Shown: piece after piece, positions 1-38,083 of the stretch | Numbering within the stretch: position 1 is the first letter of the stretch | Layout: each line of letters starts with the position of its first letter | Source: Gemmatimonadota bacterium | Lineage (GTDB): Bacteria; Gemmatimonadota; Gemmatimonadetes; Longimicrobiales; Gaopeijiaceae | Assembly: GCA_028873845.1 (NCBI GenBank) | Contig: JAPPNO010000092.1 | Coordinates: 1-38,083 of the forward strand | DNA: 38,083 nucleotides | Direction: 5' to 3' | Made by a program: the position numbers and the translations under genes | The notes under the pieces: generated by a model | What the model was told of the DNA's origin: nothing | Seen by the model: only the letters and a program-made list of their open reading frames with translations | Databases searched by the model: none

Positions 1-93
1 GCCGCTCCTACAACCGGCTTCCCGGCAGACCACTTCTTCCACGGCCTGCTAGGGGATCCTGCGGCCCGTAAGTGCCCCGAAATGCCCTTGGAA

Positions 94-117
94 AGGCCCG
101 AAATGGCCTCTGGGCCT
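94..117. terminator. Weak inverted repeat after the first minus-strand gene
   Basis: AGGCCC at 94-99 pairs with GGGCCT at 112-117, leaving a 12-nt loop, just beyond the stop codon of the minus-strand gene that ends at 131. The element CCCGAAATG also occurs twice nearby (77 and 98 region). There is no T-tract, so this could be a weak transcription end or chance in GC-rich DNA. Bases 1-130 otherwise show no gene I can support. Confidence 0.2.
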
Positions 118-130
118 GTTCGCGGAGGCG

Positions 131-637
131 TCAGGTCTCCTTGTCTGCATACCGGGACGCGAATCTCCTCTCGTCGTACCGGCTGATGGCAGCCGCGAGG
201 GTTGAGGTTAGCTCATCCGGGCTCTCGTCTTGAATTGAGGTCGGAATCCGAAACCAGTTTTCGATTGCTCGTTCAAGCATGTCTTCAGCTTCGAACTTGG
301 CGTAGAACTTGCATGGGCGCTCCCCGTGCTTCAACCAGTTCTTCGCCCTGTTTACCGCACGGCTCGCCTCGCCTGTCCCCATCTCCTGTTGGAGGAACCT
401 CTCGGAGAGCTTGGGAAGTGTCGCCTTCAGTCTATCCAGCGCGGACCCGCCACCCATCTTCCGTGACAGCCTGCCGAAGATCTCCTCAGCTGCGCCGGCA
501 AGCGTGATAACGGAGTAGTAGTCCTTCCCCGCCTCGTAAAGGCGCAGTGCTTGCAGGAGTTGCGACTGCGCTGCGGTCAGATGGCTGTGAACGGCCCCGC
601 GAATGTCATCGCCCTCATCTCTATCCCTCGTGGCCAT
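131..637 (-). CDS. Small HEPN-like helical protein, function unknown
   Basis: This 168-aa predicted soluble, mostly helical protein has no signal peptide or membrane segment. Residues 20-60 form an amphipathic region with the segment TLAGAAEEIFGRL. Residues 97-104 read RAKNWLKH, which fits the HEPN Rx4-6H / RNxxxH active-site pattern with K at the usual R of RN (K99, N100, H104). HEPN proteins are often metal-independent RNases in toxin-antitoxin or abortive-infection systems, but no partner gene is visible here. The ATG at 637 is preceded by a GGAGG-like Shine-Dalgarno about 9 nt upstream. I assign the fold tentatively from the motif and helical pattern; an ordinary conserved hypothetical is the alternative. 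Confidence 0.75.
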   Translation of the reverse strand: MATRDRDEGDDIRGAVHSHLTAAQSQLLQALRLYEAGKDYYSVITLAGAAEEIFGRLSRKMGGGSALDRLKATLPKLSERFLQQEMGTGEASRAVNRAKNWLKHGERPCKFYAKFEAEDMLERAIENWFRIPTSIQDESPDELTSTLAAAISRYDERRFASRYADKET

Positions 638-1018
638 CAGATTGCGCCTCCAGTGTCGATTCGATCCGCTCAGTTCAGGCGGGTGTCGAACGCTACCTGC
701 GATTGCTGAGCGCGTAAGCTAGCAGCGATCAATGGATGGAGCCCGTTTCCGCGAGGCCGTCAGACGACAGGTGCAGCATGGATTGGGTACAGATGCCGCG
801 AAGGCATGCTGCCCAAGCGGGCGCGGCGGGCGCGGGCGCCCGTGGACGAAGAGCGGGTCGACATGGAAGGCATGGCGGCGTGCCGAGGCGCAGGCTTGGG
901 AGAAGGTCATGGACGGGCGCTGGCTGGGGTTCTGGCGGCTCGAAGCCCGGGCACGGAATGAGTGGGCCTAGTTGCACAAGCGGCAGGAGGACATGCGGCA
1001 GAGGCTCGTCCGTCCGAC
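638..1018. other. 381-bp stretch without a clear gene; possible decayed coding remnant
   Basis: No convincing intact gene is present. On the plus strand, one frame ending at 971 carries a tryptophan-rich, protein-like segment (WRRAEAQAWEKVMDGRWLGF and then LEARARNEWA), and after the stop the same frame continues with LHKRQEDMRQRL. A second frame a little upstream (around 805-870) reads MLPKRARRARAPVDEERVDM. Together these look like one coding sequence broken by a frameshift near 870 and a stop at 969-971. Length and GC bias make chance ORFs common here, so this is only a possible pseudogene. Confidence 0.25.
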
Positions 1019-2092
1019 CTACCGGATCGAGATCCCGATCTGGTGCGGCCCGGTCATCGGACCTCGATCACGATAGCCATAGTCCAACCGGACCCGGTCG
1101 CCCTCGAACCCGGCGCCGAAGGTCAACGGCGCACCCGCTCCCTCCAACACCCGAACCACCCCGATCCGCGCGATGAATACCCGGCGCACGACCGGCCAGT
1201 ACGCCACCTCCACCCCGCCGCCCGGCACGATGTCGCCACCGTACTCCCGCGCGACCTGAACGGCACCGCCGATGTCCAGCGGCCCGACGGGTACGCGGCG
1301 CTGCGTCCCCGCACCCAGCACCACCCGCCGCGACAGAGGCACATCGCGCCCTCGGATTTCCAGGTCCGGCCCCAGATTCTGCACGGTCAGACCCATCCTC
1401 AGTTGCCACAGCGTCCTGGACACGCCTACATCGACGGCGGCCGTCCGCGCCCGCGCACCACCCGCCGTCCACCCGATCACCTTGCCGGCCGCCCCCACGC
1501 CGAATCCGAAGAGGTTGCGGCTGTAGCCCACAGTCCCGACGAATTCCGTTGCGCCCCACGAGGCGGCGCCGGCTGCCACGGCGCGGCTCCCACCGCCATC
1601 GCCTCGCCCCCGTTCCCGCTCCACGTCGATATCAACCCCGTAGTCGAAGACGGCCAGACCCACGGCGACGTTGCCTCCCAGCCAGGTGCCGCCCGCGCTC
1701 AGGGTCAGGTGGATGGCGTCGTCAGGGTCCCGGTCCCGGTCGCCGTCACCGTCGCGGGTGTAGATGCCGGCCAGTGAAAGATCGAAGCCCTGGCCGGAGA
1801 TCAGCGCCGGATGGTGGAAGACGGCGTGGTCCGCGTTGCCGCCGGTCCAGAACGCGCCGCCGAGCCCCATCGCCCTCGTGCTCGTGATGAGGGCGAGGAT
1901 GGGCGGACCGGACCAGGTTCGTTCGCGTTCACGGTCCTGGGCCCGCAGCAGGGGGGCGCTGGACACCAACGCCAGAGCGCACCACGCCAGGGCGGCCGGG
2001 GCCGGGCCGGACAGCACCGAGAGGACAGGGCCTCGGCCGCTGTGGAAGTCCCTCGCCCTGTGGGGTACCGTGGCCCACGGCAGTGCTCTCAT
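1019..2092 (-). CDS. PorV/PorQ-like outer-membrane beta-barrel protein
   Basis: 357 aa. An extended N-terminus leads into a hydrophobic stretch (about residues 33-50) ending at LLRAQ, consistent with Sec export. Residues 65-95 read like the start of PorV/PorQ (UPF0164-type) proteins: a small-residue-rich MGLGGAFWTGGNADHAVFHHPAL, i.e. the pattern of a gain-of-glycine strand followed by D-A-x-x-x-x-P-A. The rest alternates hydrophobic strands and charged loops and ends on an aromatic-poor strand, HQIGISIR. One loop is almost pure D/R (about residues 112-122, RDGDGDRDRDPDD) encoded by a simple repeat. The ATG at 2092 has GGGGAG about 6 nt upstream. A generic outer-membrane barrel is the alternative; the substrate or role is unknown. 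Confidence 0.7.
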   Translation of the reverse strand: MRALPWATVPHRARDFHSGRGPVLSVLSGPAPAALAWCALALVSSAPLLRAQDRERERTWSGPPILALITSTRAMGLGGAFWTGGNADHAVFHHPALISGQGFDLSLAGIYTRDGDGDRDRDPDDAIHLTLSAGGTWLGGNVAVGLAVFDYGVDIDVERERGRGDGGGSRAVAAGAASWGATEFVGTVGYSRNLFGFGVGAAGKVIGWTAGGARARTAAVDVGVSRTLWQLRMGLTVQNLGPDLEIRGRDVPLSRRVVLGAGTQRRVPVGPLDIGGAVQVAREYGGDIVPGGGVEVAYWPVVRRVFIARIGVVRVLEGAGAPLTFGAGFEGDRVRLDYGYRDRGPMTGPHQIGISIR

Positions 2093-2227
2093 GGTTTTCT
2101 CCCCGTTGGGGTTCCGAAGTGGGCCCGTCGTGGTGCGGGTCCATAGTGGGCCGCATCGCGAGTGCCGGTCAACCTTGATCCCCGCCGCGCCCGGCCGGAT
2201 TGCGCAGCGACAGGTGGAAGGCCGGTT

Positions 2228-2446
2228 TCACGGCGCTGATTCCCCCGCTTCCGCCACAACGCTCCTCCGGCAGGCGGAGCACCGCACCACGATCCGGTCC
2301 CGGACGTAGGACACATCGTCCCTGGGCGGGGTGCGGATCACCGCGCAGGGGGCGCCGCACCGCGGGCATGTCGGGTTCGGGGTGCCCGCTGCCAGCTCCC
2401 GCAACAGGATTCGCCGCTCACCGGCGTCATAGGCTATCGTATCCAT
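2228..2446 (-). CDS. Small zinc-ribbon protein, 72 aa
   Basis: A compact cytoplasmic protein with two cysteine pairs: CPRCGAPC in the middle and CSAC (RCSACRR) near the end, the spacing expected of a zinc ribbon. The reading frame stays open to 2575, but the upstream part is arginine/proline-rich with no protein character, so I place the start at the ATG at 2446 (MDTIAYDAGERR). No clear Shine-Dalgarno precedes it. It is divergent from the DUF5916 gene at 2607 and lies downstream, on the same strand, of nothing obvious. Proteins of this size with a zinc ribbon can bind nucleic acid or act as adaptors; no function can be assigned. Confidence 0.6.
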   Translation of the reverse strand: MDTIAYDAGERRILLRELAAGTPNPTCPRCGAPCAVIRTPPRDDVSYVRDRIVVRCSACRRSVVAEAGESAP

Positions 2447-2606
2447 CGCGTAGTGCGAATGCAGTGGGGGCCAACGGCGCTGTCTCTTCGCGTGTCCTTG
2501 CGGGTTGGTGGCGCGATGCGGCGAGGGCTGGCGGAGCCGGCGGCGGGCGGGTCGCGCGGGGGTTGGGGGCGACATTCATGGAAGCGAACACGAGGCTTAC
2601 GGATAG

Positions 2607-5024
2607 ATGATCGACGTATTGGCCGCAATGACGGCCGCCACCTTCGGAATCGGACAGGAAGTGGTGGCCGGGGAGAGCGATGCCGCGACGGAAGCGGCGG
2701 AGGCCGCAACGGACGCCGTGGTCCACGACGGCAGCGCGGGACAACTGGAAGTGCCCGGACCCACGGTGGCCGAAGCGGCCATCACGATTGACGGCGAGAT
2801 CGACGAGGCCGCCTGGGCGGAGGCGCCGGTACTGACCGGATTCACCCAGTTCGACCCGGTCGAGGGCGTGCCCGCCACGCAGCGCACCGAGGCGCGGGTG
2901 CTCCTCACCGGCGACGCCATCTACTTCGCGGTGACCGCCTGGGACGACACGCAGGACGGAATCCGCGCCACCCTGGGCGACCGCGACTCCTTCGCCCGTT
3001 CGGACGACTACGTGCGCTTCATCATCGACACCTTCAACGACTACCGGCGGGGCTACGTCATCATGGTCAACCCGCTGGGCGTGCAGCAGGACGGGCTGTG
3101 GGTCGTGGGGGGAGGGGGCGACCGGCGGCGAAGATGGGGACCTCCGATCGACTGGAACCCGGACTTCGTGTGGGATTCGGGCGGGCGGATCTTCGACGGG
3201 GGATACACGGTCGAGGTCAAGGTGCCCTTCAAGAGCATCCGCTTCCCCAAGGTGCCGGTGCAGGACTGGGGACTGCAGATCGAACGCAGGATCGCGCGCA
3301 ACGGCTACGGCGAGTCGTGGGCGCCGGTGACGGCGAATGTCGCGAACCAGATGGAGCAGTTCGGCACGCTCACCGGGCTCCAGGACCTGAACCCGGGACT
3401 GTTCCTCGAAGTCAATCCGGTCCAGACGTTCAGCAAGCAGGGCGCCTGGGATCACGACGCTGGGGCGTTCCAGCGCGAGGGGATCGACGGGGACTTCGGG
3501 ATGAACGTCACCTACGGAATCACCTCCAATCTGACGCTGGACGGGACCTACAACCCGGACTTCTCGCAGGTCGAGGCCGATGCGGGCCAGATCGCGGTCA
3601 ACGAGCGCTTCGCCCTCTTCCTGCGCGAGAAGCGCCCGTTCTTCCTGGAGGGAACGGAGATCTTCCAGCTCCCTCGGCAGCTGGTCTACACGCGATCGAT
3701 CGTCAACCCGGTGGTGGGGGCCAAGCTGCAGGGCAAAGTCGGCTCCTTCAACGCGGGGTACCTCGGCGCCCTCGACGATGTGGCGGACCCGGACAATCCG
3801 GACGAGAACACGCATGCGGTGGTCAATCTCTTCCGCCTGCGGCGGGATCTGGGGAGCACCTCCAACGCCGGCATGGTATACACCGACAGAACCTTCGGCC
3901 CGGACCGCTTCAACCGGGTGCTGGGCGTGGACGGACGCTTCCAGGTGAACCAGCGGTACACGGTCACTCTCCTGGCGGCCGGCAGCCGCACTGCCCACGG
4001 GAGTCCCGAGTCCGTCAACGGCGCACTCCTCTCCGCCCAGGTGGCGCGCTCCGGCCGCAACTTCCAGTTCGAGGTCGGCGGCCACGACATCAGCAATGAC
4101 TTCGAGGCGGGGAGCGGCTTCCTGAGGCGCACCGGCATCGCCCAGATGCAGTCGCGGGTGAGCTACAACTTCCGGGGCCGTCCAGGAGACTTCATCGAGC
4201 GGTGGGGCCCGAGCTTCGAGGCGGAGGGGCTGTGGACCCACGACGACTTCTGGGCACGGCAGCGCCCGCAGGAGTCCAGCGTGCAGGTCGGGGGCAGCGT
4301 CTCCTTCCGCGGCAACATCACCCTTTGGGGCAACTACTCGCGTTCGTACTACCGCTTCGGGCGCGACAGCTACTACAACCTCGCATCCAGGAGTGCCGGC
4401 GGTGGCAGGCAGGCCTTCTTCCCCGACCAGTCGCTCTTCCAGGGTCTCGGTTCGGGGACGATCTTCTTCTGGGTCAATTCCTTCGACCGCGTGCGGGGCA
4501 ATGTGCGCCTGACGCGATCGGAGTCGCCGCTCTTCGACTTCATCAGCGACGCCCCGGTGGACATCGCCGATTCCTGGTCCGGCGACGCCAGCCTGAACCT
4601 CTTTCCCACGACGAACCTCAGCGCCGAAGTCGGGGTCCGGCACACCAGCCTGTTGCGGCAGCTCGACGGGTCGCTCTACTCGCGGGCCACGATCCCGCGC
4701 CTCCGGGCGCAGTACCAGTTCAACCGCGCCCTCTATCTGCGCACGATCGTGGAGTACGGCAGCCAGCGGCGGGGTGCCTTGCTTACGCCCACCGGGGGCG
4801 ACCAGGTCGAATACTGTTCGAACGGGTCGTGCTTCGACCTGAAGGGGTCGGAGTCCAACGACTTCTCGTTCGAGACGCTGCTGAGCTACGAACCGACCCC
4901 GGGAACGGTCTTCTTCATGGGGTACACGCGGCGCATGGAGGACATGGAGGCGTTCCGCTTCCGGGAGGTGCGCCCGGAGGCCGAGGGGCTCTTCGTGAAA
5001 CTTTCCTATAGGTTTAGGGGGTAG
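2607..5024 (+). CDS. DUF5916 family outer-membrane protein with N-terminal CBM9-like domain
   Basis: 805 aa. Residues about 55-240 match the carbohydrate-binding (CBM9-like) beta-sandwich seen in this family: IDGEIDEAAWAEAP, then TEARVLLTGDAIYFAV and the segment with VNPLGVQQDG. The C-terminal 530 residues are a long run of amphipathic strands typical of the DUF5916 barrel, with the family signature EKRPFFLEGTEIF around residues 345-357, and end on VKLSYRFRG. The N-terminus is odd: a TAG stop directly precedes the ATG and the first 25 residues lack a basic n-region, so the signal peptide is weak or the true start is uncertain. A paralogue with the same architecture lies at 20458-23145. Substrate is unknown; surface glycan or peptide binding is inferred. 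Confidence 0.9.
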   Translation: MIDVLAAMTAATFGIGQEVVAGESDAATEAAEAATDAVVHDGSAGQLEVPGPTVAEAAITIDGEIDEAAWAEAPVLTGFTQFDPVEGVPATQRTEARVLLTGDAIYFAVTAWDDTQDGIRATLGDRDSFARSDDYVRFIIDTFNDYRRGYVIMVNPLGVQQDGLWVVGGGGDRRRRWGPPIDWNPDFVWDSGGRIFDGGYTVEVKVPFKSIRFPKVPVQDWGLQIERRIARNGYGESWAPVTANVANQMEQFGTLTGLQDLNPGLFLEVNPVQTFSKQGAWDHDAGAFQREGIDGDFGMNVTYGITSNLTLDGTYNPDFSQVEADAGQIAVNERFALFLREKRPFFLEGTEIFQLPRQLVYTRSIVNPVVGAKLQGKVGSFNAGYLGALDDVADPDNPDENTHAVVNLFRLRRDLGSTSNAGMVYTDRTFGPDRFNRVLGVDGRFQVNQRYTVTLLAAGSRTAHGSPESVNGALLSAQVARSGRNFQFEVGGHDISNDFEAGSGFLRRTGIAQMQSRVSYNFRGRPGDFIERWGPSFEAEGLWTHDDFWARQRPQESSVQVGGSVSFRGNITLWGNYSRSYYRFGRDSYYNLASRSAGGGRQAFFPDQSLFQGLGSGTIFFWVNSFDRVRGNVRLTRSESPLFDFISDAPVDIADSWSGDASLNLFPTTNLSAEVGVRHTSLLRQLDGSLYSRATIPRLRAQYQFNRALYLRTIVEYGSQRRGALLTPTGGDQVEYCSNGSCFDLKGSESNDFSFETLLSYEPTPGTVFFMGYTRRMEDMEAFRFREVRPEAEGLFVKLSYRFRG

Positions 5025-5066
5025 GGTGCAGGACGTTCCCGGAACGCGAGATAAGGAGATGATGGA

Positions 5067-5273
5067 ATGACGATAAGAACCGTCGGAGCACTCACGGCCA
5101 CCGGTGTGGTGAGTTTCTTGTTGCTGAAGCTGATCGCGGCCGTCACGGCGCCGCTCGTGGGCATGTTCTTCAGCTTCATGGCTCTAGCCCTCAAGGTGGG
5201 CCTGGTGGTTGGGGTCGCCTATTTCCTGTACCGGATGTTCCGCCGGCGGCAGGAAGAGGAGATCGTCGCGTAG
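5067..5273 (+). CDS. Small two-segment membrane protein
   Basis: 68 aa: two hydrophobic segments (about residues 8-33 and 37-58) separated by a short turn and followed by a basic tail YRMFRRRQEEE, predicting a small inner-membrane protein with the C-terminus in the cytoplasm by the positive-inside rule. A strong Shine-Dalgarno AAGGAG at 5053-5058 sits 8 nt before the ATG, which decides the start. It lies 42 bp after the DUF5916 gene on the same strand and is followed at once by an intrinsic terminator, so it is probably the last gene of that transcript. No family is recognised. Confidence 0.75.
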   Translation: MTIRTVGALTATGVVSFLLLKLIAAVTAPLVGMFFSFMALALKVGLVVGVAYFLYRMFRRRQEEEIVA

Positions 5274-5281
5274 GTCGGGTT

Positions 5282-5318
5282 CGGCCGCCCGCGGATCCGC
5301 GCGGCGGCCGTTTTCCTT
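5282..5318 (+). terminator. Rho-independent terminator
   Basis: A GC-rich stem (left arm CGGCCGCCCGCG, right arm CGCGCGGCGGCCG with one bulged C) closes on a GATC loop and is followed by TTTTCCTT. It lies between the plus-strand small membrane protein and the convergent minus-strand gene ending at 5319. The T-tract is only on the plus-strand side, so it should mainly stop plus-strand transcription. It is the clearest terminator in the window. Confidence 0.8.
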
Positions 5319-7040
5319 CTACTTGCTTCCGGGCCGTGGGGTCTTGCCGCCCGGAGGCCATCCCTTGCCCCCTGGGCGTCGGGGCTTTCGTCCGCCCGTC
5401 GAGCGCGCCTTGCCCGTCGGTTGCCGGCTCTTGGCGCCTGGCGAGCGCGCCTTTGCACCAGAATGTCGGTCTTTTGTGACCGGTTGTCGCTCTTTTGCGA
5501 CAGGCCGCCGCTCCTTCGCCCGGTCGTAGTCCACGCGCAGACTGCGGCCGCCCAGCGTGATCCCGTTCATCGCGGAGATCACCTTTTTCGCGTCGCTTTC
5601 GCGGACCTCGATCAGTGAATGGCTCTCGCGCACGTCGATGCGCCCCACCCTCCTGCCCGGTACGCCCGACTGGTTGGTGAGGGCGCCGAGCAGGTCGCCG
5701 GGCCCGAGGTCGTCGCGCTTTCCCGCGGACACGAAGAGGCGCACCCAGCTCTCGGGTGCGGAGGCGTGGGCCGCTCCCACCGCGGGAGCCTCCCTCTTCG
5801 CGCCCCCGCGGTCGAGGAGGAGGAGGGCCGCGGCGGCGATTTCGGCCGCCGAGAAGCGGTCCAGCAACGACTCGACGAGGAGGTAGTAGGAAGCCATCCC
5901 GGGCGCACGCACCGCTTCGTGCAGGTCGTCGATGCGGGCGTCGAGGGTGGCCGAGACGCGGGGCGGACGGGTGGGGCGGGTCCGCCTGAGGCGAAGACCG
6001 GCGTCGGCGGCGACCTCCTTGAGGTGTCCCGTTTCGCGAACCGCGGCGAGGACCCATGCGGGGCCGCCGGAGGCGTGGCGCAGGGAAGCCGCCGCTCCTC
6101 CCGCCGGGACCGAGCAGGAAAGCGTTGCGACGGTCTCGGGCTCGTCCATGGCGTCGAGGGCCTCCCGGGCGGCCTCGTCCTCGCCCGGCGAAATCCACAC
6201 GGGCACGACTTCGTCGCCGGGGGGACCGGAGACGTAGCCGTGCATGGAGAGAAAGTCCCCCAGGTCCGCAGCCTGGTCGGCCGACGAGGCGAAGATCAGC
6301 ACATGGCGTACCGGGTCTTCCAGGAGGTTGGCGGTGAGCGCCAGGGCCGCTTCCCAGCGATCGCCCTCGATCACCACCAGGTTGAGTTCGCGGAGGTCGT
6401 CCGGCTTCGGCCTGCTCTTTCCGGTCTTCCGCGCGGGCTGGCGCGGCCCCGGCGGCACGGTGGCGGCCCGGTGCGTGAACCGTTCGGCCAGCGATCGCAG
6501 CGCGGGACCGAAGGGGAGGCCGCAGAAGATGCGCTGGCACTCGCGCGGCAGACCCGTCAGGAAGGCCTCGAGGTGGTCGGCGCGGACGGACTTGACCACG
6601 CCGTCGCCGTCGTGCAGCACGAGCGCCCGGACGTGCTTGATGTCGACGGAGCGGTCGAGGAGCGCTTGCACCCGGTCGGCCGGGACAAAGAGGAAGTCGG
6701 CGCGTTCGGGAAGCAGCCAGTGATCGGCCAGGGCGGCGGCACGTGCTCCGGACGCCTCGCTCAGGCGCGCGAAGGACCGTGCGAGTTCGGTGGCCTGGCG
6801 GTGTCCCGCGCAGAGGACCAGGCAGACGGGGGCGCCGCGGCCTCCTTCGAGCCGGTCCAGCAGCGGGGCTCCGTAGCCGACCAGGGTGCCGCTGCCCGGT
6901 CCCGCCCGGCCCATGAGGTCGTTGCCGCGGGCGATGACCGGGATCGCCGCCGCCTGGAAGGGGGTGGGCGTCTCGATGCCGTCGGCCGCGAGCGCGGCTA
7001 CGGTTTCCGGGCCGAGGGGAAGGTCTTCGAAGGAGGTCAT
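5319..7040 (-). CDS. Degenerate DEAD-box helicase (pseudo-helicase) with DbpA-type RNA-binding domain
   Basis: 573 aa with the overall plan of a DEAD-box RNA helicase. The Q-motif region is kept (ETPTPFQAAAIP, Q29), but the catalytic motifs are not. Motif I is RAGPGSGT (residues 45-52) with no GKT lysine; motif II is HDGD (143-146) instead of DEAD; SAT is replaced by CGL (about 173-175); no HRxGRxGR is present. Residues 431-508 form an intact DbpA/CsdA-type RNA-binding domain (VRLFVSAGKRDDL, SLIEVRESDAKKVISAMNG, LRVDYDRA). A basic heptad-repeat tail follows (509-573). It probably binds RNA, perhaps rRNA, without ATP-driven unwinding. It is the last gene of a minus-strand operon with 7105-7407 and 7419-8021. 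An intact DEAD-box enzyme lies at 15549-16805. Confidence 0.85.
   Translation of the reverse strand: MTSFEDLPLGPETVAALAADGIETPTPFQAAAIPVIARGNDLMGRAGPGSGTLVGYGAPLLDRLEGGRGAPVCLVLCAGHRQATELARSFARLSEASGARAAALADHWLLPERADFLFVPADRVQALLDRSVDIKHVRALVLHDGDGVVKSVRADHLEAFLTGLPRECQRIFCGLPFGPALRSLAERFTHRAATVPPGPRQPARKTGKSRPKPDDLRELNLVVIEGDRWEAALALTANLLEDPVRHVLIFASSADQAADLGDFLSMHGYVSGPPGDEVVPVWISPGEDEAAREALDAMDEPETVATLSCSVPAGGAAASLRHASGGPAWVLAAVRETGHLKEVAADAGLRLRRTRPTRPPRVSATLDARIDDLHEAVRAPGMASYYLLVESLLDRFSAAEIAAAALLLLDRGGAKREAPAVGAAHASAPESWVRLFVSAGKRDDLGPGDLLGALTNQSGVPGRRVGRIDVRESHSLIEVRESDAKKVISAMNGITLGGRSLRVDYDRAKERRPVAKERQPVTKDRHSGAKARSPGAKSRQPTGKARSTGGRKPRRPGGKGWPPGGKTPRPGSK
5322..5516 (-). repeat. 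21-bp-unit coding repeat (basic heptad tail)
   Basis: The 3' end of the pseudo-helicase gene encodes about nine tandem imperfect 7-residue units: KERRPVA, KERQPVT, KDRHSGA, KARSPGA, KSRQPTG, KARSTGG, then looser RKPRRPGG, KGWPPGG and KTPRPGSK. The first six are cleanly phased, each beginning with K and carrying R at position 3. The tail is strongly basic, proline/glycine-rich and probably disordered, as expected of an RNA-binding extension. Units differ at the base level, so this is an old expansion, not a recent slippage. Confidence 0.8.
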
Positions 7041-7104
7041 GAGCGCGGGGGCAGCGTGGAGTCCGCGGCGCGGCTGGGGATCCGTGCAGGCTCGGCCACG
7101 TGGG

Positions 7105-7407
7105 CTACGTGGGCTCGCCGGAGCCCGGGCCGCCGGCGTCGCCGTACTCGTAGGGGAGGTGGTTGAGGAAGCGCTGGATCTCGTAGTCCATGCGCGAGGT
7201 GCGGAGCCGGTCGGTGCGCGCCGTCACGTCGGTGAAGGGGCCGTGACGGTGGACGGAGAGGACGACGGTGCCCTCGTCGCCGGTGTAGGTGGCCCCGTGC
7301 GACGACTGCTTCGACCTGCTGAGCCCGATGTAGACCGGGAGGATTTCCTCGGCCCGCGCCAGGACCTCCGCCGGAGGAAGCGCCGTCTTGCGTTCGTATC
7401 CCGCCAT
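7105..7407 (-). CDS. Conserved hypothetical protein, 100 aa
   Basis: No known family is recognised. The protein begins MAGYERKTALPPAEVLARAEEILP, has a strand-rich middle (GATYTGDEGTVVLSVHRHGP) and a hydrophilic end with RMDYEIQRFLNHLPYEYGD. No signal peptide or membrane segment is visible. The frame is open further upstream, but the ATG at 7407 is the best start: it lies 11 nt after the stop of the preceding gene on the same strand and has AGAGGG upstream. It sits between a DsbA-fold protein and the degenerate helicase, 64 nt before the latter, so the three are probably co-transcribed. Confidence 0.8.
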   Translation of the reverse strand: MAGYERKTALPPAEVLARAEEILPVYIGLSRSKQSSHGATYTGDEGTVVLSVHRHGPFTDVTARTDRLRTSRMDYEIQRFLNHLPYEYGDAGGPGSGEPT

Positions 7408-7418
7408 TGTCTTGCCCT

Positions 7419-8021
7419 CTACTCGTTGGTTCCTGCTGTGAGTTCGGTCCCGATCCACCGCTTCCATCGCGCGGCCTCGTCCGGCCCGGCCAGACCCTCC
7501 AGGCTGCGGCCGCCCGCGACCAGAGCCGGCACCATCCCGACCTCGCGGGCCGCGGCCGCTGCCCGGTGCCCGAGAACGACATCGGTGTAGCGGTCCACAT
7601 CCAGCACGGCCCGGGTCTCGGTTCGGTCCAGTCCGGCGCGGTGCGCGATTTCAACCAGCAAATCTATCCGCCCGATGTCGATCCGGTCGACGAAGTGGGC
7701 CTCGAACAATGCGCGCCGCACGCCGTGGTAACAATCCCTGTCGCGGGCGAACTCGGTCAGTTCGTGCGCCTTGCGTGTCCACGGAATCAGGTCGGGGGTC
7801 CGCATTGGGATGCCGAAGCCGTGGGCGAGGCCGGCGATCCGGGCGTGGTAGTTTCGCCACGTTGGGGCGGCGGGGTCGATCAGCGGGTTGGGAGGCGGGC
7901 GGAACTCGAGCCCCCGCCACCGGACGGCGTCGGCAGCTCCCGCGTCGTCGGCCAGGTGCGCGGCCAGGCGCGAGCCGGGATCGACGAAATCGAAGTAGAT
8001 GACGGGGGGTGGGGTGGTCAT
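7419..8021 (-). CDS. DsbA-fold (HCCA isomerase / FrnE-like) protein without CxxC
   Basis: 200 aa. The N-terminal IYFDFVDPGSRLAAHL aligns with the first strand and helix of DsbA/FrnE and 2-hydroxychromene-2-carboxylate isomerase proteins. The position of the redox CxxC is DPGS, so it cannot act as a dithiol oxidoreductase. The usual helical insert follows (about residues 60-150) and the fold closes with a cis-proline-like loop, VGMVPALVAGGRSLEGL, as in the family. A glutathione- or ligand-dependent isomerase-type role is possible; the reaction is unknown. There is no signal peptide, so it is probably cytoplasmic. I take the ATG at 8021 as the start (MTTPPPVIYFDF); the open frame upstream of it does not look coding. 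It is the first gene of the operon ending with the pseudo-helicase. Confidence 0.75.
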   Translation of the reverse strand: MTTPPPVIYFDFVDPGSRLAAHLADDAGAADAVRWRGLEFRPPPNPLIDPAAPTWRNYHARIAGLAHGFGIPMRTPDLIPWTRKAHELTEFARDRDCYHGVRRALFEAHFVDRIDIGRIDLLVEIAHRAGLDRTETRAVLDVDRYTDVVLGHRAAAAAREVGMVPALVAGGRSLEGLAGPDEAARWKRWIGTELTAGTNE

Positions 8022-8236
8022 GGTGACGGTGTCCGGGACAATGGGCAGGGTTGCCAAAGTTACCTCCGCGAACCGATTGTGCGACGGCTCCGCCGGGCGA
8101 AGGTGGTCCGGCGGCACCTCGTGGAATTCGGGCCGCGCGGATGTCGGCCGGGGGCCGGAACTCCAGCAATCCCCGCTCCCCTCCGTCCGGCGCCGGGCGG
8201 GAGAATCACAGGAAACCTAGGAACAACGACCAACCC

Positions 8237-9424
8237 ATGGCCTATTCCGAGAACATTGCAAGACTGCAGCCATCGGCTACCGTGACGGTGAGTACGCTCG
8301 CAAAGAAGCTGCGTGCCGAGGGGCGTGACATCATCAACCTGAGCGCGGGCGAGCCCGACTTCGACACCCCCACGGGGATCGCCGAGGCGGGCATCGAGGG
8401 GATCCGCCGGGGCCGCACGCGCTACACCCCCGCCGCGGGCCTGCCCGAACTGCGCGCGGCGGCCGCCGAGTACATGACCGCGGGGACCGCCTACCCGGCG
8501 GATCCGGCCCGCGTGGTGGTGTCCGCAGGCGCGAAACAGTCCCTCTTCAACGCCTGCTTCTGCCTCTTCGGGCCCGGCGACGAGGTGCTGATCGGGTCGC
8601 CCTACTGGACCTCCTACCCCGAGATGGTGACGCTCGCGCGCGCCGAGCCGGTTCCGGTGGCCGGGAGCGAGAGCCGCGAGTTCATGCTCGCCCCCGACGA
8701 TCTCGAGGCGGCCGCCACGGAGCGGAGCAAGGGGCTGATCCTCTCGACCCCCTCGAATCCGACCGGGGGCGTCTATTCGAAGGCGGCGCTCGGCGCAATA
8801 GCCGAATGGGCCAGGTCGCGCGGCGTCACCCTGATCAGCGACGAGATCTACCAGGAGATCTACTACGGCGAGGGGAACAAGGCGCCGGGTGCGCTCGATC
8901 TGGACCCCGGCAACGTGGGCGACCTGGTGGTCACGAACGGGATGTCCAAGGCGTTCGCGATGACCGGGTGGCGGGTCGGCTTCTCCTACACCACGGCCGA
9001 ACTCGCCGCGAAGATGTCGGCGCTGCAGAGCCACGTGTCGCTGAACGCGGCCACGCCGTCCCAGGTGGCCTCCCTCGAAGGCCTCACCCGGGGCGAGGAG
9101 GGCGCGCGCGAACGCGCCGTCATGCTGGCCGCCTTCCGCCGCCGCCGCGACCTCGTCACGCGCCTCTTCGACGAGCTGCTCCCGGGGTGCTCGTACGTAC
9201 GTCCCGAGGGCGCGTTCTACCTGTATTTCCGCGTGGACGGCGCCTTCGACGAGGAGGTGACGTGCGCGGGCGATGTCTGCACGCGTATCCTGGAGGAGGT
9301 GGGCGTCGCGATCGTCCCGGGCGAGGCGTTCGGCGACCCGCGCTACGCACGCATGAGCACCGCTTCGTCGGATGAGGACATCGAGGAGGGCGTGCGGCGC
9401 ATGGCGAAGGTGCTGGGTGGATGA
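8237..9424 (+). CDS. aspC: Aspartate aminotransferase-type class I/II PLP enzyme
   Basis: 395 aa, the normal length for AspC-type (subgroup Ib) aminotransferases. Visible landmarks: LSAGEPDFDTP near residue 40; SNPTGGVYS; SDEIYQEIYYGE; the PLP-lysine motif NGMSKAFAMTGWRVGF with K238; and the C-terminal substrate-binding arginine in YARMSTASS. The expected reaction is reversible amino transfer between aspartate and 2-oxoglutarate in the cytoplasm; related specificity (aromatic or glutamate/prephenate) cannot be excluded from sequence alone. I choose the ATG at 8237 because family proteins begin just before the segment ARLQPSATVTV and the upstream open frame is arginine/proline-rich and not protein-like. 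A methyltransferase follows on the same strand. Confidence 0.93.
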   Translation: MAYSENIARLQPSATVTVSTLAKKLRAEGRDIINLSAGEPDFDTPTGIAEAGIEGIRRGRTRYTPAAGLPELRAAAAEYMTAGTAYPADPARVVVSAGAKQSLFNACFCLFGPGDEVLIGSPYWTSYPEMVTLARAEPVPVAGSESREFMLAPDDLEAAATERSKGLILSTPSNPTGGVYSKAALGAIAEWARSRGVTLISDEIYQEIYYGEGNKAPGALDLDPGNVGDLVVTNGMSKAFAMTGWRVGFSYTTAELAAKMSALQSHVSLNAATPSQVASLEGLTRGEEGARERAVMLAAFRRRRDLVTRLFDELLPGCSYVRPEGAFYLYFRVDGAFDEEVTCAGDVCTRILEEVGVAIVPGEAFGDPRYARMSTASSDEDIEEGVRRMAKVLGG

Positions 9425-9467
9425 GCGAAGCTGTTGCAGGCACGTACGGCGCATGGCGAAGGTGCTG
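9396..9467 (+). repeat. 20-bp direct repeat at the end of the aminotransferase gene
   Basis: The sequence GGCGCATGGCGAAGGTGCTG occurs at 9396-9415, inside the last codons of the aminotransferase, and again exactly at 9448-9467, just before the methyltransferase start codon. The offset is 52 bp, so the second copy is out of frame with the first. It looks like a small local duplication of the gene end and now forms the leader of the next gene. Confidence 0.85.
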
Positions 9468-9468
9468 A

Positions 9469-10182
9469 ATGGGTGAGGGGAGGGGGGGAGAGGGGGATCC
9501 CGGCGCGGCCGAGATCATCGTAAGCGGCGCGCCCGCGCCCTCGGAATTGCCGCACGACAGGCTCGACGAGTACGTACGCCGCCTCTTCGCCCCCGAAGAC
9601 GACTGCCTGCGCGCGATACGCGCCCGGGCCGCCGATGCCTCGCTGCCAGCGATCCAGCTCCCCCCCGCCACCGCCCGCGCCGTGCAGATCCTGCTGCGTG
9701 CGACAGGGGCGCGCCGCGTTCTCGAAATCGGCACGCTGGCGGGCTACTCGGCGGTGTGGCTCGCGCGCGCGCTGCCGCCCGACGGCGAGCTGATCACGCT
9801 GGAGATCGACCCGGACCGGGCCGCCGTGGCCCGCGAGTCCGTGGAGGACGCCGGGTTGGCGGCCCAGGTAGAGGTGCGGGTCGGCGACGCGCTCGATCTG
9901 ATGGTCGCGATGGACCCCGATCCCCCCTTCGACGCCGTCTTCCTGGACGCCGACAAGGAGCGCTACTGCGACTACCTGGAGCAGGCGGCCCGTCTTGTCC
10001 GCCACAAAGGGCTCTTAGTGGCTGACAACGCGCTCTGGCGCGGCGAGGTCCTCGATCCGGAGGGGTTTGGGGGGCTGGCGGTGGACATTCACCGATTTAA
10101 CGAGCGGGTGGCCGCGGATGAGCGCTTCGAGGCGACGATTCTGCCCGTTGGGGACGGGTTGATGGTGGGGGTGCGGGGTTAG
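9469..10182 (+). CDS. SAM-dependent O-methyltransferase (family 3 type)
   Basis: 237 aa. Class I methyltransferase fold of the catechol/caffeoyl-CoA O-methyltransferase type. The SAM-binding motif VLEIGTLAGYSAVWLA is near residue 85, followed by the acidic ribose-binding ITLEIDPDRAAVA. The metal/catalytic strand reads FDAVFLDADKERY near 155, then GLLVADNALWRG, where DN are the family's metal ligands. Proteins of this group are cytosolic, Mg-dependent enzymes with often unknown small-molecule acceptors. The ATG at 9469 is the first in frame; residues 1-25 are glycine-rich and poorly conserved in look, so a later start is possible. It lies 44 bp after the aminotransferase and probably shares its transcript. 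Confidence 0.92.
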   Translation: MGEGRGGEGDPGAAEIIVSGAPAPSELPHDRLDEYVRRLFAPEDDCLRAIRARAADASLPAIQLPPATARAVQILLRATGARRVLEIGTLAGYSAVWLARALPPDGELITLEIDPDRAAVARESVEDAGLAAQVEVRVGDALDLMVAMDPDPPFDAVFLDADKERYCDYLEQAARLVRHKGLLVADNALWRGEVLDPEGFGGLAVDIHRFNERVAADERFEATILPVGDGLMVGVRG

Positions 10183-10225
10183 TTTGGCTGCGCCGGGATG
10201 GCTTTCCAAAGAGGGGGCCGACGTA

Positions 10226-10510
10226 ATGCGGGTTCCGGTTGAGCGAATGAAGCGGCTGGCCCGCCAATTGGAGCCCCGAGCCCTGTTCAGCGTGCCGGAG
10301 GTCGTTTCGGTGGTGGACGAGGACGGCGTCGAATTGACGTCCGTCGTGGTGGACATCTTCATCCCGGAGGAAGTGGACGGGATGGCGTTCCGGGATTCAT
10401 TCTTCGGAGCATTGGCCGACGCCCTCTGTCCGCGGGACCTGGGACGCCTGGCTGTGGGAGTAGGGCGATTGGGGTCCGGCTGCCCGACCGCCGGCCCGAC
10501 TCGCTCCTGA
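10226..10510 (+). CDS. Small unknown protein, copy 1 of a duplicated gene (orphan)
   Basis: 94 aa, no recognised family. It is predicted alpha/beta: a basic helix (VERMKRLARQLEP), a strand pair with DEDGVELTSVVVDIFIP, then a helix DSFFGALADAL. The first 83 residues match the gene at 12351-12611 at 73 positions. The start ATG at 10226 is favoured by a GAGGGGG stretch about 8 nt upstream and by the other copy. The last residues differ because this copy has GGGG at 10471-10474 where the other has GGG; the shift replaces the other copy's GPAA-stop with an unrelated tail. Unlike copy 2, it has no HEPN gene behind it. It begins 43 bp after the methyltransferase. Confidence 0.75.
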   Translation: MRVPVERMKRLARQLEPRALFSVPEVVSVVDEDGVELTSVVVDIFIPEEVDGMAFRDSFFGALADALCPRDLGRLAVGVGRLGSGCPTAGPTRS

Positions 10511-10572
10511 TTGAGCAGTGAACTGAAGAAGCCGGTTGTAATGGCGGCGTTTGCCGAACACATTCGTTAGGC

Positions 10573-11973
10573 ATGGCGACAGCAAGCAATCGAGGAATGA
10601 CGGAGGAAACAAGCCGACCGAGCAAGGCTGCCCATGCGACCAAGGCTGAGTGGCCGTGGTGGCATGATGCGGTCGGCCGGACAACACGGCGCGCAACCCT
10701 CTCCGCCGCCTTCATGCTGTCCTCCCTGGCGCCCGGGTGCGACCGCCGCGACCCCGGCGACCCGCTCGGCGCGGAAACCGGCTTCACGATCCGCGACTCC
10801 GCCGACATCGAGATCGTGGAGAACCACTCCCCGGAGTATCCCCCGGAACGGTTCTGGCGCATGGACATGGAGCCCGAGATCGTGCTCGGCGATGGCGACG
10901 GGTCGTTCCCTGCAGGCGACTCCGCCCACCTGATATGGCAGGTGTCGGGGCTTGCGCGACTCGAGGACGGGCGCATCGCCGTCCTTTCCCGCGGCAACCG
11001 GCAGCTCTACCTGTTCGAGCCCACCGGCGAGCTGTCGCGGGTAATGGGCAGAGAGGGGCAGGGGCCCGGGGAATTCGGTGGGCCCGCCGAGTTGCAGTAC
11101 CTTCCCCCGGACACCTTGGCGGTGTGGGATTCGTGGTTCGGGCCGGTCAACTATTTCAACACGGACGGGGAGCTCATCCGGACCTGGTCGGTGGACCTGG
11201 ACAAGGTGATGGGGGCCGCCAGCGGCGTGACCGCTGAGTCGCGCCGCATCCCGCTGGCGGATGGGAGCTTCGTTACCGAGATCGTCAAGGACGACCCGAA
11301 CCTTCAGCCCTCGGTCGGCGTGTCGGTTAGATTGCCCATAGAGTTTGTGCGGGTGGAACAGGAATACGCTATCCGCTCATTGGGTACCTGGGAGGGCTGG
11401 GAAGTCGTAGGCGTGGACTTCGGGGGCCTGGTCGGGCCGGGTTTCACCTATCTCGACGCATTCCTTGCAGCAGGGTCGGATCCCCCGTCCATCTACATGG
11501 CCGACGGGACCAGAGACGAAATCCGGCAATTCTCGTTTGGCGGGCGGCTCGTCCGGATCATTCGCCGCTCGACGGCTCCGCTGCGGGTTTCGGACGAAGG
11601 ACACCAGGCATGGGTGACCTACCTGGCCACCCCCTGGGCCACCTTTCCGGGGGGTGAGGATCGCGCGGAGGCGGTCCTGCGAGCGATTCCGCGGCGAGAT
11701 TTCCATCCGTCCGTCGCAGGCCTGTTGGTGGACCCCGCGGGATACTTGTGGGTTTCCGGGTGGTCCGCGTCGGAGGTCGGGGGACCCGACAGGTGGAGCG
11801 TCTTCAGCCCCGAAGGACGGTGGGTCGGAGTGCTCCCGGCTCCAACGCTCGAAGTGCCGTGCAACAGGTTGTCCAACCCGTGCTGGATGGGGACCGACTT
11901 CTTTCTCGCCATTCGACTCGACGAGCTGGGCCGGGCGCTGGTGGAGGGCTACCGGATCCGGCGTGACGATTGA
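10573..11973 (+). CDS. 6-bladed beta-propeller lipoprotein
   Basis: 466 aa. An N-terminal region with RTTRR followed by a hydrophobic run ends in the lipobox-like LSSLAPGC (about residues 49-56), predicting export and lipidation. The body has propeller repeats with the family hallmarks: ARLEDGRIAVLSRGNRQLYLFEPTGE, then the signature REGQGPGEF around residue 160, and later WVSGWSASEVGG. Such proteins are common in Bacteroidota and Gemmatimonadota and sit in the envelope; ligands are unknown. The ATG at 10573 gives a long n-region; the ATG at 10597 would also keep the signal. The gene lies between the two copies of the small duplicated gene. No partner function can be read from that. Confidence 0.85.
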   Translation: MATASNRGMTEETSRPSKAAHATKAEWPWWHDAVGRTTRRATLSAAFMLSSLAPGCDRRDPGDPLGAETGFTIRDSADIEIVENHSPEYPPERFWRMDMEPEIVLGDGDGSFPAGDSAHLIWQVSGLARLEDGRIAVLSRGNRQLYLFEPTGELSRVMGREGQGPGEFGGPAELQYLPPDTLAVWDSWFGPVNYFNTDGELIRTWSVDLDKVMGAASGVTAESRRIPLADGSFVTEIVKDDPNLQPSVGVSVRLPIEFVRVEQEYAIRSLGTWEGWEVVGVDFGGLVGPGFTYLDAFLAAGSDPPSIYMADGTRDEIRQFSFGGRLVRIIRRSTAPLRVSDEGHQAWVTYLATPWATFPGGEDRAEAVLRAIPRRDFHPSVAGLLVDPAGYLWVSGWSASEVGGPDRWSVFSPEGRWVGVLPAPTLEVPCNRLSNPCWMGTDFFLAIRLDELGRALVEGYRIRRDD

Positions 11974-12350
11974 ACCCGGTCTCCCGGTTCGGGTGACGGT
12001 GGGGACCAACCTGACGCAGGAAAGATCGGGCGCGCCGACTTCTTTGAAGCGAACCATGCCATTCAGACCGGACCCTCGATCGTCGCACTGATGTTCCAGC
12101 GGCTGGCCCACAGGAAGAGATGGCCATGACCGTGGCACGCCTCAGGCAACCGGTGCCCGTGAGTTCAGCCATGCACGCCGGGGCATGGGTGCCGATTTCC
12201 GGTTTCGCCGAAGTGAATTCCTTTGTGGCGGAGGGTCATGCGCCATGGAACGCAGTTTTGAATGCCGAACCGGTAGCCTCGACGGAACATCCTGCGACGT
12301 CGATTCGACCTGCCATCCGCCCGTGGTACGATCAGGCGGGGGCCGAAGGA
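11974..12350 (+). other. 377-bp gap upstream of the small-gene/HEPN pair
   Basis: No gene is supported. A frame is open from 12120 into the next gene, but its product before residue 78 looks random, and the second copy of the small gene shows where coding begins. A short inverted repeat, GAACC/GGTTC, overlaps the stop codon at 11972-11990 without a T-tract. Close to the next gene, TACGAT (about 12327) is a possible -10 element, but no good -35 is spaced to it. The gap probably holds the promoter for the 12351-13040 pair. Confidence 0.35.
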
Positions 12351-12611
12351 ATGCGGGCTCCGGTCGAGCGCATGAAGCGACTGGCCCGCCGACTTGAGCC
12401 GCGGGCATTGTTCAGCGCGCCGGAGGTGGTTTCCGTAGCGGACGAGGACGGCGTTGAGTTGACCTCCGTCGTGGTGGATGTCTTCATCCCGGAGGAATCG
12501 GACGGGATGGCGTTTCGGGATTCGTTCTTCGAAGCACTGGCCGACGCCCTTCGTACGCGCGACTTGGAACGCCTGGCCGTGGGAGTGGGGCGGTTGGGTC
12601 CGGCTGCCTGA
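12351..12611 (+). CDS. Small unknown protein, copy 2, paired with a HEPN gene
   Basis: 86 aa, near-identical to the product of 10226-10510 over 83 residues (73 matches) and ending cleanly at GRLGPAA. Shared features are the basic N-terminal helix (VERMKRLARRLEP), the conserved block DEDGVELTSVVVDVFIPEE, and the helix DSFFEALADALRTRDLERL. The ATG at 12351 follows GGGGGCCGAAGGA and matches the start of copy 1. The HEPN gene begins 12 nt after its stop, so the two are almost certainly co-translated. HEPN genes are often paired with a small antitoxin, classically a minimal nucleotidyltransferase. The GSxxR nucleotidyltransferase motif is absent here, so if this is a partner it is of another kind. 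Function unknown. Confidence 0.75.
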   Translation: MRAPVERMKRLARRLEPRALFSAPEVVSVADEDGVELTSVVVDVFIPEESDGMAFRDSFFEALADALRTRDLERLAVGVGRLGPAA

Positions 12612-12623
12612 CCTTCGGCACGC

Positions 12624-13040
12624 GTGGCTTTCGACCCCGCAGGGTTCGTTGAGACCGGCCGGATTCTCTTGGCCAAGGCTCCGGCCAGCGAAGCTGCGGC
12701 CCGTACGGCTTGCGGAAGAGCCTACTACGCCGGGTACGGAACGATGCGGATCCTGCTGTGCCGAGCGAAGGGCGTGTCAGCCAAACATCTATTCGGGCAG
12801 GCTGGGCGACATGGTGACTTGATCAAGGCTCTCACGCGGGGTTCCGCGCGGTTCAAGAGCGTCGGAGCCCAGTACCGGAGGCTCCACATTGCACGGGTGA
12901 AGAGTGACTACCGCTACTCTGCCCCGGTGGCGCGCCAAGAGGCCGAGAGAGCCCTCAATGACGCCGACTGGGTCGCCTCGCGGCTGACCAGCATCCCGGC
13001 AAGGGAATTCAGGTCGTTGCCGCTGGTGCCTCATCGGTAG
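12624..13040 (+). CDS. HEPN-domain protein (UPF0332-like)
   Basis: 138 aa, starting at GTG 12624. Residues about 25-45 read RTACGRAYYAGYGTMRILLC, the characteristic first helix of HEPN/UPF0332 proteins (a run like R-x-AYYAxF). The later RVKSDYRYSAPVARQEAERA and NDADWVASRL match the 'ADY...A..A' helix of the same family. The classical RNxxxH catalytic motif is not evident, so this may be a non-catalytic or divergent HEPN. HEPN proteins bind nucleotides or cut RNA, frequently as toxins opposed by a small neighbour; here the only candidate is the duplicated 86-aa protein 12 nt upstream. The toxin-antitoxin reading is inference from arrangement only. Confidence 0.8.
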   Translation: MAFDPAGFVETGRILLAKAPASEAAARTACGRAYYAGYGTMRILLCRAKGVSAKHLFGQAGRHGDLIKALTRGSARFKSVGAQYRRLHIARVKSDYRYSAPVARQEAERALNDADWVASRLTSIPAREFRSLPLVPHR

Positions 13041-13087
13041 CGGTAACGAGCCCGTCCTCTTCCGCGCGATGAACTTGCCCCCGGACC

Positions 13088-13693
13088 CTACCGGACGGCG
13101 ATCTTCGCGGTCACGAGCCCCATGGTCACCGAATAGACGGGCGCGAACCAGTAGTCTCCCCAGTCGCCGGCCACGAACATGCCGAATACCGCCCCGGCCA
13201 CAAGCCCTGTCGCGGCCCCGGCCATTGTCCGCGGGAGGCTGGTGGCTCCTGCTGCCATCGCGGCGGTGGGAACAGAGGCAAGGGTGGCCGCCGAACCAAG
13301 GAAGATCCACATCAGTCCTTCGATCGAGGTGGAAAAGGACGAAATGAATGCGGGAACCATGGGGAAGAACGCCGCGAGGGAGGCATAGGCGAACACCCTT
13401 CCGGGCGAAGCCGCGCTGCCGTGTGGTCCGGGTGATGGAGTCATCGGATGCCGGACCATGTCCTGAAACTCCGCACCCTCATCGACGGCCAACTCCTCGG
13501 CGGGATTCGCCGGCGTGCCGACTGCCTTCAGGTTGTGAAACGGGGTCGCCCGTACCTCTTCGATCCACGCCCCCACCGTTTCGGGTGGCTGCCTGGACTC
13601 GGCCTGAGCGGCCAGGTCCGCCGGAAGGGAGACCGATCCGGCCGAGACTGCCCAGGGCAGCAACAGCAACCGGGTCGTAGTCCGAAATGACAT
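13088..13693 (-). CDS. Exported/membrane hypothetical protein
   Basis: 201 aa. A signal-like N-terminus (MSFRTTTRLLLLPWAVSAGS...DLAAQ) is followed by a hydrophilic middle (about residues 30-95), then three or four hydrophobic segments rich in Ala, Gly and Met: AYASLAAFFPMVPAFI, GLMWIFLGSAATLASV, and MAGAATGLVAGAVFGMFVAG. The end is YSVTMGLVTAKIAVR. A glycine-zipper-like membrane anchor is likely. No family is recognised. A good Shine-Dalgarno (GAGGAGGG, 5 nt before the ATG at 13693) supports the start. It stands alone, convergent with the HEPN gene. Confidence 0.75.
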   Translation of the reverse strand: MSFRTTTRLLLLPWAVSAGSVSLPADLAAQAESRQPPETVGAWIEEVRATPFHNLKAVGTPANPAEELAVDEGAEFQDMVRHPMTPSPGPHGSAASPGRVFAYASLAAFFPMVPAFISSFSTSIEGLMWIFLGSAATLASVPTAAMAAGATSLPRTMAGAATGLVAGAVFGMFVAGDWGDYWFAPVYSVTMGLVTAKIAVR

Positions 13694-13865
13694 TCCATCC
13701 CTCCTCGGTGCGCGCGTGAGTCGTGTGCTCGAGAGGCACTACGCCGCCTTCACGACGCAGTTTCCAGAGTGGGCGGGGCCACGGCCGCACGGATGCGCGG
13801 GTGGATGAAGTCGCGGGTCGAATGGCCGGCGGGTTTCCGCGCGCCAATGAACACCGGGATCCGAA

Positions 13866-14789
13866 CTATCGCCCCCCCACCTGCATCGCTTGGGCCGCCC
13901 GCACCGCCGCTCCGGCGTAACCACCCCCGAAGAGGCGCGCGTGAACCAGCAGAGGGTACAGCTCGTACGCGGGCCGCCGCCGCTCATGATCCGGTTGCCG
14001 GGGCCAGGCTTCGTCGTGGCCCTGGTAGAAGGAGCGGGGGAAGCCACCGAAGAGCCGCGTCATGGCCAGGTCGACCTCGCGGTGGCCGACGTACACGGCC
14101 GGGTCGATGAGCACGGGTTCGGCGCTGCCGCGGTGCGGCCCGTCCCTCGTGCGGGCGAAGAGTACGTTGCCGGACCAGAGGTCGCCGTGGAGGAGTGACG
14201 GACCGTCGGCTTCGGCCGCGGCGGTGAGCAGCTCACCGGCGAGGTCGGCCGCCGTCTCGATCGTGTCCAGCTGGCGCGAGGACACGGTCCCCCGCCCGGC
14301 CAGTTCCCGCGCCAGGGGACGGATGCGCCGCTCGGCCCAGAAATCGCCCCAGTCCACATTCCAGCGGTTCGGCTGCGGCAGCGAACCGATCACGTTGTCC
14401 GCGTGCCAGCCGTACCGGCCGTCGCCTTCGGAACAGCGGTGCAGAGCGGCGAGCTCCGCTCCCAGTCGGCGCCACGAGTCCTCGTTCGGGGCCGCCTCCT
14501 CGATCCATTCCAGCAGAATCCACGCGACGGGGTCACTTTCCCGACTGTGCGCCAGCACGGCGGGGATCCTGACCGCGCCGCAGGCCGCGAGCGCCTCCAG
14601 TCCCTCCGCTTCCACCTGGAAGAAGCGATGCCCCGCCTTCGCATTCCACTTGAGGAAGACGTCGCCGCCCCGGGTCCGGACCTTCAGCCCCTCGTTGACG
14701 CAGCCGCCCCCCACCAGCCGCGTACCCAGCACGTCCGCCGGGTCGATGCCCGCGGCGCGGCAGGCGCCATGCACGACGGCCGGGTCCAC
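13866..14789 (-). CDS. Fructosamine/ribulosamine 3-kinase family protein
   Basis: 307 aa, standard length. The APH-like kinase fold shows a glycine-rich start (LVGGGCVNEGLKV), an ATP-binding lysine in DVFLKWN (K47), the catalytic-loop motif HGDLWSGN (201-208, D203), and the metal-binding DPAVYVGHREVD (229-240) followed by the family's LFGGFPRSFYQGHDEAWP. Bacterial members phosphorylate ribulosamines or fructosamines on proteins or small amines so that the sugar can be eliminated, a repair of glycation. It starts at GTG 14789, 12 nt after the stop of a low-molecular-weight phosphatase, a pairing known in bacteria, in which the phosphatase makes the ribulosamine from its 5-phosphate. Cytoplasmic. 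Confidence 0.95.
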   Translation of the reverse strand: MDPAVVHGACRAAGIDPADVLGTRLVGGGCVNEGLKVRTRGGDVFLKWNAKAGHRFFQVEAEGLEALAACGAVRIPAVLAHSRESDPVAWILLEWIEEAAPNEDSWRRLGAELAALHRCSEGDGRYGWHADNVIGSLPQPNRWNVDWGDFWAERRIRPLARELAGRGTVSSRQLDTIETAADLAGELLTAAAEADGPSLLHGDLWSGNVLFARTRDGPHRGSAEPVLIDPAVYVGHREVDLAMTRLFGGFPRSFYQGHDEAWPRQPDHERRRPAYELYPLLVHARLFGGGYAGAAVRAAQAMQVGGR

Positions 14790-14801
14790 GCTGATCGCCC
14801 T

Positions 14802-15302
14802 TCAGTCCCGGAGCGTGTCCGACAACTCGTCCAGGAGACCGCCGCAGGCGCGTTCAAGGATGCGATACACCCGTTCGAAACCGTCCTGTCCGCCGTAGTA
14901 GGGGTCGGGGACGTCCGCGTCGTGTGCGCCGGGGTCGTAGTCGCGCATCAGGACGATGTCGGCGGGAGTGCCCGCGCGCCGCCGCGACCGCTGGTGCAAC
15001 CGCTTCAGCGAGCGCAGGTTGCTGCGGTCCATCGCGACGATCACGTCGAAGTGCTCGAAGTCGCGCGGGGTGACCTGGCGTGCGTACCCGGTGAGGCGGA
15101 CGCCGTGCGCCGCGGCCACCGCGATCGAACGGGAGTCGGGTGGTTCGCCCGTGTGGTAGGCGGCCGTCCCGGCGGAGTCCGCGTGGAAGTGATCGGCGAG
15201 CCCGCGCTCCTTCGCCAGCGCCGCGAAGATCCCCTCGCCCAGGGGAGAGCGGCAGATGTTGCCGAGGCAGACGAAGAGGACGGAGGTGGTGGCGCTTGAC
15301 AT
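14802..15302 (-). CDS. Low-molecular-weight protein-tyrosine-phosphatase family enzyme
   Basis: 166 aa. The P-loop CLGNICRS lies at residues 12-19, with nucleophile C12, second Cys C17 and R18. The general-acid motif DPYYGG has D133 and the two tyrosines seen in active LMW-PTPs. The rest of the Rossmann-like fold is complete and there is no signal peptide. The family removes phosphate from phosphotyrosine; some bacterial members act on ribulosamine-5-phosphates. The gene directly precedes the fructosamine-kinase-family gene on the same strand (12 nt), which favours the deglycation role here over signalling. The ATG at 15302 is the only reasonable start. Confidence 0.95.
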   Translation of the reverse strand: MSSATTSVLFVCLGNICRSPLGEGIFAALAKERGLADHFHADSAGTAAYHTGEPPDSRSIAVAAAHGVRLTGYARQVTPRDFEHFDVIVAMDRSNLRSLKRLHQRSRRRAGTPADIVLMRDYDPGAHDADVPDPYYGGQDGFERVYRILERACGGLLDELSDTLRD

Positions 15303-15431
15303 GACTGAAGATGGCGAGAGGCCGGTCCGGCGTCACCCGTGGACCGCAGTCGCGTTCCGGTCGTCCCCCGCCGGACGGCAGGCGGCGCATACGGCGGCCG
15401 CGTGCGTGCGTCGGTTGTTGGGCGCCGATGA

Positions 15432-15455
15432 GGCTTGTTACATTTTTCACAAGCC
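15432..15455. promoter_or_regulatory. AT-rich palindrome between divergent phosphatase and helicase genes
   Basis: A perfect 7-bp inverted repeat, GGCTTGT (15432-15438) and ACAAGCC (15449-15455), encloses the AT-rich TACATTTTTC. It is the only AT-rich patch in the 246-bp divergent gap. It could be an operator shared by the two genes, or, in RNA, a hairpin in the leader of the DEAD-box helicase about 94 nt before its start codon. TTGTTA at 15436 could serve as a -35 element, but the matching -10 is poor. Confidence 0.4.
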
Positions 15456-15548
15456 CGTGGATTGTGTCGCCGGTTTGAGCGGGGTTGCTGCCGCGGGCCA
15501 CGAGTCGGACGAAATCGCCCGACACGCCATTGTACCGCCACGCATGAC

Positions 15549-16805
<1,257 letters not shown>

Positions 16806-16931
16806 CCGCCCGCGATGGCCACGCTGCCGGGCTGGTCTCAACGCGACGGCGTCGGGTCGTGTCCCATGAGGGCGACTGCGGCCCGTCCCCCCGCGTGCCT
16901 GCAACACCCACCCTTCACCACGAGCGGCTGA

Positions 16932-17345
16932 ATGATCCTCAGGCGATACGGCAAGTGGTACCACAGCGTCCAACCCAACTTCAACCCCGCCGCGATGACC
17001 GAGATCGGGTTCCAGCGCGACCGGGTGTTTTCGGTGTCGGCGGCGGACTTCGAGGACGGCTACCGCTCCGTCTCGACGGACGAGGTGGGTGCGGAGGCCG
17101 ACGGCGACGTGCAGCGCCATGCGGAACGGGAGCTGCTGGGGAAGCTGGAGGACGCGCTGCGGGAAAGGGTGGCGGCGCTGGGGTCCGGGCAGGTTCTGGT
17201 CGTTTTGAACGATCGCACCGACTGGCCCAAGACGCGTGAACGCCGCGAGGCCGTGATCGTCGACGGCGAGAACCGGTTCTACTTCCACTGGTGGATCGAC
17301 CCGCCGCTGAGGGTGGGCGTTTTCGAAGCGAAAGTCACCGGGTGA
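16932..17345 (+). CDS. Conserved hypothetical protein, 137 aa
   Basis: No family recognised. It begins MILRRYGKWYHSVQPNFNPAAM and has a central acidic helix-rich part (VQRHAERELLGKLEDALRER), a strand (GQVLVVLNDRTDWP) and an aromatic end, NRFYFHWWIDPPLRVGVF. No signal peptide is seen, so it is probably cytoplasmic. The start ATG has no clear Shine-Dalgarno. It sits between the DEAD-box helicase and an exported barrel-like protein; the spacing (about 125 and 53 bp) does not prove an operon. Confidence 0.75.
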   Translation: MILRRYGKWYHSVQPNFNPAAMTEIGFQRDRVFSVSAADFEDGYRSVSTDEVGAEADGDVQRHAERELLGKLEDALRERVAALGSGQVLVVLNDRTDWPKTRERREAVIVDGENRFYFHWWIDPPLRVGVFEAKVTG

Positions 17346-17398
17346 GGGGCGCGCCCGGGTCGAGCGGTTGCCGGGGGTCCATCGGGGTTGCCGAGTTT

Positions 17399-18682
17399 GT
17401 GAGAGCGGCCGGGAGGTGGGGCGTCCGGGGGTTCATCGGCATCGTCGCTGCGCTGGCGACGGTGGCGGGGACGTTCGGAGACGCGCACTCCCAGCAATCC
17501 CGCCCCAACGTCTTCCTCGATTGCCGTGAAGCGCGGTGCAACTACGAGTACTACCGCACCGAAATCGACTGGGTGAACTGGGTCCGGGACAGACAGGTCG
17601 CCGATGTCCACATCATCATGACGGCCCAGGGGACGGGGGCGGGGGGCAGGGAGTACCTGTTCGACTTCATCGGTACGGACGAGGAGTCGCCCTACCGTCA
17701 CGAACATTCCTACAAGTCGCTCCCGACCGACACCGACCGCGAAGTCCTGGACGCCCTTGCCAACACGCTGGCCCTCGGGTTGGCCATATTCGCGAACCAG
17801 TCGGGGTACCGGGGACTGGCCGCCGTCGTGGCCGACGAGTCCGGACAACAGGAGGGACTGGTGTCGCCGGACGAGGTCGACGATCCCTGGAACCTTTGGG
17901 TGTTCAGGATACGCGGCGAAGCGGGCATGAATGGAGAATCGACCTATCGCAACGCCCGCCTCGAGGGCAATCTCGCCGCATGGCGCACGACGCCGACCTG
18001 GAAGTTCAGCATCTCGGGTGGAGTGGGGCACAACCGCCTGCGGATCGACCTGTCCGACGGGACGTTCAAGGACAACCGCACCCGCTGGAATATGGACTCG
18101 CGCCTCGTCTACGCGCTGGCCGAGCACTGGTCCGCGGGTGTCATCGGATCCACCGGCCGTTTTCTCAGCTACAACCTGGACTATCGCCTGGCCCTGACAC
18201 CGTCGGTCGAATTCAGCGTCTTCCCCTACGAAGATGCGACGCGCCGCTCCTTCACCTTCGTGTACGGGATCACCGGCATGTACCACGACTACACGGAGCG
18301 CACCGTCTACCTGGAGACCGAAGAGACCCGCTATGAGCAGATGCTGGAGATCCGGTTCAACCAGCGCCAGCCCTGGGGCGGCGCCTGGTTCGGGACCAGC
18401 GGCACGCAATTCCTGCATGACACCGATCTCTACAGGGTCTCCCTCTGGGCCGGAGCGTCGGTCCGGATCGTGCGCGGCTTCTCGGTGAACGTCTCGGGGA
18501 ACGTGTCCTGGGTGAGGGACCAGATTTTCCTCTCCGCGAAGGGCGCGACCGACGAGGAAGCTCTGCTGCGGCTCCAGCAGCGCCCGACGGACTTCGACTA
18601 CGGCATGGAGGTCGGCTTCAGCTACCAGTTCGGGTCGATCTACAACAACGTGGTGAACAACCGGTTGCGGCCGCGGCGGTAG
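17399..18682 (+). CDS. Exported barrel-like protein, probable outer membrane
   Basis: 427 aa from GTG 17399. A signal peptide (GFIGIVAALATVAGTFGDAH, cleaved near residue 33) is followed by a small domain (about 35-150) with two cysteines in DCREARCNYEYY and the segment DWVNWVRDRQVADVHII. From about residue 185 on, alternating strands (WKFSISGGVGHNRLRIDLS, ...YNLDYRLALTPSVEFSVFPY) suggest a beta-barrel ending at FSYQFGSIYNN. The frame is open from 17291, but that overlaps the previous gene and would put a long charged segment before the signal peptide, so I prefer the internal GTG. Function unknown. A permease gene follows 33 nt later with its own strong Shine-Dalgarno. Confidence 0.8.
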   Translation: MRAAGRWGVRGFIGIVAALATVAGTFGDAHSQQSRPNVFLDCREARCNYEYYRTEIDWVNWVRDRQVADVHIIMTAQGTGAGGREYLFDFIGTDEESPYRHEHSYKSLPTDTDREVLDALANTLALGLAIFANQSGYRGLAAVVADESGQQEGLVSPDEVDDPWNLWVFRIRGEAGMNGESTYRNARLEGNLAAWRTTPTWKFSISGGVGHNRLRIDLSDGTFKDNRTRWNMDSRLVYALAEHWSAGVIGSTGRFLSYNLDYRLALTPSVEFSVFPYEDATRRSFTFVYGITGMYHDYTERTVYLETEETRYEQMLEIRFNQRQPWGGAWFGTSGTQFLHDTDLYRVSLWAGASVRIVRGFSVNVSGNVSWVRDQIFLSAKGATDEEALLRLQQRPTDFDYGMEVGFSYQFGSIYNNVVNNRLRPRR

Positions 18683-18715
18683 GGGGGCAACTCTCGAACC
18701 GGAGGAAGCGAACAA

Positions 18716-20461
18716 ATGGCCTCACAACCACCCCCAACCGGTTCCGCGGTCCGCTTCGAACCCCACGAGAACCCCAGCAATCCCGTCACGATCGGGCTCG
18801 CGGCGCAGTACTGCCTGCTCACGCTGGGACCCATCGTCCTCACCGTCGCGATCGTGGTCCGCACAGCCGGTGCCAGCGAACTCTTCCTGTCGTGGGCCGC
18901 CTGTGCGGCGCTGCTGGTAAGCGGCATCACGACGATGGTGCAGGCCAGGCGGTTCGGACGCTTCGGCTCGGGGTACATCCTGCTGATGGGCACCTCGGGG
19001 GCCTTCATCGCGGTGTCGGTGGGGGCGCTGGCGCAGGGTGGTCCCGGCATGCTGGCTACGCTCGTCGCGGCCTCCGCGCTCTTCCAGTTCCTGCTCGCGT
19101 CGAGGCTGTCGCTGCTACGGCGCCTGATCACGCCGACGGTCGCGGGAACCGTGATCATGCTGATCGCGGTCACGGTCATGCCTCTGGTGCTCGACCTGGT
19201 GGAGCGCGTGCCGGAGGGGGCCGCGCCGGCCGCCGGGCCCATGACGGCGCTGGTTACCCTGGGCGTCACAATGGTGATCGTGCTCCGGGCCGCCGGGGCA
19301 TTGCGCCTCTGGGGCCCCGTGATCGGGATCGTCGCGGGGAGCGTGGTCGCCGGGTTCTTCGGCCTGTTTTCGTGGGATGCCGTCGCCGCCGCACCCTGGT
19401 TCGGGTTGCCGGTGGCTGGCTGGCCGGGGTTCGACTTCAGCTTCGGGCCCGTTTTCTGGGCGCTGCTGCCGGCGTTCGTGTTCGTGACGCTCGTGGGCGC
19501 GATCGAGACCATCGGCGACTCGGTGGCCGTGCAGCGGGTGTCGTGGCGCGACGAACGGGCCACGGACTTCCGCTCGGTGCAGGGGGCGGTCATGGCCGAC
19601 GGGCTGGGGAACTTCCTCTCGGGGCTGCTGGCCACGGTTCCCAACACCACCTATTCGAGCAGCGTGTCGATCGTCGAGATCACGGGGGTCGCCGCGCGGC
19701 GGGTGGGCGTCGACATCGGTGTGGGGTTCTGCGCGCTGGCGCTGATGCCGAAGCTGGTGGCGGTGATCCTCTCGATCCCGGACTCGATCATCGGCGCCTA
19801 CGTGGTGGTGCTGATCGCGATCCTCTTCGTGCTGGGCATGCGGATCGTGGTGAACGACGGGATGGACTACCGCAAGGCCGCGATCGTGGGCGTCTCGTTC
19901 TGGGTAGGCTACGGCTTCCAGAGCGGCAGCCTCTTCATCGACCAGATGCACCCCTTCTTCGCCGAGATGCTGAGCAACGGCATGACCTCGGGCGGTCTGA
20001 CGGCGCTCGTCCTGTCTGCCTTCGTCGAACTCGCGGGACCCCGCCGGAAACGCCTGGTGACGACGCTGAGCGTGGACGCGCTGGCGGAGATCCGAACGTT
20101 CCTGGAGGGCTTCGGGGCCCGTGCGGGGTGGCGCGACGAGGCGGTCGAGAGGGTGCAACTGGCGGCCGAGGAGGCGCTGGTGAGCCTTATGGGGGATGAC
20201 GGGGAGGAGGCCGTTCCGGCCCGGCGCCTGCGCCTGAGCGTGCGCTCGGAGCGCGGGTCGGCCGAGCTGGAACTGGCCGCCGTGGCGGGCGAGGGCAACC
20301 TGGAGGACCGGTTGGCGGTGTCGGGAGAGCCGTCGGTCGAAATCGCGGCCGAGCACGACTTTTCACTGCGGCTGCTGCGTCACCTGGCCGCCTCGGTCCG
20401 CCACCAGAAGTACCATGACACCGACATTCTGACGGTGAGGGTGGACTTGCCGCGAACCTAA
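18716..20461 (+). CDS. NCS2-type nucleobase permease fused to an RsbW-like ATPase-fold domain
   Basis: 581 aa. Residues 1-445 have the many hydrophobic segments of an NCS2 (uracil/xanthine permease, SLC23) transporter, with the family core FVTLVGAIETIGDSVAV and ATVPNTTYSS...ITGVAARRVG. Where canonical members have Q-N-x-G after NTTY, this reads SSVS. Residues about 446-581 are a cytoplasmic domain that resembles HATPase_c/RsbW anti-sigma kinases (LAAEEALVSLM at 482-492; HDFSLRLLRHLAASV; LTVRVDLP). The N-box asparagine is serine (S490), and the usual DxGxG box is not seen, so nucleotide binding is doubtful. A Shine-Dalgarno GGAGGA at 18701-18706 fixes the ATG at 18716. Substrate unknown; a nucleobase is expected from the family. 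Confidence 0.88.
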   Translation: MASQPPPTGSAVRFEPHENPSNPVTIGLAAQYCLLTLGPIVLTVAIVVRTAGASELFLSWAACAALLVSGITTMVQARRFGRFGSGYILLMGTSGAFIAVSVGALAQGGPGMLATLVAASALFQFLLASRLSLLRRLITPTVAGTVIMLIAVTVMPLVLDLVERVPEGAAPAAGPMTALVTLGVTMVIVLRAAGALRLWGPVIGIVAGSVVAGFFGLFSWDAVAAAPWFGLPVAGWPGFDFSFGPVFWALLPAFVFVTLVGAIETIGDSVAVQRVSWRDERATDFRSVQGAVMADGLGNFLSGLLATVPNTTYSSSVSIVEITGVAARRVGVDIGVGFCALALMPKLVAVILSIPDSIIGAYVVVLIAILFVLGMRIVVNDGMDYRKAAIVGVSFWVGYGFQSGSLFIDQMHPFFAEMLSNGMTSGGLTALVLSAFVELAGPRRKRLVTTLSVDALAEIRTFLEGFGARAGWRDEAVERVQLAAEEALVSLMGDDGEEAVPARRLRLSVRSERGSAELELAAVAGEGNLEDRLAVSGEPSVEIAAEHDFSLRLLRHLAASVRHQKYHDTDILTVRVDLPRT

Positions 20462-23145
20462 CCGACCCAGTAGTTCAGCTTCACCATCAACACGTCCTCG
20501 CCGGGTTGGCGAAACAGCGCGCCGAGATCGTCGCCCATCGAGAATTCCCCTGTCTGGGCGAAGTGATCCCTTCCCTGGGACCATACCGCGAAAAGAACCG
20601 AGCCGGGCCGGTATTCCCAGCGCAGGACCACGTTCGAGCGGAACTGCTTGAAGTTGAAATCGGGGTTCGGGAAGGTCTCGGGGGTTCCGTCGCCATCGAC
20701 GTCGATGTTGATCGTGCCGTCATCGCCGGCCACGGCTTCCACGTGGTCGAAGCGGTCGGCGTAGGCGGCCGCGCGCGGGTCGGTGATGCGCCTCAGGTTG
20801 CCGTAGTCGCCGGCCGACACGAACGGTTCGGCGTAGGCCTGCAGTGACAGGGTGGGCGAGAACGTCCAGTCGACGCGGGTGGTGAGCCCGGCGGTCGTCT
20901 GACCCAGTTCGGCGAAGATGTACTCGGGCGAGGGAATGTCGAAACGCCCCACCCACTGCAGGTCCTCCTCTCGCCGGTTGACGAACGGGCCGGCCGATAG
21001 GGTGGCTCGCGACGACGGGCGCCAGCGCATGCTGGCCCTGGAGCCGTAGGACCACGAGTCCTTCGCGGGGTTGAGCTGCCAGTTGTTCTGGACCTCCAGC
21101 CGAAGCTGCTTGCGAGAGTCCGACCAGAAGCCGAACCACCCGCCCCAGGATGGGTCCTGCCGCAGCATGGGCCCGCCCCGCAGGGCCGCGTAGGAGAGCC
21201 CTGTCGACCGTCGCATCACGCCGGCGAACCCGCCCCAGAAGTTGTTGAGGGTGAAGTTGCCGTTGAGGTTGAACCCCTTTTGGTAGCCTTCTCCGCCGAA
21301 GGAGTAGGGCGCCCAGCTGTCGACGCCCACACTCCAGTTCTGGAAATACCCGGCAGGGCGGAAGTGCTGGTATCCGACCCATGCGAAGGGCACGACGAAG
21401 TCCGCCTCGCGCATGAACCCGAGGTCGTTGGAATCGAAGCCGGGAGACCGCGCCATCGCGCCGGTGGCGAATCGCCAGTACCCGCCCGAAATCTTGGCCA
21501 GGGTGGCCGCGCCGGCCCATCCGCTCAGGGAGGTGCGCGTGGGGTCGTACGTCGTGTGGTCGCCATCGGGGCGCTGATAGTACCGGGCGGGGGCACGCTG
21601 CGTGCGGGCGATGGCCGCTTTCGAGCCGTGCACGGTCGAACCGAGAAGGTAGCCGGTGACGATGAACCGGTCGCCGCCGAAGCGGTGGCGGGCGTCGATG
21701 CCACCGGTGTAGGCACCCTGGTGCAGGGCGAGCTCGGTGGCCGGGCCCTGGGCCCGCCGCGTCCAGGTCGAGATCATCCCCACCGCGCTCCTGCCTTCGC
21801 GGAAATCCCTGCCGATCCGCGCCATCCCGTATTGTGCGGCGGGCTCGACGACCTGTTCGCTGACCGTTCCGGCGCGGTCCGCCAGTCGGCCCTTCTCCTG
21901 ACCGGTGACCGCGTGCAGGAGTCCCAGCGACCAGCCGGAACGCGTCTTGCCGGAGAGCTTCATCGCGCCGAGGATTCGCGTCCCTTCCGGCGACTCCCGG
22001 TATGCCGCGCCGTGGATCCGTCCCTGGGGCGGCCGGCCGATGCGCCGCGAGTAGAAGAGGCCCTCGCGGGCCATGTCCCCGTCTCCCTCGGAGAAACGGA
22101 ACTGGAAGATGCCCGATCCCTCGACGAAGAACGGGCGCCGTTCCGGGAAGAAGGTCTCGAACGCGGTGAGGTTGACCTGGGCCGGATCGGCCTCCACCTG
22201 CCCGAAGTCCGGGTTGATGGCGACGTCGAGCGTCAGGTCCGTGGTGAGCCCGTACTTCAGGTCGGCGCCAACCGTGGACGAGTAGTCGTGCGGGTCATGG
22301 AAGGGGTCGTCGGCGGTGCCGGGCGACCTCTCCATGCGAACCACCGAGTACGGCATGACCTCGAGCCGGGTGGGCGGCGACAGATCGCGCAGGCCTTCCA
22401 GATCACCGAACCGCGACACCAGGGCCCCGTCACCCCTGGAGATCGGGGCCCACAGGCTCATCTCCAGGTGGCGCGCGATGAACCGCGCGAAGTTGATCCC
22501 CCACGTCTGTTGGGCCGCGCCGTCAAAGCGCAGCTGGGAATACGGGATCCGGAACTCCGCCGTCCATCCCCGCTCGTCGGTGTGCGTGGCCACGTCCCAG
22601 ACCGCGTCCCAGGAGTCGTCCTCCTCGGTGTCGTCGTACATGTAGGCGTCGACCTTGACGCCGGCGGGATTGACGCCGAAGCGGAAGGCCGTGCGGCGGT
22701 CGTGGTAGCTGTCGATCACCACATCGACCCAGTCCGAGTGGGCCCGCTCGTCCCGCCTTGCGAGACGCGTCACGATGGAGTCCGGGGCGGTGTCGAAGGC
22801 GCGGATGCCGATGTAGATGGCCTCGTCGCCGAAGAGTACCCGTGCTTCGGTCCGCTGAGCGGGCGTGGCGCCCTCGTTGGGCTCGAAGACGGTGAAGGAG
22901 GTGGCGATTCTGGCGGCGCCCCAGTCGGGTTCGGTGAGGAGGCCGTCGAGGGTGGGTGGGGTGGTGAGGCGGTGGGCCTGAAGGGTTGGGCGGGGGGCGC
23001 TCAGTCCTGCGGGCGCTGTTTCAGTGGTGTTGTCGAGATCCTGGCCGGCGGTGAGTCCAGGTGCTCCCAGCGTCAGTGCCAGCGTCAGTGCCAACGCCGG
23101 GAGGCCCGGCTGTTTCCCGATGGTGATTCCGTATCGCTCTCTCAT
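20458..23145 (-). CDS. DUF5916 family outer-membrane protein, second paralogue
   Basis: 895 aa. The signal peptide (GLPALALTLALTLGAPGLTAGQ) is complete, unlike in the paralogue at 2607-5024. CBM9-like beta-sandwich at about 55-235: PTLDGLLTEPDWGAA, TEARVLFGDEAIYIGI, RFGVNPAGVKVDAYM. The long barrel carries the signature PERRPFFVEGSGIF and ends on VKLNYWVG. The start ATG at 23145 has GGAGGAG about 6 nt upstream, so the longer open frame to 23289 is not used. Its stop overlaps the stop of the NCS2 fusion gene by 4 bp in convergent orientation (CTAA). Substrate unknown; carbohydrate or peptide contact at the surface is an inference from the domain type. Confidence 0.92.
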   Translation of the reverse strand: MRERYGITIGKQPGLPALALTLALTLGAPGLTAGQDLDNTTETAPAGLSAPRPTLQAHRLTTPPTLDGLLTEPDWGAARIATSFTVFEPNEGATPAQRTEARVLFGDEAIYIGIRAFDTAPDSIVTRLARRDERAHSDWVDVVIDSYHDRRTAFRFGVNPAGVKVDAYMYDDTEEDDSWDAVWDVATHTDERGWTAEFRIPYSQLRFDGAAQQTWGINFARFIARHLEMSLWAPISRGDGALVSRFGDLEGLRDLSPPTRLEVMPYSVVRMERSPGTADDPFHDPHDYSSTVGADLKYGLTTDLTLDVAINPDFGQVEADPAQVNLTAFETFFPERRPFFVEGSGIFQFRFSEGDGDMAREGLFYSRRIGRPPQGRIHGAAYRESPEGTRILGAMKLSGKTRSGWSLGLLHAVTGQEKGRLADRAGTVSEQVVEPAAQYGMARIGRDFREGRSAVGMISTWTRRAQGPATELALHQGAYTGGIDARHRFGGDRFIVTGYLLGSTVHGSKAAIARTQRAPARYYQRPDGDHTTYDPTRTSLSGWAGAATLAKISGGYWRFATGAMARSPGFDSNDLGFMREADFVVPFAWVGYQHFRPAGYFQNWSVGVDSWAPYSFGGEGYQKGFNLNGNFTLNNFWGGFAGVMRRSTGLSYAALRGGPMLRQDPSWGGWFGFWSDSRKQLRLEVQNNWQLNPAKDSWSYGSRASMRWRPSSRATLSAGPFVNRREEDLQWVGRFDIPSPEYIFAELGQTTAGLTTRVDWTFSPTLSLQAYAEPFVSAGDYGNLRRITDPRAAAYADRFDHVEAVAGDDGTINIDVDGDGTPETFPNPDFNFKQFRSNVVLRWEYRPGSVLFAVWSQGRDHFAQTGEFSMGDDLGALFRQPGEDVLMVKLNYWVG

Positions 23146-23299
23146 CCGTGCTCCTCCTTCTTCGCGATCCCGTAGGGCGCGTTTTCCGTGTCTGGTGCGC
23201 TTGTGGCTGTCGCCGGTGCCGGTCCGGATGACGGGCGGTCGGCGGCGGCGAACGCATACCAGACGAGAGAAAGCGGCGGATGGTTGCATTGAGCGGTCC

Positions 23300-23683
23300 G
23301 GGAGCGGTCAGCGGGGGCTGGTCGAGGAGTTCGACAAACACGACCAGGAGCTTTCACCGAGATCGCGGAACCTTGGAGCGATGCTCGGCGCGCACGGCCT
23401 CCGGATCCTCTGGATCGCCCCCGATCTCCGGTGGACGCCGGTCAACGATCCGTCGCGGCAACCCTCCGTACCACGCGAGCAGCGTCTGGACAGTTGGCTC
23501 GACCTGGTGGATCCGTCGACCGGCCCCACCATCGCTCGCTATCGGGACGACCATGTCCGGTCCCGGTTCGCAAATGGATCGCGGTACCTGGTCCAATATC
23601 GCGAGACTGCCGCGGGGATTCCCTATATCACTCTGCTGAATCCCAGGCTGTCCCGTGGTGGGATCCGGCGTCCCCCTACGTAA
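23300..23683 (+). pseudogene. 3' remnant of a 6-bladed beta-propeller gene
   Basis: This frame encodes a protein-like stretch of about 125 residues: RNLGAMLGAHGLRILWIAPD, then LDSWLDLVDPSTGPTIARYR and ending GIPYITLLNPRLSRGG. That is the pattern of the last blades of 6-bladed beta-propeller proteins (LWV..., L-x-V-x-DP-x-T-G..., G-x-PYI). No start codon with a Shine-Dalgarno is visible, and the upstream part (23146-23300) is the leader of the divergent DUF5916 gene, so the 5' two-thirds is gone. The end overlaps the convergent S9 peptidase stop by 8 bp. A short expressed fragment cannot be excluded. Confidence 0.55.
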
Positions 23684-25703
23684 CCGGCCCTCCCCGCCTG
23701 TGCTTCTCGAACCACTCCCGCAGGTAAATGTGCGTCCGCAGGAAGTTCGACGGCCTCGAGCTCGTCCCGTGCCACTCGTTCTTGAAGCGGATCATCGCGG
23801 TCGGGACCTTCAACACCCGCAGCGCCTGGTAGTACTCCTCCGTCTGGGGCATCGGCGTGCGCAGGTCGCCTTCGCCGGTCATGAGCATGGTGGGCGTGGT
23901 GACGTTGCCCACGTACATGAGGGGTGAGCGGCGCAGGTGCTCCGACGGGTCGTCCCACGGGAAGTGCTCGAAGTTGCGGTACCAGCTGGCGCCGTCCGTC
24001 GTCCCGACAAAGGAAAGCCAGTTGGTCACGGGGCAGTTGGCCGACGCGGCCGCGAAGCGGTTGGTGTGTCCGACCACCCACGAGGTCAGCACGCCACCCC
24101 CCGAACACCCGTAGACGAACATGTTCTGCTCGTCGATGTAGCCGCGGCCGACCACCAGGTCGACGCCCGCCATCAGGTCGTCGAAGTCCTTCCCCGGATA
24201 GGCGTTCTTGATCGCGTTGCCGAAGGCGCTGCCATAGCCGGATGAGCCGCGCGGGTTGGTGTAGAGGACCACGTAGCCGTTGGCGGCGTGGTTCTGCCAG
24301 CCGAAGTTGAAGCCCACGTTGTACATCCCGTGCGGCCCGCCGTGGATGGCGAGAATCAGCGGGTACTTCTGCGACGGGTCGAAGTCGGGCGGCTTGATGA
24401 TCCAGCCCTGGATGTCGTAGTCCTCGACCGACTTGTACCAGACCTCCTCGACTTCGCCCAGGGCCACGCCGGTGAGCACGTCGTCGTTCACGTCGGTGAG
24501 GCGGGTGACGTTGCCGGGATCGCCGAGCCGGAAGGAGACGATGTCGCCGGGGCTGTGGGGGTCGGAAAGCGTGCCCACGGCGAGGCCGGACCCGATCGAC
24601 GTGAAGCTCAGCATGTGGTTGCCCTCGGTGACCGGTGTCACGCCCCCGTCCACCGACGCGAAGTACACGTTGCGGGTGCCTTCGCTCGACACGTTCAGGT
24701 AGAGGCCGCTGCCGTCCTCGGCCCAGGTCATCCCGGAAGCCTGGCGGTCGAAGCCCTGGCTGATCATGCGCGAGTTCGAGCCGTCGCGGTTCATCACATG
24801 GATCTTGCGGGTGATGTAGGTGTCGGTGGTGAGGTCGTTGCCGGTGTAGGCGATGAGGCGGCCGTCGGGGGAGGGGACGGGGGAACCGTCGGGGCCCGAG
24901 CGGTCAGTGAGCCGGGTGATCGCGCCGCTGGCCACGTTCACCGAGTAGATGTCCGACTGGCGCCACTCGTGCTCGGCATCCTCGACGCGGAGCGAGGTGA
25001 AGAGGATCTCGGCGCCGTCGGGTGTCCACGTGACGCCGTTGTGGTTCCAGTCGCCGTCGGTCAGCTGGCGGGCGGTGCCGCCGTCGGCCGGGACGACGAA
25101 CAGGTGCGTGTAGCCCTCGTCGATGTAGCCCCGCCGGTCGCGCCGGTAGTAGAGCCGGTCGACGACTTTCGGCGCCTCGGTCCACTTCGCTCCATCGGGG
25201 CGTCCCGGCACGCTGATCGGCCACGGGTGGTCCGAATCGACGGACATGCTGAAGGCGATCCGCGTACCGTCCGGCGACCACTCGACATTGCCGGGTCCGT
25301 TCTCCAGGTGGGTGACCTGGGTTTCGGCCCCCTCTGCGTCCATCCAGCGCACGAAGATCTGCGTCCCCTCGTCGTCGCTGCCCCGGGTGAAGAGGATCCG
25401 GTCCCCGCTCGGCGACCACTTGGGCGACGACCCCTCCGTCAGGCGGCGCTTCCGGCTGCCGTCCGAGTTCATGATGTACACTTCGGAGTCGCGCCGGTCG
25501 TTGATCCTGTCCACCCAGCTGCGGGTGTAGATGATCTGGGTGCCGTCGGGCGAAAGCTGCGGGTTCGCGACCCACTCCCAGTCGAGGTAGGTGACGAGCT
25601 TGAGGGTGCCGTCGGGCTCGTTCTGGGCGGTGAGGGCGGTGGGCAGGATGAAGGCGGCCAGGAGGATGGGCAGCAGGGTGGGGGCGATGCGGGGTCTGGT
25701 CAT
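23676..25703 (-). CDS. S9 family serine peptidase (acylaminoacyl-/dipeptidyl-peptidase type)
   Basis: 675 aa. Signal peptide LPILLAAFILPTALTAQ, then a WD-like beta-propeller (about residues 35-410) with repeated P-x-WSPDG-type strands (NPQLSPDGTQIIY, KWSPSGDRILF, EWSPDGTRIAF). The alpha/beta-hydrolase domain starts near PLILAIHGGPHG. The catalytic triad is readable: S534 in YGCSGGG, D613 in GEGDLRTP, and H645 in EWHGTS. It is therefore probably an active exported exopeptidase degrading short peptides. The ATG at 25703 has GGAGG about 6 nt upstream. It is divergent from the interrupted beta-propeller gene at 25950. Such peptidases commonly accompany TonB-dependent peptide uptake. Confidence 0.95.
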   Translation of the reverse strand: MTRPRIAPTLLPILLAAFILPTALTAQNEPDGTLKLVTYLDWEWVANPQLSPDGTQIIYTRSWVDRINDRRDSEVYIMNSDGSRKRRLTEGSSPKWSPSGDRILFTRGSDDEGTQIFVRWMDAEGAETQVTHLENGPGNVEWSPDGTRIAFSMSVDSDHPWPISVPGRPDGAKWTEAPKVVDRLYYRRDRRGYIDEGYTHLFVVPADGGTARQLTDGDWNHNGVTWTPDGAEILFTSLRVEDAEHEWRQSDIYSVNVASGAITRLTDRSGPDGSPVPSPDGRLIAYTGNDLTTDTYITRKIHVMNRDGSNSRMISQGFDRQASGMTWAEDGSGLYLNVSSEGTRNVYFASVDGGVTPVTEGNHMLSFTSIGSGLAVGTLSDPHSPGDIVSFRLGDPGNVTRLTDVNDDVLTGVALGEVEEVWYKSVEDYDIQGWIIKPPDFDPSQKYPLILAIHGGPHGMYNVGFNFGWQNHAANGYVVLYTNPRGSSGYGSAFGNAIKNAYPGKDFDDLMAGVDLVVGRGYIDEQNMFVYGCSGGGVLTSWVVGHTNRFAAASANCPVTNWLSFVGTTDGASWYRNFEHFPWDDPSEHLRRSPLMYVGNVTTPTMLMTGEGDLRTPMPQTEEYYQALRVLKVPTAMIRFKNEWHGTSSRPSNFLRTHIYLREWFEKHRRGGPVT

Positions 25704-25886
25704 CGGTGCCTCCGGGGCAGGCAGTCCGTGGACAAAGCAGCCCGGCGGCCGGGCGAGGCGAATCGCGCCGGGCCGTCAGGCGCTTTGGGGGCAATGGGCG
25801 GGGAAGGGAAGGTAGGGGGTGGCGCGGTGTGGGGAAAGTGGGGACACGCGCCGGTACGATAGATGTCGTAAATGTGTGCGGACGAC

Positions 25887-25892
25887 TATATT
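25887..25892 (+). promoter_or_regulatory. Candidate -10 element in the S9 peptidase / beta-propeller divergent gap
   Basis: In the 246-bp gap between the divergent starts (25703 and 25950), an AT-rich pocket around 25855-25893 stands out from GC-rich flanks. TATATT at 25887-25892 fits a -10 box 58 nt before the plus-strand start; a -35 at the right spacing is poor. TACGAT at 25855 is a second candidate. The rest of the gap is GC- and G-run-rich with no other signal. Confidence 0.3.
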
Positions 25893-25949
25893 GTGACCCT
25901 GCCCGCCGACGGGCACGTATTGGATCAAACCTTTCGCGAGGACGCGCAG

Positions 25950-27272
25950 ATGACACGCTATGCACCGCCCATCACCCTCCTTGTCTCCCTCTCCCTGGCA
26001 TGTGGCGACGGGGGGAAAGCACCCGGCGCCGCCGACGCGGCCAACGACCCCGGCGGTGCCGACGTCATGCTCGCCGCCGTCATGGACGACGTCTACAGCG
26101 TTGGAGTCATGGAGGGCGAGGACTGGGAGATCTTCGGCCGGATCCGCTCGGTCGACTTCGACGAGGGGGGCAATCTTCACATCCTGGACTCGCAGGCGGA
26201 CCGCGTGGTGGTGGTGGGGCCCGATGGGGGCTTCGTGCGCACGGTGCGGAAGCCGGGAGAGGGGCCCGGCGAGTTCTCGGGGCTGCGCGACCTGGTGGTC
26301 CACAGGGACGGGAGTTACGCCGCTCTCACCTTCGGGTCGATACACCTCTTCGACACCGACGGCCGGTTCACGGGGACCGTGCCGTCGGACGTGGCCACGG
26401 GCATGCCCATACGGGCGCAGGGGTTGCCGGACGGGCCCCTCGTCAGTTCGAACATGCTCAGGATGAACATGCTGGGAAGCCGGGGATCGGTCGGGATTGC
26501 GACGGACGAGACGCCGGAGGGCCGGCCGATCGAGGTGTTTTCCCTCGATGAGGGGGTGTCCGAGCTCCTCTACACGGCCTGGACGCTGCCCGAAGAGGAC
26601 CCCGAGGACGGTGCGATCTCGGTGTCGGGCACCTCCACCGCGGCCAGCATCAGCATGCGGATGAAGCCGCCGAAAGCCTTCGTTCCCGGGCTGCATGTGG
26701 GGGTTCTGACCGACGGCGGGATCGCCGTGGTGGACTCGGTCGGATACCGGGTGAAGCTGGTGGGGATGGACGGGACCGTGGCCGCGACGCTGGAACGGCC
26801 CATCGCGCCGACCGTGGTCACCGAGGCGATCGAGGAGTTGGAACGGGAGCGGCGCCTCGCCGAACGGGAGGCGGGAAACGCGCCCAACCGTGAAATCAGC
26901 GTCATGAGTGTTGGCGGCACCGGCGGCAGCGCGGTGAGTTCGCTGAGCTAGATCAACCCTGACGACGTGGCGAGCATTACGGTGAGCGGCGGCTCGATCG
27001 AGGACATGACCTTCGCGGACGAGATCCCGGTCATCGACGGGATCGCCGTGGACTGGGAGGACCGGATCTGGATCGAGCGCACCGGCGAGAACGGCCAGGG
27101 GCTGGGTCCGATCGACATCATGACGGCGGATGGCCGCTACCTGGGGACGCTGCCGGCCGATGGGCCGCGCACGCCCTGGGCCTTCGGACCGGGCGGACTG
27201 GCGGCGTATGTGGAGATGGACGAATACGAAGTTCAGACCGTGCGGGTGGTCCGACTGTCGCTGGAGCGGTAG
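25950..27272 (+). pseudogene. 6-bladed beta-propeller lipoprotein gene interrupted by an in-frame amber codon
   Basis: Starting at ATG 25950 (GAGGA 7 nt upstream), the product opens with a lipoprotein signal ending LSLAC. It has propeller blades (VDFDEGGNLHILDSQADRVV, KPGEGPGEFSGL, LVVHRDGSYAAL, KAFVPGLHVGVL) up to SSLS, where TAG at 26949-26951 stops it after 333 residues. Without a frame change, coding continues to 27272 with the expected last blades: DGIAVDWEDRIWIERTGENG, then TADGRYLGTLPADG and LAAYVEMDEYEVQTVRVV. One C-to-T change in a CAG codon would explain it. It may be a recent pseudogene, a sequence error, or a read-through site. Without the stop the protein would be about 440 residues, normal for the family. 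It is divergent from the S9 peptidase. Confidence 0.8.
26952..27272 (+). CDS. Downstream part of the interrupted beta-propeller gene
   Basis: Codons after the amber stop, in the same frame, running INPDDVASITVSGGS... to VRLSLER. It contains the last propeller strands with intact protein character and codon use like the upstream part. A start at GTG within it (for example the one at 26967) is conceivable, but there is no Shine-Dalgarno and no signal peptide, so independent expression is unlikely. It is listed separately so the break is visible. Confidence 0.5.
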   Translation: MNPDDVASITVSGGSIEDMTFADEIPVIDGIAVDWEDRIWIERTGENGQGLGPIDIMTADGRYLGTLPADGPRTPWAFGPGGLAAYVEMDEYEVQTVRVVRLSLER

Positions 27273-27360
27273 CACGCGGTGGTCCTCGCCGGGCGGCCGC
27301 TTTCCGTTCGACGACGGGCCGATGGGCGGTGCGGGGTGAGCGGAGGACGCGACAGGTTCG

Positions 27361-28431
27361 TCAGCGGAACAGCGCCGGGTGGCCGCCGGTGTGCAGGAAG
27401 ACGGCGTGGTTCCCCGCGGCGATGGTCCCGTCACGCAGCCGGGCGATGAGGGCCGCCGCCGCCTTGGCCGTGTAGACCGGATCGAGGATGACGCCGGCGC
27501 GCGCGCCGAAGAGACGCATGGCCTCGTCGCCTTCGGGGGTCGCGACCCCGTACCCGTCGCCCACGAAGTCGTCGGTGACCAGCACGTCCTCCGCAACTCT
27601 CCGTACCCGGTTCAACAACCGGTTGCCCTGCGCGGAGATGTCGTCACCGGTCACACCTCTTGAAGCCGAACCGGGATCGGCTTCCAGCAGACGCGCGGCC
27701 CCCATGGACAGAAAGGAGGCGATTCCCCTGATCCAGGCCGCCGGCTCGTCCGCGCTCACGGCCACCAGGCGGGCGCGCCAGTCGAAGATCGCGCATCCGA
27801 GGATCAGCCCCGCGAGCGTACCCCCCGAGGACGACGAGGTGAAGATCCAGGGCGGTTCTCCCTCTGGCCTGACCTGGTTCCGCATCTCCGCCACGGCGTG
27901 CACGTATCCCAGCGCTCCCCTCTCGGTCGAGGCGCCGACCGGCACCGCCAGCGCCTTCCCGCCGGCCGCACCGATGCGCCGGACCTCGTGGCCAATGGCG
28001 TTGCCCCGCTCCTCGCGCTTCGCCACCGTCACGATCCGCGCACCGAGCAGTCGATGCAGCAGGGCGTTGCCGCGCTCCGGGTCTTCCGGTTCACCGTTGA
28101 CGACCAGTGAGCATTTCAGGCCCAGCCGCGCAGCCGCCGCCGCCGTCACGCGGCAGTGATTGGAGTGCGCGCCGCCCGCCGTGACCAGATGGGTCACGCC
28201 CTGCAACCTTGGCGGGCCCAGTTCGTACTCCAGTTTGCGCACCTTGTTACCGCCGAGCCCCAGACCGGTGCAGTCGTCGGCCTTGATGGAGATGCGCGCG
28301 CCGGTTCCCAGGTGGCCCGCCAGGCCCGGCGCGGCAAGGAGGGGGGTCGGCAGGGTGGCCAGCCGGGTGCGGCCGATGGCTTCCAGCCGTCCGAGGGCCG
28401 GATCGGAACCTGTGGAACGCAGGACTCTCAT
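27361..28431 (-). CDS. D-cysteine desulfhydrase / ACC deaminase family PLP enzyme
   Basis: 356 aa. The PLP beta-family fold shows SIKADDCTGLGLGGNKVRKL near residue 50 with the PLP lysine in GGNKVRKLE, then THLVTAGGAHSNHCRVTAAAA, PWIFTSSSSGGTLAGLILG (the phosphate-binding serine/glycine loop) and ILDPVYTAKAAAAL. Family members cleave D-cysteine to pyruvate, H2S and ammonia, or open 1-aminocyclopropane-1-carboxylate; which applies cannot be decided from motifs alone. Cytoplasmic. The open frame continues to 28869, but the sequence before the ATG at 28431 is not protein-like, and family proteins have only 20-25 residues before TLPTPL. It faces the TonB receptor gene across 229 bp. Confidence 0.92.
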   Translation of the reverse strand: MRVLRSTGSDPALGRLEAIGRTRLATLPTPLLAAPGLAGHLGTGARISIKADDCTGLGLGGNKVRKLEYELGPPRLQGVTHLVTAGGAHSNHCRVTAAAAARLGLKCSLVVNGEPEDPERGNALLHRLLGARIVTVAKREERGNAIGHEVRRIGAAGGKALAVPVGASTERGALGYVHAVAEMRNQVRPEGEPPWIFTSSSSGGTLAGLILGCAIFDWRARLVAVSADEPAAWIRGIASFLSMGAARLLEADPGSASRGVTGDDISAQGNRLLNRVRRVAEDVLVTDDFVGDGYGVATPEGDEAMRLFGARAGVILDPVYTAKAAAALIARLRDGTIAAGNHAVFLHTGGHPALFR

Positions 28432-28660
28432 TCGGGGGAAGATGAGGTGGGAAGGCGATTCCACCAAGGGTCCCGACCCCATAGAATTCAGGGATCCCCC
28501 GCGAAAGCCAGATTGCATGCGACACTTTTTCACCTCCGAACCGACCGGTTCGCGGTCTTCTCCGTCCGGCCCGACCCCGGCACGAGCGGGTAGCATCGGT
28601 GCCGGAGAGCCGGGGGCATTGAATCGGCGCGTCCCCGGCCACACCGGAGTCCTCCCGGGC

Positions 28661-31018
28661 ATGAGGCGCGGCCTTTCACGCCGGATCCGGGACACGGTTT
28701 CGACCGTTCTCCCCGCAGCCTTCCTCGCCCTGGCAATCCCCCTCGCCGCCTTCGCCCAGACCAGCGCGGTCAGCGGCCGCGTATGGTCCGCCGACGGTCT
28801 CCTCCTCGGCTCGGCCGGCGTCCGCCTCGTCGCGGCCGCCGATTCCACCCTGAAGCGCGTAACCGACACGGACCGCCTAGGGTTCTTCGCCTTCAGCGAC
28901 GTGGCGCCCGGCGCCTACGTCCTCACGGTGACCCGGATCGGGTACGCCCCGCACGAGGAGCGGGTGGAACTCGCGGCCGGGACTTCGCTCGAACTCGACA
29001 TCAGCCTGGTGGCGCAGCCGATCACGCTGGAAGGAATCGCGGTCGAGGCGGAGCGGAGCCGCGCCCGCGCCCGCTTCGAGGAATCGGCGGGCCAGACGGT
29101 ACAGGACATCAGCCGCGTGGAGATGAAATCGCTGCCGATCCTGGTGGAGACGGACCCGATCCGGGCGGTGGAGGTGCTGCCGGGCGTCAATACGGTCTCC
29201 GACTTCACGGCGGCCTTCAATGTGCGGGGCGGGTCGGCGGACCAGAACCTGATCCTCCTGGACGACATCCCCATCTTCAATCCCTTCCACCTGGGCGGCG
29301 TGTTCTCGGTCTTCAACGCGGACATGGTGCAGCGCGCCGAATTGCGGGCGGGCGGCTTCCCGGCCGAGTACGGGGGCCGCGTTTCGTCGGTCCTCACGGT
29401 GGAGACGGATGTGGGCGACGGGAAGACCAGCGTGGACGCCGGTATCAGCCTGCTGGCGTCGCGGATCGCGGTGGACGGGTCCCTTCCGAAGAGTTTCACG
29501 GACCAGGTGGGCCTCGCGAACACGCGGTGGCGCGTGTCCGTACGCCGCTCCTACTTCGATGTCCTGGTCAAGCCGTGGTTCAAGTTTCCCTATCACCTGA
29601 CGGACCTGCAGGGAGCCTTCGAGGCGTGGACGAAGGGCGGCAACCGCATGCGCGTCACCGGATACACGGGGCGCGACGTGCTGGACCTCGCGGATGTGGG
29701 CGACAACCCGCTGCCCATCCAGTGGGCCTGGGGGAACGATGCCGTGGGCGGCTCCTGGACGAATCCCATGCGGGCCGGCGGATCCATGCACGCGGGGCTC
29801 TCCTTCTCACGGTTCACCTCCGACTTCGAGTTCGTGGAAACGGGGTCGCGGATCAACTCCGACATCCAGGAGGCGAAGTTCCAGGCCGACCTCGAACAGC
29901 GGCCGACGGGGCGTACGCGGTGGAAGTCCGGGGTGGCCGCCAAGAAGCTCGTCTACGACAACCGGATCGTGGCGGGGGGCACCGTCTTCGCCGAGAGCTT
30001 CGGGAGCGGATGGGAGGCCTCGGCGTACAGCCAGATTCACTGGGACCCCAACCCCCGGTGGCTGTTCGAGGGCGGACTGCGTGCCGACCACTGGATTCCG
30101 GATCAGGGCGGGAGTCAGACAACGCTGTCACCACGCTTCGCGGCCAAGCGCTTCATCCGCGACCGGAACGCCGCGCTGCGCCTGGCCGGCGGACGCTACA
30201 CCCAGTTCCTTCACTCGCTGCGCGACGAGGAACTGCCCCTCGGCATCGACATCTGGGTGCTGGCGGGCGCGCGCGCGCCGCGGATCGTGTCGGACCAGCT
30301 GCAGCTTGGCGTCGAGACCTTCTTCGGTGACGACGACGATTGGTACTCGTCGCTGGAGGGGTACTACCGCACCTTCGACGGGGTGACCACGATGAACGCC
30401 GCCGACGACCCCAATGACGAGCTGGACGATCTCGTCTCGGGCGACGGCTGGTCGTACGGCGTCGACTTCTTCCTGCGGCGCGACCGTGGCGCGACGACGG
30501 GATGGATCACGGTCTCCTTCCTCAGGACCGAACGCACCTTTCCCGACACGCGTTCGGGCCTGGATCCCCCGCCCGGCCTGACCTACCCGCCCGTCTTCGA
30601 CCGCCGCCTCGACATCGACGTCGTGCTTCGCCGTCCCCTGGACTGGTGGGGCGTGGAAGCGGGTCTGCGCGCGAACTTCGGGACCGGGACCCCGTACACG
30701 CGGCCGCTCGGCCAGTTCGATGTCTACCGCCGCCGTCCGGTGGAGAGCGTGGTGGAATACGGCAACGGGTCCGCCGTGGCGCTGGGGCCGCGAAACGGGG
30801 CGCGGTATCCGGCCCGCCACCGCCTGGACCTGTCGCTGAGGAAGACGATCGAAAAGGACTGGGGACGGTTGGTCCCGTACCTGAGCGTCATCAACCTCTA
30901 CAACCGCAAGAACGTCCTCTTCTACTTCTACGATTTCGAACCGGACCCGCCCACGCGCTCGGGGGTGTCGATGATCCCCTTCCTGCCGACGCTCGGTGTG
31001 GAGGTGTCATTCCGATGA
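28661..31018 (+). CDS. TonB-dependent receptor with N-terminal carboxypeptidase-regulatory-like domain
   Basis: 785 aa. A signal peptide (TVLPAAFLALAIPLAAFAQ) is followed by a CarboxypepD_reg-like domain (about 34-115: SGRVWSADGLLLGSAGVRLV, GFFAFSDVAPGAYVLTVTRIGYAP). The plug domain is at about 140-250 (VLPGVNTVSDFTAAFNVRGG, ILLDDIPIFNPFHLGG, AEYGGRVSSVLTV), and a long 22-strand-type barrel ends LGVEVSFR. It is located in the outer membrane and driven by TonB-ExbBD; the substrate is unknown. The frame is open from 28160, but the ATG at 28661 directly precedes a good signal peptide. Its stop overlaps the start of the DUF4249-like lipoprotein (ATGA), indicating one uptake unit. Confidence 0.95.
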   Translation: MRRGLSRRIRDTVSTVLPAAFLALAIPLAAFAQTSAVSGRVWSADGLLLGSAGVRLVAAADSTLKRVTDTDRLGFFAFSDVAPGAYVLTVTRIGYAPHEERVELAAGTSLELDISLVAQPITLEGIAVEAERSRARARFEESAGQTVQDISRVEMKSLPILVETDPIRAVEVLPGVNTVSDFTAAFNVRGGSADQNLILLDDIPIFNPFHLGGVFSVFNADMVQRAELRAGGFPAEYGGRVSSVLTVETDVGDGKTSVDAGISLLASRIAVDGSLPKSFTDQVGLANTRWRVSVRRSYFDVLVKPWFKFPYHLTDLQGAFEAWTKGGNRMRVTGYTGRDVLDLADVGDNPLPIQWAWGNDAVGGSWTNPMRAGGSMHAGLSFSRFTSDFEFVETGSRINSDIQEAKFQADLEQRPTGRTRWKSGVAAKKLVYDNRIVAGGTVFAESFGSGWEASAYSQIHWDPNPRWLFEGGLRADHWIPDQGGSQTTLSPRFAAKRFIRDRNAALRLAGGRYTQFLHSLRDEELPLGIDIWVLAGARAPRIVSDQLQLGVETFFGDDDDWYSSLEGYYRTFDGVTTMNAADDPNDELDDLVSGDGWSYGVDFFLRRDRGATTGWITVSFLRTERTFPDTRSGLDPPPGLTYPPVFDRRLDIDVVLRRPLDWWGVEAGLRANFGTGTPYTRPLGQFDVYRRRPVESVVEYGNGSAVALGPRNGARYPARHRLDLSLRKTIEKDWGRLVPYLSVINLYNRKNVLFYFYDFEPDPPTRSGVSMIPFLPTLGVEVSFR

Positions 31019-32049
31019 AAAGCGTTGCCAGCTCCGCGATGTGGCGCCGGGATCGGGGCGCCGTCCCGCTCCTCCCGGGATGGTCCGGCCGGGTGACCGC
31101 GATCGCAGCCGTCGCGCTGGCGGCCGCGGGGTGCGAGCTGACCGAGGTCACGGTGGAGCTGCCCGAAGACGTGATCGTGGCCGAGGTGCAGGTCGTGCTG
31201 ACGCTGCCCCACGACGACGACGCGCCCGCGCTTACGGTGTGGGCGCTGCTCCACCGCACCTACCAGCCCGAGGGGGCGCCGAGCCTGTCCGGGGCGGTGG
31301 TCACGGTGTCGGGGGAGTCGGGCGACACGGTGCGCCTCGTGGAACAGGACGGCATCGAACCGTGCCTGCTGCCCGACACCGCCGAGGACTTTTCGTCGCC
31401 CGGGGCGGCATGCTACCGGGCCGAGCGCGCGTCCGCCCCCTTCGCACCCGGCGAGGTTCTGTCGCTGCGCATCCGGGCCGCCGACGGACGGGTCCTCACC
31501 GGCGCCAGCGTCGTGCCCGGCGCGTTCTCGCTGATCGGGCTGACCCAGGTCGACGGCCGGTGCCGGCTCCAGCCCGACACCAACTACCGCTTTCAGTGGA
31601 CGCCGGCGGACGATTCGTGGGCGTACATCACCGACGCCCGCCTCGAAGGACTGGCCGCGGCGTTCGCCTCCCGCGGCATCAACGCTCCCGATACGCTGTA
31701 CCTCGCGGGGGTGTCGATCGGGCGCGAGGACACCGACATCGTCTTCCCGAGGAACCTGGGCGTCTTCGACTTCTTCGACGGCGACGAGGACGAGCGCGAG
31801 GTCATTCGCGCGCTCAAGAACGGACTCCCGGAAGGATCGAGGGCCGCGGTCGCGATCACCGCGGTGGATCGCAACTGGGTGAACTGGGCGCGCGGCGGCA
31901 ACTTCAACCCGTCGGGGGAAGTGCGCATTCCGTCGGTGTTCGGGGAGGGTACGGGGATGTTCGGGACCGCGACCCAGAGACGCGTGCGGATCAGGTCGAG
32001 CCTGCGCGGGCCCGGGGAGCCGCCGCTGTGCGGGCCGGTCTGGAATTGA
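31015..32049 (+). CDS. DUF4249-like lipoprotein, partner of the TonB receptor
   Basis: 344 aa. The ATG at 31015 overlaps the TonB-receptor stop as ATGA, so translation is coupled. An unusually long n-region leads to AAVALAAAGC, a clear lipobox with cysteine near residue 41. The mature part is strand-rich with an Ig-like pattern (LSGAVVTVSGESGDTVRLVE, PGEVLSLRIRAADGRVLTGAS) and resembles DUF4249 proteins, which in Bacteroidota lie beside TonB-dependent receptors. The end has two cysteine-bearing parts, CRLQPDTNY and PLCGPVWN. The role is probably as a surface lipoprotein helping the receptor capture its ligand. The family match is by arrangement and pattern, not certain. Confidence 0.8.
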   Translation: MKSVASSAMWRRDRGAVPLLPGWSGRVTAIAAVALAAAGCELTEVTVELPEDVIVAEVQVVLTLPHDDDAPALTVWALLHRTYQPEGAPSLSGAVVTVSGESGDTVRLVEQDGIEPCLLPDTAEDFSSPGAACYRAERASAPFAPGEVLSLRIRAADGRVLTGASVVPGAFSLIGLTQVDGRCRLQPDTNYRFQWTPADDSWAYITDARLEGLAAAFASRGINAPDTLYLAGVSIGREDTDIVFPRNLGVFDFFDGDEDEREVIRALKNGLPEGSRAAVAITAVDRNWVNWARGGNFNPSGEVRIPSVFGEGTGMFGTATQRRVRIRSSLRGPGEPPLCGPVWN

Positions 32050-32085
32050 GGCGCGGCAGGCGCGTCCGCAAACGGGCCACCGAAG

Positions 32086-32772
32086 TCATTCCCCGGACTG
32101 GTCGGTCTCCGAAACCGTCACCCGGCTGGCCACATTCCGCCTGATCCGCAGGGGCCCCGAACCCCCCTCCACCGTCACCGTCACCGCGCCCTCCTCCCCG
32201 CCCCCCTTCCGCACCACCGCTCTCGCGCCGGGAACCAGTCCCACCGACTTGAGGTAGCGAAGGCGAACGGGGTCCTCGTCCGCGACCGAACGCACCGTGA
32301 CGCGGCTTCCGGCGACCATTTCGTCCAAGCGCTTGGCCGGCGAGGGTTCGATCCGTCCCGTCCGCGTCGGGATCGGAGCCCCGTGCGGATCGGTGGCCGG
32401 GTGGCCCAGCGCTTCGGCCATCGCTTCGATCAGCCGTTCCGACGCGGCGTGTTCGAGCTGTTCCGCCTCGGCGTGCACATCGTCCCAGTCGTACCCCAGC
32501 CGCTGCACCAGGAACGACTCGATGATACGGTGCCGCCGCAGGATCTTGAGCGCCTCGCGGCTTCCCTCCTCGGTCAGCCGCACGCCGCGGTAGGGCTCGT
32601 GTTGAAGCAGCCCGTCCTCGGCCAGCCGCCGGATCATCCCGCTGACCGAGCCCGGCCGCACGGCGAGTACGCGGGCCAGCTCGTTCGTGCCGGCGGGCCC
32701 CCCGCCTTCGTTCAGCGAATAGACCGCCTTGAGGTAGTCCTCGACGGAAGGAGACAGAGGTGGGGAATTCAT
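32086..32772 (-). CDS. DtxR/MntR-family metal-dependent transcriptional regulator
   Basis: 228 aa. The N-terminal winged helix (SVEDYLKAVYSL, TNELARVLAVRPGSVSGMIRRLAEDGLL, RGVRLTEEGSREAL) is followed by the dimerisation/metal domain (RRHRIIESFLVQRLGYDWDDVHAEAEQLEHAAS). The DPHGAPIPT motif replaces the CPHGNPIP of DtxR/IdeR, so the metal-site cysteine is Asp. A C-terminal FeoA/SH3-like domain is present (LRYLKSVGLVPGARAVVRKGGG). Expected role: metal-bound repressor of Fe or Mn homeostasis genes. The ATG at 32772 is the family-consistent start; the longer open frame to 32841 is not needed. A dyad lies upstream at 32847-32868, and a divergent small gene starts at 32904. Confidence 0.93.
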   Translation of the reverse strand: MNSPPLSPSVEDYLKAVYSLNEGGGPAGTNELARVLAVRPGSVSGMIRRLAEDGLLQHEPYRGVRLTEEGSREALKILRRHRIIESFLVQRLGYDWDDVHAEAEQLEHAASERLIEAMAEALGHPATDPHGAPIPTRTGRIEPSPAKRLDEMVAGSRVTVRSVADEDPVRLRYLKSVGLVPGARAVVRKGGGEEGAVTVTVEGGSGPLRIRRNVASRVTVSETDQSGE

Positions 32773-32846
32773 GGTGCAAGATAATGCGGGCAGGGCGGGT
32801 ACGCTCGTGCCGGCCGGCCCGGGCCACGGTCGGAACCACAACGAAA

Positions 32847-32868
32847 ACAGGTGTTCACGTTACCTTGT
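32847..32868. promoter_or_regulatory. Imperfect dyad upstream of the DtxR-family gene
   Basis: ACAGGT (32847-32852) and ACCTTGT (32862-32868) are imperfect inverted arms around GTTCACGTT. The AGGT-x9-ACCT core recalls the AGGTTAG-S-CTAACCT layout of DtxR boxes but with a longer centre. It lies 75-96 bp before the regulator start and 36-57 bp before the divergent small gene, a good place for an autoregulatory operator. This is inference; the match to a known box is only partial. Confidence 0.3.
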
Positions 32869-32892
32869 GGTTGCCTGAACCGATTACTCACC

Positions 32893-32898
32893 AGGAGG
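32893..32898 (+). promoter_or_regulatory. Perfect AGGAGG Shine-Dalgarno setting a TTG start
   Basis: AGGAGG is followed by CCCGA and then TTG at 32904-32906, an ideal spacing. No ATG or GTG lies in this frame nearby, so this site decides the start of the 62-aa gene. Confidence 0.75.
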
Positions 32899-32903
32899 CC
32901 CGA

Positions 32904-33092
32904 TTGGAAGACCCGGTAGCTGTTGACGCCAAGCGCATTCTGCTGCGCTACGGCACTCCGATTCTGGTACTCGACAAGGTCCCGTCGGAAGAGCGCATCA
33001 CACTGGCCCGCCTGATCGCCAGAACCCCGCTCACCGAACGTGAGACGCGTCTGCGCGAGCTGCTCGCAGAAGCGGGACACCTCAAGCAGTAG
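32904..33092 (+). CDS. 62-aa basic/helical protein of unknown function
   Basis: Translated from TTG 32904, it reads M-EDPVAVDAKRILLRYGTPI and continues LVLDKVPSEERITLARLIAR, then TPLTERETRLRELLAEAG. It is a compact, mostly helical protein with a DxxE-like acidic centre and no signal or membrane segment. The upstream extension of the open frame (to 32760) is not protein-like, and the strong Shine-Dalgarno fixes the start. It is divergent from the DtxR-family gene and ends 33 bp before the convergent ABC-class ATPase. No family is recognised; location suggests, but does not show, metal-linked control. Confidence 0.65.
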   Translation: MEDPVAVDAKRILLRYGTPILVLDKVPSEERITLARLIARTPLTERETRLRELLAEAGHLKQ

Positions 33093-33125
33093 CACACCCA
33101 CCCCGCAGAAGTACGCCCGCTCCGC

Positions 33126-34838
33126 TCAGCGGGCCAGCCGCAGGCTCCTGAGCCGTCCCAGCGCGGCCGCCACGTCCTGTACGCGCGGCAGGGCGAGATC
33201 CCCGGTCCGGTTCGGGTCGAGGATGTCGAGCCCCTCCCGCTCCAGGGCGTTCGACAGGGCCTCGAGCACGTCCTCCACCGCCATTCCCCCGCCCATCAGG
33301 GTGCGGGCGTGATCGAGCGCCAGCGCGACCGCCCGCGTCTGCGCATACGACACGATCTGCCGCACCCCGGCGAGCTCGATCCGCTCCTCGCCGAAGTCGA
33401 CCGTGTCGCGGCTCCGAACCCTGATCGAACGCTCGCGCCGTCCACGCCGGGCCGAGATGGAGCGGGGATCGGGGAAGCGGTGACGGGCCGGCCAGCGCAC
33501 GGGACCCTCGTGGGTCAGGCGGCCGGTGGGGAGGCCGGCCGCGACCCGCCGCGCCTCTTCGGTCAGGTCCACCGGACGGTACCGGATCATTCCGACCACG
33601 CGGTCGGCCACATCCAGGTAGTCTCCGGAGCCGCCGATCACCAGGAGCGTGCTGGCGCCCGCTTCGTCGCGCAGGCTGCGCACGCGGTCGATGAATGGCG
33701 TGATGGGCTCGTCGTCGCGCCGGACCAGCGCCTGCATGCGGCGGTCGCGGATCATGAAGTTGGTGGCGGCCGTGTCCTCGTCGATCAGCAGCAGCCGCGA
33801 CCGGGCCTCCAGCGCCTCGATGATGGCCGCGGCCTGGCTGGTCGATCCGGATGCGTTGGGCGTGGAGAAGGCGCGGGTGTCCTGGCCGCCGGGAAGGGCG
33901 CCGATGAAGGGCGAGATGTCCACACCCGCGACCGACCGGCCGTCTTCGGCCTGGACCTTCATGGCGGTCGGGTCGGTGACGACGCACTCGCGGCCGTCGC
34001 CCGGACGGTGGTTGTAGACGCCGCGCGCCACCGCGTCCAGCACCGTCGACTTGCCGTGATACCCGCCGCCCACCAGCAGGGTCACGCCGCGCGGCACCCC
34101 CATGCCGGAGACGGGCGCGGCGTTGGCGCGGTCGAGGGTGACGCGGAGACTTGAGGGGGACTCGAAGGGCGTGGCCCGGTCGCTGGAGAGCGGGCGGTCG
34201 TCGATGCCGCTCCGCCGCGGCAGGATCGAGCCGTCGGCGATGAAGGCGACGAGGCCGCGCTCGTCCAGCTGGCCGCGCATGAAGTCGGCGTCTTCGTTGA
34301 CGCGGGAGTGCCTGGCCGGAGTCTCGGGGGGGTGGGCGCGGCGGGGGAGGGTGGAACGGACCAGCGCGGGGAGGGTGTCCAGGAGAAGGCGCTCCGCCGC
34401 GCGGCCCAGAATGCGGCGTCCGGTGGCGGGCAGGCCAATGGTGAACCGGGCCTCGATGGTGCCGTCGGCGCCGACGAGGACGGCGGTGTTGGGAAGCACG
34501 ACCTGCCCGGGATCGGCCATGGCGATCTCGCCGCTCTTTCCGCTGCCGGCACCGCGCCGGGCGCGCCGGGCGGCAGCCGCGAAGGTGCGGGCGAGGAGGC
34601 AGGAGAGACCCGTTCGCCGGGAGGGCGTGGCCAGGGTGGCCGCGTCGTAGCCGGCCCGCGCGGGATCCAGGATGACCGCGGCCCGGGTGGGAGCCGCGAA
34701 GGGGTCTCCCTGGACCCGGCGGATGTCCATGGTGTAGGGTGGGAGGCGCCATAGGCCCTTGAGGTCGCGGTACGCGGGGTAGCCGCGGCCGTCGATCCGG
34801 CGCAATGTGGTGCGGAGGTCTTCTTCCGTTCTGTGCAT
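33126..34838 (-). CDS. Predicted ATPase of the ABC class (DUF2791 / ABC_ATPase family)
   Basis: 570 aa, a typical length. The N-terminal family-specific part (RGYPAYRDLKGLW, YTMDIRRVQGDPFAAPTR) is followed by an ABC-type ATPase core. Walker A is GGGYHGKST (257-265), a signature-like segment is NASGSTSQAA (328-337), and Walker B is LLLIDEDTAATNFMIRD (D353-E354-D355). No transmembrane segments are present, so it is a soluble ATPase, not a transporter. Function is not established for the family. The ATG at 34838 is only 24 bp from the ATG of the divergent DUF3179 gene, so its promoter must overlap that start region. Confidence 0.92.
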   Translation of the reverse strand: MHRTEEDLRTTLRRIDGRGYPAYRDLKGLWRLPPYTMDIRRVQGDPFAAPTRAAVILDPARAGYDAATLATPSRRTGLSCLLARTFAAAARRARRGAGSGKSGEIAMADPGQVVLPNTAVLVGADGTIEARFTIGLPATGRRILGRAAERLLLDTLPALVRSTLPRRAHPPETPARHSRVNEDADFMRGQLDERGLVAFIADGSILPRRSGIDDRPLSSDRATPFESPSSLRVTLDRANAAPVSGMGVPRGVTLLVGGGYHGKSTVLDAVARGVYNHRPGDGRECVVTDPTAMKVQAEDGRSVAGVDISPFIGALPGGQDTRAFSTPNASGSTSQAAAIIEALEARSRLLLIDEDTAATNFMIRDRRMQALVRRDDEPITPFIDRVRSLRDEAGASTLLVIGGSGDYLDVADRVVGMIRYRPVDLTEEARRVAAGLPTGRLTHEGPVRWPARHRFPDPRSISARRGRRERSIRVRSRDTVDFGEERIELAGVRQIVSYAQTRAVALALDHARTLMGGGMAVEDVLEALSNALEREGLDILDPNRTGDLALPRVQDVAAALGRLRSLRLAR

Positions 34839-34862
34839 GTGTTTCGTTCCCGGGAGGTGCAG

Positions 34863-35951
34863 ATGTCGCGTTCACAATATGGCTGGATGGCGGCCCTCTG
34901 CGTTGCAGCCGGTCTCGGCGGGGCGTGCGGAGACCCGGTCATGAGGCCCGAACCGCTGGCGTGCGGGGCCCTCGATCCCGGATACCTGGCCGACGGTGGG
35001 GTGGGACGCGACGGCATCCCGGCGCTCACCGATCCCGACTTCGTTGCGATCGATGACGGGGAGCACACCGGGTACCTGTCGGAGGAATCGCGGGTGATCG
35101 GCGTGGAGATCGACGGAGAGTGGCTGGCGGTCCCCCACAACGTGATGTACCGGCACGAAATCGTGAACCTCAACCGCGCGGACGAGAGGCTTGCGGTGAC
35201 CTACTGTCCCCTGACCGGATCGGCGCTGACCTTCGACCGGGAGCTGGTGGGCGGCGCCGGGTTCGGCGTTTCGGGACTGCTGTACCAGGCCAACCTGATC
35301 ATGTACGACCGGAATGACGACGACTCCCTGTGGCCCCAGATGGCCGGCGCGGCCGCCTGCGGGCCGAACGAGGACAGGATCCTGGTGCGCCGTCCGGTTG
35401 TGGAGATGACGTGGGCGGGTTGGAAGGAGGTCTTTCCGGATTCCAGGGTGATCGGGATCGATGCATCGCTGACGTTCAACTACAACACCAACCCGTACGG
35501 GGTCGGCTACGAAAACCCGGACAACCCCGACTTCATTGGCTTTCCGTTGCCGCGCGACGACCTCAGGCGCAAGCCGAAGGAGCGGGTCCTGGGGCTGCCG
35601 GCGGAGGGGGGACGGGCGCCGCTCGCCTTCCCGTTCCTCGCCATGGCCGGGCAGGGTGATCTCTGGACGGTCGGCTTCGACTACGCGGGGGCCTCCGCCG
35701 TGGTGTTCTGGGACGCCGACAGGCAGGCGGCCGTGGCGCTGCGGCCCATCGCCGGTGGCCGGGCGCTGACCTTCCGGACCGAAGACGGGCGCTTCGTCGA
35801 CAACGAGACGGGATCGCGCTGGGACGTGGCTGGAAGGGCAACCGAAGGGTCCCTGCGCGGCGAGCGGCTCGAGATCGTCGCGGAGGCCTACGTCGCCTTC
35901 TGGCAGCCGTGGGCCGCGTTCCACCCGGGGACCGATCTCTTCATTGAGTAG
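34863..35951 (+). CDS. DUF3179 domain-containing lipoprotein
   Basis: 362 aa. A short signal (MSRSQYGWMAALCVAAGLGGAC) ends in a lipobox-like LGGAC. The DUF3179 signature is unmistakable: IDGEWLAVPHNVMYRHEIVN, then AVTYCPLTGSALTFDREL, FGVSGLLYQANLIMYDRNDD and SLWPQM. Conserved TYCPLTGSA carries the family cysteine. Function of the family is unknown, but it is usually exported. GGGAGG at 34852-34857, 5 nt before ATG 34863, fixes the start. It is followed, with overlap or near-overlap, by an outer-membrane barrel and a gamma-glutamyltransferase on the same strand, suggesting one envelope operon. Confidence 0.93.
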   Translation: MSRSQYGWMAALCVAAGLGGACGDPVMRPEPLACGALDPGYLADGGVGRDGIPALTDPDFVAIDDGEHTGYLSEESRVIGVEIDGEWLAVPHNVMYRHEIVNLNRADERLAVTYCPLTGSALTFDRELVGGAGFGVSGLLYQANLIMYDRNDDDSLWPQMAGAAACGPNEDRILVRRPVVEMTWAGWKEVFPDSRVIGIDASLTFNYNTNPYGVGYENPDNPDFIGFPLPRDDLRRKPKERVLGLPAEGGRAPLAFPFLAMAGQGDLWTVGFDYAGASAVVFWDADRQAAVALRPIAGGRALTFRTEDGRFVDNETGSRWDVAGRATEGSLRGERLEIVAEAYVAFWQPWAAFHPGTDLFIE

Positions 35952-36039
35952 GGCCGGAGCCGGCGGTCGGGGGATATCGCCACGACGGAGTGCGGCGATT
36001 CTCCTTTCCGGGTGCGTTGCCGGCCGGGGGCGCGGCCGC

Positions 36040-36891
36040 GTGCGTCGGTTGGCCCGCGCACTGCCGGTGGTGATCGTCGCCGGGCTGGGTGGTGGCGCGC
36101 ACGGTCTGGGCGGCCAGTGGGTGGAAGAGTCCGGCAACGGATGGGTGGCGCTGGCCGTGTACCATCAGGATACGCGGGACCGCTTCGGCATCGACGGGGA
36201 CATCCGGGCGCTCTTCGGCGAAGGCCGCGCGGTCACGACCTCGTCGTTCCTGACCGCGGCCATGGGTATCGCCGCTGGACTCGACCTGTGGGGCCAGTTC
36301 TCCTTCCACAGGCTCCGGTACGACGATGTGGCGGGCACACGGTCATCCACGGGGCCCGGCGACATCCGCCTCTGGTTGCGCGCCGCACCCCTGAAGTGGC
36401 TTGGTTCGTCGGTGCCGCTGGCCATTCGCGCCGGCTTCAAGGCCCCCGTCGGCGACTTCGATGTCGATGCCGAGATCATTCCGCTCGGAGACGGGCAGCG
36501 CGACTGGGAGGTGATGGCCGAACTGGGACACTCGTTCTGGCCGCGCCCGCTGTACCTGTCCGGATGGGTGGGCTACCGTTGGCGCGAGGAGAACACCCTG
36601 GCGAGAAAGGACTTCGGAGACGAGGTGTTCTACTTCGCCCAGGTCGGGGGACGCCTGGGCCGACTGGGGTACAAGCTGGCGCTCGACGGGTGGGACGGGG
36701 CCGCGGGCGTCACCGAGGGGATTTCGGTCCCGGGTTTTCAGCGCGACCTGGTGCAGCTGCAGCCGTCGTTGACGTATGATGTCGGTCCCGGGCAACTCGA
36801 AGCGGGGGCGCGTTTTGCGCTGGGTGGCAGGAACCTCCCGGCCGGGACCGCGCTCATGCTCCAGTACTTCACGAGATGGGAGCCGTTCTGA
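36040..36891 (+). CDS. Outer-membrane beta-barrel protein
   Basis: 283 aa from GTG 36040. A signal peptide (RRLARALPVVIVAGLGGGAHGLGGQ) is followed by alternating strands: WVEESGNGWVALAVYHQD, AAGLDLWGQFSFHRLRYDDV, DIRLWLRAAPLKWL, YLSGWVGYRWREENT, and ending MLQYFTRWEPF with a terminal phenylalanine, as outer-membrane barrels prefer. The frame is open from TTG 35944, overlapping the previous gene by 8 bp, but that form would need a 32-residue arginine-rich n-region, so the internal GTG is preferred. Its pattern resembles a transporter-like barrel of the kind annotated as phenol-pathway (MetA) outer-membrane proteins. Function unknown; likely co-transcribed with its neighbours. Confidence 0.75.
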   Translation: MRRLARALPVVIVAGLGGGAHGLGGQWVEESGNGWVALAVYHQDTRDRFGIDGDIRALFGEGRAVTTSSFLTAAMGIAAGLDLWGQFSFHRLRYDDVAGTRSSTGPGDIRLWLRAAPLKWLGSSVPLAIRAGFKAPVGDFDVDAEIIPLGDGQRDWEVMAELGHSFWPRPLYLSGWVGYRWREENTLARKDFGDEVFYFAQVGGRLGRLGYKLALDGWDGAAGVTEGISVPGFQRDLVQLQPSLTYDVGPGQLEAGARFALGGRNLPAGTALMLQYFTRWEPF

Positions 36892-36894
36892 ACG

Positions 36895-38040
36895 ATGACA
36901 AGTAAAGAGAAACTGGGACTGGCGGCCCTGGTCGCCGCGTGGGCGTGCGCGGGAGACTCCGGGCCCGTAGTGGAAGATGTCTACGGCGAAGGCCAGGTGG
37001 CCAGGTCGGGTGGCGGGGTGGTGGTGGCGGCGCAGCCGCTCGCGGCGGAGGCCGGGGCCGAGATGCTCCGCCGGGGCGGCAATGCGGCGGATGCTGCGGT
37101 GGCGGCGGCGTTCGCCGTGTCGGTCGTGGAGCCGTCCATGAACAGCATCGGCGGCCGCACCCAGATTCTGCTCCGTCTGCCGGACGGCACGGTGGCCGGG
37201 ATCGACGCGACCACCCAGGCGCCGCCCACCTACGATCCCGAGACAGCGCCCCAGGCGTCGTACGGGTACGCGACCGTGGGGGTGCCGGGGGCGGTGGCGG
37301 GGCTGACCCGCCTTCTACGCGAACACGGGACTCTGCCCCTGAAAGAGGTCATGGCTCCCGCCATCGAACTCGCCGGGAAGGGATTCCGCCTCCTTCCGGG
37401 CGAGGCGGCGCGGCACGGGGCCGGAGTCGAGCAGCTGGCCGAATTCGAAGGTTCCCGCACCCACTTCCTCACGCGGTCGGGAGAGACGCGCAAGGCCGGC
37501 GACCTCTTCCTTCAGCCGTACCTCGCGGCCACCCTGGCCGCCATCTCCGCCGGCGGAGCGGACGCATTCTACCGCGGCCCGATCGCGGAACGCATCGTGG
37601 CGGACATGGAGGCGCACGGCGGCGCCGTCACCGCCGAGGCGCTGGCCGGCTACCGGGCCGTCGACGCCCCGGTCGTGCGCGGGAGCTACCGCGGCTACGA
37701 GCTCGCCGGGACCGACCTTCCGGCCTCGGGCGCGGCGACCATCGGCATCCTGCACATCCTGGAGCACTTCGACATGGGCGCCCTCGATGCGGACAGCTGG
37801 GCGGGGCTGGTGGGGACGGTGGTCGCGCGGGTCTTCGAGGAGCGTGCGGCCGCCCGTTCGGAGGGCGCGGGCGACCTCGCGTTCATGACCGGCAAGGATT
37901 GGGCGGCCGGGATTGCGGCGACCATCCTCGTGCCCGGAGCGGTTCGCGGGACGGCCGGCGCGGCCCGGGGGGGCGTGCCGGCGACCCGGCTGGCGTCCGA
38001 TGGAGTCCCCGCGGCCGTCACAATGGCGCGATGGGATTGA
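36895..38040 (+). CDS. Gamma-glutamyltransferase, large subunit only (3'-truncated)
   Basis: 381 aa, starting 3 nt after the barrel gene. The N-terminus has a lipoprotein-like signal (LAALVAAWACAGD). The body is a gamma-glutamyltransferase large subunit: AEAGAEMLRRGGNAADAAVA, VVEPSMNSIGG, LPDGTVAGIDATTQAP, YGYATVGVPGAVAGL, and YELAGTDLPASGAATIGILH. Full-length members are about 550 aa and self-cleave before a catalytic Thr (T-T-H-x-S). That motif and the whole small subunit are missing, and no other frame after 37900 supplies it. The stop at 38040 falls where the sequence turns abruptly AT-rich, so the gene is probably cut by an insertion, contig end or chimeric join. As it stands it should be catalytically inactive. 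Confidence 0.88.
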   Translation: MTSKEKLGLAALVAAWACAGDSGPVVEDVYGEGQVARSGGGVVVAAQPLAAEAGAEMLRRGGNAADAAVAAAFAVSVVEPSMNSIGGRTQILLRLPDGTVAGIDATTQAPPTYDPETAPQASYGYATVGVPGAVAGLTRLLREHGTLPLKEVMAPAIELAGKGFRLLPGEAARHGAGVEQLAEFEGSRTHFLTRSGETRKAGDLFLQPYLAATLAAISAGGADAFYRGPIAERIVADMEAHGGAVTAEALAGYRAVDAPVVRGSYRGYELAGTDLPASGAATIGILHILEHFDMGALDADSWAGLVGTVVARVFEERAAARSEGAGDLAFMTGKDWAAGIAATILVPGAVRGTAGAARGGVPATRLASDGVPAAVTMARWD

Positions 38041-38083
38041 TTTTTGTAAGCGATTGGTACTGATTGGTTTATATCACTCATGG
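38035..38083. other. Abrupt AT-rich end of the window
   Basis: The last 49 bases (GATTGATTTTTG... to the end) contain 17 G or C, far lower than the rest of the window, and the coding sequence of the transferase is lost exactly at this point. The change is too sharp for gradual drift. It could be the edge of an insertion sequence or prophage, or an assembly join. No terminal inverted repeat can be identified from this short piece. Confidence 0.5.

Follow-up and report, generated by a model that had tools for sequence, protein, structure and literature searches.

The gene at positions 5319 to 7040 of the window, the whole stretch of 38,083 nucleotides of Gemmatimonadota DNA that was analysed, encodes a protein that shares its ancestry with the DbpA/YxiN-type DEAD-box helicases, has lost their catalytic motifs, is conserved among its relatives and is maintained by selection. 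The account that we regard as reasonably probable is that this protein is a pseudohelicase, an ancient DbpA/YxiN-type paralogue that has been kept by selection and that would most likely bind a structured RNA without ATP, the best candidate being hairpin 92 of the 23S rRNA.

The open reading frame specifies 573 amino acids without an internal stop on the minus strand, and the plus strand of the same interval is interrupted by an internal stop. Four regions can be distinguished in the product, all encoded on that strand. The RecA1-like domain (residues 1-205; 6426..7040) contains a Pfam DEAD match (residues 26-172, E = 6.4e-7) and is also matched by a low-confidence structure model. The RecA2-like domain (residues 215-415; 5796..6398) was delimited by profile-profile alignment and is shortened, with motif VI absent and the motif V stretch reduced. 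A DbpA/YxiN-type RNA-binding domain (RBD) then spans residues 431-506 (5523..5750), where the Pfam DbpA domain (PF03880) is matched at residues 434-503 with E = 3.6e-22 and 78.6 bits against a cut-off of 25.6, and where the structure of the YxiN RBD is matched as well. The tail after the RBD (residues 507-573; 5322..5522), recognised by its composition and its very low pLDDT, is basic; it is a low-complexity segment rich in Pro, Gly and Lys, with 22 Lys and Arg against 3 Asp and Glu in 67 residues.

The best solved relative of the protein is E. coli DbpA, and its score of 104.5 bits against the NCBIfam DbpA equivalog NF008744 lies below the curated cut-off of 524 bits. Profile-profile comparison (hhalign) of the window family with canonical DbpA-type helicases gave E = 3.5e-60 over residues 1-511 and E = 1.7e-41 for the core alone; the kinship therefore cannot be ascribed to chance. 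Comparison of a predicted structure with DbpA, which the initial annotation had proposed, ranked DbpA first, albeit from a weak model built from seven close sequences with a mean pLDDT of 49 (mostly 69-86 in the RBD and about 35-79 in the core). With this low-confidence model, Foldseek returned full-length DbpA structures first (E = 8e-12), and VIA-align likewise ranked DbpA first, matching RecA1 to DEAD domains with Z of about 11.5 and rmsd of about 3.5 A, and the RBD to that of YxiN (3moj) with Z of 10.9 and 2.1 A over 74 residues.

The initial annotation held that motifs I, II, III and VI of a DEAD-box protein are all replaced while the Q-motif glutamine and the DbpA-type domain stay intact, and direct reading of the residues bears this out. 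Motif I (residues 46-53; 6882..6905) reads A46-G-P-G-S-G-T-L53 where the canonical sequence is A-A-T-G-T-G-K-T, such that the lysine has become Thr52 and the threonine Leu53. DEAD in motif II is replaced by H143-D146, HDGD (6603..6614), and the sequence HDGDG was found in all 20 of the near relatives checked. In motif III, SAT has given way to CGL (C173-L175; 6516..6524), and the HRxGRxGR of motif VI, which supplies the arginine fingers, occurs neither in the window protein nor in any pseudohelicase compared. Conversely, the glutamine of the Q motif, Gln29 (6954..6956), is retained, and together with the PT.xQ stretch and the P-loop glycines it is nearly invariant among 26 aligned relatives. 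Held against an active DEAD-box RNA helicase, then, the protein lacks motifs I, II, III and VI and keeps only the Q motif, and would presumably not hydrolyse ATP. A helicase fold that has lost its catalytic motifs is that of a pseudohelicase, and judged by its sequence the protein is one; the low-confidence fold model agrees.

The loss is shared. A protein search of 249 Gemmatimonadota genomes found relatives of the window protein, full-length or fragmentary, throughout the window's own family (f1) and in two sister families of the same order (f2 and f3), with more distant ones elsewhere in the class. A separate domain search detected DbpA domains in 219 of the 249 genomes. Within f1, by our own tally from the search tables, 59 of 61 genomes encode a DbpA-domain protein and 9 of 61 carry two DbpA domains; in most f1 genomes the pseudohelicase is the only such protein, and the window genome has a single DbpA domain alongside many other DEAD/DEAH-type helicases. 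Matches on plasmids were distant, identity reaching no more than 28% across roughly half of the protein among the matches listed.

When the proteins extracted from about 125 loci were sorted by motif state, they fell into two classes with little between them. In the canonical helicases motifs I, II and VI are all intact, whereas the degenerate proteins are devoid of motif VI. Locus L138 is a canonical helicase whose motif VI is slightly varied, and L024 is an ordinary degenerate f1 copy with a chance GSGKT elsewhere in its sequence. Degenerate proteins were seen in f1 and in seven further families (f2, f3, f4, f5, f6, f7 and f9). Every f1 copy read lacks the motif I lysine, DEAD, SAT and HRxGRxGR, and its P-loop reads AGPG[SAG]G or nearly so; the motif I lysine and threonine are both absent from all f1 and f2 copies read. 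Among relatives motif II takes forms such as VDGA and VDQA, with DEAD preserved only at L118 in f7, where the P-loop lysine and motif VI have been lost, the reverse of the pattern in f3 and f9 described below.

A maximum-likelihood tree that included a proteobacterial DbpA, and in which the window's RhlE-type helicase served as the root, places all the degenerate proteins in one clade (support 100/100). Its sister group is formed by the canonical DbpA-type helicases of Gemmatimonadota (100/97), the two together being supported at 99/95, and its sub-clades track the host families, in agreement with an earlier, larger tree. The single clade, its sister position and the correspondence of its sub-clades with host families together suggest one old duplication followed by vertical descent, with the long branches as a caveat. 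By its homologous two-RecA core and its sister position, the window protein belongs by descent to the DbpA/YxiN superfamily. On the same tree motif VI changes once, motif I at least four times and motif II at least twice, and the simplest account would be that the loss of motif VI came first and that repeated erosion of the ATP-binding motifs followed, although regain is formally possible.

Erosion has gone furthest in f4 and f5, in which the Q motif and P-loop are beyond recognition and the DbpA domain is still present (loci L071, L072, L073, L111, L113, L123-L127, L129, L131, L134-L136, L145 and L146). In profile-profile comparison, the cores of these proteins match canonical cores with E = 6.6e-29 (f5) and 2.1e-10 (f4), and much stronger matches link them to other degenerate cores (4.9e-41 for f5 with f2/f3/f9; 2.6e-42 for f4 with f5). 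Several f5 genomes also encode an intact DbpA-type helicase.

As to selection, dN/dS was calculated between the window gene and three close relatives (83-85% identical) by the NG86 and YN00 methods, with four neighbouring genes for comparison. The whole-protein values of 0.18-0.21 (NG86) and 0.06-0.11 (YN00) equal those of the neighbours (0.12-0.23 and 0.03-0.13, respectively); single values are rough owing to GC-rich codon bias, and none approaches 1. By domain, NG86 gave 0.14-0.22 for RecA1 and RecA2, the same as for the neighbouring enzymes, and 0-0.09 for the RBD. The other close pairs calculated gave similar values, the RecA2 maxima of 0.32 and 0.41 arising from comparisons with L045. That purifying selection holds the pseudohelicase is therefore well supported. 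The initial annotation had argued for a retained non-catalytic role rather than decay, naming orthologues with intact GKT and DEAD motifs, or a core dN/dS near 1, as what would speak against it. No f1 copy read has these motifs, the phylum's intact DbpA-type helicases being a separate sister paralogue, and dN/dS is low in both core and RBD, such that the retained role is well supported.

The mean pairwise identities locate the constraint. Among f1 pseudohelicases they are 0.46 for RecA1, 0.43 for RecA2 and 0.60 for the RBD, whereas among canonical helicases they are 0.68, 0.66 and 0.59; the RBD is thus similarly constrained with or without a motor, and only the motor has been loosened. The RBD retains the GA[IL] and [VI]GxI stretches, which lie where YxiN and Hera contact their RNA; in those two proteins a guanine is bound by main-chain atoms of the loop of the [VI]GxI stretch (PMC3695512). 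By our residue mapping, the base-contacting Lys427 of YxiN is replaced by Asn in the window protein and by Gly in E. coli DbpA. On the RNA side, two complete genomes of the genus, each a single contig, have an intact hairpin 92 loop GGCTGTTCGCC; in the assembly to which the window belongs, one search gave one imperfect match to the loop and another gave none, and this draft probably lacks the 23S gene. The RBD surface and the loop sequence are accordingly compatible with binding of hairpin 92 by the pseudohelicase, without being proof of it.

In large-subunit assembly, the RRM of DbpA recruits that helicase to hairpin 92 (PMC7973409). For the pseudohelicase we envisage that the RBD and the basic tail would bind a structured RNA, with hairpin 92 of the 23S rRNA in the forming peptidyl-transferase centre as the candidate target, and that RNA or protein would be scaffolded or clamped by the dead RecA domains. 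The protein might thereby hold, mark or shield the hairpin 92 region during assembly of the large subunit, independently of ATP.

The target may, however, be a different one. Hera has a similar RBD and yet does not recognise the loop of hairpin 92, and specificity varies among RBDs of this kind (PMC3695512); the RBD alone therefore does not fix the RNA target. The pseudohelicase might then be a general RNA chaperone or an mRNA- or sRNA-binding protein whose RBD, like that of Hera, reads something else, a role that its long basic disordered tail would also suit. The RBD is nonetheless as constrained as that of the canonical helicases and has retained their contact loops, which suggests a fixed target, and we consider a general chaperone somewhat unlikely.

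Directly upstream of the pseudohelicase lies a gene for a conserved protein of 100 amino acids (7105..7407, minus strand); the open reading frame at 7037-7654 was rejected as the upstream gene, the conserved one being in another frame. At almost every f1 locus read, and at most of the f2 loci read, the small gene occupies this position; it was counted by us in 60 of 61 f1 genomes, and with a dN/dS of 0.035-0.06 it is more strongly constrained than the neighbouring enzymes. Its product matches no Pfam or NCBIfam model above the cut-off, has weaker homologues elsewhere in the class, and is predicted to adopt a beta-alpha-beta4-alpha fold (pLDDT 77) with weak, KA1- or SRPBCC-like matches in the PDB (best E = 1.5e-3). 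As the gene also persists in genomes G233 and G096, both without the pseudohelicase, a functional link between the two proteins is suggestive only. Further upstream is a DsbA-like thioredoxin-domain gene in conserved order (7422..8018, minus strand, start provisional; Pfam DSBA, 7.5e-17). An aminotransferase gene in divergent orientation also belongs to the locus, and many relatives have, on the far side, an HU gene that runs convergently. No known ribosome-assembly factor is found among the neighbouring genes.

The DEAD-box gene at 15549..16805 (plus strand), to which the initial annotation had drawn attention, is indeed present and intact, and is syntenic in f1; but it is of the RhlE/CshA type and has no DbpA domain, and was thus rejected as an intact parent copy of the window gene. 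Its nearby, syntenic position would fit a regulatory decoy or partner, in which the pseudohelicase binds the same RNA as an intact helicase, or pairs with the RhlE-type or a DbpA-type one, so as to limit or direct unwinding. An intact DbpA-type helicase does accompany the pseudohelicase in several genomes (G069, with loci L027 and L069; G140; G164; G226; G135). Yet with a second DbpA domain in so few f1 genomes there is mostly no intact DbpA to antagonise, and the RhlE-type helicase, besides having no DbpA domain, is encoded on the opposite strand at a distance of about 8.5 kb. We therefore judge a decoy or partner role unlikely.

The pattern of P-loop retention raises the question of a nucleotide-dependent switch that operates without hydrolysis, in which the P-loop and Q motif of some members would still bind ATP. 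In f3 and in two of the three f9 copies, GSGKT is intact and DEAD has been lost (L059, L063, L064, L065 and L075, which are without motif VI as well), and these relatives may still bind nucleotide; the near-invariance of Gln29 and the P-loop glycines points the same way. Against this, the window protein and all f1 and f2 copies read are missing both critical motif I residues, and in the remaining f9 copy (L117) the P-loop lysine has become arginine, which leaves a switch quite improbable.

The pseudohelicase is not needed everywhere. G096 represents a clean loss, in which the small gene and HU lie about 90 bases apart in a 171-kb contig with the remaining gene order kept; at this site (L150, about 5692-6356) the natural deletion can be compared with G034 of the same genus. 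A domain search of G233 found no DbpA domain. Together these two genomes indicate that the protein is dispensable in at least one lineage and not universally required. A decaying pseudogene, as might be proposed from the lost motifs and from the gene's absence in two f1 members, is extremely improbable and, along with sequencing error, was rejected, since the motif loss is common to independent assemblies, the frames in the loci read are open over some 500-600 residues, the gene is retained across nearly all of f1 and by vertical descent over the class, and purifying selection equals that on enzymes.

Pseudohelicases as such are already known. Utp25, of the eukaryotic SSU processome, has kept its function though dead as a helicase (PMC9539457), and resembles the window protein in its DEAD-box fold, its dead motifs, its maintenance by selection and its setting in RNA and ribosome assembly; it differs in being eukaryotic and associated with the small subunit, and in carrying extra N-terminal sequence rather than a C-terminal DbpA-type RBD. 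PriA of Deinococcus radiodurans, in which the motifs are degenerate across the phylum and nucleic-acid binding is kept (PMC4504706), offers a bacterial parallel of degenerate helicase motifs across a group with function retained, but is a DNA helicase of replication restart, from another family and with another substrate. Hera from Thermus thermophilus, likewise a DEAD-box protein, has a related RBD at its C-terminus and a basic tail that contacts RNA, but it is an active ATPase and helicase, has a dimerisation domain and, instead of the hairpin 92 loop, reads GGG-pyrimidine (PMC3695512). DbpA and YxiN themselves have in common with the window protein the three-domain order, homology over the full length, the RBD and the Q motif, while the window protein differs in its missing or shortened motifs, its far less conserved core, its long basic tail and its separate clade. 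The open-access literature searched yielded no account of a pseudohelicase derived from DbpA or belonging to Gemmatimonadota.

The proteins described here would thus add a bacterial lineage of RNA pseudohelicases with visible stages, in which the P-loop is kept, DEAD is kept (in one member) or RecA1 is barely recognisable. This natural series allows one to ask what job the body of a DEAD-box protein performs without ATP, and whether unwinding is needed for the role of DbpA at the peptidyl-transferase centre. It also carries a warning, in that Gemmatimonadota genes named 'DbpA' or 'DEAD-box helicase' from their domain content may encode non-enzymes. A broader proposal, which we advance tentatively and as possible rather than probable, is that a dead DbpA has become a class-wide, ATP-independent ribosome-assembly factor, bound at hairpin 92, that has outlived active DbpA in most of f1. 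If this is true, RNA binding, and not unwinding, would be the useful part of DbpA in most of the family.
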